A program made the position numbers and the translations under genes. Source: Shimia ponticola (GTDB taxonomy: Bacteria > Pseudomonadota > Alphaproteobacteria > Rhodobacterales > Rhodobacteraceae). From it: a stretch of 64,000 bases of DNA. Below, in pieces: positions 1-64,000 of this stretch (its first letter is position 1; the number at the start of each line of letters is the position of its first letter). The DNA is taken from contig NZ_VCDK01000006.1 in assembly GCF_007995215.1 (NCBI RefSeq), positions 558,001 through 622,000 of the forward strand, in the 5' to 3' direction. The notes under the pieces are model-generated. The model did not search any database, was not told where the DNA came from, and saw nothing but the letters and a program-made list of their open reading frames with translations.

Positions 1-2
1 AA

Positions 3-659
3 TTAGAGCTGCGTGCTAAAAGCGATGGCGATGGCGGCAAAGAAACAAGCCGACGCGGACAGGACAAAGCCATGCCAGATGGCGATGTAATAGCGCAGCG
101 TTTCCCAGTGGATAAACACAGCACCCACCGAATAGAGCAGCCCGCCGCCGATAATCAGGCCCAGCGATAGCGATGGCACGGTCATTGCCAGCGGCCAGAT
201 CAGCGCCACGCTGGCCCATCCCAGCGCAAGATAGAGAAAAGTCGAGAGGATGCCGGGCTTTAACCAGCGCATCAGCTTGCCAATGGCTCCGGCCACGGCA
301 ACGGTCCAGACCACGGCCAAAACGACATAGGCATACCCTGTGCCAATCAGTACGACGAGCGGCGTATAGGTACCTGCGATTTTCAGGTAGATCGAGGCGT
401 GGTCGATGCGTTGCAGCCAAGGACGCACATCATCCCACGGCGTCATGTGAAACAGCGCAGAGGCCACAAAGGTCAGTAGGGCCGCGCCGACATAGACGCT
501 GATCGCCACCAGTTCCCCGCTGTCCTCAGAGGTTTGCATGAAATGAGCGGCCTGCACGATCAACACTGTTCCCGCAATGATCGTGGCTGCGATGCCAAGG
601 ATGTGGATCGCGCCGTCTGCAAGCCGCTCGGGCCGTGAGTAGAGGTACGCCATAGCCAC
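3..659 (-). CDS. Hemolysin III family (TrhA/YqfA-like) membrane protein
   Basis: A 218-residue polytopic membrane protein with about seven hydrophobic segments. It fits the hemolysin III / PAQR-like family: an early histidine in the first helix region (GAIHILG), SALFHM in the third, DHASIY in the next loop, and a late HWETLRYY...IWHGFVL block. These scattered His/Asp residues are the family's presumed metal site. Bacterial TrhA proteins are linked to membrane lipid homeostasis; the haemolysin name is historical. The stop lies only two bases from the window edge, so the gene is complete but its downstream context is unseen. Confidence 0.88.
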   Translation of the reverse strand: MAMAYLYSRPERLADGAIHILGIAATIIAGTVLIVQAAHFMQTSEDSGELVAISVYVGAALLTFVASALFHMTPWDDVRPWLQRIDHASIYLKIAGTYTPLVVLIGTGYAYVVLAVVWTVAVAGAIGKLMRWLKPGILSTFLYLALGWASVALIWPLAMTVPSLSLGLIIGGGLLYSVGAVFIHWETLRYYIAIWHGFVLSASACFFAAIAIAFSTQL

Positions 660-837
660 GAATATAGCGCAAAATTGGTTAATACCTAATGGAGCGCGCG
701 GTCACGTTCCCGCGCACAGGCTGTGATCCGCCAAAATCCGCGTGGGAGCGTCGGTGCTTTGCCCCAGTTTCGCCACAATTGATTCACATTTGCACCGCAA
801 TGCAGACCTACCTCTGACACCAAACCGGAGGCAGAAA

Positions 838-1122
838 ATGTCCCGCCTGGCACGAGCAGCAATTGGCATCATTTTGGTAGGTCAGCCCGTTTTCGCGGGC
901 GAGGTCTATGTGGACCCTAATGCACGTCTTTTGGCGTGCTATCAGGAGGTTGTGAAACCTGCTGAGTACTACGTGACCAAAGAGATCATCAAACCAGCCG
1001 AGAAGAAGTACATCCGTCGGAACAACCGTGTTGAGCTGATTGAGAACCCGGCCGTGTTCAAGGAAAACCGGACGCTGAAATCGCCTCGTGCGATCGTGCT
1101 TCAGGAGATCCCCTGCGACTAG
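838..1122 (+). CDS. Small secreted protein, paralogue of the gene at 1418
   Basis: A 94-residue protein with a signal peptide (residues 1-20, ending PVFA|GE) and a cysteine near each end of the mature chain (C34, C93). I start it at the ATG at 838 because a GGAGG ribosome site lies eight bases upstream; a longer in-frame reading from 742 has no such support. From C34 to C93 it aligns without a gap to C29-C88 of the next gene. Shared residues include CY, PAEY, TK, PA, FKE, TL, P and the last Cys. I do not recognise the family. A disulfide-closed periplasmic or secreted protein is inferred. Confidence 0.75.
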   Translation: MSRLARAAIGIILVGQPVFAGEVYVDPNARLLACYQEVVKPAEYYVTKEIIKPAEKKYIRRNNRVELIENPAVFKENRTLKSPRAIVLQEIPCD

Positions 1123-1417
1123 GCAGGTGTTTGCCACATGCGCACGATTTTGTTGACCAAGCGTCAGGCTGAGTCGGCTTCGATTCGTAGTTCGTCGAAA
1201 AACAATTTTCAGGCTGCAATATTCTTTGTTTCGTCGTGGTTAACGGTCCCTGTGGACAATTCTGTTGCTATTTCGTCACGTGAATTTGAGAAGTGTTGAA
1301 AATCAATGTGTTAGCTGGCGTCGTTGATTTTGGTAACTCTGGTGAGCGCTTTTCCACTGAGCGAAAAACCGCGCGGCGCAGTAAAAAGAAACTCCATTGA
1401 AAACTGGGAGTTAACTC

Positions 1418-1690
1418 ATGTTCAAAACTATCACTGCCGCTGCAGCTGTGGTCGTTGCCTTTGCTGCCCCTGCCGCAGCTTGGGAAGGCCACGTCATCAA
1501 GTGCTACGACAAAATCTGGGTGCCTGCTGAATACAAGACCACCAAGATCCCACACACGAAAGCTGTGACCAAGTGGGAGCACTGCGGCGACCAACTGTGC
1601 GAAGTGCACTACCCTGCAATGTTCAAAGAAATGAAGACGCTGGTCACTCCTGGCCACTACGTCAAGCGCGAAGCTGCTTGCCGCAACTAA
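1418..1690 (+). CDS. Small secreted cysteine-containing protein, paralogue of the gene at 838
   Basis: A 90-residue protein with an alanine-rich signal peptide (residues 1-21) and a mature chain rich in Lys, Tyr, His and Cys. GGGAG precedes the ATG. Cysteines are at 29, 48, 53 and 88; the outer pair matches the two cysteines of the neighbouring paralogue, and the inner pair is unique to this copy and could form a second disulfide. The gene has its own 295-bp upstream region and its own terminator, so it is probably transcribed separately from its paralogue. Function unknown. Confidence 0.78.
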   Translation: MFKTITAAAAVVVAFAAPAAAWEGHVIKCYDKIWVPAEYKTTKIPHTKAVTKWEHCGDQLCEVHYPAMFKEMKTLVTPGHYVKREAACRN

Positions 1691-1712
1691 TTGCGTCGAT
1701 TTAAGCGATTAT

Positions 1713-1749
1713 GAGAGGCGTGCCTGCGAGGGCGCGCCTCTCAACTTTT
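1713..1749 (+). terminator. Rho-independent terminator after the secreted-protein gene
   Basis: A 12-bp stem (1713-1724 with 1731-1742, one G-T wobble) closes a six-base loop and is followed by AACTTTTG. It lies 22 bases after the stop at 1690. Confidence 0.75.
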
Positions 1750-1927
1750 GTGGGTTTCGCAGCACAAGATGAAACGTTTGTCCGTTTCAAGGTCCATCCG
1801 GTCGAAATCCATTGTGCGTTTGCGCATCTTATCCCAACCTGTGGCCATGCTAAGCGCATGAAAATATTGCCCTAGGGCGTGGCTTGAGGGTGAGGCGACG
1901 GCAGCTGTTGGGGAGGTGGGCGTCCAA

Positions 1928-2452
1928 ATGCAATTGATCTATCGATATCTGCTGCTGTTCGGCGCGTTGGCATTGGTGCCGGGTTTGGCGGATGCGCGCG
2001 CGCTTTATCAAATCTCACAGCCCAAGTTTGGGTGTTTCGTTCACACCGCTTCGGAATACAGGGTCGATTGCGAAACGACACCCGGCGGCACGCTGAGCCG
2101 GAGCGAGCTGAACCGGAACGTTCATGCCTATGTGGTCATCCTTGGCGGTGCCCCCGCGATCGAGTTTTTGGAAGAGAACGGCTATCTGCGCATGGATGTC
2201 ACGTTCTGGCTGGATGGCCGCCGTTACGACACGGTGGATTTCGGGATCAAGCCGAACGATTGGCTGAACAAGCGTGGCGGGATCATGCACGAATTTCAGC
2301 GCGACGGGTTCTTTACGTGGCGCGTGCGTATTCTGACGCAAAAGACATGGGGCGAAGAGCTGGAACTGGTGTTCGAAGATGAACGCGGCCAGCGCGTCGC
2401 GCCTCTTGGCGTCGTCAAAAGCTATTCCGCCGTCATCAACTTTGAGGACTAA
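1928..2452 (+). CDS. Secreted protein of unknown function
   Basis: A 174-residue protein with an N-terminal signal peptide (hydrophobic to about residue 20, ending ADARA). The mature part is about 150 residues, rich in beta-prone and aromatic stretches such as VTFWLDGRRYDTVDFGI and FFTWRVRIL, with two cysteines (CFVH and DCET). I prefer the ATG at 1928 over the GTG at 1916, because GGAGG at 1911-1915 is a usable distance from 1928 and touches 1916. Its stop is two bases before the ATG at 2455, so it may be translationally linked to the next frame. Family not recognised. Confidence 0.7.
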   Translation: MQLIYRYLLLFGALALVPGLADARALYQISQPKFGCFVHTASEYRVDCETTPGGTLSRSELNRNVHAYVVILGGAPAIEFLEENGYLRMDVTFWLDGRRYDTVDFGIKPNDWLNKRGGIMHEFQRDGFFTWRVRILTQKTWGEELELVFEDERGQRVAPLGVVKSYSAVINFED

Positions 2453-2550
2453 ACATGAGCTAGGACAAAATTCGCTCGGCGCAACTTCAGATCGACACGC
2501 TTCTGGGCCAGCAGGATCTGCCAGCCGAGCAACGCAGGGCGCTGGAAGGG

Positions 2551-2778
2551 GTGCGTGCCGATCTGGTGACGCCGTTGCAGACGGATGTGTGGATCTACCG
2601 CGCCGTGGTCGTGATGCTGGGCATCACGGTCCTCATGACGGTTGCAGGCGGCATCTACCTTGAATTTTTTGGGCAGGGCGATGACGCGATTGAACTGCCG
2701 CAGGGTGTCGTCTCGATCGGGTCTGCGGCCATCGGCGCGCTTGCTGGACTGCTCGCCCCGTCGCCCGGAGGTGACTAG
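2551..2778 (+). CDS. Small membrane protein, possibly interrupted by an early amber codon
   Basis: The undisturbed part is 75 residues from a GTG at 2551 and holds one or two membrane segments (VVVMLGITVLMTVAGG and a Gly/Ala-rich C-terminus). The same frame is open back to 2464 and looks coding (a hydrophilic helix with LLGQQDLPAEQRRALEGV). In frame upstream is ATG-AGC-TAG at 2455-2463, with GAGG before the ATG. The natural start is therefore probably 2455, cut at codon 3 by TAG. Either the gene now uses an internal start, the base call is wrong, or it is a fresh pseudogene. Function unknown. Confidence 0.55.
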   Translation: MRADLVTPLQTDVWIYRAVVVMLGITVLMTVAGGIYLEFFGQGDDAIELPQGVVSIGSAAIGALAGLLAPSPGGD

Positions 2779-3155
2779 GTCGCCGTTGCAGCTCGCGCCT
2801 TGCGCCGCAGATGCCAACGGTAGATCACAGGCGCGAGCACGTAATCATAGGCGAGACTTGCAAGCTGTTTCAGGCCCGGCAACGCAACGACCCGCGCCAA
2901 CCATTTGTAACGCGGCATCTGCCGCCAAAGCTCGATGAACGCCGGGATACCCGACAGCAATTCGCCGTCGTGCAACACGTAAAGCCGCCTCGCCGCCGTA
3001 TCCGCATCAATCCCCCACGCATCGCGGGCATCCGTGTTCAAATCATCAAACCGGATCGGCAGCCCGTTCTTGCGTGCATAATCTGCATAGTGGTTAATCT
3101 CCCACGAGCAGACGGGGCACTCGTCGTTGAAGAGGACTTTGGTTTCGTTGGTCAT
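2775..3155 (-). CDS. DCC-family thiol-disulfide oxidoreductase (DUF393)
   Basis: A 126-residue protein beginning VLFNDECPVCSWE, the YuxK/DUF393 'DCC' signature: a D/E-C-x-x-C motif straight after the first beta strand, as in thioredoxin-like proteins. The tail (LASLAYDYVLAPVIYRWH) is also typical. The ATG at 3155 is chosen because the motif then falls at the family's usual place near residue 13. It lies downstream of rimO on the same strand and converges with the small membrane protein, overlapping its end by four bases. Redox partner unknown. Confidence 0.85.
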   Translation of the reverse strand: MTNETKVLFNDECPVCSWEINHYADYARKNGLPIRFDDLNTDARDAWGIDADTAARRLYVLHDGELLSGIPAFIELWRQMPRYKWLARVVALPGLKQLASLAYDYVLAPVIYRWHLRRKARAATAT

Positions 3156-3222
3156 GCCATAAACATGGGCTTCTTGCCTGTGTTGGACAGTGGCCGGTTG
3201 TCGCGCCTTTGGCTGTGTCGTA

Positions 3223-3242
3223 GCGAGGGGCCAGCCCCTCGC
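3223..3242. other. Perfect GC-rich palindrome between rimO and the DCC gene
   Basis: GCGAGGGGC and its exact complement are separated by only two bases. It sits in the 117-bp gap after rimO. There is no following T-run, so a terminator role is uncertain. Confidence 0.4.
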
Positions 3243-3272
3243 CGCTCCCCGAAGTTTTTGGAGCAAGAAGAT

Positions 3273-4661
3273 TTAGGGCAAGCGCCCCCACAAATCATAC
3301 TCGCCCGCCTCGTCGACTTCGACGCTCACAATCTGTCCGACTTTCAAACTCTCGGTGTCCTCATCAATAAAGAGGTTTCCGTCGATCTCGGGCGCGTCTG
3401 CCTTCGTGCGGCAGGTGGCGATGCCGTCTTCGTCGATGTCGTCAATGATGACGTCCATGGTCTGGCCGACCTTGGCGGCGAGTTTGGCTTCAGAGATGGC
3501 TTGCGCCTTTTCCATGAAGCGATCCCAGCGGTCTTGTTTGACCTCAGCAGGCACATGGTCCGGCAGTGCGTTGGAGCGCGCGCCGTCGACGTTTTCGTAT
3601 TGAAAGCATCCGACGCGGTCGAGTTGGGCCTCGTCCAGCCAGTCGAGCAGGGTCTGGAACTCGTCCTCGGTTTCACCGGGATACCCCACGATGAAGGTTG
3701 AGCGTAGTGTAATGTCCGGGCAGATACCGCGCCATTCGGCGATGCGGTCCAGCGTGCGTTCAGCGGCGGCAGGCCGGGCCATGCGGCGGAGTGTGTCGGG
3801 ATGGGCGTGCTGGAACGGGATGTCGAGGTATGGCAGCACTTTGCCGTCGGCCATCAGCGGGATGACCTCACGCACATGCGGGTAGGGATAGACGTAGTGC
3901 AGGCGCACCCAAATCTCACCCGGGGCGCCCAAGCTACCCAGATCGCGGGCCAGATCGGCGAAGTGGGCGCGATGACCACGCTCTTCGGCATGTTTGATGT
4001 CGATGCCGTAGGCGGAGGTGTCCTGACTGATGACCAACAGTTCCTTCACGCCTGCCTCAACCAGTTTCTCCGCTTCGCGCATCACCGCATGGGCCGGGCG
4101 GCTGACCAGACGACCGCGCATGTCCGGGATGATGCAGAATTTGCACTTGTGGTTACAGCCTTCGGAAATTTTCAGATAGCTGTAGTGGCGCGGGGTCAGC
4201 TTGATGCCCGACGCGGGCAGCAGGTCCACGAACGGGTCGGGGCTGGGCGGGACAGCCGCATGTACAGCGTCGAGCACTTGTTCGTATTGATGCGGGCCTG
4301 TCACGGCCAGCACCTTGGGATGCGCGCCGGTGATATAGTCAGGCTCTGCCCCCAGACATCCCGTCACGATCACCCGGCCATTGGCGGTCAGCGCCTCTCC
4401 AATGGCGTCGAGGCTTTCAGCCTTGGCCGAGTCCAGAAAGCCGCAGGTGTTAACGATCACTGCATCCGCGCCGTCGTAATCGGGGCTGATCTGATAGCCC
4501 TCACTCCGCAGCCGCGTGAGGATCCGTTCGCTGTCCACGAGCGCCTTGGGGCAGCCCAACGAGACCATGCCGATGGTCGGCTGGCCGGGGCGGCGCGGGG
4601 CAGGGGACAGCCGTGCCGAAGGTGCAAGATCAGGGCGCAGGTTAGGAGGGTTTTGAGCCAT
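3273..4661 (-). CDS. rimO: Ribosomal protein S12 methylthiotransferase RimO
   Basis: A 462-residue radical-SAM enzyme that methylthiolates an aspartate of ribosomal protein S12. The N-terminal UPF0004 domain has its three cluster cysteines at C37 ([12 protein letters not shown]), C73 (NTCGF) and C102 (TGCLG). The radical-SAM motif CNHKCKFC has C169, C173 and C176, followed by IIPDMRG, the RimO-type reading of this motif. A TRAM domain ends the protein ([26 protein letters not shown]...). The first 28 residues are a Pro-rich extension. Divergent from the AsmA gene, with about 95 bp shared upstream DNA. Confidence 0.97.
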
Positions 4662-4756
4662 GTTCGGCCTATATCACGTTGGACGAGACGTGAAAGAGGC
4701 GGGCTGCGTTGCGTGACGTCTCAAGGCGCGCTAGTCGAGCTGCAAAGGAGAAACCC

Positions 4757-6706
4757 ATGGTGCGTTTTCTGGTCCGTTTGATCGTTTTGGTTGTTGTTAT
4801 GTGTGCCGTTCTGGTCGGGGGGCTTTTTGCCTTGCCCGGTGATCGGCTCGCGCGGATCGCGGGGGATCAGGTGACCGCCGTGCTGGGACGAGATGTCATT
4901 CTGTCGGGTGATGTGCGGCCTCAGATCTTTCCAAACCTTGGGGTGCGGACGGGGGCATTTTCGGTTGCAGGCTTCGAAGGCGGGGCACCGTTGATCGAAG
5001 GAGAAAGCCTGTCAGTTGCCGTCGATTTGCAGGCTTTGCTGTCGCGCGAGGTGCAGGTGCGCGAGGTGACGCTGATCGACCCGGTTCTGATTTTGGAACA
5101 GCGCGCGGATGGGACGGCAAACTGGAGTTTTGGCGGCTCGGATGCCGGGGCAGACGCCTCTGGCGGCGCCTCTTTGACCGATTTGTCGATTGAGGCGTTG
5201 TCGATCCAGAACGGGACCGTGCGCTACAGCGACGGGTCCGGCATGGCATATGCCGTTGAGGCCCTGAACCTGACAGCTGCGCTGCCCAATCTGGACGCCG
5301 CACTGAACGTGGTTGCCGATCTGCGGTTGAATGGCCAGTCCGTTGATGTAACCGCCGACGTCACTCCAGTGCGTGGATTGCTCGAAGGGTTGCCGGTTAC
5401 GGTTGCGCTGGATGCTAGCATTGGCGGCAATACGGTGCGCTATGGCGGGAGCCTGTCGCCCGAGGGTGCCTTGGCGGGCGATATCACAGCGGTTCTGCCG
5501 AACCCCACGCAACTGGCGGCACTTGCCGGTGCAGATGCGGCGGTGCCGGCAGAGTTCCTGCCGATTGAGGTTGCAGGGGCGTTGGAGGCCACGTCTGAGC
5601 GGATAGCGTTGAACGGTGGAACCTATCGTCTGGGTGTGAACCGTCTGACCGGACCCGCCTCGGTTCGGTTAGAGGACGTGCCGTTCGTGTCCGCCAATCT
5701 GAGTGCAGGGGCGTTGGACCTGTCGTTCCTGTCTGCTGAGGAAGGCAGCGCCTCGGAGCCTGCTTCTGGGTCAGGGTGGTCGCAGGACCCGATTGATGCC
5801 AGCGCCCTGTCTGCGCTGAATGCCGACGTGCAGATTGCGGCGCAGGGGCTGAACCTTGGGGCCACCCAGATGACCGATGCGGCGCTATCCCTGACAGTGG
5901 ACAATGCCCGTGTGGTGGCCGAAATCACCCGTGCGCAGGCGTTTGGCGGCGCGCTGACCGGGCGGTTTGTTGTCAATAATCGCAATGGGTTGAGTGTAGG
6001 TGGCGCAATGGATGGGCGCACCGTGGCCATTCAGGCGCTGTTGACCGACCTTGCGGGGTTCGAGCGGATGCGCGGTGTGGGCAATGCGCAGCTGAGTTTC
6101 CTCGGCGTAGGCGGCAATTTGGACCAAATCATGCGGAGCCTGTCGGGCGACGGGCGCCTTGATATCGGCGCGGGCGAGATCACGGGATTTGACCTAGCCG
6201 CGTTGTTTCAAGGCCAAGAGGCGGTGAGCGACGCGGCCACGACGATCTTTCGCTCCCTTGGGGCGTCGTTTGCCATCGAGAACGGCGTGTTGCGCAACAG
6301 CGATTTGGATGTGCAGGCTCAGATTTTCACGGCCAAAGGGGAAGGGTCGATTGATCTGGGGCGGCAGCGGATGGACTATGTGATCGTCCCGCGTGTCGCG
6401 ATCGAAGGGCAAGGCGGCATCGCGATCCCGGTCCGGTTCGAAGGCCCTTGGGCCAGCCCGCGCATTTACCCCGACCTTGAATACGCCGCGCAAGAACGCC
6501 TGCGGCTTGAGACGGAAAAGCTGGAGGCCGAAGCCAAGGCCCGGCTTGAGGCCGAAAAGGCCAAACTGGAAGAGCGGCTGAAGCAAGAAGAAGCAAAGCT
6601 GGAACAGCGCCTGAAAGAGGAACAGAACCGCATCGAGGATGAGGTGAAGGACAAGCTAGAGGACGAGCTGCGCAAGGGGCTCGGCGGGCTGCTGGGCCGG
6701 AATTAG
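4757..6706 (+). CDS. AsmA family envelope protein
   Basis: A 649-residue protein with an N-terminal membrane anchor (LVRLIVLVVVMCAVLVGGLFAL) followed by the AsmA-type start of a long periplasmic region (GDRLARIAGDQVTAVLGRDVILSGDV). The C-terminal AsmA-like block covers roughly residues 430-590. The end is a highly charged coiled coil (about 590-640: repeated LEAE, KLEERLKQEE, KDKLEDELRKG). AsmA proteins resemble bridge-like lipid transfer proteins of the envelope. The start at 4757 is fixed by AAAGGAG upstream. Its stop codon overlaps the stop of the convergent gene at 6703. Confidence 0.88.
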   Translation: MVRFLVRLIVLVVVMCAVLVGGLFALPGDRLARIAGDQVTAVLGRDVILSGDVRPQIFPNLGVRTGAFSVAGFEGGAPLIEGESLSVAVDLQALLSREVQVREVTLIDPVLILEQRADGTANWSFGGSDAGADASGGASLTDLSIEALSIQNGTVRYSDGSGMAYAVEALNLTAALPNLDAALNVVADLRLNGQSVDVTADVTPVRGLLEGLPVTVALDASIGGNTVRYGGSLSPEGALAGDITAVLPNPTQLAALAGADAAVPAEFLPIEVAGALEATSERIALNGGTYRLGVNRLTGPASVRLEDVPFVSANLSAGALDLSFLSAEEGSASEPASGSGWSQDPIDASALSALNADVQIAAQGLNLGATQMTDAALSLTVDNARVVAEITRAQAFGGALTGRFVVNNRNGLSVGGAMDGRTVAIQALLTDLAGFERMRGVGNAQLSFLGVGGNLDQIMRSLSGDGRLDIGAGEITGFDLAALFQGQEAVSDAATTIFRSLGASFAIENGVLRNSDLDVQAQIFTAKGEGSIDLGRQRMDYVIVPRVAIEGQGGIAIPVRFEGPWASPRIYPDLEYAAQERLRLETEKLEAEAKARLEAEKAKLEERLKQEEAKLEQRLKEEQNRIEDEVKDKLEDELRKGLGGLLGRN

Positions 6707-8232
6707 GGTGTGACAGCACCGATCAGGATCGCATAGGCGCGGAAGGCGGCGATTATGGCCTCTATGACCGCACCGTGGTTCATCGTGGCGATGGCATAGA
6801 GCAGGGCGACAACGGCCCAACCCGCGCAGGACCACAGCGCGCAGTAGGCCGCAACGCCCCACGCCCGGTCGGTTTCGACGTCAGAAGATAGCAAATTCAC
6901 CAGCCTGGTGCGCAGCCAGAGAGGTTGCTGAAACCCAATGGCCCCAAGTGCGATGATGGCGTGGAGCGCGGTTGGAATGAGCGTGGTAAGCAGCATGAAC
7001 CCAAGCCATGAATAGGCACCCGGGTTGCTGACAAGCCCGTCAAAGAGAGTTTGCATGTCGAAGATGGGCGTGCCGTCTGAGAAGGTCACAAGGTGAAAAT
7101 AGGTAATTGCGCCGCAGCCTAATAGGGCGAAGATCGCGGCACCGCCGATGATGTCCAGCGTTGCGCGCCAAGGGCCGAGATTGGTGAGGCCTTGACGAAG
7201 CAGGAAGCGGGTGAGGCCGACGGAGGCGAAGTCAGCCAGTGTGTTCATGAGGGGGAGGAGGCCGAGCATGATCAGGGGATAGGCCTGCTCAGCGGGACTG
7301 CTGGACGGCGGGTTGAACATCATGACGGTAGCAGAGATTGCGAGGAATGCATTATAAAGGGCCACCAAAGGCCATGTGCTGTCGGTGCGCTCTGCCATGC
7401 GCTTTGCCCACAATGCGGCTGCGGCTGCGCCTGCGCCTGCAGCTACCAACACGGCTGCGAATGCGGCTGCGGCGGCGCCTGCGGCTGCGAATGCAGCTGC
7501 GGTTGCGGCTGCGAATGCGGCTGCGGCTGCGGTTGCGGCTACGAAAGCGGCTACGAATGCGGTTGCGGTTGTGGCTGCGGCTGCGGCTGCGGTTACGGTT
7601 ACGGCTACGAATGCGAATGCGAATGCGATGTCTTGCGGAATGCCCAACCAATCCGCGAAAAGGACTGCGCCCAATAAAATCACGACTGCGAACACAAACG
7701 ATGGCAGGCGCAGCCATGATTTTGATACCTCGGAAGCCAAGAACAAAGCGCTAGTAACCGCTAGAAGTGCCCCGATTTTCAGCCGCTGCATCTCAGAGCC
7801 CTGGGCGAGGACCTCTTGCGCGCCGAAGGTGATCGCACTGCCCGATACCCATTGAGCAATGGCGGACAAAACCGGATAGGCAAACGCCGAGATTGCTATC
7901 ACCTGAAACAACCCGGGCGACCAAGCCACCTGCGCGGCGCCCAATCTCTTTTCGCCCTCGGGCGTCAGCCGACGGTCGATCCCGTTCAAAATCGGCTCAA
8001 TCACCTTGCGATAGCGGTCATGCGGTTTGTTCTGGATCAGCCGCCCGATATGGCGTTTGCGTTGGTCGGTCTGCGCATCCAGATGCAATTTGCCCATCGG
8101 TGACACTTGCCAGAGCACGACAAAGAGCACGGGTCCAAAGGTGATAACCCAATGCCCATCGGCCAACAAAACCTCAAACAATTTGACCAGTATTTCCAAA
8201 ACCCTGCCCTGCACCGACCCTCGTTTTGCCAC
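6703..8232 (-). CDS. Polytopic membrane protein with an alanine-rich low-complexity segment
   Basis: A 509-residue membrane protein of no family I recognise. Hydrophobic segments near residues 28-45, 105-125, 153-195 and 285-500 flank a stretch (residues 203-274) made almost wholly of Ala with some Phe, Val, Thr and Gly. That stretch is encoded by hexamer-based simple-sequence DNA at about 7410-7625. The reading frame runs cleanly through it and both flanks look coding, so I take the minus frame as real. The start is a GTG with weak ribosome-site support. The repeat length could vary in frame. Confidence 0.7.
   Translation of the reverse strand: MAKRGSVQGRVLEILVKLFEVLLADGHWVITFGPVLFVVLWQVSPMGKLHLDAQTDQRKRHIGRLIQNKPHDRYRKVIEPILNGIDRRLTPEGEKRLGAAQVAWSPGLFQVIAISAFAYPVLSAIAQWVSGSAITFGAQEVLAQGSEMQRLKIGALLAVTSALFLASEVSKSWLRLPSFVFAVVILLGAVLFADWLGIPQDIAFAFAFVAVTVTAAAAAATTATAFVAAFVAATAAAAAFAAATAAAFAAAGAAAAAFAAVLVAAGAGAAAAALWAKRMAERTDSTWPLVALYNAFLAISATVMMFNPPSSSPAEQAYPLIMLGLLPLMNTLADFASVGLTRFLLRQGLTNLGPWRATLDIIGGAAIFALLGCGAITYFHLVTFSDGTPIFDMQTLFDGLVSNPGAYSWLGFMLLTTLIPTALHAIIALGAIGFQQPLWLRTRLVNLLSSDVETDRAWGVAAYCALWSCAGWAVVALLYAIATMNHGAVIEAIIAAFRAYAILIGAVTP
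7410..7625. repeat. Hexamer-based simple-sequence tract inside a membrane-protein gene
   Basis: On the plus strand the DNA reads as runs of six-base units of the form GCG-NNT (GCGGCT, GCGAAT, GCGGTT). Because the unit is two codons long, gain or loss of units keeps the frame. All plus-strand frames are also open here simply because the tract lacks stops. Confidence 0.8.
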
Positions 8233-8270
8233 CTTAGGGTTGTGCGGCGGGCGTGCAAGGCAAAGAAAAA

Positions 8271-8288
8271 GCCGGGCAAAAGCCCGGC
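8271..8288 (-). terminator. Rho-independent terminator of gcrA
   Basis: Perfect 7-bp GC stem (GCCGGGC/GCCCGGC) with a four-base loop. On the minus strand it is followed by TTTTTCTTTG. It lies 29 bases after the gcrA stop. Confidence 0.85.
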
Positions 8289-8316
8289 CTATATTTGTTT
8301 TAAGGGACGCTTGGCT

Positions 8317-8868
8317 TTACCGCCGACGATCTCGACGCGAGCTCATGGGCTGGAACGCCACACCGACATGCGCTTCACAGTATGGCTTGCCGGATTGGAC
8401 GGGCAGGCCGCAGAACCAGAAGTCTTCGGTGGCGGGGTCGCCAATCGGCCATTTGCAGGTCCGTTCTGTCAGTTCCATCAGCTTGAGCTTCTTGGCCCCT
8501 TTTTCAACCTCGTTCACCTTGGCCAGCGCCTCTGGGCTGATCTCATTGGCGGATGGCTGCGGTGGCAGGGGTTGGCCCGCTGGAATGATCTTGCGCACGG
8601 CCGGGATCGGTGTCGCGGGCGGCGTTGCGCTTTCGGTCTTTGGCTCCGGCTTTGGCTCGACCTTGGGTTTGGCCTCTGCCTTGGGCTTTTCCTTGGCGGC
8701 GGGTTTCGACGCCGTTGTCCCGGCACGGTTCGACAGACCCAGGCGGTGGACCTTGCCGATCACCGCGTTGCGGGTCACGCCACCCAACTCCTTGGCGATG
8801 ACAGAGGCGGATTGGCCTTCGCCCCACATCTTCTTCAGGATTTCAACGCGTTCGTCAGTCCAGGACAT
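8317..8868 (-). CDS. gcrA: GcrA family cell-cycle regulator
   Basis: A 183-residue alphaproteobacterial transcription factor that works with sigma-70 and CcrM methylation. The N-terminus MSWTDERVEILKKMW...SASVIAKELGG-VTRNAVIGKVHRLGLSNR is the diagnostic GcrA helix-turn-helix domain. A Lys/Pro/Glu-rich linker (about residues 50-110) leads to the C-terminal sigma-binding part with CKWPIGDP, FCGLP and PYCEAH. I start at 8868 because this puts MSW at the N-terminus as in the family; the open frame extends 23 codons further without support. Neighbourhood with argD is common in Rhodobacterales. Confidence 0.95.
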   Translation of the reverse strand: MSWTDERVEILKKMWGEGQSASVIAKELGGVTRNAVIGKVHRLGLSNRAGTTASKPAAKEKPKAEAKPKVEPKPEPKTESATPPATPIPAVRKIIPAGQPLPPQPSANEISPEALAKVNEVEKGAKKLKLMELTERTCKWPIGDPATEDFWFCGLPVQSGKPYCEAHVGVAFQPMSSRRDRRR

Positions 8869-9036
8869 CCAGTGGCCTCCAGGCGGGACAGCATCCTTGC
8901 GATGCAGACCCGGTTTGTGAAACAGAGCATTAAACAAGCAGGGCAGACCCTTGGCCTGCCCGCGCTAGCGCCTTACTTTAGGCCTTCGCACAGCCAAGAA
9001 CAACCGGGGGCAGCGGATTTGCGACAGGAAAATCAG

Positions 9037-9828
9037 ATGCAAATGGGCACGCGGCGCTTTGGGCGGGTCAATTGGCTGGGTCTGTGGACGCTGGTCCAGC
9101 GTGAATGCCAGCGGTTTCTGGCCATTCCAACGCAGACAATCCTTGCGCCTTTGGTCACGGCTGGCCTGTTCTTGGTGATCTTCACCATCGCCGTTGGCGA
9201 ACGGCGCGGCGATGTGATGGGCGTGTCCTTTACGACGTTTCTTGTCCCGGGGCTGATCGCCATGACGGTGATCCAGAATGCTTTTGCGAACACATCAAGC
9301 AGCCTGATGTCGGCCAAGGTTATGGGCAATATCGTCGACACACTTATGCCGCCGCTTTCTGGGTGGGAGTTGACCGTCGGCTATCTGGCTGGTGGGATCA
9401 TGCGCGGGCTTATGATCGGGTTGGTGCTGGCCATCGCCACCGGCATCGTTCTGGGGCAGGGCGTCGCGCATCCTATCTGGGCGCTGGCTTTTGTTGTGCT
9501 GGGCGGCGCGTTTATGGCGGGGCTGGGCCTTCTGACCGGCATGCAAGCGCAAAAGTTCGACCAGCAGGCGGCGATCACCAATTTTATCATTACGCCGCTC
9601 GCGTTCCTGTCTGGCACGTTTTACTCGGTCACCGCTTTGCCGCCGGTGTTGGAGACGATAACGCGGTTCAACCCGTTCTTCTACATCATCGACGGGGTGC
9701 GGTGGTCATTTCTGGGCACTAGTGACACCGCACCCGCGATGTCGTTGACCGTGGTCGGCATCGCCGCATTGGCGGTTGGCATCGTGGTGTGGTTGGGGTT
9801 CCGCAGCGGCTATCGGCTCAAGACCTGA
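9037..9828 (+). CDS. ABC-2 type transporter permease
   Basis: A 263-residue membrane protein with six hydrophobic segments and the ABC-2 permease pattern: TLVQRECQRFLAIPTQTILAPLVTAGLF at the start, the central VPGLIAMTVIQNAFAN region, and FLSGTFYSVTALPPVLETITRFNPFFYIIDGVR near the end, the hallmark of drug or polysaccharide exporters. AGGA lies seven bases before the ATG at 9037. No ATPase gene adjoins it, so its partner must be encoded elsewhere. Substrate unknown. Confidence 0.92.
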   Translation: MQMGTRRFGRVNWLGLWTLVQRECQRFLAIPTQTILAPLVTAGLFLVIFTIAVGERRGDVMGVSFTTFLVPGLIAMTVIQNAFANTSSSLMSAKVMGNIVDTLMPPLSGWELTVGYLAGGIMRGLMIGLVLAIATGIVLGQGVAHPIWALAFVVLGGAFMAGLGLLTGMQAQKFDQQAAITNFIITPLAFLSGTFYSVTALPPVLETITRFNPFFYIIDGVRWSFLGTSDTAPAMSLTVVGIAALAVGIVVWLGFRSGYRLKT

Positions 9829-9923
9829 TCAGATTTTTCTGGTCAAACGCCACGCGGCCCGCTATCCGGCAGCCATGGCACTGACACGCAGCACCACGCG
9901 ACGTCGATACTAATACGTCCGAC

Positions 9924-9944
9924 CTGACCCATCCAACGGGTCAG
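9924..9944. promoter_or_regulatory. Candidate operator upstream of argD
   Basis: A perfect 7-bp inverted repeat (CTGACCC...GGGTCAG) with a seven-base spacer, about 90 bp before argD. It could be a regulator site or a weak hairpin; there is no T-run. Confidence 0.3.
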
Positions 9945-10031
9945 CCCGCTGCACCTGCGCCATCTCTTTCATTGACAATCAGGCCAAGGCTACGCCACGT
10001 AAGCGCCTCTATAAATCCAAGGACCAAGACC

Positions 10032-11222
10032 ATGATCCCGTCGATCTTGCCGACCTACAATCGCGCACCGCTGAACTTCGTCAAAGGCGAAGGCAGCTGG
10101 CTGATTGAGGAAGACGGCCGACGTTATCTGGACCTCGGGGCCGGGATTGCCGTGAACTGTCTGGGACATGCCGCGCCGCCGCTGGTGGATGCGTTGGCCG
10201 AACAGGCGGGACAGCTTTGGCACACGTCGAACCTTTACGGCATTCCCAAGCAACAGGCGTTGGCAGACAAACTGGTCGCCAACACCTTTGCTGATACTGT
10301 GTTCTTTACCAATTCAGGCACGGAAAGCTGCGAACTGGCTGTGAAAATGGCGCGCAAGTATTTCCACGACAAAGGTCAGCCGGAACGCGTAGATATCATC
10401 ACTTTTGCCGGGTCATTCCATGGGCGCTCCTCGGCCGGGATTGCGGCGGCTGGGTCGGAAAAGATGACCCATGGCTTCGGCCCGCTTTTGCCGGGTTTCG
10501 TGCATTTGCCTTTTGCTGATCACGATGCCATCGCGCCAGCGATCACCGACACCACTGCCGCGATCCTCGTGGAACCTGTGCAGGGCGAAGGCGGCATCAA
10601 CGTGTTGCCCGATGTCTGCCTGAAAGGGCTGCGTGATCTGTGCGACGAACATGGGCTGCTTTTGATCTTTGACGAGGTCCAATGCGGCGTCGGCCGCACG
10701 GGCAAACTCTTTGCCCACGAATGGTCCGGCATCGCACCCGACATCATGATGGTGGCCAAGGGCATCGGTGGGGGCTTCCCCCTCGGCTGCGTTCTGGCGA
10801 CCGAAGATGCAGCAAGCGGCATGACCGCAGGAACCCACGGATCGACCTATGGCGGCAACCCACTGGGCTGTGCCGTTGGATGCAAGGTGATGGATATCGT
10901 GTCGGATCGCGACTTCCTCGCCGATGTCGGGCGCAAGGCGGGCCTCTTCCGGCAAAAGCTGGAGGGCTTGGTGGCGAGCCATCCAGAGGTCTTCGAAGAG
11001 GTGCGCGGCGCGGGCCTCATGCTTGGTCTCAAATGTGTGGTCCCCAATACCGAAGTCGTTGCCGCGGGGCTGGCAGAACAGGTCCTGACGGTCGGGGCCG
11101 GAGACAATGTCGTGCGGCTATTGCCTGCGCTGAATATCCCAGACGGCGACATTCTTGAGGCCATTTCCCGGCTGGACGCTGCGGCATCCGCGCTGAAAGG
11201 GGGCGGAGATGCCGCAGTATAG
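10032..11222 (+). CDS. argD: Acetylornithine aminotransferase ArgD
   Basis: A 396-residue class III PLP aminotransferase that converts N-acetylglutamate semialdehyde to N-acetylornithine in arginine synthesis, and often also serves as succinyldiaminopimelate transaminase. Seen are the substrate/cofactor region NSGTESCELAVKMARKY, the F-H-G-R-S motif after TFAGS, DEVQCGVGRTGKLFA, and the PLP lysine in MMVAKGIGGGFPLG. The ATG at 10032 has AAGGA eight bases upstream; an in-frame extension to 9972 has no support. It overlaps the next gene by 14 bases and argF follows, so the three form one transcription unit. Confidence 0.96.
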   Translation: MIPSILPTYNRAPLNFVKGEGSWLIEEDGRRYLDLGAGIAVNCLGHAAPPLVDALAEQAGQLWHTSNLYGIPKQQALADKLVANTFADTVFFTNSGTESCELAVKMARKYFHDKGQPERVDIITFAGSFHGRSSAGIAAAGSEKMTHGFGPLLPGFVHLPFADHDAIAPAITDTTAAILVEPVQGEGGINVLPDVCLKGLRDLCDEHGLLLIFDEVQCGVGRTGKLFAHEWSGIAPDIMMVAKGIGGGFPLGCVLATEDAASGMTAGTHGSTYGGNPLGCAVGCKVMDIVSDRDFLADVGRKAGLFRQKLEGLVASHPEVFEEVRGAGLMLGLKCVVPNTEVVAAGLAEQVLTVGAGDNVVRLLPALNIPDGDILEAISRLDAAASALKGGGDAAV

Positions 11223-11691
11223 CTTTCGCCCCATGACGCGCGCGGACCTGCCGATGTTTAAGGAGTGGCTCGCCAACGACCATATCGCCGGATGGTGGGG
11301 CGACCCGGGGACCGAAGCCCGCCTTGTCGAAGAGGACATGGCCGAGGACAAGGTCGACATGCGCGTGGCGCTCTGCGACGGCGCACCCTTTGCCTATATC
11401 CAGGACTACAATGCCCACGCCTTTGATGCGCCGCACTATGTCGATCAGGACAAAGACGCCCGGGCAATTGATACGTTTCTGGGCGACCCCGCTTTTCTGG
11501 GGCAGGGGCACGGCGCGGGCTATATTGCTGCGCGCTTGACCGAACTGCGCCGCTCCTATCCGACGGTGCTGACGGACCCGGACCCACGAAACACCCGTGC
11601 AATCGCCGCCTATACCCGGGCTGGGTTCCGACCGCTTGATATCCGACCCTGCGAAGATGGCGATCCCGTCCAAGTCATGATCCACCCCTGA
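11209..11691 (+). CDS. GNAT family N-acetyltransferase
   Basis: A 160-residue acetyltransferase of the aminoglycoside 6'-/siderophore-type GNAT branch. The start is [29 protein letters not shown]. The acetyl-CoA loop is in the region [15 protein letters not shown] (Q/R-x-x-G-x-G/A), followed by [18 protein letters not shown]. It is translationally coupled to argD by a 14-base overlap and sits before argF. That suggests a metabolic link to arginine or ornithine derivatives, but the substrate cannot be read from the sequence. Confidence 0.87.
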
Positions 11692-11773
11692 TCTTCATCT
11701 TTCCAAAAATACCTCTGCGGGGGTCTGGTGGTGCAAAACTCCCAGATCCCAGCTCTCAAGAAAGAGCCACCCG

Positions 11774-12700
11774 ATGAACCATTTTCTAGACATCAACAAA
11801 ACCGACCCTGAAACGCTGCGGTCCATTCTCACGCAAGCGCAGGTGACCAAGGATGCCCGCCAAGGGCTGCCCAAAGGGACGCCGGATGCCGATCAACCGC
11901 TCGCCAATCACATGGTCGCGCTGATTTTTGAAAAGCCATCGACGCGCACGCGGACATCCTTTGACGTGGGCGTGCGTCAGATGGGCGGGCAGACCATGGT
12001 GCTGTCGGGTAGCGACATGCAGCTTGGCCATGGCGAAACCATCGCTGACACGGCGCGCGTCCTCAGCCGCTATGTCGATCTCATCATGATCCGGACCTTC
12101 GAAGAAGAAACGCTTCTGGAGCTGGCCGAACATGCGACAGTTCCGGTGATCAACGGCCTGACCAACCGCACGCACCCCTGTCAGATCATGGCCGACATCA
12201 TGACCTTCGAAGAACACCGTGGCCCGATTGTCGGCAAAAAGGTCGTATGGTGCGGAGATGGCAACAATGTCTGCGCGTCTTTTCTGCACGGGGCGCAGCA
12301 ATTCGGATTTGATTTCACCTTCACCGGTCCCCAGACGCTCGAACCGGAGGCCGAGTTCATGGCGGCAGCTCGCAAAGCGGGCAGCAAGGTGATTGTCGAA
12401 CGCGACCCGTTCAAGGCGGTTGAAGGTGCGGATTTGATTGTCGCGGACACATGGGTGTCGATGCATGACAGCCAGACCACCAAGGAACGCCGCCACAATC
12501 AGTTGCGCCCTTATCAAGTCAACGATGACCTGATGGCCGCAGCCGGGGAGCAAGCGCTATTCATGCATTGCCTGCCAGCCCATCGCGAAGAAGAGGTCAC
12601 AAGTTCCGTCATGGACGGCCCTCAATCCGTGATCTTCGATGAAGCTGAAAACCGCCTGCATGCGCAAAAGGCGATCATGCGCTGGTGCGTGAACGGCTGA
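11774..12700 (+). CDS. argF: Ornithine carbamoyltransferase ArgF
   Basis: A 308-residue enzyme that makes citrulline from ornithine and carbamoyl phosphate. The carbamoyl-phosphate loop [11 protein letters not shown] is present, with HPCQ (in [11 protein letters not shown]) and the ornithine/carbamoyl-binding [13 protein letters not shown] near the C-terminus. The length is typical of the anabolic enzyme. It follows argD and the GNAT gene on the same strand with an 82-bp gap. Confidence 0.97.
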
Positions 12701-12796
12701 TGCCAACAGGCTTTCGGGGCATTGCTGGTCTTGCTCCGAACGCGGCCTTGCGGCATGTCGTGGCATAACATTTCTGTATCGCGTGTGGAGTATCCG

Positions 12797-13285
12797 ATGA
12801 AGCGTAGTATTTTTATGACCTTGGCTGCCCTGGCCCTTGTCGCGTGTCAGCAGACCCCTGAGCAGCAGGCGAATGCTGCCAAAAATGCCGAAATTATGAA
12901 TGACAGCGCTGCGGATGCGTTGGTTGTCCCGGCCAATGCCTGTGCGCGGTTTTATTCTACCGGCGTGCTCCCAAAGGCGGATCTGGCGGCCGCTGGATTT
13001 GGCGAAGCCAATATCGGTTATGTACGTCAGGTCACGCCGGGGAGTTTTTCCGTGCCCGGGGGCACCAAGGTTCTGTTGAGTATCGGTCGGCGGGACATCT
13101 GCAATATCACTGTGACGAATGCGCCGTTTCGCCTGCTCTTTGCGCGCAACGCGGCCGTGCGCGGGCTGATGGATGACGGTTGGGAACATCAGGGTGATTT
13201 GATCTACACCAAAGGTGATCGCAGAATCCGTTTGACCGGCGGAGCAAGTGGGTTGCTTGTCACCATTTCCATGGTGCCGAAGTGA
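12797..13285 (+). CDS. Lipoprotein of unknown function
   Basis: A 162-residue protein with a classic lipoprotein signal: MKRSIFMTLAALALVAC, lipobox cysteine at residue 17. The mature part begins with a Gln/Ala/Asn-rich helix (QQTPEQQANAAKNAEIMND), followed by a compact domain with two more cysteines (NACARF, RDICNITV). GGAG precedes the ATG by seven bases. It stands alone between argF and gnd. No family recognised. Confidence 0.82.
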   Translation: MKRSIFMTLAALALVACQQTPEQQANAAKNAEIMNDSAADALVVPANACARFYSTGVLPKADLAAAGFGEANIGYVRQVTPGSFSVPGGTKVLLSIGRRDICNITVTNAPFRLLFARNAAVRGLMDDGWEHQGDLIYTKGDRRIRLTGGASGLLVTISMVPK

Positions 13286-13306
13286 CGTTCTGCCAGCCTA
13301 CTGTGT

Positions 13307-13349
13307 GACCTCGCACCCCGGATGCGCGACATCGGGGGTTGCAGAGGTC
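13307..13349 (+). terminator. Imperfect hairpin after the lipoprotein gene
   Basis: GACCTC-GCA-CCCCG pairs with CGGGG-TTGC-GAGGTC with three single-base bulges. It starts 21 bases after the stop. There is no good T-run, so termination is a guess. Confidence 0.35.
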
Positions 13350-13406
13350 TGGCGGCTCCATAAGTTGCACTCGCAATACAACGCGCATTTGACATGAGGG
13401 CAGGCG

Positions 13407-14819
13407 ATGGCAGTGGCACATATGGGTTTGGTCGGCGTCGGCACGATGGGATCGGCCTTGGCTTTGAATATGGCCGAGAACGGCCATGATGTTGCGCTAT
13501 ACAACCTCGATTCCTCTACAATCGATGCGCTGATTGACAGGGCTGGCGACCTTGCCCCGCGCCTTAGCAAGGCGGACAGCATTGAGGCGCTGGTGGCGTC
13601 GATGCCGACACCGCGTGCGATCCTGATGATGGTGCCTGCAGGCGACCCGGTCGATCAGACCATCGACGCGCTGCTGCCGCATCTGGCCCCGGGCGATACG
13701 ATCATCGACGGCGGCAACAGCGATTTCCGCGACACGCAGGCGCGCGTGAAACGGGTCGAGGATGCAGGATTTCGGTTTCTAGGTGTTGGTGTCTCGGGCG
13801 GAGAAGAGGGCGCGCGAAAGGGACCTTCGATGATGGTGGGTGGTTCACCAGAGGCGTGGGAGCCGATCCAGCCCATACTTGAGGCGATTGCCGCGAAATA
13901 CGAAGGGTCGCCCTGTGTGGCGCATCTGGGAACCGATGGCGCAGGGCATTTCGTGAAGACCGTGCATAACGGGATTGAATATGCCGACATGCAGCTGATC
14001 GCCGAGGTTTACGGACTTTTGCGCGATGGAGAAGGCCTGCAGGCCGAGCAGATCGCACCGCTCTTTCACACGTGGAATGAGGGGCGGCTGCAATCCTATC
14101 TTGTGGAAATTACCGGGCATGTCTTGGATGCCAAAGACCCAAAGACGGGTCAGGCTTTGGTCGATGTGATTGTCGATCAGGCGGGGCAAAAGGGCACCGG
14201 GCGCTGGACCGTGATCGAAGCGATCCGCATGGGGCAGTCTGCCTCGATCATCGAAGCTGCTGTGGGCGCGCGGGTGCTGTCGTCTGAACGTGAGACCCGC
14301 AGGATCGCCGCGCCGATCCTGACACCTGCCGGGGTCGAGGAATACGGCTTGCGCTTTGACGAACGTGAGCTTGAAGCAGCGCTCTTTACGGCTCGTATCC
14401 TAGCCTATGCGCAGGGCTTCCGAATTCTGAAGGCGGCGGATGAAGAATTTGGCTGGGGCCTTGATTACGCGCGCATCGCGGAAATCTGGCGTGCGGGCTG
14501 CATCATTCGGTCATCGCTTCTCGATGACATCGCCACGGCGTTTCGCGGCGATCTGCCGGGTGGGCGTCTGGTTCTGTCAGACCACTTTGCACCGCTTCTG
14601 ACCCAGAACGTGGGCGCGTTGCGGCGCATTGTGTCTGCTGCTGTACTCCGTGGTTTGCCTGTACCTGCGCTTTCTTCCGCGTTGAGCTGGTTTGACGAAA
14701 TCCGGCAAGAACGCGGAACGGCAGACGTCATTCAGGGTATGCGAGACTACTTTGGCGCGCATTCCTTCGAACGGCTGGATGAAGAGGGCAGCCACCATGG
14801 CCCGTGGGCCAAAGACTGA
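13407..14819 (+). CDS. gnd: 6-phosphogluconate dehydrogenase, decarboxylating
   Basis: A 470-residue NADP enzyme of the oxidative pentose-phosphate pathway, producing ribulose 5-phosphate, CO2 and NADPH. The Rossmann motif GVGTMGSALALNMAENGHDV is at the N-terminus, DGGNSDFRDTQAR and GVGVSGGEEGARKGPSMMVGG mark the substrate site, and HFVKTVHNGIEYADMQLIAE is the catalytic lysine/histidine region. The length fits the long, dimeric form. It ends four bases before the end of the convergent hrpB gene. Confidence 0.97.
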   Translation: MAVAHMGLVGVGTMGSALALNMAENGHDVALYNLDSSTIDALIDRAGDLAPRLSKADSIEALVASMPTPRAILMMVPAGDPVDQTIDALLPHLAPGDTIIDGGNSDFRDTQARVKRVEDAGFRFLGVGVSGGEEGARKGPSMMVGGSPEAWEPIQPILEAIAAKYEGSPCVAHLGTDGAGHFVKTVHNGIEYADMQLIAEVYGLLRDGEGLQAEQIAPLFHTWNEGRLQSYLVEITGHVLDAKDPKTGQALVDVIVDQAGQKGTGRWTVIEAIRMGQSASIIEAAVGARVLSSERETRRIAAPILTPAGVEEYGLRFDERELEAALFTARILAYAQGFRILKAADEEFGWGLDYARIAEIWRAGCIIRSSLLDDIATAFRGDLPGGRLVLSDHFAPLLTQNVGALRRIVSAAVLRGLPVPALSSALSWFDEIRQERGTADVIQGMRDYFGAHSFERLDEEGSHHGPWAKD

Positions 14820-14822
14820 TCT

Positions 14823-17243
14823 TTATTTTCGGCGCTTGGCCCGCAGCGTTGGGTCGGCTTGGGTGGGGTCTTCGGGCCACGGGTGTTTGGGATAGCGCGC
14901 GCGCATATCCTTGCGGACGTCGGCGTAAGAGCCTGACCAAAAGCCGGGCAGGTCGGCTGTGGTCTGAACCGGGCGCTGGGCGGGCGACAGGAGTGTGATC
15001 AGCAAAGGCTGACCAGCCACTTGCGGGTGCGTCGTCTGGCCAAAAAGTTCCTGCAGGCGCAACGCGATTTCAGGCGTCTCGCCGCTGTAATCAATCGCGA
15101 TCTGGCGGCCCAATGGGGTTGTGAAACTCTCTGGAACGATCTCATCCAGCCGTTGGGATTGCGACCAGTCCAAGAGCGATTTCAGCGCAGCAAGTTTTGA
15201 CGCCTGCCGCCATGCGGTTGCCGTTGTGATGCCCGCCAGAAAAGGCGGCAGCCAATCGATGAGCGTGGCCATCAGATGCTCGTCGGACAGGTCAGGTAGG
15301 TCGGGTGCAACCGCTCGTGCGCGCAACACACGCGCCTGAAAAAGCCGCGATTTGGCGTCGAGGCACAGGCCGATCTCAGCGATCCCATCACACATAGCGC
15401 GCGCCACCGCGTCGGGCTCCGGGTCCGACCACGTCTGGTCGGTCAAGGCTAGCGCCCCCAGCATTTCGCGGCTGCGCGCTAGAACACGGCTGTCACGCTT
15501 GGACCATTCGCAGATGTTTTCCTGCGTGACGCTGTCGACAAAAAGCTCCCTGATCGATCCTTCGGCAATGGGCGCCGCCAGCCTGATCCGCGCTTCTCGC
15601 CGGTCGCCATCCGTATCGAGGGCCACGATGAACGGGGCCTCGGACGGATCACCATCTGGCAGGACAGCACCCTTGCCACCGGACAGCACATAACGCGGCG
15701 CGGTCCCCTTGCGCCGCGCGCCGATGCGGTCTGGATAGGCCAGTGCCGCGGATTCGGCGTCGCTGAGTGTGGATGCAGGCCCTGCCATTTTGCGCAGGCG
15801 TTTTGCTTCGTCCTTAATCGTGCGCAGCGCGCCGTCGCGAGTGGGAAATGCGCGCTCTTTCCGAAAGCGGCCCGTGTCCCTGATGGCCTCAAGCCTGAGA
15901 GACAGCGCCGTGTTGCGCGTTTCCACCGGATCGCGAGCCGAAAAAAGGGCTGCGAGCGCTGCCGCCTCGGGTCCCGCGCGCAGTAGCATATGCGCCAGAC
16001 GGGGATGCACGGGGAGACGCGCCATGCGGCGCCCGTGGTCGGTCAGCGAGCCGCCCTGCAAGGCGCCCAATCGGGTCAGCAAATCCCGGGCTTCAGCCAG
16101 CGGTCCGGGCGGTGGCTGGGTCAGGAATGCAAGGTCATCGGCATCCGCGCCCCATTCGGCCAGTTCCAAAACCAGCCCTGTAAGGTCGGCTGTTTCAATT
16201 TCGGCCGGGGCAAAGGCCGCGCGCGCCCCCTGTTCGCCCGCTGTCCAAAGGCGCAGCGCCTGACCTGGTGCCACACGACCCGCACGACCGGCGCGTTGTT
16301 CTGCTTCGGCCCGGCTGGCACGTTCGGTGACAAGGCGGCTCATGCCAGACCCCGGATCAAACCGCGCACGGCGGGCTAGGCCAGCATCAATCACAACGCG
16401 GACGTCTTCGATGGTCAATGAGGTCTCAGCGATAGACGTCGCCAACACGACCTTGCGCTTCTGTTTCGTGGGTTGGATGGCGGCCTGCTGGTCGGCAAAG
16501 GGCAGCGCGCCATAGAGCGGGTGGTAGCTCACACCCGGTTGGTCCGGCAGGGCCGAAAGCGTGCGTTTGATTTCACCCTCACCCGGCAGAAATACTAGAA
16601 TGCCGCCTTCGGTTTGATCCAGCATCTGGGTGATATGCCCCGCCACAAAGGGTTCCAACCGCTGAGATTTGTCGCGTGGGCGGTCGTTATAGGTCACATC
16701 GACGGGATAGGTGCGGCCTTCTGAGGTGATGATGGGTGCGTCGTCTAACATCCGCGCAACCGGGCCTGCGTCCAAAGTGGCCGACATCACGAGGATGTTC
16801 AGATCATCGCGCAGCGCCTGCCGCACCTCCCACGCCAGTGCCAGACCCAGATCGGCATTCAGCGACCGCTCGTGGAATTCGTCAAAGATCAGAGTAGAAA
16901 TACCGCGCAGTTCCGGGTCGCTTTGCAGCATCCGGGTCAGGATTCCTTCGGTCACCACCTCGATCCGTCTACCTGCCACGCTGTCGCCGCGCATGCGGTA
17001 GCCCACGGTTTGTCCGGGTTTTTCGCCCAGCGTCTGCGCCAGTCGCGCCGCGGCACCTTTGGCTGCGAGCCGCCGAGGTTCCAACATGATGAGCTTGCCC
17101 GGCACATGATCAAGCAGCGCCAGAGGGACGCGTGTTGTCTTGCCCGCGCCGGGTGGTGCTTGCAGCACCGCGCGCCCATGCGTCACCAGCGCCGCGCACA
17201 ACTCTGGCAATATCGGATCAATGGGCAAAGCTGGTGAATTCAT
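14823..17243 (-). CDS. hrpB: ATP-dependent helicase HrpB
   Basis: An 806-residue DEAH-box helicase. Walker A is QAPPGAGKTTRVPL, the DExH motif reads FDEFHERSLNADLGLAL, motif III is MSATLD, and motif VI is EQRAGRAGRVAPG. The long C-terminal HrpB-specific region follows (PERI...). HrpB is widely kept in proteobacteria; its RNA substrate is poorly defined. I start at the ATG at 17243 (MNSPALPIDPILPEL), where the family usually begins; the frame stays open to 17327. It is divergent from the response regulator gene at 17355. Confidence 0.93.
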   Translation of the reverse strand: MNSPALPIDPILPELCAALVTHGRAVLQAPPGAGKTTRVPLALLDHVPGKLIMLEPRRLAAKGAAARLAQTLGEKPGQTVGYRMRGDSVAGRRIEVVTEGILTRMLQSDPELRGISTLIFDEFHERSLNADLGLALAWEVRQALRDDLNILVMSATLDAGPVARMLDDAPIITSEGRTYPVDVTYNDRPRDKSQRLEPFVAGHITQMLDQTEGGILVFLPGEGEIKRTLSALPDQPGVSYHPLYGALPFADQQAAIQPTKQKRKVVLATSIAETSLTIEDVRVVIDAGLARRARFDPGSGMSRLVTERASRAEAEQRAGRAGRVAPGQALRLWTAGEQGARAAFAPAEIETADLTGLVLELAEWGADADDLAFLTQPPPGPLAEARDLLTRLGALQGGSLTDHGRRMARLPVHPRLAHMLLRAGPEAAALAALFSARDPVETRNTALSLRLEAIRDTGRFRKERAFPTRDGALRTIKDEAKRLRKMAGPASTLSDAESAALAYPDRIGARRKGTAPRYVLSGGKGAVLPDGDPSEAPFIVALDTDGDRREARIRLAAPIAEGSIRELFVDSVTQENICEWSKRDSRVLARSREMLGALALTDQTWSDPEPDAVARAMCDGIAEIGLCLDAKSRLFQARVLRARAVAPDLPDLSDEHLMATLIDWLPPFLAGITTATAWRQASKLAALKSLLDWSQSQRLDEIVPESFTTPLGRQIAIDYSGETPEIALRLQELFGQTTHPQVAGQPLLITLLSPAQRPVQTTADLPGFWSGSYADVRKDMRARYPKHPWPEDPTQADPTLRAKRRK

Positions 17244-17354
17244 AAGCTGGTTAAGGGCCAGCCGGCCGCGCCCGTCAACCCGGTCGCAGGACGGGCTGAC
17301 ACGAGCGGCGAATTCAGGCACGTTCACATCTGTAACAAGCAGTAGGGTTCATCA

Positions 17355-18032
17355 ATGCAGGTGCTCGTCGTTGAAGATGAAGCCGAAACGCGGGAATTTC
17401 TGACTCGTGGCCTGTCAGAGGCCGGGTGGGATGTGACCGTGCACGATAACCCGCAGCCCGCGCTGCTGGATCTGGGGGCGCGGCGGTTCGACGTGATCAT
17501 CCTCGATCGTATGATGCCGGGTATGGACGGGTTGAGCGCGCTTAAGTTGATGCGCGGGGCCGGGGTGACAACACCTGTCATACTGTTGACGGCAATGTCC
17601 GGAATTGATGACAGGGTCGAAGGGCTGGAAAGCGGTGCAGATGACTACCTCGTCAAACCCTTCGCGCTGAGCGAATTGATCGCCCGGATCAAGAGCATCG
17701 CCCGCAGGCCCGAGATCGTGGAGGAAGTGAATGAAAGACGGCTGGGATCATTGCATATCGACCGTTTGGCGCGTCAGGCGCGCCGGGGCGATGTGGTGTT
17801 GGACCTGTCACCGATCGAGTACAAACTGCTCGACGTGATCGTGGAACACGCGGGTGAAGTCGTCACGCGGTCCATGCTGCTTGAAAAGGTGTGGGGGTAT
17901 CGGTTTGATCCGAAAACCAGCCTTGTTCAGACGCATATGAGCCGTCTGCGCGCCAAGCTGGACAAACCTTTTGACACCGAGATGATCCGCACCGTGCACG
18001 GGTCAGGATACATGATCCATGACCCGGACTAG
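17355..18032 (+). CDS. OmpR-family response regulator
   Basis: A 225-residue two-domain regulator. Receiver: acidic pair in VVEDEAE, phosphoacceptor D51 in IILDRMMPG, switch T79 and K101 in YLVKPF. The winged-helix DNA-binding domain covers about residues 130-222 (LSPIEYKLLDVIVEHAGEVVTRSMLLEKVWGY ... HGSGYMI). It overlaps the following histidine kinase gene by 14 bases, so the two are a co-translated pair. Their target may be the exported DUF1800/DUF1501 pair downstream, but nothing in the sequence proves this. Confidence 0.95.
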   Translation: MQVLVVEDEAETREFLTRGLSEAGWDVTVHDNPQPALLDLGARRFDVIILDRMMPGMDGLSALKLMRGAGVTTPVILLTAMSGIDDRVEGLESGADDYLVKPFALSELIARIKSIARRPEIVEEVNERRLGSLHIDRLARQARRGDVVLDLSPIEYKLLDVIVEHAGEVVTRSMLLEKVWGYRFDPKTSLVQTHMSRLRAKLDKPFDTEMIRTVHGSGYMIHDPD

Positions 18033-19395
18033 GGTTCTTGCTTCGAATATCTTCCGCCGGACGGTGGCGGCGTCGATGGGCTATATCGCTGTCGCGGTGG
18101 GTCTTGTCTGGCTGATTGGGTTCATTGCCATCCTTCAAATCGAAGGAGAGGAATGGGCGCGGATCGAGGCAGAGATTGCGGAAACAGAAGACGCCTTTCA
18201 GGAAGGTGGGATCGAGGCCGCGCTGGACCTGCACAGGATCGGGGATGCGGCCGAGTGGGACGACGACGTCATCCTTGCCCGATTGGAAGAAGAGCAGATC
18301 GTTGTCGCGATCCGCAACTTCGATGATGACGTGCTGGTGGGCTATCCGGGCTTGTGGCCCGATGACGCGGCAGAGCTGGTCTACCTGGATCACCCGACAC
18401 TGGACGAAGGCCTGCGCGCGGAAGCCTTTGGTTTGGGGGATGAGGCGTGGGGCACAATCGCGCTCTTTGTGCCAGAACGGGAATACTACTGGGGCTGGCT
18501 GATGCCTCAGATGACCTATGCCCTGATCCTTGTGGGTCTCCCGCTGTCCTTGATCATCGGGTTTCTGCTCAGCCGTGGTGTGCTGGCGCGGATCGAGGCT
18601 ATTTCAGACACAGCTGGGGCCGTTGTGTCAGGCCGGATGCAAAGTCGGGTCGAATTGCAGGGCACGGGCGATGAATTCGACCGCCTGTCGTCAGAAATCA
18701 ACGGGATGCTGGATAAGCTGGCTCAACTGAACCGCAATATCGAGGCTGTGTCTGTCGGCGTGGCCCATGACCTGAAAACGCCGCTGGCCAATGTGGCCGG
18801 GCGGCTGGACCTGATCCGCCGCGATCTAAATGACTCTGACGCAGCACATGCGCATATCGAAAAGGCAGAAAGGTATCTCGACGGCCTTTTGCGCGTGTTC
18901 GACGCGCTTTTGCGATTGGGTGAGGTCGAAACGGGACGCAGGCGCGCTGGGTTTGGGCAGGTTGATGTCTCTACGCTGGCGCAAGACATGGCCGATAGCT
19001 TCGCGCCGCTCTTCGATGACGCTCAGAAATCGCTGGACGTGCGGGTGGCCAAAGGCGTTGCAACCACCGGTGACCGCGAGTTGTTGCAGCAGCTCCTGTC
19101 GAACCTTCTCGAAAACGCTATCGAGCATTCCCGCGATGCGGCGCGCGTGTTTGTTGAATTGGAGCAAGCCCGGGACGCTGTCGTTCTACGTGTCGGCGAT
19201 GACGGGCCGGGAGTATCGCCTATCGACCGTGCGCGCCTGTTTGATCGTTTCCACCGGGGCGACCAGAGCCGCAACACGCCCGGCAATGGGTTGGGGTTGA
19301 GCCTTGTAAAGGCGATCGCGGAACTGCATGGCGGCGACGTGACCCTTCTGGAGGGCACGACCGGCGCGGTTTTCGAAGTGAAAATTCCTGCCTAA
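18019..19395 (+). CDS. Sensor histidine kinase
   Basis: A 458-residue membrane kinase. Two membrane segments (about residues 18-38 and 162-185) enclose a periplasmic domain of about 120 acidic residues. A HAMP linker follows (LSRGVLARIEAISDTAGAVVSGRMQSRVEL). The H-box is GVAHDLKTPLANV with H250. ATPase boxes are NLLENAIEHS (N), GDDGPGVS (G1) and GNGLGLSLVKAIAELHGG (G2). It is encoded just after, and overlaps, its OmpR-type regulator. The periplasmic sensor domain is not recognised. Confidence 0.94.
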   Translation: MTRTRVLASNIFRRTVAASMGYIAVAVGLVWLIGFIAILQIEGEEWARIEAEIAETEDAFQEGGIEAALDLHRIGDAAEWDDDVILARLEEEQIVVAIRNFDDDVLVGYPGLWPDDAAELVYLDHPTLDEGLRAEAFGLGDEAWGTIALFVPEREYYWGWLMPQMTYALILVGLPLSLIIGFLLSRGVLARIEAISDTAGAVVSGRMQSRVELQGTGDEFDRLSSEINGMLDKLAQLNRNIEAVSVGVAHDLKTPLANVAGRLDLIRRDLNDSDAAHAHIEKAERYLDGLLRVFDALLRLGEVETGRRRAGFGQVDVSTLAQDMADSFAPLFDDAQKSLDVRVAKGVATTGDRELLQQLLSNLLENAIEHSRDAARVFVELEQARDAVVLRVGDDGPGVSPIDRARLFDRFHRGDQSRNTPGNGLGLSLVKAIAELHGGDVTLLEGTTGAVFEVKIPA

Positions 19396-19406
19396 TCAGA
19401 CACTTA

Positions 19407-19435
19407 GGAAAATCATACAAAACCGTATGATTTCC
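19407..19435. terminator. Stem-loop after the two-component operon
   Basis: GGAAAATCATAC and GTATGATTTCC pair over 11 bp with one bulged A. It begins 11 bases after the kinase stop. There is no T-run on the plus side, so it may instead be an operator for the downstream DUF1800 gene. Confidence 0.5.
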
Positions 19436-19508
19436 GCCCCGGAGTTGTAAAACACGCAACCGGCGAACGCCCTTAGATGTGTCTTCGTGATCCACGAAGG
19501 AGTGTCTG

Positions 19509-21566
19509 ATGACGAATTTGGCCCGATTGATTGGTTCGACGGCAATGGTCCTGTGTGCGGCTGATGCGCTGGCCGGACCCGATGCGATGGACGCCGCTGA
19601 GGCGCGACATTTGCTGGCACGGACAGGGTTCGGTGCGTCCCCGGACGAAATCAGCGCATTTGTCGGCAAATCCTATACCGAGGCTGTGGCCGAGATCGTC
19701 GGTGGATCACGAACCGCTCCCTCGATCCCGATGCCCATATGGACGACAGGGTGGCACTATCCAACTGATCTGATCTTTGCGCTTGGTCAGACCGAACAGG
19801 AATTATTCTTCGCGAACCGTTACCTTGAATTCGAGGATCTCGCAGGTTGGTGGCTGGCCGAGATGGTCGCGACCCCGTCACCGTTGACCGAACGGTTGGT
19901 CCTGTTCTGGCATGACCATTTTGCAACGTCCTATGGCAATGCCGAAAATCCCCGTTGGATGGCGGACCAGAACCGACTGTTCCGGACACATGCCGCCGGA
20001 GATTTTGCTGCTCTCGCAGATGCAATCCTGCGCGATCCGGCCATGCTGGAGTTTCTGAGCAATACCGAAAACTCCAAAGAGGCTCCGAATGAGAACCTTG
20101 GGCGCGAGTTTCTGGAACTGTTCACTCTGGGGCAGGGGCGCGGCTACACCGAAAAGGATGTGAAGGAGGCCGCGCGCGCTCTGACTGGGCATTCCATCGG
20201 GGCCTTTGATGGGGGCCGCTATGCGTTTTATGCGGAGGATCACGATGCCGGGACGAAAACGATCCTTGGTCAGACTGGGCGGTTCGGCGCGGATGATCTG
20301 ACCGACATCGTGACGGCTGATGCGAATTTTGGCCCTTACATCGTGGAAAAGCTTTGGCTGCATTTTGTGTCTGACGTGCCTGATCCTACCGAAATCACGC
20401 GGCTGGTTGAGGTTTGGAAGTCGAACGAACTGCAGATGAAGCCACTGCTTGAGGCGCTCTTCCTGACGGATGCCTTCTGGTCCGTGGAAAACCGGGGTCG
20501 GTTGGTGAAATCCCCAATCGAACTGCTCGTGGGCACCGTGCGCACGCTGGGTTTGGACGGGATCGACACCGGTCAGATGATCTGGGCTGCAGAAGAGATG
20601 GGGCAGATGCCCTTCATGCCGCCTAATGTGGGCGGTTGGCCGTCCGGAACCGCGTGGGTCACCGATGCCAGCGCCGTCAGCCGGGCCACCTTGATGGCCG
20701 AAGCGCTCGAGACCGATCGTGCGGGCTATGCCCGCGATCCGATGATGGCGGGCAAGTCCTCGCCAGCAATCACTGCCGGACCCAGTGACCTCCGCGTCGG
20801 TCAGGTCTTTGCGATCGACGGCGAAGCGGGCCGTGAGGATGGGCAGCCGTTTCGCGGCGCGTTCCTGACGCTCTTTGACGTCAGCTTTGGTGGTGAAACC
20901 TTCCGGTCGCTGCCGTTTTACGTCGAACAGTTTGGGCGTGAGGCACCGGAGGTGTCGATTTTCGTCGGCGATTGTGAACCGGGTTGCCTCTTTGGGGCCG
21001 AATTCGAGACCGAAGACGGTGACGCTTGGGTCTGGCTTCCGATGGATGCCGAGATGGCGGACTACTACGATGACGTGACACCAAAGGCCCGCGCGTTCCT
21101 CGGGGCGCTGGCAGGGCACATGCCGACGCTTCTTGCGTCCACCACGGAACAGCTTCTCTGGACCGAGGCACCCGAGGAGGATTTTAGCCCACCGACCTAT
21201 CGCCAGATGAAACGCGTCGCACGGCAGGTTGCTCAGGCGGGGCAGGATATCTTTGGCAGTCCTACTGGCAACCTCGTGCAGGGCGCGAGCCAACCGGAAA
21301 AACTCGGTTTGGCCGGTTTGGATCAGGTGAGCAGCCTCGCGGATATCGACGCGATGTTCGAAGATTACGACGGCACGCCCGGTCGCCCGACGGCACCACC
21401 TTTTGTCTATGCCAGCATAAGCGATTGGATGGCGGCGCTGCCCGATGGCGCGACAGCAGAGGATGTGTTGCTGCCGATCACCTTGATGAGCCGCCCGATG
21501 CCCGAAGGCGACGCCCGCGCGCAGGTCGAGGCCTTGATCACAGCACCCGAATTTCAACTGAACTAA
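19509..21566 (+). CDS. DUF1800 family exported protein
   Basis: A 685-residue protein of the DUF1800 family: signal-like N-terminus (residues 1-23, ending LAGPD), EARHLLARTGFGASPDEI, LVLFWHDHFATSYG, MLEFLSNTENSKEAPNENLGREFLELFTLGQGRGYTEKDV, and FMPPNVGGWPSG. About 250 residues in the C-terminal half, with DCEPGCLFG, look less conserved. DUF1800 genes are regularly followed by a DUF1501 gene, as here with a 12-bp gap. The pair is thought to act outside the cytoplasm; the biochemical role is not established. Confidence 0.93.
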   Translation: MTNLARLIGSTAMVLCAADALAGPDAMDAAEARHLLARTGFGASPDEISAFVGKSYTEAVAEIVGGSRTAPSIPMPIWTTGWHYPTDLIFALGQTEQELFFANRYLEFEDLAGWWLAEMVATPSPLTERLVLFWHDHFATSYGNAENPRWMADQNRLFRTHAAGDFAALADAILRDPAMLEFLSNTENSKEAPNENLGREFLELFTLGQGRGYTEKDVKEAARALTGHSIGAFDGGRYAFYAEDHDAGTKTILGQTGRFGADDLTDIVTADANFGPYIVEKLWLHFVSDVPDPTEITRLVEVWKSNELQMKPLLEALFLTDAFWSVENRGRLVKSPIELLVGTVRTLGLDGIDTGQMIWAAEEMGQMPFMPPNVGGWPSGTAWVTDASAVSRATLMAEALETDRAGYARDPMMAGKSSPAITAGPSDLRVGQVFAIDGEAGREDGQPFRGAFLTLFDVSFGGETFRSLPFYVEQFGREAPEVSIFVGDCEPGCLFGAEFETEDGDAWVWLPMDAEMADYYDDVTPKARAFLGALAGHMPTLLASTTEQLLWTEAPEEDFSPPTYRQMKRVARQVAQAGQDIFGSPTGNLVQGASQPEKLGLAGLDQVSSLADIDAMFEDYDGTPGRPTAPPFVYASISDWMAALPDGATAEDVLLPITLMSRPMPEGDARAQVEALITAPEFQLN

Positions 21567-21578
21567 GAGGACGGACCC

Positions 21579-22766
21579 ATGACATTTTCACCCAATCGTC
21601 GCCGCTTTCTGACAGCCCTTGGCGCGGGCGCAGCCAGTCTGCCGCTCTTGAACCTTCCCGGCTTCGCCGCTGCGCGTGCGGCCAATACCGGCAATATTCT
21701 GATCCTGATCGAATTGGCTGGCGGCAATGACGGGCTGAACACTGTCGTGCCCGTCACAGACCCCGCCTATCGCGGTTTGCGTCCGACAATAGGTCTGAAC
21801 AAATCCACCACGCTCAGCCTTGACCGTGACACTGGCCTTCATCCCGCGATGCGCGACATGGCGGATCTGTGGGAAGACGGCACGCTGAGCATCGTTGAGG
21901 GCGTCGGCTATCCCAACCCGAACCGGTCGCATTTTCGCTCGATTGAGATCTGGAATGCGGGCATGGGGGCCGAAAGCACATCTGAAACCGGTTGGATTTC
22001 AACGGCGTTTTCTGAAGGGCGCGCGCCGCAGGCTGACGTTGCCTCGGGCGTAACGCTGGGCGGCGATATGGGACCACTGCGTGGACCCGGACGGTTTTCA
22101 GCCCTCAGGGATGAAGAAGGGTTTGCCGAGATGATCGAAAGCCTGCCGAACCGCCGCCATGCTGTGCGGCCTGTTCTGGCATCCTCACCTCTGGGTCACG
22201 TACTGAACACCTATGACAGCGCGCAGATCACCGGGGAGGGCATCAGTCGCCGTCTCGAACGCAGCGCGGCGCGTCATTTCGCGTTCCCGGACACCGAGCT
22301 TGGAAACCAACTGCGCGTGGCCGCACGTCTGCTTGAGGCTGGCGTCGATGCTCCGGTCCTGAAGGTCGTGCAAGATGGCTACGACACCCACGACAACCAG
22401 CCGGATGAACACAGTCTGCTGCTGTCGGACTTGTCAGAGGCGGTCGGCGCGTTCGCATCCGCCATGAAAACCATTGGTCTTTGGGATCAGGTGACCATGG
22501 TCACGTATTCCGAGTTCGGTCGGACGGCGCGCGAGAATGCCTCATTCGGCACCGATCACGGGACCGCTGCGCCTGTGTTTGTGGCCGGTGGGCAGGTGGC
22601 GGGCGGGTTTGCTGGTAAGCGGGTATCGCTTGATCGGCTGGTGGACGGTGATCTGGTTCACACCTCGGACTATCGCGGCGTATATCTAGGTTTGCTGAGC
22701 GATCTGTGGGGGATTGAGGCCCCTGAACTGGCCGCGTCAGACATTCGTCCCATCAGGGTCTTCTGA
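21579..22766 (+). CDS. DUF1501 family Tat-exported protein
   Basis: A 395-residue protein with a clear twin-arginine signal (NRRRFLTALGAGAASLPLL). The body belongs to DUF1501, distantly related to the alkaline phosphatase/sulfatase fold: LIELAGGNDGLNTVVP near the start, HPAMRDMADLWEDGTLSIVEGVGYPNPNRSHF, DGYDTHDNQ, and TYSEFGRTARENAS with DHGTAAPVFVAGG near the end. It is in one operon with the DUF1800 gene. The Tat signal suggests export of a folded, perhaps metal-containing, protein. Confidence 0.93.
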   Translation: MTFSPNRRRFLTALGAGAASLPLLNLPGFAAARAANTGNILILIELAGGNDGLNTVVPVTDPAYRGLRPTIGLNKSTTLSLDRDTGLHPAMRDMADLWEDGTLSIVEGVGYPNPNRSHFRSIEIWNAGMGAESTSETGWISTAFSEGRAPQADVASGVTLGGDMGPLRGPGRFSALRDEEGFAEMIESLPNRRHAVRPVLASSPLGHVLNTYDSAQITGEGISRRLERSAARHFAFPDTELGNQLRVAARLLEAGVDAPVLKVVQDGYDTHDNQPDEHSLLLSDLSEAVGAFASAMKTIGLWDQVTMVTYSEFGRTARENASFGTDHGTAAPVFVAGGQVAGGFAGKRVSLDRLVDGDLVHTSDYRGVYLGLLSDLWGIEAPELAASDIRPIRVF

Positions 22767-22806
22767 CCTCTAGACCTCTGCGTCCGCTCCCGCCATACCG
22801 CTGGCC

Positions 22807-23766
22807 ATGATCCAAGACCTTGCCGCTCAAGTTGCCACCGGAAACCGTCGCGCCATTGCCCGCGCGATCACATTGATCGAAAGCGGGCGCGCGGACCATC
22901 GCGCACAGGCGCAAGAGATGTTGGGGCACCTGCCAATCGACCGTCAGGCCCTGCGGATCGGGCTGTCCGGCACGCCGGGTGTCGGCAAATCGACCTTTAT
23001 CGAAGCCTTTGGTCTAATGCTGGCCGAAGCGGGGAAGAAGGTGGCGGTGCTTGCCGTGGACCCATCATCGGCGCGCACCGGCGGTTCGATTCTTGGTGAC
23101 AAAACCAGAATGGAACAGCTGTCGCGCCACCCCAACGCCTTTATCCGACCGTCCCCCTCACAATCCCATCTTGGCGGCGTCGCGCGCCGGACGCGCGAGG
23201 CGGTGCAAGTGTGCGAAGGCGCGGGCTATGATGTGGTGCTGATCGAAACCGTGGGCGTCGGCCAGTCCGAGACGATGGTCGCCGAGATGTGCGACCTCTT
23301 TGTCTTGCTCTTGGCACCCGCGGGCGGCGATGAGCTTCAGGGCGTGAAACGCGGCATCATGGAGATGGCCGACCTGATCCTTGTGAACAAAGCCGACGGC
23401 GACCTGCGCGCCCAAGCCATCCGCACCTGCGCCGACTATGCTGGCGCGCTCCGCCTCCTGCGAAAACGTCCACAGGACCCCGACGATTTCCCCAAGGCGC
23501 TAACTATGTCGGCCTATGACGGAGTAGGGCTGTATGAAGCCTGGGACGAAATGCAAACGCTCGCGAATTGGCGCAAAGACCACGGCCATTGGGAGGCCCG
23601 CCGCAGATCACAAGCTGTGGGGTGGTTTCAGGAAGAGGTTCAATCAGCCCTCCTTGCGCGTGCGCTTGCAGACCCCGAGACCAAGGATGAAATGGAGCGC
23701 ATGGGGCAGGCGGTTGCCGAAGGTCAAGTTGCACCATCGGTAGCGGCGGCTCGGGTTTTGGGGTGA
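22807..23766 (+). CDS. meaB: Methylmalonyl-CoA mutase-associated GTPase MeaB
   Basis: A 319-residue G3E-family GTPase that loads and protects the B12-dependent methylmalonyl-CoA mutase. Walker A is [15 protein letters not shown], then [32 protein letters not shown] (switch/Walker B) and LVNKADGD (the base-recognition NKAD). The mutase subunits are not in the window. With prpE at 43.6-45.5 kb it points to propionate use through methylmalonyl-CoA. ArgK is an older name for the same family. Confidence 0.95.
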
Positions 23767-24015
23767 AGGTTCGGTAATGGCTGTGGCCCCCTAACCTGTA
23801 AATCAATGCGCGAATGAGCCAAATTGGGCACGTTCACCCAGCATGTTTCGACCATGCACCTTCAGGTGGCCAACGGAACGACAGCCGGGTGTTGGTCGAT
23901 AGGCGAACTGCCAGAAAAAATGCGCACCACAACCCTAGCGGTAGAGCCGAGTGTCCGATCTGGACGAAATGCCCGTGAAGCAGCAAAATAGCTTGCATCG
24001 CAATCGAGAGGCATC

Positions 24016-25767
24016 GTGAATCGTCCTATCGACAAAGCCGGGTTACGGCTAACACAAATCGAGTCGATCGCCCAAGCCGAGCAATTGTGGAGCGTCATGT
24101 ACTTTTCACATGTCGGCCTGATGCTTTTGGGGAGTCTGTCAGCTGCTGTCTTGCTCAACGCTTGGGCGCTGTCACTGATGGCGGTTTGCTACGTCTCCTT
24201 GTTCACTTTGGAAAAGTTCGTCGCGGCGAGAGCGTTGTCTCTGCGAGATCCGTCTCTTTATTCTTCGGTGCTGGTGACGCTGACTTTGCGCGCATTGTTC
24301 TACAACGCGTTGGCCGTGGCGGTCTGGTCGATTGAAGGCGACATTTTCAAGATGGCGGCCTTGGCTCTTCTGGTCGCCGCAACGATCAACATCATGGTGT
24401 TCCACGCCACGTTCCGCCCAATCATTGCCTGTGTCGTTGGGCCTATTTGGCTAGGGTTCCTAGCAATCGCGTGTCTGATATTCGCCGAGTTTGGCCTGTC
24501 CGCCGAAACCGCCGCAGCCTTTGTGACACTCTTGTGTATATCACCCTACTTTTATCTCGCCTTGATGAACGCCAGCGACAAACACAGTCAATTCGAGTGG
24601 ACGAAACAGGCCCTTAACCGGTCCCAACGGCAGGAGATACTCGGGCGTCTCGTTGCCGGGGTGGCGCATGACTTCAACAATGTGCTTGCTGTATCGCTAG
24701 GCAACGCTGAGCTTGTGAAAGAGAGTTCCTCCGAAGAGGAAAAGCAGAGGTTCGCTGACGAGATCATCAAGGCAGCGCAACGTGGCTCGTCGCTGGCCTC
24801 GCATTTGCTGACATTTGCTGGTCAATCCAGGTTGGAGCCCAAGCAGCATGACCCAAAGGACATTCTCACGGACTTCAAGACAATGGTGGACCGGGTGTTG
24901 CCAGAGAGCATTCGGATTTCCACCTCGGTGAAACCGGGAATAAGTGAAGTTCTTGTGGATCGGCACCAATTGGATGTCGCGTTGCTCAACCTTGCGGTCA
25001 ATGCGCGCGACGCCATGCCTGACGGCGGGACACTGCACCTACAAGTGGATGAGCTTGGTGTTTCCCGCGAAGAGTCGCATCGACTGGCTCACGATATCCC
25101 ACAGGGGCATTTCGTTCGCTTTCGGGTATCAGACACTGGTACCGGCATTCCAAAGGACACGCTTCAGAGTATTTTCGATCCATTCTTTACGACAAAAGGG
25201 GTTGGAAAGGGGTCAGGGCTTGGCCTTTCGATGGTTCAGGGGTTTGCAAAACAATCCAACGGCACCGTGTTTGTCGAGAGCGAGATCAATGTCGGCTCAA
25301 CGTTTTCCCTGCTCATTCCTGCTGTCGACAGAGGCATGAAAATTGCTGAAAACTCCTCGCCTCCAAACATCCTCGATAAGGCGTGTTCGCACGTGTTGTT
25401 GGTGGAAGATGACATCGCCGTTCGGCAGTTGCTTGAGACCCAGATCACCGAGCATGGCCATCAGGTGTCTGTCGCGACCAATGGCGACGGAGCCGCTGCG
25501 ATGCTCCGTGGCGGTTTATGTCCGGATGTTCTAGTAACCGACAACGTGATGCCCGGCTCGATTCAAGGTCTAGATCTCCTGAGTATTGCCGTTGATCTCC
25601 ATCCAAACCTGTCAACGATAATGGTCTCGGGGTATGCCGCAGATGCGCAGGATGTGCTCAAAGAGAAGAAGCTTGATACCTCCATCCTCACCAAGCCGGT
25701 GAAGATGGCTGAACTGCTTGCGGCGATTGAGGCAAAGGCCCCTGCGAAGCGAGGGTTTCGGAGATAG
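24016..25767 (+). CDS. Membrane hybrid histidine kinase with C-terminal receiver
   Basis: A 583-residue hybrid kinase. About six hydrophobic segments fill residues 30-185. The H-box is GVAHDFNNVLAV (H218), NARDAMPDGG is the N-box, DTGTGIPKD and FDPFFTTK the G1 and F boxes, and GSGLGLSMVQGF the G2 box. The receiver runs from about residue 458: VLLVEDDIAVRQLLE, D509 in VTDNVMPG, and K in LTKPVK. The NtrB-like catalytic style with an attached receiver resembles CckA-type kinases but without PAS domains. It stands alone, so its partner is unknown. Confidence 0.93.
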   Translation: MNRPIDKAGLRLTQIESIAQAEQLWSVMYFSHVGLMLLGSLSAAVLLNAWALSLMAVCYVSLFTLEKFVAARALSLRDPSLYSSVLVTLTLRALFYNALAVAVWSIEGDIFKMAALALLVAATINIMVFHATFRPIIACVVGPIWLGFLAIACLIFAEFGLSAETAAAFVTLLCISPYFYLALMNASDKHSQFEWTKQALNRSQRQEILGRLVAGVAHDFNNVLAVSLGNAELVKESSSEEEKQRFADEIIKAAQRGSSLASHLLTFAGQSRLEPKQHDPKDILTDFKTMVDRVLPESIRISTSVKPGISEVLVDRHQLDVALLNLAVNARDAMPDGGTLHLQVDELGVSREESHRLAHDIPQGHFVRFRVSDTGTGIPKDTLQSIFDPFFTTKGVGKGSGLGLSMVQGFAKQSNGTVFVESEINVGSTFSLLIPAVDRGMKIAENSSPPNILDKACSHVLLVEDDIAVRQLLETQITEHGHQVSVATNGDGAAAMLRGGLCPDVLVTDNVMPGSIQGLDLLSIAVDLHPNLSTIMVSGYAADAQDVLKEKKLDTSILTKPVKMAELLAAIEAKAPAKRGFRR

Positions 25768-26106
25768 CGACGGGCGTCGTTTTCGAGAACTGTCTTGGGC
25801 TGGCCGCAATCACCGTAGAGGATTGGGACCTGAGACATAAAGCAGCCGTTCGCTCCGCTTCGAATTTTGGCGGATGCAAAGCTACTGACCGTGGACGGGA
25901 GAGACCCACTTAAACGTGCCGAAAGACAGAAGTCTAAAGAGGTCATAGGCCTTCAGGGACTTCCATGTCTGCTCGACCCGAATCCTCTTGACCCCATCCT
26001 CATCCCCGCCTAAACCGCGCGAACCGAATTAAGGGCCCTGCGCACGCGGGGCTTTGCCCGTTGACGGGCGCCCGACCAGACGAAGATATGAAACGAGGAG
26101 TGGACG
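25768..26106 (+). promoter_or_regulatory. Gene-free stretch upstream of rpmB with a candidate sigma-70 promoter
   Basis: No convincing gene is seen in these 339 bp. TTGACC at 25988-25993, a 17-bp gap and TAAACC at 26011-26016 make a plausible promoter for rpmB. A small hairpin (GCCCG/CGGGC at 26054-26067) lies in the presumed leader. The first 200 bp show nothing I can name. Confidence 0.45.
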
Positions 26107-26394
26107 ATGTCGCGCCGCTGTGAATTGACCGGAAAAGGCCCGATGACTGGCAACAACGTCAGCCACGCCAACAACAAGACCAAGCGTCGGTTTCTGCCGA
26201 ACCTGAACGACCAGACCCTGCACTCGGAAGTGCTGGATCGCTCGTTCAAACTGCGCATCTCGGCTTCGGCTCTGCGCTCGGTCGACCATCGTGGTGGCCT
26301 TGACGCGTTCCTTGCCAAAGCCAAAGACGAAGAGCTGTCGGCCAACGCGCTGAAGATCAAAAAAGACATCGCAAAGGCGCAGGCGTCGGCGTAA
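26107..26394 (+). CDS. rpmB: Ribosomal protein L28
   Basis: A 95-residue 50S subunit protein. The N-terminus [33 protein letters not shown] is the L28 signature, and [25 protein letters not shown] is the alphaproteobacterial C-terminal form. It is preceded by GAGGAGTGGACG. It is followed by its own terminator and seems to be transcribed singly. Confidence 0.97.
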
Positions 26395-26422
26395 GCCCCT
26401 GACCATATTGCGGAACTGATGT

Positions 26423-26449
26423 ACAGCCCTGCCGATCCGGCGGGGCTGT
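26423..26449 (+). terminator. Rho-independent terminator of rpmB
   Basis: A 12-bp stem with one G-T wobble and a three-base loop, followed by TTCATTTTG, 28 bases after the rpmB stop. Confidence 0.8.
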
Positions 26450-26498
26450 TTCATTTTGTCCGCTTGTTACGCAGGCCGGATTGTTTACATCCACACCC

Positions 26499-26846
26499 AT
26501 GTTATTGCGTCGCACTCTAATTGGCCTGTGGCTGGTGGTGGCAAGTGTCACGCACCTCGCTGCTGGCGTTGCGACGGGCGCAGCGGAACCCACCTCGACC
26601 ATCGTGATCTGTCGCGGTCATGCCGCCGTCACCATCCATCTGGACGCCAATGGTCAAGAGGTCGAAGGCTGGACGCTATGCCCAGAGGTCATTGGCACTC
26701 TGTTGGCCGCGGTTGATGCGGGGCAGTCCTCTGTTTTTTTCACAGACACTTCGGCCACGACGCTTTCACTGAGTCGCACCGCACCGCAGACCGACGGTCT
26801 GCGCGGGCACCAACAACGCTCCCGGGGGCCGCCTGTTTCGGTTTGA
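26499..26846 (+). CDS. DUF2946-like small exported protein
   Basis: A 115-residue protein with an N-terminal signal or anchor (MLLRRTLIGLWLVVASVTHLAAG). The core ICRGHAAVTIHLDANGQEVEGWTLCPEVI resembles the C-x2-H ... C-P pattern of DUF2946 proteins, which often travel with copper genes. Its tail is Ser/Arg-rich. The start at the ATG at 26499 puts the signal at the N-terminus. It is 40 bp upstream of a PCu(A)C copper chaperone gene, which supports a copper role. The family call is from pattern only. Confidence 0.6.
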   Translation: MLLRRTLIGLWLVVASVTHLAAGVATGAAEPTSTIVICRGHAAVTIHLDANGQEVEGWTLCPEVIGTLLAAVDAGQSSVFFTDTSATTLSLSRTAPQTDGLRGHQQRSRGPPVSV

Positions 26847-26886
26847 ACCAACAAACTGACAGACATCCAATACTCGGAGCTTTCCA

Positions 26887-27438
26887 ATGCTGACCAAACT
26901 CTTTGCGCGCGCGACTGCGCCCGTTCTGGCTGCGGCCCTTACCTTCTCGTCCCCCGTTTTCGCCGATGGCATGGGGCTTATGATCGATGACCCCTATGCG
27001 CGCAGCGCGACGTCCATGTCGACATCCGGCGCGGCCTTCATGGCGATCACGAACCACAGCGACACAGATGATCAACTGATTTCGGCTGCGACAGATATCG
27101 CAGCGCGTGTCGAACTACACACCCATACCGAGGATGAAAACGGCGTCATGCGCATGCGCGAGGTCGAAGGCGGTATCCCAATCCCCGCCGGTGAAACCAC
27201 CGTTTTGCAGCGCGGCGGATTGCACGTGATGCTGATGGGCCTGACTGAAGGACTGGAGCAAGGCGATGAAATCGATGTGACGCTGACGTTCGAGAATGCG
27301 GGCGACATGGTGGTGAGCATACCGGTCGACAATGAACGCAAGGCGTCCCATGGCGGGATGCAAGGGCATGGGTCACATGATCACGGGGCCATGGACCACG
27401 GCGACAAGGACGAAGACCATTCCGGTCACAACCACTGA
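26887..27438 (+). CDS. Periplasmic copper chaperone PCu(A)C
   Basis: A 183-residue protein with a signal peptide (ending SPVFA|DG). It is PCu(A)C/DUF461: PYARSATSMSTSGAAFMAITNHS at the start, then a copper site spread over the H-x-H of VELHTHTEDENGVMRM, its methionines, and GGLHVMLMGL. A C-terminal tail of about 35 residues is rich in His, Gly and Asp (HGGMQGHGSHDHGAMDHG...), beyond the usual fold, and could bind more copper. PCu(A)C delivers Cu(I) to the CuA or CuB sites of cytochrome oxidase. Confidence 0.93.
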   Translation: MLTKLFARATAPVLAAALTFSSPVFADGMGLMIDDPYARSATSMSTSGAAFMAITNHSDTDDQLISAATDIAARVELHTHTEDENGVMRMREVEGGIPIPAGETTVLQRGGLHVMLMGLTEGLEQGDEIDVTLTFENAGDMVVSIPVDNERKASHGGMQGHGSHDHGAMDHGDKDEDHSGHNH

Positions 27439-27448
27439 TCACCTGTCC

Positions 27449-28189
27449 TTAGGACGGAAATGGCGCGTCGGATCCCGGTCCGGCGCGCCCTTTTGTTGCA
27501 AACCGCTCTTTGATCTCGGCCACCCATAGCGGCACGGTGTGCGTCGCAGGCCCCGCGATCACCCGATCAAAAATCGGGTTGCCGGACGGCTCCAGCGTCA
27601 ATTCGTGACATTCCGCTCCGGCCTGCTGCGCAAACTCTCCAAACCCGGCAGCGGGATAGACCTGACCAGATGTTCCAATGGCGGCAAAAACCTCGGCCTG
27701 TGACAGCGCCTCCAGGATTCGGTCCATGTGATACGGGATTTCTCCAAACCAGACGATGTCAGGGCGTGCGCTCGGCGCCCCGCAGGATGGGCAGGCATGC
27801 CCAACTTCTAACTCTGTGGGTGACGGCCACCTGTGCCCGCAGGAGGCACACAGCGCCTGATCCAACTGACCATGCATATGCACCACCGCCCGGCTGCCGC
27901 CCGCCTCGTGCAGGCTATCCACGTTCTGTGTCACGAGCAGCAAGTCATCGCCAAAGGCGTGACCCAAATCAGTCAAAGCAATATGCGCGGCATTCGGTTG
28001 CGCTTTTGCCGCTCCTGCGCGGCGCTCGTTGTAGAACCGCTGAACCAGCGCCGGGTTGCGCGCGAACGCCTCTGGCGTTGCCACATCCTCAACTCGGTGG
28101 TTCTCCCAAAGGCCTCCACCACCGCGAAAGGTGTTCAGCCCGCTTTCGGCGGAAATTCCTGCGCCGGTCAGGATCACGATCTGGCTCAT
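27449..28189 (-). CDS. cobB: NAD-dependent protein deacylase (SIR2 family)
   Basis: A 246-residue sirtuin that removes acyl groups from protein lysines using NAD. Motifs: GAGISAESGLNTFRGGGGLWENH, TQNVDSLHEAGG, the catalytic His in VVHMHGQL, and a zinc site formed by CASC and CPSC. The spacing suits class III bacterial CobB, which often prefers succinyl-lysine; Tyr/Arg in FYNERRAGA match that type. It is divergent from the phosphatase gene at 28217 and convergent with the copper chaperone. Confidence 0.95.
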   Translation of the reverse strand: MSQIVILTGAGISAESGLNTFRGGGGLWENHRVEDVATPEAFARNPALVQRFYNERRAGAAKAQPNAAHIALTDLGHAFGDDLLLVTQNVDSLHEAGGSRAVVHMHGQLDQALCASCGHRWPSPTELEVGHACPSCGAPSARPDIVWFGEIPYHMDRILEALSQAEVFAAIGTSGQVYPAAGFGEFAQQAGAECHELTLEPSGNPIFDRVIAGPATHTVPLWVAEIKERFATKGRAGPGSDAPFPS

Positions 28190-28216
28190 GGGCGCAGGCT
28201 ATGGCAGGTAGAGGCC

Positions 28217-28642
28217 ATGCGCATCCTCTTTGTCTGTCTCGGCAACATCTGCCGGTCCCCAACCGCCGAAGCCATCGCCCGCAATCAAGGGCTGGCGTGT
28301 GACAGTGCCGGGACCGGGAATTGGCATATTGGCAAACCACCTTATGGACCGATGCAGGATGCCGCCCGCGCGAGGGGTATCGACATGTCAGGCCTCCGCG
28401 CCCGGCAATTCGGTCATGCTGATTTCCATGATTTTGATCTGATCATCGGGATGGATGACGAAAACATCGCCAATATTGAGGCACTGCGCCCGACTGGGTC
28501 AGAGACACCGGTTGTAAAACTGACCGACTATGGCAGCAGCGCCGATCACGTCCCTGACCCGTATTTCACCCGCGATTTTGACGAGGCGCTCGACATTATT
28601 GACGACGCCATCACCGGGCTGCGCCAGACCATTCAGGGCTGA
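28217..28642 (+). CDS. Low-molecular-weight protein-tyrosine phosphatase
   Basis: A 141-residue phosphatase. The P-loop CLGNICRSPTAEAIA at residues 7-21 carries C7 and R13; DPYFTRDFDEALDII near the C-terminus carries the general-acid aspartate. The ATG at 28217 gives the family's standard N-terminus (MRILFVCLGN); the frame is open much further upstream but only as antisense of cobB. Could act on tyrosine-phosphorylated proteins or on phospho-arginine; not resolvable here. Confidence 0.94.
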   Translation: MRILFVCLGNICRSPTAEAIARNQGLACDSAGTGNWHIGKPPYGPMQDAARARGIDMSGLRARQFGHADFHDFDLIIGMDDENIANIEALRPTGSETPVVKLTDYGSSADHVPDPYFTRDFDEALDIIDDAITGLRQTIQG

Positions 28643-28687
28643 CTCAGGTCCTTCTATGTTTCAAAAATACTCAAATCCGGCGCGCGC

Positions 28688-29029
28688 CTACCCGCGGCAC
28701 GACCGCTCAGCCGTGCGTGCAAAGGCCTTGTAGCGGTCCCAAAACGCGTCGGCGGCCGGGCCATCTGCGGTGCGGGCATCTTGTGCTCTTTGAGGATCGG
28801 CGAAAAAGCCAACGGCGCGCGCCCGGTCGCGGCTGCTGAGTTCTCGATTGGCAACGGCCTGAACACACCCGCAAAGTTGCCGTGACGCAGCTTTGCGACC
28901 CGCTGCAAGGCAGGCATCTTTGATCGGTCCTTCGGCGTAATAGGCAAGACGCGCGCTTGATCCGCCCCGGTCACCGCCACCACAGCCCGCCAATGCCGCT
29001 GCCGCGACAATCATCAGTATTACTCGCAT
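28688..29029 (-). CDS. Small lipoprotein of unknown function
   Basis: A 113-residue protein with a lipoprotein signal (MRVILMIVAAAALAGC, Cys16). The mature part is helical and Arg/Ala-rich, with CLAAG, LCGCVQAVANRELS and a final RSC; four cysteines in all could form disulfides. The layout (LCGCVQAVAN, RDRARAVGFFADPQRAQDARTAD) looks like a conserved Rhodobacterales protein, but I cannot name it. It converges with the phosphatase gene. Confidence 0.72.
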   Translation of the reverse strand: MRVILMIVAAAALAGCGGGDRGGSSARLAYYAEGPIKDACLAAGRKAASRQLCGCVQAVANRELSSRDRARAVGFFADPQRAQDARTADGPAADAFWDRYKAFARTAERSCRG

Positions 29030-29159
29030 GTTCCGGCCTCTGCTCTGCCATCCGTCCGGTCTTATGCCGGTTCCTCATATCGTGCCACGGCAAGGCAGCC
29101 TTGGCAATTGGCGCGCGGTCGCACACCTGCCTTTAGGCGGACAATTGGCCGTGATGGGG

Positions 29160-29555
29160 CTACCCGAGATCCACACGTCCTTTGTATTCGATCTGGCCAT
29201 CAAGATAGACGTTGACCGACACTGTGCGTGCCACAGCAGGCCCCAGATCAATGCGGATTTCCCGCGGCATGAGAGGCGCTCTGTTCACAGGCTCGGGACG
29301 GCGGGGTTGCAGAAAGTCGGGGTCGACGCCCGTGCCGCGGCTGGGCGCGCTGTTCTCCATGGTGCGCATTTCGGGTGGGTCAAAGTCCGGCCGCCATTGC
29401 GCTGTGCTTAAATCGACGCGGAGCGTTTGCGGATCAAGCCAACGGAATGCGTGATCCTTGAAGTAATGCGACCGCGACAGCATCCCTTTGATCATTAGGT
29501 AATCGCGGCCCTCCGCGCGTTGGGTGGTAATGGTTGGTTCAGACAGGCGCGGCAT
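29160..29555 (-). CDS. Small unknown protein, last gene of a five-gene cassette
   Basis: A 131-residue soluble protein with no signal or membrane segment. Alternating hydrophobic residues suggest beta strands (YLMIKGML, TLRVDLS, REIRIDLG, VSVNVYLDGQIEYKGRVDLG), with a Pro/Arg-rich loop in the middle (about residues 55-95). Its end resembles that of the protein at 30245 (V-x-V-(F/Y)-(L/V)-D-G ... L). The stop of the preceding gene lies three bases before its start region, so the two are tightly coupled. No known domain. Confidence 0.65.
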   Translation of the reverse strand: MPRLSEPTITTQRAEGRDYLMIKGMLSRSHYFKDHAFRWLDPQTLRVDLSTAQWRPDFDPPEMRTMENSAPSRGTGVDPDFLQPRRPEPVNRAPLMPREIRIDLGPAVARTVSVNVYLDGQIEYKGRVDLG

Positions 29556-29558
29556 GGT

Positions 29559-29849
29559 CTAGGCGAGAATGAAGGAGCCGCCGGCCACGGCAGCGTCATT
29601 GCATGTGATGGTGTAAGAACAGGTGCCCGCCGGCATGGCGTCTAGCGACACGGTTTCGCGGACTTGTTTCAGCATCATGGCCGTCATTCCTCCGGATGAT
29701 CCGCTGTCGTCGGTGTAATACCCAACGCTGATCTGGTTCCCGTTTGTCGAGATATGCGGGCCGCGCAGGGCGATGCCCACATGAGGTAGGGTCCCTGAAA
29801 TAATCAGGCTGCGACCCTCTGGGGTCACGGATGTTACAGTCAAAGTCAT
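29559..29849 (-). CDS. Small unknown beta-rich protein, cassette gene
   Basis: A 96-residue protein with no signal. It starts at the ATG at 29849, which has AGGAGGT upstream; the frame is open 70 codons further but without support. Pattern: VTSVTPEGRSLIISGTL, then NQISVGYYTDDSGSSGG and CSYTITCNDA. The T-x-D-x3-4-G-G segment followed by (V/M)-(S/T)-A matches the protein at 30245, hinting at common ancestry. Function unknown. Confidence 0.65.
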   Translation of the reverse strand: MTLTVTSVTPEGRSLIISGTLPHVGIALRGPHISTNGNQISVGYYTDDSGSSGGMTAMMLKQVRETVSLDAMPAGTCSYTITCNDAAVAGGSFILA

Positions 29850-29907
29850 CGAATTACCTCCTTCGATTGCCCCCCGGCGCGCGAGCGCACCGGGGGCCGA
29901 TCCGCGA

Positions 29908-30111
29908 TCAGGAATTGGCGCGCTTGGTCGCCTCTTGCGCGGCTCTGACCGCGTCACGTTTGCGCTGCTCGGCCTCTTGGCGCATTTGCGCGGCCTGACG
30001 GCGCGCATCCGCAGTCGTGGCGGCATTTTCCATCTCGTAGGCGCGTTTGATTTCCTCATCAGCTGCGTTCATCGCGTTGACGGCGGATTGTTGATCTGCT
30101 GTGCGGCCCAT
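29908..30111 (-). CDS. Short coiled-coil protein, cassette gene
   Basis: A 67-residue, almost fully helical protein rich in Ala, Glu, Arg and Gln (NAADEEIKRAYEMENAATT, then RRQAAQMRQEAEQRKRDAV), very probably a coiled coil. AGGAGG precedes the ATG by nine bases. It sits between two beta-type genes of the cassette. Function unknown. Confidence 0.62.
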   Translation of the reverse strand: MGRTADQQSAVNAMNAADEEIKRAYEMENAATTADARRQAAQMRQEAEQRKRDAVRAAQEATKRANS

Positions 30112-30244
30112 GAATTGGCCCTCCTGTGTTTAAGGTTTTTGATTTGAATGAGTGCTGAAACAAGCAACGCCAAAAGAGTTGCGAGAATTGTCAACTGGGA
30201 AAAGTCGGGAAACCCTGACCCAATCCCATGCGTCCGAAATGAGA

Positions 30245-30547
30245 TTAGGACAAATTCAAGATCTTCTCCGGGCTTCCATCCACGAAAATATGGACAAGAT
30301 ACTGGTTTTGGATCGCTTCATCCGGAATTGGCGCGGCAAGCTTCTGTGTGGTCAGCACCTGCGCGCTTACGCCGCCGGGATTGGCGTCCCGCGTGTTGAT
30401 CCGGACATGCAGTTCACTGCCACGCAAGATAATCTGATCGACGCTGGCTTTTATGGCCGGGGTGGCAGTTTCGACGTCAATCATCAACGTTGCGGGATGC
30501 GTCTCGGCCAGACTCCAGCCTGTGACGCGGGCGCGGAATGGGGTCAT
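30245..30547 (-). CDS. Small unknown beta-rich protein, cassette gene
   Basis: A 100-residue protein without signal. GAGGAG lies 11 bases before the ATG at 30547. The chain alternates hydrophobic residues (TLMIDVET, QIILRGSELHVRINTRD, YLVHIFVDGS). The segment NTRDANPGGVSAQVL matches the T-x-D...GG...A pattern of the protein at 29559, and the VDG turn matches the one at 29160. It is separated from the coiled-coil gene by 133 bp of AT-richer DNA. A plus-strand open frame across it is judged a shadow. Confidence 0.6.
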   Translation of the reverse strand: MTPFRARVTGWSLAETHPATLMIDVETATPAIKASVDQIILRGSELHVRINTRDANPGGVSAQVLTTQKLAAPIPDEAIQNQYLVHIFVDGSPEKILNLS

Positions 30548-30630
30548 GTTGTTGGAACTCCTCAGAAAATGGTGCGTGCGGGAAGCCACATGCTCCCGCA
30601 CAGGTTTGTTTGGAACTGTTTGAGCGCTGC

Positions 30631-30885
30631 CTAATGTGCTGCGGCTTTGGCCTCTTGGATGGCGCGGACACGATCCGCCCAGTCCTTGGTCCGGCGCGCA
30701 GCCTCTTCAAGTTCAAGGCGTTTGTTGTCGCGGGTGGAATGTTGGTCTGCGAGAATACCACTCTTGTCGAGGTCGCGGTAATAATCGGAGTCCCATTTGG
30801 CTTTGACTTCACGCTCGTGTTTCTCGGCGGCGCGAAGCTGCTTTAGGCTGCGTTGGTATTCCTTGTTTTCGTAAAGGGTCGTCAT
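30631..30885 (-). CDS. Short charged helical protein, first cassette gene
   Basis: An 84-residue, highly charged helical protein (LKQLRAAEKHEREVKAKWD, RLELEEAARRTKDWADRVRAIQ), probably a coiled coil with a central loop (DLDKSGILADQHSTRDN). No signal or membrane segment. GGAA precedes the ATG. It heads the minus-strand cassette and faces lepA across a 348-bp gene-free region that should hold the cassette promoter. Function unknown. Confidence 0.62.
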   Translation of the reverse strand: MTTLYENKEYQRSLKQLRAAEKHEREVKAKWDSDYYRDLDKSGILADQHSTRDNKRLELEEAARRTKDWADRVRAIQEAKAAAH

Positions 30886-31233
30886 GGTCGCAATTCCATT
30901 TAATCGTGCTTCTGAATGGTCTTAGATTGTGTGGGGAATTGCTATCTCACCAGTAAGGAAAGCCGCACCCCTGTTTGGGGGATTGTTTCTTTGGGTGGCT
31001 GCTGTTTCTGGGCCAGACGCGATTGATCCGTGCTGAGCGCAAGGCTGCACAAGCGCCGCTCGTGGGGCTGATCTAGACCTCAGCGGAACGCAGCAAACAC
31101 CGGGTCTCCAAGACCTCTTTTGGCCGACTGATTGTGGGGTGTGAGACGCACAAAAGACGCCTGTCGACACTGTGCATTTTCAACGCAGCCGCACGACCTT
31201 GACCGGGACCCCAACCTGCAGCATATCCGGTCC
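30886..31233. promoter_or_regulatory. Gene-free divergent region between the small-protein cassette and lepA
   Basis: No gene is seen in these 348 bp. The part next to the cassette is AT-richer. Near lepA, TTGACC (31199-31204), a 17-bp gap and CATATC (31222-31227) could be a promoter. It would start transcription at or next to the lepA ATG at 31234. Confidence 0.4.
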
Positions 31234-33030
31234 ATGACACCGCTTTCAAACATCCGCAATTTCTCGATCGTGGCCCACATCGACCACGGGAAATCGACGC
31301 TGGCTGACCGCCTGATCCAGTCCACGAACACCGTGGCGGACCGGGACATGAAGGAGCAGCTGCTCGACAGCATGGATATCGAACGCGAGCGCGGGATCAC
31401 GATCAAGGCGAACACGGTGCGCATTGATTACAAAGCCGCTGATGGTCAGGACTATGTTCTCAACCTGATCGACACCCCAGGACACGTGGACTTTGCCTAT
31501 GAGGTGTCTCGGTCGATGCGCGCGGTCGAAGGGTCGCTGTTGGTCGTCGATAGCACCCAAGGGGTCGAAGCACAGACGCTGGCCAACGTTTATCAGGCCA
31601 TCGACGCAGACCATGAGATTGTCCCGGTCCTGAACAAGATCGACCTGCCAGCCTCGGAACCCGAGCGCGTGGCTGAACAGATCGAGGATGTGATCGGCAT
31701 CGACGCCACCGATGCTTTGCTCGTGTCGGCCAAATCTGGCATCGGCATCCCAGAGACACTTGAGGCCATCGTGCAGCGATTGCCCGCGCCCGACGGCAAC
31801 GAAGATGCGCCGTTGAAGGCGATGCTGGTGGACAGTTGGTACGACGCCTATCTTGGTGTCATCGTCCTGATCCGCGTGATCGACGGTCGTCTGAAAAAGG
31901 GCGAAAAGGTCAAGTTCATGTCGAATGACTCGATCCACCATGTGGATCGCATCGGCGTGTTCCGTCCCGAGATGGAGAACGTCGACAGCCTCGGCCCCGG
32001 CGAAATCGGTTTCCTCACCGCGTCGATCAAACAGGTCCGCGACACTCGCGTGGGTGACACCATCACCCACCAGCGCAACGAAGTTGAGCCGCTGCCGGGC
32101 TTTAAGCCTGCGCAACCGGTGGTGTTCTGTGGCCTCTTCCCAGTGGATAGTGCCGAGTTCGAGGACCTGCGCGACGCGATTGAGAAACTCGCGCTCAACG
32201 ATGCGAGCTTCAGCTTCGAGATGGAAACCTCCGCCGCCCTCGGCTTTGGCTTCCGCTGCGGCTTCCTCGGGCTTTTGCACCTTGAAGTGATCCGCGATCG
32301 CATCGAACGCGAATATAACATCGAATTGATCACCACCGCGCCGTCGGTGATCTACCACGTCTACATGAAGGACGGCACGCAGATCGACCTGCACAACCCC
32401 GCCGACATGCCCGACGTCACGCTGGTCGACCATATTGAAGAACCCCGGATCAAGGCGACGATCCTTGTGCCTGACGACTATCTGGGCGACGTGCTCAAGC
32501 TCTGCCAGGACCGCCGTGGCATCCAACTCGACCTGACCTATGCCGGCTCCCGCGCTATGGCAGTCTATGACCTGCCCCTGAACGAGGTCGTCTTTGACTT
32601 CTACGACCGCCTGAAATCGGTGACCAAGGGCTACGCGTCCTTTGACTATCAGATGGAGGGCTACCGTCAGGACAACCTCGTCAAGATGTCCGTTCTCGTG
32701 AACGAGGAACCGGTCGACGCGCTGTCGATGATGGTCCACCGCGACCGCGCCGAACAACGCGGCCGCGCCATGTGCGAAAAGCTCAAAGACCTCATCCCCC
32801 GACACATGTTCAAAATCCCGATCCAGGCGGCCATCGGCGGCAAGGTCATCGCGCGCGAGACACTGTCGGCACTCCGCAAAGACGTGACTGCCAAATGCTA
32901 CGGCGGCGACGCGACGCGTAAGAAGAAGCTGCTGGAAAAGCAGAAGGCCGGTAAGAAGAAGATGCGCCAGTTTGGGAAAGTCGACATACCGCAGGAAGCT
33001 TTCATAAGTGCGCTTAAGATGGACGGCTAA
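31234..33030 (+). CDS. lepA: Elongation factor 4 (LepA)
   Basis: A 598-residue ribosomal translocase-like GTPase. G1 is [13 protein letters not shown], then the switch region [18 protein letters not shown]3 DTPGHVDF, G4 NKIDLP and G5 SAKSGIG. The LepA-specific C-terminal domain ends with [34 protein letters not shown]. The ATG at 31234 gives the conserved start [19 protein letters not shown]; no Shine-Dalgarno is visible. The last codons and the stop lie inside a long inverted repeat. Confidence 0.97.
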
Positions 33031-33061
33031 AGCCGTCCATCCCGCGCGCACTTATGAAAGC
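32998..33061. repeat. Nested inverted repeat spanning the lepA stop codon
   Basis: Outer 16-bp arms (32998-33013 and 33046-33061) and inner 9-bp arms (33020-33028 and 33031-33039) are perfect. The TAA at 33028-33030 forms part of the inner loop. It could act as a terminator or be one edge of an inserted repeat element. Confidence 0.85.
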
Positions 33062-33066
33062 GGTGC

Positions 33067-33189
33067 GCGAAAGCGACTTTCTGCAAGAAAGTCTGCGGGC
33101 GCACTCGGTGCAGAAAAGAGTACTGTCGCCCGTCGGGGAAAGCGACTTTTGGAACAAAAGTCTGCGGCCCGACCCGGTGCAGAAGAGAG
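33067..33189. repeat. Two tandem copies of a 54-bp repeat
   Basis: Copies at 33067-33120 and 33136-33189 align without gaps, 43 of 54 bases identical, 69 bp apart. Each carries AAAGCGACTTT followed by AAAGTCTGCGG and GGTGCAGAA. No gene is supported across them. Confidence 0.8.
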
Positions 33190-33216
33190 CGCAACGCTGC
33201 AGCCATACCACCCGCA

Positions 33217-33360
33217 GCCCCGGACCCGATCCGGGGCCTCAAACCACCCAACCCTTCCAAATCACACTCCCAATCACCAAACCCGCCCGGTGGGAACCAC
33301 CGGGCAGCGCCCGACCCTCCCCCCGGGAGGGCGCTTCACGCCCACCCAGGGTCGGGCGCT
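33217..33360. repeat. Cluster of three perfect GC-rich palindromes
   Basis: GCCCCGGA/TCCGGGGC (33217-33237), GCCCGGTGG/CCACCGGGC with a GAA loop (33285-33305) and a 13-bp pair AGCGCCCGACCCT/AGGGTCGGGCGCT (33306-33318 with 33348-33360). They resemble dispersed REP-type elements. With the tandem repeat upstream they fill most of the 445 bp between lepA and the next gene; the rest, to 33475, shows only a short AT-rich leader. Confidence 0.75.
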
Positions 33361-33475
33361 GGTCCCAAGAGCCATTTAGAGAAGCAAATCGCTTTTATTC
33401 ACCCAACATCTGATTAAACTCCCGGTAAGCGTGCAGATTTAAGCATCCGTTGCACAATGTTAAATGAGGAACTTT

Positions 33476-34858
33476 ATGACCACCTTTTCGTCGGGACACC
33501 TTAACAGTGACGAAGTCAAAGCCTTGTGTGCTCTGGATGAAGGACAAAGAATGGATTTGAAATCTGCGAGAATACAGCCTGCAAAACTGTCCCAGGCAAT
33601 ATCAGCTTTTGCAAACACAGATGGCGGTGAGCTCTATATTGGCATTGAAGATGATAAAGCCTGGAAGGGATTTGAAAAGCAGGAGGAGGCGAATGGCCTT
33701 ACGAGTGTAATTTTTGACATGTTCCCTGTTCAGGACTATCTGCATGCGTCATTCCTGACCGGTGAAGGTCAACATGGGTATGTGCTAAAATTGGAGATAT
33801 TTCGAACTCCAGATGTTAAATTTGCCACCAACGGGAATGCCTACACACGGTTTGGAGCGCAAAATAGGAAGGTCGCTGGTTCAGATGCAATTATGCGTCT
33901 CAAGTACACGAAGGGAGTGCACTCGTTTGAAGATGAGTTGGTCAATGACTCGATAGAGGATGTAGTAAACTCCCTTGCAATCCTAGAATTCTCTCTCAGT
34001 TTGCCAACTGAGCCTGAGCCAATTGAATGGCTTAAGAAGCAAAAGCTCATTTCCGGCGGCCGAGCTAATGTTGCCGCATACATGCTCTTCGGCGAGGAGC
34101 CGCAAATCGAGTTTCCTAAAGCTGCGGTCAAGATTTATAGATATAAAACGGCTGCCCCTGAGGGAACACGTGACACGCTTGCATTTGATCCCAAGACCAT
34201 CGATGGACCACTTGTGTCGATGATTTCGGAGGCGGTAAAAACCACCAAGGAAGCTGTCCAAGATATCCCGAAAATCGGTGCGGTTGGTCTTGAGTCGGTT
34301 GTTTACCCCGAAGAGGCAATTCACGAAGTGTTAACCAATGCCGTATTGCATCGAGATTATAGCGCAAAGGATGAAGTGCACATTCGGATTTTTGACAACA
34401 GAATCGAAATATTTAGCCCCGGTAAGTTGCCTGGGTACGTTACTCCACAGAATATTTTGAAGGAGAGATTTGCCCGAAATCCAAAGATGGTTAGGATCGC
34501 CAATAAATTTCCGAACGCCCCAAACAAAGACATCGGAGAAGGGTTGAATACTACCTTTGAGAAAATGCGTGAACTAAAGCTTCGCGACCCCGTTATTGCA
34601 GAGTCTGAGGCTGGAGTTACAGTTACTTTGTTTCATGAACTGCTCGCATCGCCGGAGGAGATTATTAGTAAATACCTTGTTGAACATGGAGAAATAAATA
34701 ACTCGAAAGCGAGGGAGATTTGTAGGGAGGGTAGTGAAAACAAAATTAAGCGAGTTTTTGAACGTATGATGGGTTCCGAAATCATTGAAAGAATTCCGGG
34801 AAAGAGGGGTAGGGCCACTTCATATAGACTTAAGGTGATTGAAGCGGATGAAAGCTGA
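33476..34858 (+). CDS. AlbA_2 (Schlafen-like) and HATPase domain protein
   Basis: A 460-residue protein. The N-terminal Schlafen/AlbA_2 domain shows QRMDLKSAR and ISAFANTDGGELYIGIEDD. A middle HATPase_c_4-type domain shows PEEAIHEVLTNAVLHRDYS, IRIFDNRIEIFSPGKLPG and KDIGEGLNTTF. A winged-helix tail follows (about residues 395-455). Such proteins are found as putative regulators and in mobile or defence regions. GAGGA lies five bases before the ATG at 33476; a start at 33464 is possible. The gene is clearly AT-richer and uses more A/T-ending codons than its neighbours, which suggests recent transfer. Confidence 0.85.
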   Translation: MTTFSSGHLNSDEVKALCALDEGQRMDLKSARIQPAKLSQAISAFANTDGGELYIGIEDDKAWKGFEKQEEANGLTSVIFDMFPVQDYLHASFLTGEGQHGYVLKLEIFRTPDVKFATNGNAYTRFGAQNRKVAGSDAIMRLKYTKGVHSFEDELVNDSIEDVVNSLAILEFSLSLPTEPEPIEWLKKQKLISGGRANVAAYMLFGEEPQIEFPKAAVKIYRYKTAAPEGTRDTLAFDPKTIDGPLVSMISEAVKTTKEAVQDIPKIGAVGLESVVYPEEAIHEVLTNAVLHRDYSAKDEVHIRIFDNRIEIFSPGKLPGYVTPQNILKERFARNPKMVRIANKFPNAPNKDIGEGLNTTFEKMRELKLRDPVIAESEAGVTVTLFHELLASPEEIISKYLVEHGEINNSKAREICREGSENKIKRVFERMMGSEIIERIPGKRGRATSYRLKVIEADES

Positions 34859-34934
34859 TTGTCTACCTCGGTGCTAGAAGCACGATGCCAAAAGAGAAAT
34901 TGCCGAGCTATGAAAGACGCCGATCCCACTCCAA

Positions 34935-35450
34935 TCACTCTGCATCACGTCTGGCATCGCGACTCACCGACGAATGCGGCCACTCATCGGGCGCGCTCAC
35001 ATATCCATGCTTCACTGGATTCCACGCGCAATACCGCATGTGATGCCAATAATCGGCCTCGTTTCGGATCAAATGCTCCCAAAATCGGGGTTGCCAAGAC
35101 CCCACCTCGCCCTTCCGGCGTAGGGCGGGGTTCACCCCGCCGTACAATGCGCCAACCGGGGCAGGCGGGATAAATCCCGCCCTGCGGCAGCGGCGGGAAA
35201 AACCCGCCTTAATCGCACCCCAGCGTGTTGAAAAATCTGCGTCGCCATCTGGCAATGTCCAAACTGCGTGCAAATGATCCGGCAGCACCACCATCGCCTC
35301 AATTCGAAACGGCCGCCGCCTTTGCACCTCTGCCACCGCAGCTCGCAAATCCGCAACCCGGTCCACGAGCATCCCTGACGACCGATCCGCCAAGTTCACC
35401 GTAAAGAAAAACGTCCCACCCGGCGCATGGGCTCTCACATAGCGCGGCAT
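34935..35450 (-). CDS. REP-associated tyrosine transposase (RAYT), apparently intact
   Basis: A 171-residue IS200-like Y1 endonuclease. The HUH motif is VVLPDHLHAVW (H59, H61), the catalytic tyrosine is Y140 in MRYCAWNPVKHG, and the family tail WPHSSV is present. WQPRFWEHLIRNEADYW is also typical. Residues 81-109 (RRCRRAGFIPPAPVGALYGGVNPAL...) replace a shorter loop and are encoded by three GC palindromes. RAYTs are single-copy, domesticated relatives of transposases that process REP palindromes. Confidence 0.9.
   Translation of the reverse strand: MPRYVRAHAPGGTFFFTVNLADRSSGMLVDRVADLRAAVAEVQRRRPFRIEAMVVLPDHLHAVWTLPDGDADFSTRWGAIKAGFSRRCRRAGFIPPAPVGALYGGVNPALRRKGEVGSWQPRFWEHLIRNEADYWHHMRYCAWNPVKHGYVSAPDEWPHSSVSRDARRDAE
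35124..35208. repeat. Three REP-like palindromes inside the RAYT frame
   Basis: GGCGGGG-TTCA-CCCCGCC (35124-35141), GGCGGGAT-AA-ATCCCGCC (35164-35181) and GGCGGG-A5-CCCGCC (35192-35208) share the GGCGGG/CCCGCC core and keep the transposase frame open. Confidence 0.85.
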
Positions 35451-35474
35451 GGCCTTACCCTATCGGGCGGGCAC

Positions 35475-35639
35475 TTAACCAAATCCTAACCAAGCCCCCC
35501 AGGGCCACAGCCGCCGCCACCAACGCGCGCGGCTCTCTGTGATCTCACACTCCACCTCACCGCCCGGTACCGGTCGCAGGCCTGCACGTTTCAGAACCTC
35601 ACGCTCCATACGGCGGTCCATTTGCGTGCGTTGGATCAC
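35475..35639 (-). CDS. Small basic protein of 54 residues, unknown
   Basis: A short frame with coding character: MDRRMEREVLKRAGLRPVPGG then EVECEITESRARWWRRLWPWG. I start it at the GTG at 35639, with GAGAGG eight bases upstream. The same frame stays open all the way back to the antitoxin's TGA (35679-35681), so the real start is uncertain and could be further upstream with an unusual codon. It sits 24 bp before the RAYT gene on the same strand. It does not look like a known toxin. Confidence 0.5.
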   Translation of the reverse strand: MIQRTQMDRRMEREVLKRAGLRPVPGGEVECEITESRARWWRRLWPWGAWLGFG

Positions 35640-35678
35640 CTCGGCGGCCTCTCGGTTCGTGTCGCAGCCCGTGCGGCC

Positions 35679-35912
35679 TCAGCGAAAGAAACCGGGCTCG
35701 CGCTTGCCGTCGATGATCGCGTCGATGTCCTCCTGGCTCCAGATGCGTTTGAGCATGTCCATCGAGACCAGCGCAGCCTCGGGACGTTCGTGGCGGGTCA
35801 GGACGATATAGGCGTCGGGGTGCTGGACGTGGCTGATCAGGTGACTGAGTTGATCGCGGGCCTGCGTCGTGGAAACGCGTTTGGGACGGGGGATGGTCAG
35901 CGTCATGGGCAT
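35679..35912 (-). CDS. Phd/YefM-family antitoxin, apparently orphan
   Basis: A 77-residue protein: VSTTQARDQLSHLISHVQHPDAYIVLTRHERPEAALVSMDMLKRI is the Phd/YefM DNA-binding antitoxin pattern. It is followed by an acidic, then basic tail (SQEDIDAIIDGKREPGFFR). I start at the ATG at 35912; 35906 is also possible, and the frame is open to 36026. No RelE, Doc, ParE or PIN-type toxin adjoins it, so the partner is lost or encoded elsewhere. Confidence 0.75.
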   Translation of the reverse strand: MPMTLTIPRPKRVSTTQARDQLSHLISHVQHPDAYIVLTRHERPEAALVSMDMLKRIWSQEDIDAIIDGKREPGFFR

Positions 35913-36085
35913 GTCCGTTTTGGGGAAACGGATGGGATATTTCGTGCAAAACGTACATTTTCCGTCAGTGCACCGCACGGCGTCTGTACAGAGAGCGCAC
36001 GTTCTCTCTCTTGGAGAACGGCGCAATATCGAGGCGTTATGCAGCCCTTTCCGGTCGGCTCGCGCGGTGCAATCGCCTCTCGCAA

Positions 36086-36496
36086 CTAAGCTGCCACTCC
36101 CAACCGATGCACAGAACTAAAGGGCCAATCCTCGGCCTGTTCTACCAGACGCCACGCGACCGGCTGCGCGTGGATGTCGGCCACGGTGCGGGGGATGTCT
36201 TCGGACATCACGGGCGCGACCCATGCGGGATGCAGGGCCACGGGTTGGGGGAGGTGGCGCATCAAGGTCTTGGTGAAGCGTTGCCAACGGGGCAAAGGCT
36301 CCACTGTTGCAGGAAGTTGCCAGACGGCGTGGATAGATTGAGGCAGGACGACCATAGCGCGTGTCGTCAGTGGTCCCTCGGTCGCCGTAGCGCGATAACA
36401 GTCGCGCAGAAGGGCGATGTGGTGCGTCAGGCTAAGGTCTGTGTCGCGCAGGTGGCTGGCAAAGCGCCATGTGCGGGGGCGGTCAATGGGTGTCAT
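36086..36496 (-). CDS. RAYT-family protein with lost catalytic residues
   Basis: A 136-residue homologue of the gene at 34935. VVLPQSIHAVWQLP aligns with VVLPDHLHAVWTLP, and the C-terminal 27 residues align without a gap. The first histidine of HUH is S54, the catalytic Tyr is D107 (DIHAQPV against YCAWNPV), and the Asn is Gln. It should be unable to cut DNA, but the frame is intact and the DNA-binding scaffold is kept. That fits either a decaying copy or a domesticated DNA- or REP-binding protein. Confidence 0.75.
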   Translation of the reverse strand: MTPIDRPRTWRFASHLRDTDLSLTHHIALLRDCYRATATEGPLTTRAMVVLPQSIHAVWQLPATVEPLPRWQRFTKTLMRHLPQPVALHPAWVAPVMSEDIPRTVADIHAQPVAWRLVEQAEDWPFSSVHRLGVAA

Positions 36497-36531
36497 ACAC
36501 GCAGAGTGGCGCGGTTATGGTTAATGACGGG

Positions 36532-37290
36532 TTACTGCGCCTGATCCAAAAAGACCCGAACAGCCGCCTCAAACTCCCGCGGTTTCTCGGCGTGCAGCCA
36601 GTGTCCCGCACCCGGAATCTTGGCAAACCGACTGTTCGGGAACAGCTCTCTGATCCTTGGGCGTGCCTCTGGAAGAACGTAGTCAGAGGTGGCGCCGGCG
36701 AGGAACAGAGCAGGTGCCTCGCAGCTGCCGGATATATCGGGAAATCCAATGATGTCAGGCATTTGTTCGGCGAGAATGTCGAGATTCAGTCGCCATGTGC
36801 GGGTCTTCACGTCAAGCGATTGGAGCAGGAAGGCGCGCGTCGTCGGGTCAGGTATCTGACTGACCAATGCAGCATCCGCGTCGCTGCGCTTTTCAATGCC
36901 GCTCAGGTCAAGCGCTTGCATCGCTTCGATCAGCGGCAGTTGCGTGTGCCCGTAGGCCACAGGCGCGATGTCGGCCACGATCAGCTTGCGGATCGGCGCG
37001 CCGTTCAGCGCGGCGACCATTGCCGCCTTGCCCCCCATGGAGTGTCCCAAAAGGTCGACGGTCCCGAAGCGGGCGATCACCTCTTGTAGGTCACCAGCCA
37101 GAGCGGCGTAGCTGTGATCCGGGTCCCAGAACGATCTTGCATGGTTGCGCATATCAACAGTGATGACGCGGCGGCTTTCGGCCAACCGTTTGGCGATGAC
37201 GCCCCAGTTGCGGCCAGAGCCAAAAAGCCCATGCGCGATGATCAGTGGCGTGCCGCCTGTGCCGAATTCCTGAAAGGCCAACATGCGCAT
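36532..37290 (-). CDS. Alpha/beta-hydrolase (YbfF-like esterase)
   Basis: A 252-residue hydrolase. The N-terminus has IIAHGLFGSGRNWGVIAKRLAE (oxyanion His-Gly), then DMRNHARSFW and the nucleophile elbow LLGHSMGGKAA. A late Asp (AGATSDYVLPE) and His (GAGHWLHAEKPREF) complete the triad. This set matches YbfF-type esterases; the natural ester is unknown. It is divergent from the gene at 37344. Confidence 0.9.
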   Translation of the reverse strand: MRMLAFQEFGTGGTPLIIAHGLFGSGRNWGVIAKRLAESRRVITVDMRNHARSFWDPDHSYAALAGDLQEVIARFGTVDLLGHSMGGKAAMVAALNGAPIRKLIVADIAPVAYGHTQLPLIEAMQALDLSGIEKRSDADAALVSQIPDPTTRAFLLQSLDVKTRTWRLNLDILAEQMPDIIGFPDISGSCEAPALFLAGATSDYVLPEARPRIRELFPNSRFAKIPGAGHWLHAEKPREFEAAVRVFLDQAQ

Positions 37291-37343
37291 GGGCTTAGCG
37301 GATCAGGGGTGACATCGCCAGAGCTTCGCGGCTAGATCAGGTC

Positions 37344-37712
37344 ATGGACCCGACCGAGCTTCAGAAAGAACTGACCAAATTGCAGGCGGAAATCGCTGAT
37401 CGCTACGGCATCAAGGGACGGACGCTGCGCGATCAGGTACGGAAATTGGGCCGCTGGTTGCCTCGTTATGAGCGCGGACAAGCGCGGGTGCTGGTCGAGG
37501 CCGAGACCGCTTTGCAGCATCCAAAGATGGCGATGTTGGTCCAGCCCAAGCCATTTCACCACGCCAAGACGGCATTGATGATGCATCTGGAAGGGATCGA
37601 CCCCGCCGAGCGGCGCAAGGGTATGATGCTCAGCATTGCTGCTACTATTTTGGTAAACGTGGTTTGCGCAATTGGTGTATTGGCGCTGCTCTGGTTTCTC
37701 GTGCAAGATTGA
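37344..37712 (+). CDS. Unknown protein with a C-terminal membrane segment
   Basis: A 122-residue protein. The N-terminal 90 residues are charged and helical (TELQKELTKLQAEIADRYGIKGRTLRDQVRKLGRWLPRYERGQA), then one hydrophobic segment (MLSIAATILVNVVCAIGVLALLWFLV) ends the chain. This gives a tail-anchored topology facing the cytoplasm. It looks like a conserved Rhodobacterales protein but I cannot name it. Confidence 0.72.
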   Translation: MDPTELQKELTKLQAEIADRYGIKGRTLRDQVRKLGRWLPRYERGQARVLVEAETALQHPKMAMLVQPKPFHHAKTALMMHLEGIDPAERRKGMMLSIAATILVNVVCAIGVLALLWFLVQD

Positions 37713-37866
37713 CCTGTGGGGCGCGTGTGATCCACGGCTTTTGAACTAAGGCCGGTCTTTCGGGAGTGCGTTGCCGATGATAGCCATGAGGTGTGGGGCC
37801 TGTGGCAAACGCAGCTGGATCGGCGACGATGGTCGCGATCGCAGGCAAAAGAGAGAGGGTGACCGG

Positions 37867-38409
37867 ATGAAGGGAGTGGTTTTTGTCGAACTGCTAAACA
37901 TGGCTGAGTCCGCATTTGGCGAAGACGCGGTTGATGAGGTTCTGGATTCAGCCGATCTTGAAAACGACGGGGCGTACACGGCGGTTGGGAACTATCCCTG
38001 CGCGGAACTTATGAAGATCGTTGAAGGGTTCAGCGAAAAATCCGGCGCCAGCCCAGAAGTGCTTCAACGCAAGTTTGGTCACTGGATGATGGAATTCTTT
38101 GAACGCGGGTATCCCGAATTCTTTGCTGGCAAGGAAAACGCGTTCGAAATGCTCAACGCGATCGAAGACGAAATCCACGTTGAAGTGCGCAAACTTTATC
38201 CGGATGCCGAGCTGCCGACGTTTCGCACCCGGCAGGTGAGCGACGCCCATCTTGAGATGATCTACAGTTCACCAAGGCCCCTAGCCGAATTCTGCCATGG
38301 CCTGATCGAAGCTTGTGTGGGCCACTTTGGCCAGACCGCCGAGATCACGGCGCAGCCGACGGTGGGCCGGTCCGACTCCATGACATTCCAGATCGCGCTG
38401 GCCGCGTAA
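37867..38409 (+). CDS. H-NOX heme nitric-oxide sensor
   Basis: A 180-residue H-NOX protein that binds heme and senses NO. The proximal histidine is H104 in EDEIHVEVRKLYPDAELPTF. The propionate-binding Y-S-x-R motif is Y133, S135, R137 in IYSSPRPLAEFCHGLI. The start MKGVVFVELLNMAE at 37867 is the family's normal N-terminus and has GAGGG upstream. It is followed after 10 bp by a hybrid kinase lacking its own sensor domain, the standard HnoX/HahK arrangement. Confidence 0.93.
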   Translation: MKGVVFVELLNMAESAFGEDAVDEVLDSADLENDGAYTAVGNYPCAELMKIVEGFSEKSGASPEVLQRKFGHWMMEFFERGYPEFFAGKENAFEMLNAIEDEIHVEVRKLYPDAELPTFRTRQVSDAHLEMIYSSPRPLAEFCHGLIEACVGHFGQTAEITAQPTVGRSDSMTFQIALAA

Positions 38410-38419
38410 CGGACGGCAG

Positions 38420-40156
38420 GTGGGTTCGGACGAAGACAAGGGCGTTTCGCGCCGCCGCTACAACCGGGCGGTTGCTGCGCGTGCAGAGGCTGAAAAGCTT
38501 CTCGATGAAAAGAGCCGTGCCTTGTTCGAGGCAAACGAAGCGCTGCGCGAACATCAATCCGCCCTAGAAGACACCGTGCGCGAACGAACCGCTGATCTTC
38601 AGGCCGCGCTGCAAAAAGCACAGATGGCTTCTGAGGTCCGGGCCCGGTTCATCGCAACGATGAGCCATGAAATCCGCACCCCGTTAGGGGGATTGATGGG
38701 GATCGTCGACCTTCTGCACATGGAAGAGAGCGATCCTAAGAAACAAGAACTTCTATCCTTTGCCAAGACGTCCGGCACCGCGTTGAAAACCATCGTGAAT
38801 GACGTGCTTGATTTCTCCAAAATGGAGGCGGGCGCGTTCCAATTCAAAACCGAACAGGTCGATATCAGGTCGCTGGCTACCGGCGTTGCAGCGCTTGCGC
38901 GGTATTCGGCGGATGAAACCGAGCGTGAGATAGAAGTCGAAATTGGCGATGATGTTCCGCAGCGGTTTTATGGCGATGCAACGCGCATCCGGCAGGTCAT
39001 CTCAAACTTGGTCAGCAACGCGGTTCGATATTCGACCGACGGTTTGATCTCGGTCAGGGCGCGGATGATCGAGGTGGATGATGCGCCGTGGCTGCGCGTT
39101 GAGGTCGAGGATTTTGGCGTCGGGATCGCCGCTGATAAGCGGGATGATCTCTTCAAGGACTTCTCGCAGGTGTCTAACGAATTGAGCGATCAGGCACAGG
39201 GAACGGGCCTTGGATTGGCCATCAGCCGCCGCATCATCGAAGGCGCGAACGGGCACATTGGGGTCGATAGTGAACTGGGTGTCGGTTCGACGTTTTGGTT
39301 CGAGATTCCGATTGAAGAGGTACCGCATGCGCCTTTGTCCGACCCAACGACGACGGCCGAAGTGGACAATGCAGAAGATATTGTCCGCGGCGCGCGGGTC
39401 CTCTTGGCAGAGGACAATACGATCAACCAGACCCTGCTCATGCGGTTCCTGAAGAAGATGGGCGTCGTCGCTACGCTGGCAGAGAACGGGCAGGTGGCCG
39501 TGGATCTGTTCAGGCCCGGTGCCTTTGACCTGATCTTGATGGATGTTGCGATGCCCGTGATGGACGGGCTTCAGGCGATCAGACATATCCGCGACGCGCA
39601 TCCGCCCGATCAGGTTCCGCCGATTTCACTACTGACCGCGCATGTGATGGAGACGGTTGCGGATGACGCGATTGCAGTCGGGGTGGAGCATGTCTTGAGC
39701 AAACCGATTGCGTTTGACGATCTGCGCCTTGGAATCGCGAGCCTGATGACAGGGCGGAAAGTGCATTCGCTGTCACTGTCCGCGCCGCAAGCAGGGTCCC
39801 ATGTGCCTGTCATGGACCTGATGTCAGAGGATATCAGTGCGGGATTGGCAGCCAGTCTGTCAGGTGCCGAGATCGAGGAATTGGCAGCGCAATTCGTCAC
39901 GGATGCCGAATCTCTTTGGGCGGATGTCATGAAACATTCGGATGATGCTGCCAGTCGTGGGAACTGCAAAGCGCCTGCCCATGCTTTGAAGGGCGCTGCA
40001 GGGTTGCTGGGCTTCGCCACGGTTTCGGAACATGCGGCGATGGTCGAGGAAAGCTGCGCGTTTCTGGACGCAGAGGATTTCGACGTGATCGGCGGAATGA
40101 TCGCAAGCGAACTGGACCGCATCCGTGCCACGCTTCCGAGCGGGGCCTCTGCGTAA
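38420..40156 (+). CDS. H-NOX-associated hybrid histidine kinase with receiver and HPt domains
   Basis: A 578-residue soluble kinase starting at GTG. A coiled coil (residues 10-70) leads to the H-box MSHEIRTPLGGLMG (H83). ATPase boxes are NLVSNAVRYS, VEDFGVGI and GTGLGLAISRR. The receiver starts at about residue 328 (VLLAEDNTINQTLL) with D375 in LMDVAMPVMDG. A C-terminal HPt domain has H521 in AHALKGAAGLLG. It has no sensor of its own and should take its signal from the H-NOX protein; the final regulator that receives phosphate from H521 is not in the window. Confidence 0.94.
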   Translation: MGSDEDKGVSRRRYNRAVAARAEAEKLLDEKSRALFEANEALREHQSALEDTVRERTADLQAALQKAQMASEVRARFIATMSHEIRTPLGGLMGIVDLLHMEESDPKKQELLSFAKTSGTALKTIVNDVLDFSKMEAGAFQFKTEQVDIRSLATGVAALARYSADETEREIEVEIGDDVPQRFYGDATRIRQVISNLVSNAVRYSTDGLISVRARMIEVDDAPWLRVEVEDFGVGIAADKRDDLFKDFSQVSNELSDQAQGTGLGLAISRRIIEGANGHIGVDSELGVGSTFWFEIPIEEVPHAPLSDPTTTAEVDNAEDIVRGARVLLAEDNTINQTLLMRFLKKMGVVATLAENGQVAVDLFRPGAFDLILMDVAMPVMDGLQAIRHIRDAHPPDQVPPISLLTAHVMETVADDAIAVGVEHVLSKPIAFDDLRLGIASLMTGRKVHSLSLSAPQAGSHVPVMDLMSEDISAGLAASLSGAEIEELAAQFVTDAESLWADVMKHSDDAASRGNCKAPAHALKGAAGLLGFATVSEHAAMVEESCAFLDAEDFDVIGGMIASELDRIRATLPSGASA

Positions 40157-40167
40157 TCTCCAAAAGA

Positions 40168-40194
40168 AAAGGCCGGGGAGGGACCCCGGCCTTT
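40168..40194. terminator. Bidirectional terminator between the kinase and glyA
   Basis: A perfect 11-bp stem with a five-base loop. On the minus (glyA) side it is followed by TTCTTTTG after the stem's own T's. Confidence 0.88.
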
Positions 40195-40219
40195 GGTATT
40201 CTCTCAGAACCAGCTTTGA

Positions 40220-41509
40220 TTAGGAATAAAGCGGGAAACGCGCGCACATTTCGGCGACTTCTGCTTTGACCTTTTCTTCGACAGCCGCGTTTCCTTCTTC
40301 ACCATTGGCGGCAAGGCCGTCGACGACTTCATTGATCCAGTCCGCGATTTGGCGGAACTCGGCCTCGCCAAAGCCACGGGTGGTGCCAGCCGGTGTCCCA
40401 AGACGGATGCCCGAGGTGACCATTGGTTTTTCCGGGTCAAACGGGACGCCGTTTTTGTTGCAGGTAATGTGGGCGCGGCCCAATGCTTTCTCGGTCGCGT
40501 TGCCCTTCACACCCTTGGGGCGCAGGTCGACAAGCATGACGTGAGTGTCGGTGCCGTTCGTGACCGTCGCCAAACCGCCTTTTTCCAGCTGATCGGCCAG
40601 TGCCTGAGCGTTCTTGATGACCTGTTTTTGGTAGGTTTTGAACGACGGTTGCAGAGCCTCACCGAACGCAACAGCCTTGGCTGCGATCACGTGCATCAGC
40701 GGTCCGCCCTGAATGCCAGGGAAGATGGCCGAGTTGACCTTTTTTGCGATCGCTTCGTTGTTGGTCAGGATCATGCCGCCGCGTGGTCCGCGTAGGGTTT
40801 TGTGCGTAGTTGTCGTTGCAACGTCGACGTGCGGGAACGGATCGGGATATTCACCTGCCGCGATCAGACCGGCAAAGTGTGCAACGTCCGCGAGCAACCA
40901 TGCGCCGACGCTGTCTGCGATTTCGCGGAACTTGGCGAAATCCAAATGGCGTGGGATGGCCGATCCGCCTGCGATGATCATCGCTGGCTTATGCTCTTGG
41001 GCCAGACGCGCGACCTCGTCATAGTCGATCAGGTTGGTGTCTTTTGACACGCCGTACTGGACCGCCTTGAACCATTTGCCGGATTGGTTAGGCGCCGCAC
41101 CGTGGGTCAAGTGACCGCCTGCATCCAATGACATGCCAAGGATGGTGTCGCCGGGTTTGATCAGTGCTTGAAAGACACCTTGGTTGGCCTGCGAGCCCGA
41201 GTTTGGCTGTACGTTGGCGTATTCCACGCCAAAGAGTTGCTTGGCACGCTCAATGGCCAGGTTTTCGGCGACATCGACATATTGGCATCCGCCGTAATAA
41301 CGGCGACCTGGATAGCCCTCGGCGTATTTGTTTGTCATGACCGAGCCCTGTGCGTCGAGCACGGCCTTGGACACGATGTTTTCCGACGCGATCAGTTCGA
41401 TCTCGTCGCGCTGACGGCCGAGTTCCTGATCAATGGCCGCAGCCAGTTCCGGGTCGGTATCAGCAACCGACTGGGTGAAAAACGCGGCTTCGCGATGGGG
41501 GGCATTCAT
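40220..41509 (-). CDS. glyA: Serine hydroxymethyltransferase
   Basis: A 429-residue PLP enzyme that interconverts serine and glycine and supplies one-carbon units on tetrahydrofolate. Seen are [36 protein letters not shown], the PLP lysine in [20 protein letters not shown], and [21 protein letters not shown] precedes the ATG. Monocistronic to judge by the terminator and the divergent gene upstream. Confidence 0.97.
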
Positions 41510-41713
41510 GACGTGTCTCCTTTTGGAGGCTCTGTAAGGGACGTTTCCTATCGGAAATACTCAAAAATCGACTTCGGACAAGGCGATTCCGTCCAGATTG
41601 CAGAAAAGCGAGGGAATAAGTGTTCGCATCCGATCCTTGCCTTTCCTTTGGGCGCAGGCGATGACTTTGGGAAACAGGGGTGCAAACGGTCCCTCAGGGA
41701 AGGAAGCAAAGCC

Positions 41714-42481
41714 ATGGGCGGAAACCAGAAAATCGCGTTCGTGGCCAGCGATGCAGAGGTCGCGCAGAGCGCGCTGATCGCGTTTCAGGGGAGGTATCCA
41801 TCGGTTCCCTTGGAAGAGGCCGATGTCATCGTGGCACTGGGAGGTGATGGTTTCATGCTGGAGACGCTGCATGGGACAGAGCATCTGGATAAGCCGGTCT
41901 ATGGTCTCAATCGTGGCACCGTAGGATTTCTGATGAACGAGTATGGCGAAGATGACCTTATGTTTCGCCTTGCTGCCGCAGAGGAAGAGGTCATCAATCC
42001 GCTGAAAATGCGTGCAATCACCAAGGATGAGGTCGAGGTCGAACGGTTGGCCATCAACGAAGTTTCGCTGCTGCGTCAGGGGCCGCAAGCAGCCAAGTTG
42101 CGGATCTACGTAGATAACAAGCTGCGCCTGAGAGAGTTGTCTTGTGACGGCGCGCTGGTTGCTACACCCGCTGGCTCAACGGCCTACAACTATAGTGCGC
42201 ATGGGCCGATCCTGCCGATTGGGTCCGATGTTCTTGCGCTGACGGCTGTTGCCGCGTACCGGCCGCGTCGCTGGCGTGGGGCGCTTTTGCCGAAAGAGGC
42301 AACGGTCAGGATTGAGGTCATTAGCCCAGAGAAGCGTCCGGTGATGGCAGATGCTGATGGTCAGTCGGTTCGCGATGTAACGTCGGTTGAAATCACGTCA
42401 GACAGCAGTGTCGAACATCGCCTGCTCTTTGATCCTGGCCACGGATTGGAAGAGCGGCTGATTCAAGAGCAATTCGTGTGA
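41714..42481 (+). CDS. nadK: NAD kinase
   Basis: A 255-residue NAD kinase that makes NADP. The GGDG motif is in ADVIVALGGDGFMLETLHG, the NxxS-type site in RLAINEVSLLRQ, and the Gly-rich ATP region in SCDGALVATPAGSTAYNYSAHGPILP. The ATG at 41714 (AAGGAAG upstream) gives the family's N-terminus; the open frame continues far upstream only as antisense of glyA. It ends by overlapping the VOC gene by four bases. Confidence 0.96.
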   Translation: MGGNQKIAFVASDAEVAQSALIAFQGRYPSVPLEEADVIVALGGDGFMLETLHGTEHLDKPVYGLNRGTVGFLMNEYGEDDLMFRLAAAEEEVINPLKMRAITKDEVEVERLAINEVSLLRQGPQAAKLRIYVDNKLRLRELSCDGALVATPAGSTAYNYSAHGPILPIGSDVLALTAVAAYRPRRWRGALLPKEATVRIEVISPEKRPVMADADGQSVRDVTSVEITSDSSVEHRLLFDPGHGLEERLIQEQFV

Positions 42482-42870
42482 TCCCGGGCCTGCAAGGTAT
42501 CCATCACGTTGCAGTAATTTGCAGCGATTATGCACAATCCAAGGCTTTCTATACCGAAACACTTGGGCTGCAGATTATTCAGGAAACCTACCGAGACGCG
42601 CGGGATAGTTGGAAGCTGGATTTGGCACTGCCGGATGGTGGACAGATCGAGCTGTTTTCGTTCCCGGAGGCGCCGCAACGCCCATCGTACCCGGAGGCCC
42701 AGGGCCTGAGGCATCTCGCGTTTGCTGTGAACGATATCGAGAAAGCCGTATGCGACCTTACGGCGAAGGGAGTAGCTTTCGAACCCATACGTGTCGACGA
42801 ACTAACAGGCCGGCGATTTATGTTTTTCGCCGACCCCGATGATTTGCCGCTGGAACTATACGAAGCCTAG
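42478..42870 (+). CDS. VOC-family protein (YaeR/glyoxalase I-like)
   Basis: A 130-residue single VOC domain: GIHHVAVICSDYAQSKAFYTETLGLQII at the start, then KLDLALPDGGQIELFSFP, GLRHLAFAVNDIEKAV and DPDDLPLELYE. Potential metal ligands are H10, E57, H77 and E128, as in YaeR-type proteins. It starts at a GTG overlapping the nadK stop, so it is co-translated with nadK. Substrate unknown. Confidence 0.88.
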   Translation: MIPGLQGIHHVAVICSDYAQSKAFYTETLGLQIIQETYRDARDSWKLDLALPDGGQIELFSFPEAPQRPSYPEAQGLRHLAFAVNDIEKAVCDLTAKGVAFEPIRVDELTGRRFMFFADPDDLPLELYEA

Positions 42871-42882
42871 CGGACTGCTGGC

Positions 42883-43089
42883 TTACAGAAGCTCGATGTT
42901 GACTGCGCTTTCGCGACCGTCGCGGCCAGCTTCGACTTCGTAGCTGACTTTTTGGTTGTCGTTCAGACCTTCGAGACCCGAGCGCTGTACCGCGCGGATG
43001 TGGACAAATGCGTCCTTGCCGCCCTCATCTGGTGCGATGAAGCCATAGCCTTTTTCGGTGTTGAACCATTTGACGGTGCCGGTTGGCAT
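42883..43089 (-). CDS. Cold-shock protein, CspA family
   Basis: A 68-residue nucleic-acid chaperone. RNP1 is in WFNTEKGYGFIAPD, RNP2 in DAFVHIRAVQRSGL. GAGAACGGG precedes the ATG. It converges with the VOC gene after 12 bp and faces csbD across about 250 bp of regulatory DNA. Confidence 0.96.
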   Translation of the reverse strand: MPTGTVKWFNTEKGYGFIAPDEGGKDAFVHIRAVQRSGLEGLNDNQKVSYEVEAGRDGRESAVNIELL

Positions 43090-43201
43090 ATCCCGTTCTC
43101 CTTAAAATGTCCGGCTGCGGTATGCGCCGGTTCCTGTAGCGTCGGTGCAGATCGAGACCGGATCGCCAGATAGGAAAACGGGGGTCGATGTAGTGCGCAC
43201 G

Positions 43202-43226
43202 TCGTGCGACACAGGCCGTCGCACGA
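43202..43226. promoter_or_regulatory. Perfect palindrome between the cold-shock and csbD genes
   Basis: TCGTGCGAC and GTCGCACGA separated by seven bases, in the divergent promoter region. It is a candidate operator or an RNA hairpin in the cold-shock gene's leader. Confidence 0.45.
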
Positions 43227-43254
43227 TAGCGCTCACAAGTAAAGTGAAGATTTC

Positions 43255-43280
43255 GGAACCATTCGTCAGGTCATCCCGTT
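43255..43280 (+). promoter_or_regulatory. EcfG-type general-stress promoter of csbD
   Basis: GGAAC at 43255-43259, a 17-bp gap and CGTT at 43277-43280 match the alphaproteobacterial EcfG consensus (GGAAC-N16/17-CGTT). The csbD start is 57 bp further on. Confidence 0.7.
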
Positions 43281-43337
43281 GGCAATATGTGCGGCCATCG
43301 CCGCACTGAGCAGACATGGAACCGAAAGGAGGACACG

Positions 43338-43538
43338 ATGAATTGGGAACGTATCAAGGGCAACTGGAACGAGTGGACCGGCAAAGCGCGCCAGGAGTGG
43401 GGCGAATTGACGGAAGACGAACTGGAAAAAACCAAGGGCGAGCGCGATGAAGTGATCGGCCTGATCCAGCAGAAATACGGTGTGGCCAAAGACGAAGCCG
43501 AGAAGAAGGTCGATGCCTTCTTTGACAAGGCGGCGTAA
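43338..43538 (+). CDS. CsbD-family stress protein
   Basis: A 66-residue hydrophilic protein: MNWERIKGNWNEWTGKARQEWGELTEDEL, then KGERDEVIGLIQQKYGVAKDEAEKKVDAF, the CsbD pattern. AAAGGAGGA precedes the ATG at 43338. CsbD proteins accumulate under general stress; their action is unknown. The promoter motif upstream fits general-stress control. Confidence 0.93.
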   Translation: MNWERIKGNWNEWTGKARQEWGELTEDELEKTKGERDEVIGLIQQKYGVAKDEAEKKVDAFFDKAA

Positions 43539-43561
43539 ACGACCAGAGCCCCATAAACACT

Positions 43562-43594
43562 GCGGGCCGGAACCTATGTCAGGTTCCGGCCCGC
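43562..43594. terminator. Terminator hairpin between csbD and prpE
   Basis: A perfect 14-bp stem with a five-base loop, 23 bases after the csbD stop and 29 bases beyond the prpE stop. The T-run is short on either side. Confidence 0.8.
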
Positions 43595-43623
43595 GTGCGT
43601 TTGTGAAAGGGCGCAGGCCATGA

Positions 43624-45513
43624 CTAGGATTTGGCGTAACCCATTCCCTGCAATGCCTCTTTGATCTCATCAAGGATTGCTGGATCGTCAATGGTTGCTG
43701 GCATTTTGAAGGGTTCGCCATCGGCGATTTTGACCATCGTGCCACGCAGGATTTTGCCCGAGCGGGTTTTCGGCAGACGCTGCACAACGCAGGCCAGCTT
43801 GAAGGCCGCAACAGGTCCGATTTCCGAGCGAACCTTGGCGACGACTTCTTTCACGATCTCTGCGTCATCCCTGTCTGTCCCAGCGTTCAGGCACAAAAAG
43901 CCCATCGGTAGCTGGCCTTTCAGGGTATCAGTCACGCCGATCACTGCGCACTCGGCAACGTCCGGGTGCCCTGCAAGGACCTCTTCCATAGCGCCGGTCG
44001 ACAGGCGGTGGCCCGCGACGTTGATGACGTCATCGGTGCGCGCCATGATGTAGAGGTAACCGTCTTCGTCGATCATTCCGGCATCGCCGGTTTCGTAATA
44101 ACCTTCGAACGTGTTCAGATAGCTTTTCTTGAAGCGTTCCTCGGCATTCCAGAGCGTCGGTAGTGTACCAGGCGGCAAAGGCAGTTTGACGGCGATGGCA
44201 CCCAGCGTGTTGGGACCGAGTTGTTCGCCTTCATCATTCAAAATCTGCACGTCATAGCCGGGCATCGCCACCGTCGGTGAGCCAAGCTTGATCGGCAGTT
44301 GCTCAATGCCAGTTGGGTTTGCCGCGATGGCGTAGCCGGTTTCAGTTTGCCACCAGTGGTCGATCACCGGCACTTTCAGGTGCCGTTCAGCCCATTGGAT
44401 CGTGTCGGGGTCTGCGCGCTCACCTGCAAGGAACAGGCTTTCCAATGACGAAATGTCGTAGTCGCCGATCAGCTTGGCCTCTGGGTCATCCCGCTTGATC
44501 GCGCGGAAGGCGGTTGGGGCGGTAAAAAGGCATTTGACGTTGTGATCCTGAATGACGCGCCAGAATGTGCCTGCATCAGGCGTGCCGACGGGTTTACCTT
44601 CGAACACGATCGTCGTGTTGCCGTGGATGAGCGGCGCATAGCAGATATAGCTATGGCCCACGACCCAACCGACGTCTGAAGCGGCCCAGAAAACGTCGCC
44701 GGGGTCGATGTTGTAGATGTTCTTCATCGTCCAATTCAGAGCAACGAGGTGGCCGGCAGTGTGCCGCACGACGCCTTTGGGCTGACCGGTCGTACCCGAG
44801 GTATAGAGGATATAGGCTGGGTGGTTGCCTTCGACCGGGACGCAATCAACCGGGGCGATGCCTTCCTGCATGCGGTGCCAGTCCAGATCGCGTTCGCCCA
44901 ATTCACAGGGACCTTCTTCGCGCTGAAGGATGACGCAAAAGTCAGGCTTGTGTTCGGCTAGCTCAATGGCCCCATCAAGCAGTGGTTTGTATGCAACCAC
45001 GCGGCCGGGTTCGCAGCCGCAGGATGCAGCAAGGATCGCCTTGGGCGTCGCGTCGTCGATGCGCACGGCAAGCTCGTTTGCGGCAAACCCGCCGAAGACG
45101 ACCGAGTGGATCGCACCAATGCGGGAGCAGGCCAGCATGGCGACCAATGCCTCGGGTACCATCGGCATGTAGATGATGACCCGGTCGCCTTTGGTAATCC
45201 CGTTCGCTGCAAGCGCACCTGCAAGCCGCGACACCTGATCCTTCAATTCCGCGTAAGATGTCTTGCCGGCTTTGCCGGTGATCGGGCTGTCATAGATGAT
45301 GGCGGTCTGGTCACCGCGCCCGGCCTCTACATGTCGGTCGACGGCGTTCCAGCAGGTATTGACCTTGGCATCGGTGAACCACTGATAAAGTGGCGCGTTG
45401 CTGTCATCCAACGCGCGGGACGGGGCCTGATCCCAATCAATCGCCTCAGACGCCTGCATCCAGAATGCCTCTGGGTCAGCTTGCCACGCGTGATACACGT
45501 CTTTGTAGGTCAT
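43624..45513 (-). CDS. prpE: Propionyl-CoA synthetase PrpE
   Basis: A 629-residue acyl-CoA synthetase that activates propionate. The N-terminus TYKDVYHAWQADPEAFWMQ is PrpE-like and the length matches. The AMP-binding P-loop is YILYTSGTTGQPKGVVR, then DVGWVVGHSYICYAPL, WWQTETGYAI, GYYETGDAGMIDEDGYLYIMARTDDVINVAGHRLS and the catalytic lysine in KTRSGKILRG. GGGAGGA precedes the ATG at 45513. Five TTTGCA boxes lie upstream, suggesting control by a short-chain acyl-CoA-responsive regulator. Confidence 0.95.
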   Translation of the reverse strand: MTYKDVYHAWQADPEAFWMQASEAIDWDQAPSRALDDSNAPLYQWFTDAKVNTCWNAVDRHVEAGRGDQTAIIYDSPITGKAGKTSYAELKDQVSRLAGALAANGITKGDRVIIYMPMVPEALVAMLACSRIGAIHSVVFGGFAANELAVRIDDATPKAILAASCGCEPGRVVAYKPLLDGAIELAEHKPDFCVILQREEGPCELGERDLDWHRMQEGIAPVDCVPVEGNHPAYILYTSGTTGQPKGVVRHTAGHLVALNWTMKNIYNIDPGDVFWAASDVGWVVGHSYICYAPLIHGNTTIVFEGKPVGTPDAGTFWRVIQDHNVKCLFTAPTAFRAIKRDDPEAKLIGDYDISSLESLFLAGERADPDTIQWAERHLKVPVIDHWWQTETGYAIAANPTGIEQLPIKLGSPTVAMPGYDVQILNDEGEQLGPNTLGAIAVKLPLPPGTLPTLWNAEERFKKSYLNTFEGYYETGDAGMIDEDGYLYIMARTDDVINVAGHRLSTGAMEEVLAGHPDVAECAVIGVTDTLKGQLPMGFLCLNAGTDRDDAEIVKEVVAKVRSEIGPVAAFKLACVVQRLPKTRSGKILRGTMVKIADGEPFKMPATIDDPAILDEIKEALQGMGYAKS

Positions 45514-45618
45514 CAGTCGTCCTCCCGTCTTCCGACAAAAGGCATAGGGGGTGCGCAATAGGGCGATCAAGCGTGGATGCGCCCTTGTTCGCGCCAACAG
45601 GGAAATATGTCGCGGACC

Positions 45619-45689
45619 TTTGCAGCGATTTGCAGCTGAATTTTGCAAAGAAGCGCCTGTAGGTGCAGGCGCTTTGCAGAGTTTGCAAT
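45619..45689 (-). promoter_or_regulatory. Array of five TTTGCA boxes upstream of prpE
   Basis: On the plus strand, TTTGCAGC (45619), TTTGCAGC (45629), TTTGCAAA (45642), TTTGCAGA (45673) and TTTGCAAT (45682) lie in 71 bp. The half-sites resemble the TTTGCAAA sites of PccR/ScfR-type regulators of propionyl-CoA metabolism. Confidence 0.65.
45651..45674 (-). terminator. Hairpin after maeB
   Basis: A perfect 9-bp stem AAGCGCCTG/CAGGCGCTT with a six-base loop, 16 bases past the maeB stop. On the minus strand it is followed by CTTTGC. It lies among the TTTGCA boxes. Confidence 0.55.
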
Positions 45690-47969
45690 CTAGCCGTAAT
45701 GCGCCACCGGTGTGCCCGCCAGCGCAGTCATGTTGAGCAGACCGCGTGCGGTGATCGACGGAGTCACGATGTGTGCGCGGTTGCCCATGCCCATGAGGAT
45801 CGGTCCAACCTCAAGACCGCCTGCCTTCATCTTGAGGATATTGCGGACGCCGGATGCAGCATCAGAGTTTCCAAAGACCAGCACGTTGGCCTGACCTGTC
45901 AGGCGCGAGTCCGGGAAAATGCGCGCACGCAGTTCCGGGTTGAGCGCGGTTTCGACATGCATTTCGCCTTCATAGACGAAGTCGCGGTCTTCGCTATCCA
46001 GCAGGTCCAGCGCTGCGCGCATCGTGCGCCCGGTACCGCAATCCTGATCGCCGAATTGCGAGCGGCTCATCAAGGCAATGTTCGGGGTGATCCCGAAGCG
46101 CCTGACGTGGCGAGCGCAGCCAATGACCGTTTCGCAAATCTGCTCTGGCGTCGGCTGATCGTGAACATGCGTGTCGGCGAGGTAGAGCGGCCCATCCTCT
46201 AGGATCATCATTGATAGCGCACCGACAGGGTGCAATTGATCCGTCCCGACCTGTCCGGTGCCAAGGCATTCCGTTAAGTATTTCAGGTGCCAGTGATACT
46301 GACCGAAGGTGCCGCAGATCAGGCTGTCGGCCTCTTCGCGGTGGACCATGACCGCGCCGATGGCTGTGGTGTTTGTCCGCATAATCGCGCGGGCGATGTC
46401 GGGCGTCACGCCACGGCGTGCCATCATCGAATGATAGGTACCCCAGTAGTCGCGGTAACGCGGGTCATTATTTGGGTCGACGACCTGAAAGTCGCCAGGC
46501 CGAATTTTGAGACCAGCGCGCTCACAGCGTTGGGCAATCACGTCGGGACGGCCGATCAGGATCGGTTGTTCGGTCAAATCCTCCATCGTCGCCTGAGCGC
46601 AGCGCAGCACACGCTCGTCTTCGCCCTCGGCAAATACGATCCGGCGCGATGATGTTGCAGCGGCTTCGAAGACCGGGCGCATGATCAGGGCCGATTTGAA
46701 GACCGAGCCGTCGAGGTCGGCCTTGTAGGCCTCAAGATCCGCGATGGGTTTCGTGGCTACACCGCTCTCCATAGCGGCACGGGCCACGGCGGTGGCCACA
46801 ACCCCCATGAGGCGCGGGTCGAATGGTTTAGGGATCAGGTAATCAGCCCCGAATGTCAGCTTTTCACCAGAGTAAGCGGCGGCTGCCTCGGCAGATGTTG
46901 TTTCGCGGGCCAGTGCTGCGATGCCTTCGATACAGCCCAGCTTCATCGCGTCGTTGATTTCGGTCGCGCCCACATCCAACGCGCCTCGGAAGATGAACGG
47001 GAAGCAAAGGACGTTGTTGACCTGATTGGGGAAGTCGCTGCGGCCAGTCGCAATGATGGCCTGTGGCGCAACTTCGCGGGCGGCTTCTGGAAGGATTTCG
47101 GGTGTGGGATTGGCAAGCGCGAAAATGATGGGACGGTCGGCCATTTTGGCGACCATGTCAGGCTTCAGCACGTTCGGGCCCGAGAGGCCAAGGAACAGGT
47201 CCGCGCCTTCGATGACGTCGTCCAGGGTCGCGGGCGTTTTGCCTTGGGCGTATTCCGCCTTCTGCGGGGTCATGTCGTTTTCTCGGCCTTCATAAACAAG
47301 GCCTTCGATATCGCAGAGCCAGACATTTTCGCGTTTGACGCCCAGTTTCAGCAACATGTTGAGGCATGCGATCCCGGCTGCCCCGCCGCCGGTCGAGACG
47401 ATCTTGATATCCTCAAACGCTTTGCCCGCAACGCGCAGCGCATTTGTTGCCGCCGCGCCGACGACGATGGCGGTGCCATGTTGGTCGTCGTGGAAGACAG
47501 GGATGTTCATCCGCTCATTGCAGAGTTTTTCCACAATGAAACAGTCGGGGGCCTTGATGTCTTCGAGGTTGATGGCCCCAAAGGTGGGCTCTAGCGCGCA
47601 AACGATATCCGCAATCTTTTCCGGATCGGACTCATTTAGTTCAATGTCAAAACAATCGATATTGGCGAATTTCTTGAATAGGACCGCCTTACCTTCCATC
47701 ACGGGCTTGGATGCCAGCGCGCCGATATTTCCAAGGCCCAGAACAGCTGATCCATTGGTCACAACCGCTACTAGGTTACCACGTGCTGTGTAGTCTGATG
47801 CGCGGGCCGGATCGGTGTGGATGGCGCTAGAAGCTTCTGCAACGCCGGGCGAATAGGCAAGAGCCAGGTCGCGCCCGTTGGCCAATGGCTTGGTTGCGCG
47901 GATTTCGAGTTTGCCGGGCTTTGGCTCTTGATGATAGCGCAGAGCCGGGCTGTCAAAGTCGCTGGCCAT
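45690..47969 (-). CDS. maeB: NADP-dependent malic enzyme, phosphotransacetylase-fused form
   Basis: A 759-residue MaeB. The N-terminal malic enzyme domain (about residues 1-430) shows [43 protein letters not shown] and the Rossmann-type [15 protein letters not shown], with [13 protein letters not shown] later. The C-terminal part (about 440-755) resembles phosphotransacetylase ([26 protein letters not shown]), normally regulatory here. It decarboxylates malate to pyruvate. The ATG at 47969 has GGGGAG upstream. Confidence 0.96.
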
Positions 47970-48119
47970 GGCTGTTCTCCCCAATATTGTTTAACGTTGA
48001 ACTATTTTGTTTCGGACCCAAAGTCCACGATGGTTGCGCAAACGATGGCACGGCTGATGTCACGCCACCCTTGATCCCCATTTCGAACCGCCGCAAAACC
48101 GGTCGCAAGAGGAGATGCA

Positions 48120-49208
48120 ATGCAGAATATCCGCGCCGAAGTGTTACTGCCAACGCAAGAGCTGCGGGATGATATCCCGTTCTTCACCAAGACGCTTGGC
48201 ATGCGCATGGATGAGATTTTTCCTGCGGACGATCCCAGCGAAGCTGTGTTTTCAGGTCATGGCTTGAGGGTGCGCGTGCGTAAGGGAGCTGAGGTTGCGC
48301 CGGGTGTCCTTCGCATTCTTGCCGACGACCCGATTCTGATTGCCGATGGCGCAACCGAACTCACCGCGCCGAACGGGACGCGCGTTGAAATCGCTCCCTT
48401 GGCTCCACCGGTGGTTATGCCAGAAACCGAACATGCGTTTGTCGTACGGCGTCTTGCGGATCAGGCCCCATGGGTCGTGGGGCGCGCGGGCATGCAGTAT
48501 CGCGACCTCATCCCATCGCGGCTTGGCGGGTCCATCATTGCAAGCCACATCCGCATTCCGGACGCGGGACCTGTGCCGGACATGGTGCATTACCACAGCG
48601 TCGGATTTCAGTTGATCTTTTGCTACAAAGGTTGGGTTGATCTTGTGTACGAGGATCAAGGTGAGCCGTTCCGCTTGCACGCCGGAAACTGCGTAATCCA
48701 ACCGCCCGAAATTCGGCACCGTGTGCTGTTTGCGAGCGATGGACTGGAAGTGATCGAGATTGGCGTTCCGGCTGAGCACATCACGACCATTGATCATGAC
48801 ATGGAATTACCGACGCCCACGTTTCAGCCGGATCGTGAATTTAACGGCCAGCGCTTTGTCCATCATCGCGCGGACGAGGCCGAGTGGGAGCCGTTCCGGC
48901 TGCCCGGCTATATCAGCCGCGATACGACAATCTACGCGAACACCAAAGGTGTGGCAGGGGTGCATGTCATCAAGCCCGGGCAGGGCGCGCCAGAGTGGAC
49001 GCGCCATGACGGTGACATCTTGTTCAGTTTCGTGATGGCGGGGGAGATGACCTTGCAGGGACAGGGCCAAGAGGCGCAACGGCTGTCCGCCGGAGATGCT
49101 TTTGTCGTGCCACCGGGGCTGCCGACATTGTACGACAGCCCCAGCGCTGATCTCGAGTTGCTTGAAGTGGCTTTGCCGGGCGCGTTCACCACTGAGGTGG
49201 GGTCTTAG
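48120..49208 (+). CDS. Bicupin protein with an N-terminal VOC-like region
   Basis: A 362-residue protein. Residues 1-95 look like half a VOC module (EVLLPTQELRDDIPFFTKTLGMRMDEIF). Two cupin domains follow: the first near residues 150-225 (HYHSVGFQLIFCYKGWVDLVYED ... PEIRHRVLF), the second near 275-355 (IKPGQGAPEWTRHDGDILFSFVMAGEMTLQ ... AGDAFVVPPG). Metal-binding His and Glu are present in the first cupin and reduced in the second. A dioxygenase or isomerase role is possible; unproven. AGAGGAG precedes the ATG. Confidence 0.82.
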   Translation: MQNIRAEVLLPTQELRDDIPFFTKTLGMRMDEIFPADDPSEAVFSGHGLRVRVRKGAEVAPGVLRILADDPILIADGATELTAPNGTRVEIAPLAPPVVMPETEHAFVVRRLADQAPWVVGRAGMQYRDLIPSRLGGSIIASHIRIPDAGPVPDMVHYHSVGFQLIFCYKGWVDLVYEDQGEPFRLHAGNCVIQPPEIRHRVLFASDGLEVIEIGVPAEHITTIDHDMELPTPTFQPDREFNGQRFVHHRADEAEWEPFRLPGYISRDTTIYANTKGVAGVHVIKPGQGAPEWTRHDGDILFSFVMAGEMTLQGQGQEAQRLSAGDAFVVPPGLPTLYDSPSADLELLEVALPGAFTTEVGS

Positions 49209-49459
49209 AGAAGCGGCTTGCCCGCTTGCCCGTCACCATCAACATCGGTGCCTGTCTTGCGCTCAAGCTCTTGGATTTTGGCTTCGGCCTCGGCCTCGCT
49301 GATGCCGTCGAGAAAGGGCTCATCGGCTTTTTTGCACAGCGCTCTGAGATGGTCGGCCTGCAGGCTTGTCATCGGTTTGGTGTCGCTCGCGTTCGAGCCA
49401 CCTGCAGTGGTCATGCCAATCCTGTCGATGGCAGCGGCGGCGCGGATATTGCTAGTCAT
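49205..49459 (-). CDS. DUF3072 domain small protein
   Basis: An 84-residue hydrophilic protein: KPMTSLQADHLRALCKKADEPFLDGISEAEAEAKIQELERKTG is the DUF3072 pattern. AAAGGAG precedes the ATG at 49459. The open frame continues upstream without support. It overlaps the end of the cupin gene by four bases. A stress-type promoter lies directly upstream, so it is probably a general-stress protein. Confidence 0.85.
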   Translation of the reverse strand: MTSNIRAAAAIDRIGMTTAGGSNASDTKPMTSLQADHLRALCKKADEPFLDGISEAEAEAKIQELERKTGTDVDGDGQAGKPLL

Positions 49460-49491
49460 GTCGGCTCCTTTCGTTTGCCTGTTGGGTAGAA

Positions 49492-49517
49492 AACGTCCCG
49501 AGGGTGACGAAGGTTCC
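49492..49517 (-). promoter_or_regulatory. EcfG-type general-stress promoter of the DUF3072 gene
   Basis: Read on the minus strand: GGAAC (49517-49513), a 17-bp gap and CGTT (49495-49492), 32 bp before the ATG at 49459. It has the same motif and spacing as before csbD. Confidence 0.75.
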
Positions 49518-49572
49518 CGCTTGATCATCCGGGCGCGTATCCGCACGATGGTGCGGACGGAAAGGACCATTG

Positions 49573-49977
49573 ATGACATCGACCGACCTGATGGAAGCCG
49601 CACGCACGGTGCGCGAAAATGCCCATGCGCCCTATTCGAATTTCAAGGTCGGAGCCGCGATCCGCGGGAAATCGGGAAAGGTCTATGTCGGGTGCAACGT
49701 GGAAAACGTGGCTTATCCGCAAGGCACCTGCGCCGAAGCTGGGGCAATTGCGGCCATGGTGGCAGCAGGAGAGACCGAGATTGCCGAAATTGCCGTGATT
49801 GCGGGCAGCCCCGAGCCTGTGTCGTGCTGTGGCGGATGTCGCCAAAAGATCGCTGAATTCGCGGCAGGCGATGTTGTTGTGTCGATGGGCACAACCGGAG
49901 GCAATACGATGACAGCCACGGTTGCCGAACTGCTGCCGGGGGCGTTTGACCAAAGCTATATGGGTGGGTCCAAGTGA
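49573..49977 (+). CDS. cdd: Cytidine deaminase
   Basis: A 134-residue zinc enzyme of the small homotetrameric type. APYSNFKVGAAIR is at the start; the zinc/catalytic motif is TCAEAGAIAAM (C-A-E), with the other cysteines in VSCCGGCRQKI, where Ser replaces the usual Pro before the first Cys. AAAGGA precedes the ATG at 49573. First gene of the cdd-deoA-deoB-add-upp operon; its stop overlaps the deoA start by four bases. Confidence 0.95.
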   Translation: MTSTDLMEAARTVRENAHAPYSNFKVGAAIRGKSGKVYVGCNVENVAYPQGTCAEAGAIAAMVAAGETEIAEIAVIAGSPEPVSCCGGCRQKIAEFAAGDVVVSMGTTGGNTMTATVAELLPGAFDQSYMGGSK

Positions 49978-51281
49978 CTGTAGACGCCCGTCAGTTGCTG
50001 GACGGTTTGCGCCAGGGCCGCAGGCCCGATGCGGCGTCGCTTGAGGCCTTTGTCATGGGGTTGGCCAGCGGTGCTGTTTCTGACGCGCAAGCTGGTGCCT
50101 TTGCCATGGCGGTCTGTCAGCACGGGCTGGGGGATGATGGCCGGGTCGTCTTGACCCGCGCGATGCGTGACAGTGGCGCGTTGCTCAATTGGGATTTGCC
50201 AGCGCCTGTTGTGGACAAACACTCGACCGGCGGCGTTGGCGACGCGGTGTCATTGGTTTTGGCCCCGTTGTTGGCGGCCTGCGGCGTATACGTCCCGATG
50301 ATCTCTGGCCGGGGTCTTGGGCATACGGGTGGTACCTTGGATAAGCTGGAAGCGATCCCGGGTCTCACAACTCAGGTCGACGAGGTGGCGCTCAAACACA
50401 TCGTGCGGTCTTGTGGAGCGGCCATCGTAGGTGCGACTGCTGAACTCGCGCCTGCAGATAAGCGGCTTTACAAGGTGCGCGATGTGACCGGGACGATTGC
50501 GTCGATGGACCTCATCACCGCGTCGATCCTGTCCAAGAAACTCGCAGAAGGTCTGGGGGCGCTGGTGCTGGACGTGAAAGTCGGGTCTGGCGCGTTCATG
50601 AAAACCGAAGCCGAGGCACGAGAGCTTGCAACCTCGCTTGTTGAAACCGCAAAGGGCGCGGGGTGCCCGACGACGGCGTTGGTCACCGATATGTCCCAGC
50701 CTCTTTTGCCTGCTCTTGGCAATGCGCTTGAGGTGGCAGAGGTGCTAGCAATCCTGCGCGGGGATGCAGCAGGTCCGCTGGTCGAGGTTGCAATTGCGTT
50801 GGGGGCAGAGGTCTTGCAATCGGCGGGTGTCGCCGCTTCCGAGACCGAGGCAAATGTCGCGCTGACCCATGCTTTGCGGTCAGGGCAGGCGGCAGAGCGG
50901 TTTGCCCGGATGGTGGCGGCACAAGGCGGGCCTATGGATTTGATTGACCGGCCTGAGCAGTTGCCCGTCGCCCCAGTGGTTTATGCCGTGACCGCGCAGG
51001 CGGATGGATTTGTCACCGCAATGAACGGAGAGGCCTTGGGTCATGCGGTCGTTTCACTTGGTGGCGGCCGCAAGGTCGAGACCGATGTGATTGATCCAGC
51101 CGTCGGGCTGAGTGATGTCCTGCCTCTGGGCGCACCTGTGCAAAAAGGAGCGCCGCTTGCCCTCGTTCATGCTGCCGATCAAAACAGCGCCGAGGCGGCC
51201 GCGCATGCCGTTTCACAGGCCATCACGGTGACGGGTGCGCGCCCGGGGCTTCCCGATCTTGTGCGCCAGAGGATCAGCTGA
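49974..51281 (+). CDS. deoA: Thymidine phosphorylase
   Basis: A 435-residue pyrimidine nucleoside phosphorylase. The phosphate-binding motif is [13 protein letters not shown], with [19 protein letters not shown] downstream and [22 protein letters not shown]. The GTG start overlaps the cdd stop by four bases, and its stop shares a base with the deoB start. It splits thymidine or deoxyuridine to base and deoxyribose 1-phosphate, which DeoB then isomerises. Confidence 0.97.
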
Positions 51282-52471
51282 TGGCGCGCGCGTTTTTGAT
51301 CGTGATGGACAGCGTCGGGGCTGGCGGAGCGCCGGATGCAGCAGACTTCGGTGATGAGGGTTCCAACACGCTTGGGCATATTGCTGCGGCCTGCGCTGCG
51401 GGCAAAGCCGAAGACGGACGCTCAGGTCCGTTGAATGTACCTGTCATGGCCTCGCTCGGCTTGGGCGAAGCAGTGCGCATGGCGTCTGGCATGGACATGG
51501 GACTAAACGCGCCGACGCGCGGGGCCTACGGGGCCGCAACCGAGGTGTCGCCCGGCAAGGACACGCCATCGGGCCACTGGGAATTGGCCGGACTGCCAGT
51601 GCCGTGGAATTGGCATTTTTTCCCTGATGCAGAACCGGCATTTCCCGATGACATTGCCGCGCTGGCCTGCCGAGCCGCCGGAGTGAACGGGATATTGGGC
51701 AATTGCCATGCCTCCGGCACTGAGATCATCGACCGCCTAGGCGCAGAGCATCTGCGAACAGGTTATCCGATCTGTTATACATCTGCCGATAGCGTGTTTC
51801 AGATCGCAGCCCACGAAGAGCATTTCGGCTTGGAGCGGCTCTTGAACATGTGCAAGGCGATGGCGCCTATTTTGCACGAAATGAAGGTTGGTCGCGTTAT
51901 CGCGCGCCCATTTGTCGGAGAGCCGGGGGCCTTCGAACGGACGACCAATCGCAAGGATTTTGCCATCGAGCCACCCGGGCCGACGCTGTGTGATTGGGTT
52001 CACGGCGCGGGGCGCGGTGTGCAGGCCATTGGAAAGATTGGAGATATCTTTTCGATGCGCGGAATTGATACGGTTGTCAAAGGATCCGACGCCGCGCTGA
52101 TGGAGCATCTGCAAAAGGCGGTTGCGGATGCAGCCGACGGGTCGCTGACCTTTGCCAATTTTGTCGAGTTCGACACCAACTATGGTCACCGGCGTGACGT
52201 CTCGGGCTACGCCCGCGCGCTTGAGTGGTTTGATGGGGCGCTGGGTGCCGTCATGGACGATTTGCGCGAAGGCGACCTCCTGATCCTGACGGCGGATCAC
52301 GGCAATGACCCCACATGGCACGGCACCGAACATACACGTGAACGGGTGCCCGTCTTGATGGCTGGTGGTCCGGCGGGGCCCCTGTCGCCTATGGGTTTTG
52401 TCGATGTTGCTGCGACAATTGCGGATCATCTGGGGGTTCCCTCACAGGGGCCGGGACGGAGCGTTTTATGA
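51281..52471 (+). CDS. deoB: Phosphopentomutase
   Basis: A 396-residue alkaline-phosphatase-superfamily mutase converting (deoxy)ribose 1-phosphate to 5-phosphate. Metal ligands are visible in [25 protein letters not shown] (nucleophile Thr), and [19 protein letters not shown]. Translationally coupled to deoA and add by overlaps of one and four bases. Confidence 0.97.
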
Positions 52472-53445
52472 GCTGGAAAGAGTTTCCGAAGGTTGAACTT
52501 CACCTGCACCTCGAAGGGGCAGCGCCGCCTGCGTTTATCCGTGGGCTTGCAGCGGAGAAAAAGATCGATCTGACAGGCGTGTTCGATGAACACGGCCACT
52601 ATGCCTATCGCGACTTTGATCATTTCCTGAAAGTCTATGAGGCCGCGACCGAGGCGCTCAAGACCCCGGACGATTTCAAACGATTGACGCAAGCGGTGCT
52701 TGAGGAATTGGCCGAGCACAATGTCGTCTATGCCGAGACGTTTGTGTCGCCGGATTTCTGTGGCGGCGGCGATGTCGGGGCATGGCGCGAATACTTGGCC
52801 GCGATGCAAGAGGCGCATGTCGACGGCGTGACGCTCAAGGGCATCGTGACCTGTATCCGGCATTTCGGTCCAGAGCAGGCCAAGACAGCAGCTTTGTGTG
52901 CGGCCGAGACCCATGGCGATTTCATCCTGGGCTTTGGCATTGCAGGGGCCGAATTGGTCGGCACGGCGCGCGACTATCTTTGGTCCTTTGATTGCGCCCG
53001 TGAGGCCGGGTTGCGGCTGACGGCCCATGCAGGCGAATGGGGCGCGCCGGACACGGTGCGCGCGACTTGGAAGGATTTGGGCGTCGAGCGTCTGGGTCAC
53101 GGTGTCAGGGCATCTGAGGACCCGGCGCTGGTGGATGATTTGGCCGAGACCGGTGTCGTGCTTGAGGTCTGTCCAGGATCGAATGTGGCGCTGGGCCTTT
53201 ACCCCGATGTTGCCCATCACCCAATCGCCCGGCTGCGTGACCGAGGCGTGAAGGTTACGGTGTCTACGGACGATCCGCCCTTTTTTCACACCACCATGAC
53301 CAAGGAATTCGAAAATCTCGAACGTGCTTTCCGATGGGGGGCAGAGGATTTTGATGCGTTGAACCGGACTGCTCTGGAAGCAGCGTTTTGTGATGATGAG
53401 ACCAAGGCGCGTGTCGCCAAGCAGCTTGATGAGGCCACACCATGA
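52468..53445 (+). CDS. add: Adenosine deaminase
   Basis: A 325-residue zinc-dependent deaminase. Zinc histidines are in [13 protein letters not shown], the third in TAHAGEW, then RLGHGVRA and the aspartate pair in [12 protein letters not shown]. Fits the adenosine rather than the adenine branch by context, though adenine deaminases of this fold look similar. Overlaps deoB and upp by four bases each. Confidence 0.93.
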
Positions 53446-54071
53446 AAGATGTCACCGTTGTTGATCACCCGCTGGTCCAGCACAAATTGACGCTGATGCG
53501 GCGCAAAGAGACGTCGACAGCCGAGTTTCGGCGTCTGTTGCGCGAGATTTCTCAGTTTCTTGCCTATGAAATCACGCGCGAGTTGCCGCTGACCAAGCGC
53601 ACGATTGATACGCCACTGCAGGAGATGGAAGCCCCTGTTTTGGCGGGTAAAAAGCTGGCGCTGATTTCGATCCTGCGCGCGGGGAACGGGCTGTTGGACG
53701 GGGTGCTGGAATTGATCCCGTCGGCGCGGGTCGGTTTCGTCGGGCTCTATCGCGACGAAGAAACGCTGAAGCCTGTCGAGTATTACTTCAAGGTGCCTGA
53801 CAGCCTGAATGAACGGGTGACGATTGCGGTTGATCCGATGCTGGCTACGGGCAACTCATCAGCGGCTGCGATTGATAAACTGAAAGAGGCCGGTGCGACT
53901 GACATCCGGTTTCTGTGTCTACTGGCCGCGCCAGAGGGCATTGCAAGGATGCAGGAGGCGCATCCGGACGTCAGCATCGTCACCGCAGCTGTGGATGAAC
54001 GTCTCAATGAGGTCGGATATATCGTTCCCGGCCTAGGGGATGCGGGCGATAGGATGTTCGGCACAAAATAG
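53442..54071 (+). CDS. upp: Uracil phosphoribosyltransferase
   Basis: A 209-residue enzyme making UMP from uracil and PRPP. The PRPP loop is [15 protein letters not shown] and the C-terminal uracil site is [18 protein letters not shown]. It ends the nucleoside-salvage operon and lets the cell reuse uracil released upstream by Cdd and DeoA. Confidence 0.97.
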
Positions 54072-54135
54072 CCACATTCGCTTTACTCGTTAGGGGAATT
54101 GGTGCATCTTTCCGCAAGATATTGTGGGGAGAGCT

Positions 54136-55458
54136 ATGGGTCGTCTGTCTGTCGCATCCGTTCTGTTGATGTTGAGCTTTGGAATGGCTGCGCCTCTAGG
54201 GGCAAAGTCACTGTCCGAGGCCGAAAACCCCACAGAATTTCCGCCGTCTGACTACAATGGCCGCCAATATGTGGACAGCTCAGGCTGCGTCTATGTGCGC
54301 GCTGGTTTTGACGGCAACGTCAAATGGGTGCCACGGGTCACGCGTCAGCGTCAGGTCGTCTGTGGCCAAACCCCGACATTCGCACGTGCAAAGCCTGCGA
54401 CGGTTGCACCTGCGCCGCGTCCGGCTGCGGTCGCCAATCGCCCAGCCCCCGTTGCCGCGCCCCCACGGCCAACGCCGCGTACAGCCCCCGCACCTCAGCG
54501 GCGAGTAGCGCAAGCCACGCCGCGTCCGACACAGGCCCGCCGTGTTGCAGCGCCCCAGACCCTTGCCGCGCCTGCGATTGAGATCGTTCGCGCGCCGCAC
54601 CCACCCAAAGCAGGCACCAATGCAGCGCGCGGTTGCTCCGGCGGCGATGCGCTGACCCAGCGCTATACCAATCCCGGCGCGCGCTGCGGTCCACAGACAC
54701 AAAGCCCATCGGCTGGTTTCCGTGTTGTGCAGGGTGGCACGGCGCTTGCCGGATCGCAGGGAGGCGTCATTCAGATCACTGGCGCGAATGGCGTGAAACG
54801 GGTGGTGCCGGTCGCACCGAAGGTGCCCCATGGTTTCCGCCCGGCTTGGGACGACGGTCGTCTGAACCCATTCAGGGGCGTGCCGACCTATACAACAAGC
54901 CCGAACGTCGCGCAGGGCGGGCCGATTGTGATCGCTGGTGCGCCCGGGTTCCAACGCGGGACCTCCGGCACCGATCACGGGTATGATTTGGCTTGGACCA
55001 AGACCCCGCCGCATCTGTTGTTTGACCGCCGGTCCGGGCTGGTCGTCGGGCATGAATTCCCGCAACTGAAATATCCAAATACATCTGTGGCAGCGGCTGG
55101 TGGCGCAGCGACCAAAACGGTGACACGGCGCGCAGGCACAGTTGTTTCGACCAAGGCCGCCCCGCGTCCTGCACCCAGCATCGCGCCATCGGTCGCACCG
55201 CGTCAGGCGGCGGTCGTGGCTCCCACGCTGGCGCACCGCCACATTCAGGTCGCGACCTATGCCTCAATGGCCGCCGCTACGGCAGACGCTCAGCGTCTGG
55301 CCAATGCCGGATTGCCAACGCGGATCGGGAAATACACACGCGATGGGCAGCGGCGTCAGGTGATCGTGCTTGGCCCGTTCACCAATGCGAGCGCACTAAA
55401 TTCGGCCCTTGGGACCGCGCGCTCCTATGGGTTCTCGCAAGCGTTTAGCCGGAAATAG
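54136..55458 (+). CDS. SPOR-domain exported protein
   Basis: A 440-residue protein with a signal peptide (residues 1-22, ending PLGAKS). A first domain (about 25-85) contains QYVDSSGCVYVRAGFDGNVKWVPRV. A long Pro/Ala/Arg-rich linker (about 85-170) follows. The C-terminal SPOR domain covers about 365-440 (HIQVATYASMAAATADAQRLANAGLPTRIGKY). SPOR domains bind denuded peptidoglycan at the division site. I start at 54136, with GGGGAGAGCT upstream. Confidence 0.88.
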   Translation: MGRLSVASVLLMLSFGMAAPLGAKSLSEAENPTEFPPSDYNGRQYVDSSGCVYVRAGFDGNVKWVPRVTRQRQVVCGQTPTFARAKPATVAPAPRPAAVANRPAPVAAPPRPTPRTAPAPQRRVAQATPRPTQARRVAAPQTLAAPAIEIVRAPHPPKAGTNAARGCSGGDALTQRYTNPGARCGPQTQSPSAGFRVVQGGTALAGSQGGVIQITGANGVKRVVPVAPKVPHGFRPAWDDGRLNPFRGVPTYTTSPNVAQGGPIVIAGAPGFQRGTSGTDHGYDLAWTKTPPHLLFDRRSGLVVGHEFPQLKYPNTSVAAAGGAATKTVTRRAGTVVSTKAAPRPAPSIAPSVAPRQAAVVAPTLAHRHIQVATYASMAAATADAQRLANAGLPTRIGKYTRDGQRRQVIVLGPFTNASALNSALGTARSYGFSQAFSRK

Positions 55459-55460
55459 CT

Positions 55461-56480
55461 TTACTCGGTTTCGCAGATGCCTTGCAGGCTGATCCATTCG
55501 CCATCGCTGAGAAGCGGTGTCGTTTGTGTTTCGTAAAACGGGTCAGCCTCGATCAGATCAAGAGTGGTTTCGCCTGTGACATCCTTGGCCAAGGCATAAG
55601 GGCGCGATGACACTTCGGCGGTCTTGAAGGTTTCGAGCAATGCAGCAGTCGAAGCAGGCGGGTCCGAGCGCAACAGAAGGTATTCTGCATAGGCGTCCAA
55701 GGTCTCAGACGCAATTTGGCCGGTGGTCAAAAGCTGAACGGTGCTCCAGGTGCCGGTTGCCTCCAGCATTTGGCGTAGCGGATCATTGCTGGCTGCGGAT
55801 GCAGCGGCGGCGATGGCGTATCCTGCTGGGACGGCGGGATCGTCATGATCTTCGATCGTTTTGCGCCCCATGGCGATGGTGCCCCCGGGTAGGACGCGGG
55901 TGGTCTCCGGACCGGACCTAAGAACGAGTAAAGTGTGATCCCCTGACGGCAGGATGCGGGCGTTCAGCTTGGACAGGGCCACAGCCCCGAAGGGCTCGGC
56001 GCAGGGCTGACCCGTGAGGCGGATGACGCGCGTCTGAAGCTCTTGCCCGATATCGGCGCGTTTGACCTGTGGTACGACGGTGGTTGCATGGTTGACCAAG
56101 GCATCGGGCAACCACCACAGCCCCAGATAACCCACAGTTGCAAAGCTGGCAGTGAGCAGAAGCCACCGCAGACGTCCAGGGCGTGGGCGCGCGCGGTCAA
56201 TGCTGCGTTGCACCTTTTCGATGGCGTCGATCATGTCCGTGTCGGCGAGTTCGATCGTCTCGGCCTCTGTGCCGTCGGGACTAAACAGTGCAGGAAGATT
56301 GCCGGGGTTCACCCTGTGAACGGCAGCAAGCGACCAATGCGTCAGCGCTTGGCCTGCGCTGTCCGATAAGACCAACGTGGCTTTGCCAAAGGAAACGCCG
56401 ACCTCACGCCGCTGCGCCTCTGGGCCAGAGCGCCAGAGGCCGACGGTCTCTAACCGTTCGAATTCCTTGAGTGCTGTCAT
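55461..56480 (-). CDS. Membrane-anchored protein of unknown function
   Basis: A 339-residue protein. Residues 1-100 form a cytoplasmic domain (WRSGPEAQRREVGVSFGKATLVL), one membrane segment follows (LRWLLLTASFATVGYLGLWWLPDALV), and about 210 residues lie outside. The outer domain has FGAVALSKLNARILPSG and VLPGGTIAMGRKTIEDHDDPAVPAGYAIAAA, a layout faintly like membrane-bound zinc proteases, but no HExxH is present. It converges with the SPOR gene two bases past its stop. Family not recognised. Confidence 0.75.
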   Translation of the reverse strand: MTALKEFERLETVGLWRSGPEAQRREVGVSFGKATLVLSDSAGQALTHWSLAAVHRVNPGNLPALFSPDGTEAETIELADTDMIDAIEKVQRSIDRARPRPGRLRWLLLTASFATVGYLGLWWLPDALVNHATTVVPQVKRADIGQELQTRVIRLTGQPCAEPFGAVALSKLNARILPSGDHTLLVLRSGPETTRVLPGGTIAMGRKTIEDHDDPAVPAGYAIAAAASAASNDPLRQMLEATGTWSTVQLLTTGQIASETLDAYAEYLLLRSDPPASTAALLETFKTAEVSSRPYALAKDVTGETTLDLIEADPFYETQTTPLLSDGEWISLQGICETE

Positions 56481-56600
56481 GTCGGGCTGCTCTGCCTCTA
56501 TTTCCAGCAGAGTATCGCAAATTGCTGCATCTCACAATGGAAGGGACAATGGGAAAGGGCCGCCGTGCCATAGTGTTTTTCTCAGGCCCTGACGGTTGGG

Positions 56601-56876
56601 TCAGATGCAGCCGGTCATCCGTGCGGGCAGCACGATGAACGATCCGTTTTGGTACAGTCTGCGTGCCAGATCGCCCTCGGTTGAGGCAAGGGTTACCGAA
56701 AACCGTGTGGCATCCAGGATCGCGACATCTGCGGCCATCGTCGAGATTAGGTCATCATTTGGAAAAAGGACCAGAACGGCAGGTGCCGCATCGCTTATAA
56801 GCGTGACGCCTACAAGGAGGCCAAGCCAGCCGACGACCATGCAAAAAGATGCGAACAGAATACCCCTAATAGTCAT
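56601..56876 (-). CDS. Small membrane protein, last gene of the exported-oxidase operon
   Basis: A 91-residue protein with one N-terminal hydrophobic segment (ILFASFCMVVGWLGLLVGVTLIS) and a short outer part (VAILDATRFSVTLASTEGDLARRLYQNG). Its start overlaps the end of the gene before it by 11 bases, so it belongs to the four-gene operon. Unknown family. Confidence 0.68.
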   Translation of the reverse strand: MTIRGILFASFCMVVGWLGLLVGVTLISDAAPAVLVLFPNDDLISTMAADVAILDATRFSVTLASTEGDLARRLYQNGSFIVLPARMTGCI

Positions 56877-57918
56877 GGATATGCTCTAGCCGTGAGGATG
56901 TGCTTTTGATCCCGCGAAGGTCGTTTGCAAGCTCACGCACTTTGGTCAGCACCACATGCCGATGATCTTCAAAGCCTTGCCGCGCAGAACTGAAGATCGC
57001 CTTTGGATGGCTGGGTTCGTGCGAGATAATTGTGAACATGATGTCATCATTGCCTGCGATTTCGACAAAATCCACACCGGCTTGGGCCATGTCACGCATC
57101 AGATGGGTCAGCGCCCGGTAGCGGATCGTTTCAATCTGAGTGCCACGTTCGGTAGGCCCAATGACCCGCACACCTTCGAACCCGGCAAGCATGTCGTCAG
57201 TCGCTCCGGTGACGATCATCCTGAGCGTCAACTCATCTGCGCCAACCTCGGCGACGGCGGCAGCTATGACATCGGCATAAGCGGCTTTGGCACGGTATTC
57301 GAGACCAAGGGCCATACGGCGTTCCCGGTCGCGGAACCCGCTGGTTGCCGTGTCGCTCAGCGCCTGCGCATCGGCTGCAAAGTCCCATTTGTACCACGGC
57401 ACCTGTCTTAGGAAGATGGCGTAATCAGTGGCCTGCTCCGCCGAGAGATCATCAAGCGCAGCCCGCTCCGGTCCACAAATAGCGGCGGAAAGGCGTCCCA
57501 GTGTTTCCTCGTACATGGCCTTCGCCAAGAGCTCGGCCGTGAAGCTGACTCCAATGACATAAACCAGTTGTTTGGTGTCACCGTCTACGGAACCAAGCTG
57601 TCCGGATGCTTTGGAAAGCGCACAGTTGGCGCGCCAGAAACCACGGATGGCAGCAAGGTAATCGAACTGATGCGGATCACCTGAAGAAATGACATGCGCG
57701 TAGTCTTCGTAAGCATGGACGATATGCCATTCCGGATAGGTCATCAGCGTGCGCGTCTCCAACCGGTGCTCTGTCGGGTCGGTCAGCGATGTATAGGGGG
57801 TTGGCTCACCTTCTGCTCGGCACATGATTTCGGAATAGGCCACAGGCGACAGAAGGCCCGCTGCGACGAGCAGCATGAGGGCAACCAGCCTGATCGCCCA
57901 ACGCCAAAGCGACCTCAT
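56866..57918 (-). CDS. Membrane-anchored unknown protein, third gene of the exported-oxidase operon
   Basis: A 350-residue protein with one N-terminal anchor or signal (MRSLWRWAIRLVALMLLVAAGLLSPVAYS) and a helical outer domain: TYPEWHIVHAYEDYAHVISSG, FDYLAAIRGFWRANCALSKAS, GVSFTAELLAKAMYEETLG, RQVPWYKWDF. The repeated Tyr/Trp/His-rich helices may form a binding pocket, but no catalytic motif is evident. The start at 57918 overlaps the upstream gene by four bases. Family not recognised. Confidence 0.72.
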   Translation of the reverse strand: MRSLWRWAIRLVALMLLVAAGLLSPVAYSEIMCRAEGEPTPYTSLTDPTEHRLETRTLMTYPEWHIVHAYEDYAHVISSGDPHQFDYLAAIRGFWRANCALSKASGQLGSVDGDTKQLVYVIGVSFTAELLAKAMYEETLGRLSAAICGPERAALDDLSAEQATDYAIFLRQVPWYKWDFAADAQALSDTATSGFRDRERRMALGLEYRAKAAYADVIAAAVAEVGADELTLRMIVTGATDDMLAGFEGVRVIGPTERGTQIETIRYRALTHLMRDMAQAGVDFVEIAGNDDIMFTIISHEPSHPKAIFSSARQGFEDHRHVVLTKVRELANDLRGIKSTSSRLEHIHDY

Positions 57919-58325
57919 GCGGGCCGACCAATATTGCGCACACCCGCCCACAGAGCGATGCCACCCAAGATGAGATGCGGTGCATTGGCCAGAACGCGGC
58001 CTAGCGACAGGTTCATACCCTCGGACGCATTGGTGAAGATGCCGAGGTCAAGATAGCCGTACCCGGTGAAAAAGCCGAAGACGCCGTCGCCGAGATAAGC
58101 CAGACCAAAGAGCAGCATGAACATGCGCGCGGCCCGGTGTGACACCAGTGCCGCAACAAGCGCCCAAAGTGCCGAGGCCACGTGCAGAGCGTCATCATAG
58201 ATATCGAGCGCGAATATCCCGAACGCACGACCCTGTGCATCGGTCAGTCCCGGCACATAGTTCAGGGAGGCCGCGATCAGGAGCGCGCCGACATAGGCGA
58301 GGCATAGTTTCTGCATGGATGTCAT
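57915..58325 (-). CDS. DUF4383-like four-helix membrane protein
   Basis: A 136-residue membrane protein with four segments: LCLAYVGALLIAASLNYVPG, ALHVASALWALVAALVS, MFMLLFGLAYLGDGVFGFF and LILGGIALWAGV. The aromatic/Gly pattern and DDALHVASALWAL and NLSLGRVLANAPHLILGG resemble DUF4383. It overlaps genes on both sides by four bases within the operon. Possible membrane partner for the oxidase encoded before it. Confidence 0.75.
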   Translation of the reverse strand: MTSMQKLCLAYVGALLIAASLNYVPGLTDAQGRAFGIFALDIYDDALHVASALWALVAALVSHRAARMFMLLFGLAYLGDGVFGFFTGYGYLDLGIFTNASEGMNLSLGRVLANAPHLILGGIALWAGVRNIGRPA

Positions 58326-59809
58326 AGCGGCTCCAGATAGGTGTCCCAGAAGTTGCTGCCGAGGATCGTGGTTGGATCAAGCGCGCGTTTCTTCGCGGCG
58401 AACTCTGCGGCTGCGGGGTAGACGTTGGTGAATTGATCCAACCGGGCATGCGGCCGATAGGGCAGGTAATACGCCCCGCCATCCGCTGCGATACGGTCGA
58501 TCAGGGCCTGTGTCATTCGTTTCATGTCCGCTTCCGCGCGTTGGGTCATTTCCTGACTAAATGACATGACCGCCGCGATCCGCGGTGTGGTCGCGTAAGC
58601 CAATTCGCTTTGGTCGTCTTGGGCGACATAGCGGAGGGTGACGTTCAAGAACTCTTGGTAGGACGCCGGTATAATCTCGCGGCAGGCCTGCAGAAACGGC
58701 TCAAAGGCATCAAAGCTGACGAAGTATTCGTGCAAGATGTCGGTGCGGTCGGGATTGCGGTCATCGAGTGTGACGACCGGTTCATTGATCAGCGAATTGC
58801 GCGTGACCGCGCCGCCGCCGATCATTGGACCCAAGGTGGTTTCATTCCACCAACGGAACGACTTCATGGTCTCGTTGCCAAGCTGCGCCCGATAGAGTCG
58901 GCTGGCCAAATGTGACACCCAACCCGAACCTGACGCAGCCGGAAGATCAGATTGATCGTCGGAATGACGAAAAGTCACAAGCAGCCCCTTTTCAAAAAAG
59001 GAGCTGCGTTCGACGTTGAGCCGTCCATAGGCCATGCCAACACTTGGGTCGGATACCGCTGCCTGAAAGGCGGAGGGGAATGCACTGGCGTCCATCTCCG
59101 CAAAGCTGGGTGTCAGGCGCGTGTTGGGCACCATGTCGACTTCAAGGTCGATGATGACCCCGATCAACCCGTATCCCCCCATGGCGAGGTTAAAGAGATC
59201 GCTGTTTTCGGTTGGCGAACAGGTCACCAAGTCACCGGATGGCAGGATCATCCTGAGCGCGCGAACGGTGACTCCCATCGGACCAAAGGGGACGGGCCAG
59301 CCGTGGGCATTGACCGAGAATGTCGCTGCGACGCCAAAGTCGTTGTTCGATTGCATGACAGCGGGCGACCATCCCATCGGATCGAGCGCAGAAATGACCT
59401 GCGACCACCGTGCACCTGCGTGAACGCGATAGGTTTGGGCGGCTGTGTCGATCTCGATATTGCCATTGTCCAAGGTCACGGCTGTGCCGTTCCTCGGAAT
59501 GGCCTGTCCGCCCATGGAATGCCGCGCTGCGCCCACGTTAAAGGGGCGGCCTTCAAGACCGGCATCAGCCATTTCCTTGCGAATTGCTGCGATGAGAGTG
59601 TCACCGGCATCGTCGGAGAGCGTCAGGTGCTTGTGGATCGGTGTCGCTGACAGCCCGCTCGCGTCGTTGAGTACAGGGCCTGCGTGGGTCGCGTTTGCGG
59701 GGCGTGTGCCATCAAGAACAGGAAGGTCGCCGCCCAGTGTACGTGCAGCGCCCCAACCCACAGCCGCACCACCAAGAGCGAGCGCCGAGCGCCGTGTGAG
59801 TGACTTCAT
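58322..59809 (-). CDS. Tat-exported FAD-dependent oxidase, first gene of its operon
   Basis: A 495-residue flavoprotein of the vanillyl-alcohol-oxidase fold, near the aldonolactone-oxidase branch. A twin-arginine signal (LTRRSALALGGAAVGWGAA) leads to the FAD_binding_4 domain: RHSMGGQAIPRNGTAV, VHAGARWSQVISALDPMG, the FAD pocket GVAATFSVNAHGWPVPFGP and NLAMGGYGLIGVIIDLEV. The C-terminal substrate domain ends FAAKKRALDPTTILGSNFWDTYLEPL. Export of a flavin oxidase through Tat with three coupled membrane proteins is unusual. Substrate unknown. Confidence 0.87.
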   Translation of the reverse strand: MKSLTRRSALALGGAAVGWGAARTLGGDLPVLDGTRPANATHAGPVLNDASGLSATPIHKHLTLSDDAGDTLIAAIRKEMADAGLEGRPFNVGAARHSMGGQAIPRNGTAVTLDNGNIEIDTAAQTYRVHAGARWSQVISALDPMGWSPAVMQSNNDFGVAATFSVNAHGWPVPFGPMGVTVRALRMILPSGDLVTCSPTENSDLFNLAMGGYGLIGVIIDLEVDMVPNTRLTPSFAEMDASAFPSAFQAAVSDPSVGMAYGRLNVERSSFFEKGLLVTFRHSDDQSDLPAASGSGWVSHLASRLYRAQLGNETMKSFRWWNETTLGPMIGGGAVTRNSLINEPVVTLDDRNPDRTDILHEYFVSFDAFEPFLQACREIIPASYQEFLNVTLRYVAQDDQSELAYATTPRIAAVMSFSQEMTQRAEADMKRMTQALIDRIAADGGAYYLPYRPHARLDQFTNVYPAAAEFAAKKRALDPTTILGSNFWDTYLEPL

Positions 59810-60045
59810 GGTTCGCGTGCTCCGGCATTGTCGTTATCACCGCGCAATTCACAGGGCCTTGTGAGACCGGGTTAAACCAACCCCATGGCCGCACCGGGTT
59901 TCTGCGCTTTGCTGAGTGTCACTTTTGCATGCGACCGGCCCGGCTCAAGTGCGGTTTTTCTGACATTGTAATGCGCACAGGAATGCATAGGCCCTGCGTG
60001 AGTTATGCAAGGCTATGATTTGATTTGGTTTTTTGAGGGATTCAT

Positions 60046-60061
60046 CTGCGCAGGAGCGCAG
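60046..60061 (-). terminator. Short hairpin after the acyl-CoA ligase gene
   Basis: CTGCGC/GCGCAG with a four-base loop, 12 bases after the stop on the minus strand, followed some bases later by a short T-poor stretch. Weak. Confidence 0.35.
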
Positions 60062-60072
60062 ATGTTCCGTGT

Positions 60073-61701
60073 TCAGGCCATCTCTTTGGCCTGCGTGCGT
60101 AGTTCAAACTTCTGGATTTTGCCCGTGGATGTCTTTGGCAATTCCTGGAAAACCACCATCTTGGGTGTCTTAAAACCGGCCAGACGTTCACGCGCAAAGG
60201 CGATGAGTTCCTTGTCCGTGACCTCCGCGCCGTCCTTGAGTTCGACGAATGCACAGGGCACCTCGCCCCATTTGTCGTCGGGCTTTGCGACAACTGCACA
60301 TAGCGACACGGCGGGGTGGTGCATCAGGATGCCTTCGACCTCGACCGAGGACACGTTTTCGCCGCCTGAGATGATGATATCCTTCGCGCGGTCCGCGATC
60401 TGGATATAGCTGTTGGGGTGTTGCAGCGCGATGTCGCCCGAGTGGAAATAACCGCCTGCAAAGGCTTCTTCGGTCGCTTCGGGGTTCTTGAGATACCCTT
60501 TCATGACGGAATTGCCGCGCATAACGATTTCCCCGGTCGCCTGACCGTCCTGCGGAATCTGTGTCATGTCTGATGAGACGACAGTGATGTCCTCCATCAT
60601 AGGGAAGGCGACGCCCTGCTGTGCTTTGATCGAGGCCTTTTCGTCAGGGGCCATTGTGTCCCAATCGCCGTCCCAAAGGCATTCGGTGACGTGGCCGTAG
60701 GTTTCCGTCAGGCCGTAGACCTGAGTGACGTTGAAGCCGAGTTTCTCGATGGCAGCGAGGGTTGCTGCGGCCGGCGGTGCGCCTGCGGTGAAGACTTCGA
60801 CTGTGTGATCAAAGGGACGACGGCTGTCTTCAGGTGCGTTGACGATCAGGTTCAAGACAATAGGTGCACCGCCGAAATGCGTGACGCCGTGATCGGCAAT
60901 GGCGTCATAGATGGCGTTGGGGGTGATATCGCGGCAGCAGACAACGGTGCCGCCAAGGACGGGCATCATCCAGCTGTGGTTCCACCCATTGCAGTGGAAC
61001 AGTGGCACGATGGCAAGGAACTTGGGGTTCAGCGTCATGCGCCAGCTGATGACCGTGCCCATGGTCATCAGGTAGGCCCCGCGATGGTGGTAAACGACGC
61101 CCTTGGGCCGGCCCGTGGTGCCCGAAGTATAGTTCAGCGCGAGGCTTTCCCATTCATCCTCTGGCATGATCCAGTTGAAATCCGCATCGCCGGTCGAAAG
61201 GACCTCTTCGTATTCCGGATAGCGCCCGGTGGCCGGAAAACCTGCCCCCGCATCGGCGACCTCGATGATTTTTGGGGCGTCACCTTGCATGGCGTCGATC
61301 GCGGCTTCGGCGAGGTCCATGAATTGGGTATCGACCAACACGACCTTGGCTTCGCCATGGTCGAAAATGTAGGCCACGGTCGCCACATCGAGGCGGATGT
61401 TGATTGTGTTTAATACAGCGCCGGTGGCAGGCACGGCAAAATGTGCCTCGACCTGTGCCGGAATGTTTGGAAGCAGAGTGGCGACCACGTCCCCCGGTTT
61501 GACACCCATGCCGACCAGCGCAGAGGCCATGCGGGTCACCCGGGTGTGGTAGTCGGCGTAGGTGGTTTCCTTGTCCTGATAGACCAACGCGGTCTTCTTT
61601 GGGAACACCTTGGCCGCACGACGCAAATGCGACAGGGGTGTCAGCGGAACGTAATTCGCTGCACGCTTTTCCAGTCCGCGCTCATCCTGCAACCAACCCA
61701 T
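60073..61701 (-). CDS. Acyl-CoA ligase, DmdB-like (3-methylmercaptopropionate-CoA ligase type)
   Basis: A 542-residue AMP-forming ligase. The P-loop is NYTSGTTGRPKGVVYHHRG, then FHCNGWNHSWMMP, VYGLTETYGHVTEC, YFHSGDIALQHPNSYIQIADRAKDIIISGGENVSSVEVE and the catalytic lysine in LPKTSTGKIQKFEL. Length and the GWNHSW and TETYG segments match DmdB and related medium-chain ligases of roseobacters, which activate methylmercaptopropionate from DMSP. Fatty-acid substrates are an alternative. Confidence 0.85.
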   Translation of the reverse strand: MGWLQDERGLEKRAANYVPLTPLSHLRRAAKVFPKKTALVYQDKETTYADYHTRVTRMASALVGMGVKPGDVVATLLPNIPAQVEAHFAVPATGAVLNTINIRLDVATVAYIFDHGEAKVVLVDTQFMDLAEAAIDAMQGDAPKIIEVADAGAGFPATGRYPEYEEVLSTGDADFNWIMPEDEWESLALNYTSGTTGRPKGVVYHHRGAYLMTMGTVISWRMTLNPKFLAIVPLFHCNGWNHSWMMPVLGGTVVCCRDITPNAIYDAIADHGVTHFGGAPIVLNLIVNAPEDSRRPFDHTVEVFTAGAPPAAATLAAIEKLGFNVTQVYGLTETYGHVTECLWDGDWDTMAPDEKASIKAQQGVAFPMMEDITVVSSDMTQIPQDGQATGEIVMRGNSVMKGYLKNPEATEEAFAGGYFHSGDIALQHPNSYIQIADRAKDIIISGGENVSSVEVEGILMHHPAVSLCAVVAKPDDKWGEVPCAFVELKDGAEVTDKELIAFARERLAGFKTPKMVVFQELPKTSTGKIQKFELRTQAKEMA

Positions 61702-61739
61702 GTGACCCTCCCGTTGATCTTTGGCTTTGATGTGTCGTT

Positions 61740-62675
61740 ATGAGGCTTGCGACGCCAAAGTCAAAGCGCGAAAAGGCGGCTGTGTTGACGCGTACTGAAA
61801 TGGTTTCTCAGCCGATGACGGCAGCCGGTCTTACTGTTGGGGCCATGTTTCTGATTGCGGTCAGCGACAACGGCACTCCGGCGGTCGCGGAGCATATCGG
61901 TCTTTGGCAGTTTCATTATTTACGGTCGTCCATAGCGCTCGCTGTTCTGGCGGCGATGGCAAGTGTTCTTGGCTGGTCTCTAGCGCCCGCAAACTGGCGC
62001 GGTGTCACCGCCCGAGGCGGGCTGCACGCCATTGCTATGGTGATCTATTTTGGTTGCGCCGCCTTTCTGCCGGTGACGCAGGTTTTGGCAGCCTTGTTCA
62101 CAGCGCCGTTGTTCCTGCTTCTTTTGGGGGTGTTCGAAGGCAAACGGCCCGATGCCGGTCGCTTTGGGCTGACACTGCTTGGCTTCATGGGGTGTCTGGC
62201 CGTGGTTCAACCGGATTTCTCGACGCTGGGCCTGATATCTGCCGCCTCTTTTGTCGCCGCGATCTTTTACGGGTTGGGCAATTCGGTCACCTCAACGTGG
62301 TGCCGGGATGAAAGCCCTTGGGTCATGGTTGGCGTTTACCTCGCGATCCTTGCCTTAGTCGGGGCCATCGGGTTGCTGCTGACACCAGGCGGCGACAGTT
62401 TTCTGACACGGTCTTGGGTGCAGCCGCCGCGCCATGTCTGGTTCATCCTTATCGGACAGGCTGTTGCATCCTTGATTGCGTTGGCGATGCTGACGCGGGC
62501 CTATCAATTGGCGACACCGACCTTCACCGGCGCGTGGGAGTATTCTGTTCTGATCCTCGCAGCGATCGTTGGATATGTTCTGTGGGGACAAACCGTTAAT
62601 TTCGCAGCGGTGTTGGGCATCTGTACGATCCTGATCACGGGCTTTGTGCTGGCGTTAAGGGGGGATCCAACGTGA
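61740..62675 (+). CDS. EamA/DMT-superfamily transporter
   Basis: A 311-residue membrane protein with ten predicted segments in two EamA halves. The first half contains HYLRSSIALAVLAAMAS and FLPVTQVLAALFTAPLFLLLLGVF; the second ends with TFTGAWEYSVLILAAIVGYVLWGQTV. It is an RhaT/YdcZ-type drug/metabolite carrier of unknown substrate. The first 20 residues are polar and the start may lie later (ATG at 61800). Its stop overlaps the sulfotransferase start by four bases. Confidence 0.9.
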   Translation: MRLATPKSKREKAAVLTRTEMVSQPMTAAGLTVGAMFLIAVSDNGTPAVAEHIGLWQFHYLRSSIALAVLAAMASVLGWSLAPANWRGVTARGGLHAIAMVIYFGCAAFLPVTQVLAALFTAPLFLLLLGVFEGKRPDAGRFGLTLLGFMGCLAVVQPDFSTLGLISAASFVAAIFYGLGNSVTSTWCRDESPWVMVGVYLAILALVGAIGLLLTPGGDSFLTRSWVQPPRHVWFILIGQAVASLIALAMLTRAYQLATPTFTGAWEYSVLILAAIVGYVLWGQTVNFAAVLGICTILITGFVLALRGDPT

Positions 62676-63325
62676 TCCTGTCGCGTGGGCGCGGCTATCT
62701 GTTCATCCATATCCCCAAGACCGGGGGCACGTCGCTTGCGCTTGCGCTAGAAGAGCGGGCCAAGGCGGATGATGAAATGCTTGGTGACACACCCAAAGCC
62801 CGCAAACGGCGCGGGCGGTTGAAGGGGGTAGAGGTCGCCGGGCGTCTTTGGAAACATTCGACGTTGCGAGATCTGCGAGGTTTGGTCACCGAAGATGATC
62901 TCGACACACTGTTCATCGTGACACTTGTGAGGAACCCGTGGGATCGCTGTGTCAGTTATTATCATTGGCTTCGTGATCAGACCTTTGATCATCCAGCGGT
63001 TAGCCTTGCCAAAGCAGAGGCTTTCAAGGGTTTCCTGACAAGCGCGCATACACAAGCTACGCTGCGCTCCAACCCATATGCAAGCTACGTCACGGACTGG
63101 CACGGTCAGCACCGCTGTGGGTGTTATATCCGGCTTGAGCACCTTGCAGATGATTTGCAGGCATTTGAGGATCATCTGGGCTTTGCCCTCAACGTGCCGC
63201 ACGTGAACCAATCAGAGCGTGAAAGCGACTATCGCGCTGCCTATGACGATTCGACACGCGATTTGATCGGCGAGATTTGCGCCGATGACATTGCGCGCTT
63301 TGGCTACAAATTCGATTCAGATTAG
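62672..63325 (+). CDS. Sulfotransferase family protein
   Basis: A 217-residue PAPS-dependent sulfotransferase-like protein. The 5'-PSB loop is YLFIHIPKTGGTSLALALEE and the 3'-PB segment is LVRNPWDRCVSYYHWLRDQ. Between them is a charged insert (TPKARKRRGRLKGVEVAG). It resembles the Sulfotransfer_2 group, which acts on carbohydrates. It starts at a GTG overlapping the transporter stop, so the two may handle one product. Confidence 0.9.
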   Translation: MILSRGRGYLFIHIPKTGGTSLALALEERAKADDEMLGDTPKARKRRGRLKGVEVAGRLWKHSTLRDLRGLVTEDDLDTLFIVTLVRNPWDRCVSYYHWLRDQTFDHPAVSLAKAEAFKGFLTSAHTQATLRSNPYASYVTDWHGQHRCGCYIRLEHLADDLQAFEDHLGFALNVPHVNQSERESDYRAAYDDSTRDLIGEICADDIARFGYKFDSD

Positions 63326-63502
63326 GGCCGTTTTTTAAAACAATTCAGGCCCATCACTGGCGATTGACCTGCCTCAGGCATCAATGCCGCAAACATGCCG
63401 AAATGCGGGCCAAGGTCTGACGCAGCCCAAGAGCCAAGTATGCCTGTCGCCCAAGCTGCCCGGGCGAATTGTTTTGATAATGAGTTTGCAAGGGAGAGGA
63501 CC

Positions 63503-63829
63503 ATGTTTCAGCGGATTTGCGCGATGCATTGGCCCTTGCACGTCATGGTCATGACGTCGTCGCCGGGCAGAGCATGCTTATCATCAGTGCGCGGCGCGCT
63601 TGGGAATGAGAGGCCCCAAAGCGCGCCCGCTGATGACGGGTTTGCCCGGTCGGCTTGGTTTGGGCGTTTGTCCGAACCAGCCACACCGGGGTCCGACGTG
63701 TCTGCCGGCCCACTGCTTGCGCAATTGACCGCGCAGAAGGTGTCACAGCAGAGAACCCCGACACCCCATGTCAGACCCCATTGGGCCAGAGGTCATACCC
63801 CACTATCGGCAGATGAGCCGACGCCATGA
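63503..63829 (+). CDS. Doubtful small ORF
   Basis: A 108-codon frame with GGGAGAGGACC before the ATG. The product is Ser/Pro/Arg-rich, without domains, and uses rare AGA, TTA and CTA codons, so coding is uncertain. Another 60-codon frame on the opposite strand starts at the same CATG. Nothing else is recognisable in 63326-63876. Confidence 0.25.
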   Translation: MFQRICAMHWPLHVMVMTSSPGRACLSSVRGALGNERPQSAPADDGFARSAWFGRLSEPATPGSDVSAGPLLAQLTAQKVSQQRTPTPHVRPHWARGHTPLSADEPTP

Positions 63830-63876
63830 CCTGATGGCCCGCTGTCCCTGTACTTGCAGGTGGATTGGGCAAAAAA

Positions 63877-63903
63877 GGGGCGGTCCCTGATCGGGACCGC
63901 CCC
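63877..63903 (-). terminator. Rho-independent terminator of the gene at the right edge
   Basis: A perfect 11-bp stem (GGGGCGGTCCC) with a five-base loop. On the minus strand it is followed by TTTTTTGCCC. It ends the gene running in from the right. Confidence 0.93.
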
Positions 63904-63927
63904 ACCATCATTCAGATGTCAGCCGGT

Positions 63928-64000
63928 TTATTCAGCCGCAATCGCCGGTTGGAAGCGGCTGTAAAAGGTCTCAGACCCGTCGGCCAAATCCTTGAGCAAC
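63928..64000 (-). CDS. 3' end of a gene running off the right edge
   Basis: The last 23 codons of a minus-strand frame end ...LADGSETFYSRFQPAIAAE and a TAA at 63928-63930, with a strong terminator 25 bp beyond. Too little is present to name the product; it could be an enzyme of the neighbouring acyl-CoA pathway but this is a guess. Confidence 0.7.
   Translation of the reverse strand, partial: LLKDLADGSETFYSRFQPAIAAE

Follow-up and report, generated by a model that had tools for sequence, protein, structure and literature searches.

Why should a gene for the activation of propionate carry five copies of one short word in front of it? In Shimia ponticola, an exact word search located five TTTGCA boxes on the same (+) strand within 71 bp (starting at 45619, 45629, 45642, 45673, and 45682), in the region between maeB and prpE, both of which are on the - strand, roughly 107 to 176 bp upstream of the prpE start. 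An earlier note on this DNA had reported these boxes, whose exact positions we confirmed, and had read them as sites for a regulator of the PccR/ScfR type. PccR of Rhodobacter (Cereibacter) sphaeroides (Carter and Alber 2015, cited in PMC10370305 and PMC12632250) belongs to the ScfR family. That system resembles the one considered here in its ScfR-type regulator, in a regulator gene adjoining pccB, in the control of propionyl-CoA carboxylase, and in the word TTTGCAAA of its motif.

The available text of PMC12632250 states that PccR controls pccB (propionyl-CoA carboxylase) in C. sphaeroides. In excerpts of PMC10370305, deletion of pccR impairs growth of R. capsulatus on propionate, putative PccR, MccR, and RamB proteins are reported in that organism, and RamB of P. 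denitrificans, a class 2 ScfR, is an activator that binds CoA esters and has two near-identical boxes with a fixed spacer. The ScfR site is described there as two boxes with a spacer, and in the available part of PMC6765138 as two palindromes, one perfect and one imperfect, separated by a single base.

The five-box array upstream of prpE

Features are given in the coordinates of the window, by which we mean the whole 64,000-nucleotide stretch of S. ponticola DNA that was analyzed.

43624..45513, - strand: prpE, propionate--CoA ligase (acyl-CoA synthetase); NCBIfam NF007815, E 4e-219, under the curated cut-off (729 of 955 bits)
45542..45570, - strand: putative prpE promoter, by eye from alignment; -35 TTGATC (45570-45565), 17-bp spacer, -10 CTATGC (45547-45542)
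45619..45624, + strand: box 1, TTTGCA (TGCAAA on the prpE strand), centre about -110 from the prpE ATG
45629..45634, + strand: box 2, TTTGCA, centre about -120 from the prpE ATG
45642..45649, no strand assigned: box 3, full palindrome TTTGCAAA, centre about -133 from the prpE ATG
45651..45674, - strand: perfect 9-bp hairpin with a 6-nt loop, an inverted repeat between boxes 3 and 4; probable maeB terminator
45673..45678, + strand: box 4, TTTGCA, centre about -164; two bases overlap with the hairpin arm
45682..45687, + strand: box 5, TTTGCA, centre about -173; just past the maeB stop
45690..47969, - strand: maeB, NADP-dependent malic enzyme with phosphotransacetylase-like C-terminus; family match under the curated cut-off

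The prpE ATG, at 45513, is preceded by GGAGGA. At the place of the putative prpE promoter, relatives have CTTGCC and CTAACA in the alignment, read by eye, and a sigma-70 promoter scan and a simple terminator scan of the maeB-prpE intergenic region made no calls. The centres of the boxes lie 9, 31, 13, and 10 bp apart. The gaps of 2, 5, 23, and 1 previously given for them hold if the boxes are counted as 8-mers; for the 6-mers listed above, the gaps are 4, 7, 25, and 3.

TTTGCA is not enriched over the window (51 sites versus 46 expected). In 400 first-order Markov versions of the window, the largest number of same-strand TTTGCA boxes in 71 bp was three, reached in 3 runs, versus five observed, and chance clustering was rejected on these grounds. 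Over the whole genome, pairs of TTTGCA 1 to 20 bp apart number 29, versus 6 for the reversed pattern; pairs 21 to 50 bp apart number 32 versus 10, and TTTGCAAA is found at 98 places versus 37. Two further pairs were set aside: one in the window (33580/33608), inside a 464-aa open reading frame, was taken as chance, and one elsewhere (locus L036, 3899/3909), apparently in the coding signal sequence of a + strand gene judged by eye, was not counted as regulatory.

A PccR-type regulator and its putative sites in the genome

The earlier note had proposed a search for a PccR/ScfR-type gene, and one was found. A whole-genome search for the ScfRs family returned one full member (PF09856, E 1.7e-70) and one weak member (at locus L002). 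By domain search, the full member carries HTH_3, Peptidase_M78, and PF09856 (8.2e-70), all above cut-off, and so has the XRE helix-turn-helix, M78/IrrE-like, and C-terminal ScfRs parts of this family. Its closest solved relatives in the PDB are the entries for Mycobacterium tuberculosis PrpR (6cyy, 2.5e-93), with which its Cys-rich C-terminal region aligns; the Cys residues of the two proteins align, iron-sulphur and acyl-CoA binding being putative for the S. ponticola protein. The gene (L001, 595-1983) adjoins the divergent pccB (L032, 2360-3895), with one MFS gene in between.

In a tree of 41 rows, which left out the ScfR genes L216 (genome G025) and L217 (G029), this protein grouped with that of G002, a member of the same genus, inside a clade of 36 rows, apart from four MccR/RamB-like rows, with support of 98/99. 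Since the tree contained no characterized R. sphaeroides row, the clade is named PccR by its gene neighborhood, together with the available text of PMC10370305. Open reading frame lists for some loci, among them the regulator and mcm regions, were built greedily, and some of their frames are spurious.

In the organism's own pccB promoter, and likewise in its own pccR promoter, two TTTGCAAA palindromes stand at a distance of 32 bp. The boxes before prpE are of the same TTTGCAAA type, which makes them candidate operators of the same regulator. None of the 22 pccB promoters located in the 41 loci scanned (own genome and relatives) lacks a box; 20 have the full palindrome, and 14 have the pair at 32 bp. 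A palindrome lies within 300 bp upstream of 27 of 29 PccR-type genes; in the alignment of pccR promoters, read by eye, these palindromes are often flanked by a CTTGC-like -35 and a CTA-like -10, a position that suggests autorepression of pccR. The expectation of boxes at other propionate genes was thus borne out at pccB and pccR and failed at mcm: this gene is located some 6 kb downstream from pccB, on the same strand, and the region scanned just upstream of it (L237) contains no box array. The earlier note had tied its reading to a regulator gene and to boxes near propionate genes, and both are present.

Upstream of the MccR/RamB-like genes at L207 and L209, repeats of the TTGCGAA type were observed in place of TTTGCAAA, suggesting that ScfR subgroups differ in one base of the box.

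Conservation and co-occurrence with the regulator

We collected 80 prpE loci and examined box geometry in the first 40 of them (L082-L121), whose titles point mostly to Rhodobacteraceae. At least three boxes were found in the 240 bp upstream of prpE in 24 of these 40 loci, including that of R. capsulatus (L115), one box in 3, and none in 13. No such array was found in the 39 remaining, more distant or partial loci scanned (L143, with the prpE start missing, was excluded); L145, with four TTTGCA scattered across 200 bp, was not counted as an array. The relatives' arrays have three to seven boxes in a nearly fixed geometry. Measured from the proximal palindrome, with which box 3 of S. ponticola aligns, boxes recur at -71 (5 loci), -57 (7 loci), -49 (15 loci, with 7 more at -48 or -50), +10 (15 loci), and +32 or +33 (17 loci). 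The spacing in the window deviates from this layout (-71, -57, -49, 0, +10, +32/33).

The known sites had been described in the earlier note as repeats with a four-base gap. The corresponding TTTGCAAA-N4-TTTGCAAA layout, with a centre spacing of 12 bp, did not appear among the adjacent spacings of the 24 prpE arrays or among the pccB pairs. Because this spacing is absent from both sets, N4 may not be a defining feature of these sites in these bacteria. The S. ponticola system thus differs from R. sphaeroides PccR in its five-box array before prpE and in that the quoted N4 spacing was seen in no array measured.

A full ScfR protein is encoded in all 24 genomes with an array and in most of the others, and 39 of the 40 loci come from genomes with some ScfR match, so this set does not by itself discriminate. 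We therefore surveyed 235 genomes of the family at a completeness floor of 90%, own genome included, of which 14 had no ScfRs match. These 14, another 14 with weak matches only (best E 1.4e-21 or worse), and G001 were taken as PccR-negative; the PccR-positive controls were G002 and another 28 genomes picked at steps down the list, with PccR status assigned from the family score and not from the tree. Excluded were four PccR-negative genomes with no prpE-like match above acs level (G120, G135, G176, and G194), the PccR-positive G077, in which prpE is split at contig ends, and a second prpE copy (L350) of G100.

At least three boxes in the 260 bp upstream of prpE were found in 0 of 25 PccR-negative versus 10 of 28 PccR-positive genomes (Fisher p 8e-4, kinship ignored), and at least two boxes in 1 of 25 versus 11 of 28 (p 0.003, kinship likewise ignored). 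With kinship set aside, then, the array was found only where the regulator is present, and this covariation speaks for the PccR/ScfR-type reading of the boxes. Since 18 of the 28 PccR-positive genomes have no prpE array of at least three boxes, control of prpE by PccR is not general.

The genus itself, compared in three genomes, offers a natural experiment: regulator with array, regulator with a single prpE palindrome, and neither regulator nor boxes. In S. ponticola (G000), PccR is encoded, and all three of pccB, pccR, and prpE have boxes. G002 has PccR, the 32-bp palindrome pair at pccB, and a single palindrome at prpE. In G001 (93% complete), we found no ScfR protein and no boxes at pccB or prpE. 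In that genome, pccR is absent from between conserved neighbors: pccB and the MFS gene are kept, and the next conserved gene begins 3 bp after the MFS gene (L290, 4086-6203, versus L032, 4055-7887, in S. ponticola; neighbors past the MFS gene were matched by eye).

Proposed control of prpE by PccR

Since the same words stand before other propionate genes and are missing where the regulator was lost, the boxes are very probably PccR sites. We put at about 0.78 the probability of the joint reading that the five boxes form an operator array for PccR, bound cooperatively and activating prpE. Its directly observed supports are the boxes and their nonrandom clustering, the regulator gene, the same kind of box before pccB and pccR, a geometry conserved among relatives, and the joint loss of boxes and regulator. 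PccR would sense a short-chain acyl-CoA such as propionyl-CoA, and the acyl-CoA-bound protein would occupy several TTTGCA/TTTGCAAA boxes upstream of the -35 in a cooperative manner and probably activate prpE; at its own promoter, the palindrome position suggests that it represses itself. Because PccR is proposed to act on prpE and pccB alike, propionate activation by PrpE and propionyl-CoA carboxylation by PccB would be switched together.

With these boxes, prpE would join a regulon of a known type; its boxes outnumber the two described for sites of the ScfR family. M. tuberculosis PrpR, of the MccR group of that family, resembles the S. ponticola system in its 9-bp step, which recurs between boxes 4 and 5, and in the structure 6cyy, to which the PccR protein is closest among solved structures; it differs in having two boxes and methylcitrate-cycle genes as targets, whereas S. 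ponticola has five boxes, a ligase gene, and the methylmalonyl-CoA pathway. P. denitrificans RamB likewise has near-identical boxes at fixed spacing, but with an 18-bp spacer, a glyoxylate-cycle target, and a place in a different ScfR subgroup. Literature searches, together with passages of PMC6765138, PMC10370305, and PMC12632250, gave no description of prpE as a PccR target; the novelty of this target is uncertain.

The hairpin between boxes 3 and 4 was noticed in the earlier note and proved to be a perfect inverted repeat. Its right arm shares two bases with box 4, CTTTGCAAAA follows it when the - strand is read 5' to 3', and its strand folds better than its own shuffles (z -2.3). The further claim, that regulator sites and the maeB terminator share DNA, is correct by position in the S. 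ponticola genome and did not extend to relatives: among the 24 arrays, a hairpin abuts a box directly before the distal palindrome in two (L113 and L120) and lies inside the array in one (L115), with hairpins elsewhere upstream or none found. Because so few arrays abut or enclose a hairpin, the overlap is no general feature.

This arrangement bears on the best-surviving alternative, that PccR acts here as a repressor, or mainly affects maeB read-through by occupying the terminator, and is not an activator of prpE. The hairpin inside the array, overlapping box 4, would fit such a role, and RamB of P. denitrificans, itself an ScfR protein, acts both ways according to the available text of PMC10370305. 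However, in the alignment the putative -35 lies well downstream of the boxes, which puts them in an activator-like place, and most of the 24 relative arrays enclose no hairpin, so the array is independent of it; we regard this alternative as improbable.

Slightly less probable still is binding of the boxes by the second ScfR-like XRE protein (L002, 1258-2553, 431 aa) in place of PccR. It does combine a helix-turn-helix with a weak ScfRs match, and a P. denitrificans protein of the ScfR network is likewise encoded in a cluster with a two-component system (excerpts of PMC10370305); yet a weak ScfR match is present in 13 of the 25 PccR-negative prpE genomes, the orthology of these matches to L002 being putative, and an array of at least three boxes in none, nor does a box pair lie just before the gene of this protein (L048). 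Least credible is a chance AT-rich repeat or a remnant array out of use, for although the geometry is unlike that of relatives and the sister species have one palindrome (G002) or no box (G001), the simulations reached at most three boxes against the five exact ones found, and the genome keeps the regulator intact, together with its sites at pccB and pccR.

Within the PccR reading, a bolder version combines two propositions. In Rhodobacteraceae, a higher-order complex of PccR would control prpE from an array with as many as six or seven boxes in fixed geometry (-71, -57, -49, 0, +10, and +32/33 around the palindrome), far above the two-box ScfR sites, and S. ponticola would have a rearranged five-box version in which, because the array encloses the maeB terminator, PccR bound there could adjust both initiation and maeB-prpE read-through. 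Taken jointly, we consider these tentative and rather doubtful.

Control of prpE by PccR would place propionate activation and propionyl-CoA carboxylation under a single regulator in a large family with marine and phototrophic members; the available part of PMC5651017 places PrpE in one proposed route for acrylate from DMSP cleavage. The use of many boxes by an ScfR regulator could also be tested clearly with the prpE array.

Two minor observations concern other parts of the genome. The L002 gene lies beside a response-regulator gene, with an acs-like gene some 6 kb away (G000:C6:411402), and its product is possibly an acetate-related regulator. Among the genome pairs listed, the only double TTTGCAAA palindromes besides those of pccB and pccR are at L033 (6556-6576) and L034 (5926-5956), 13 and 23 bp apart, respectively, and both precede genes that encode RTX calcium-binding repeat proteins.
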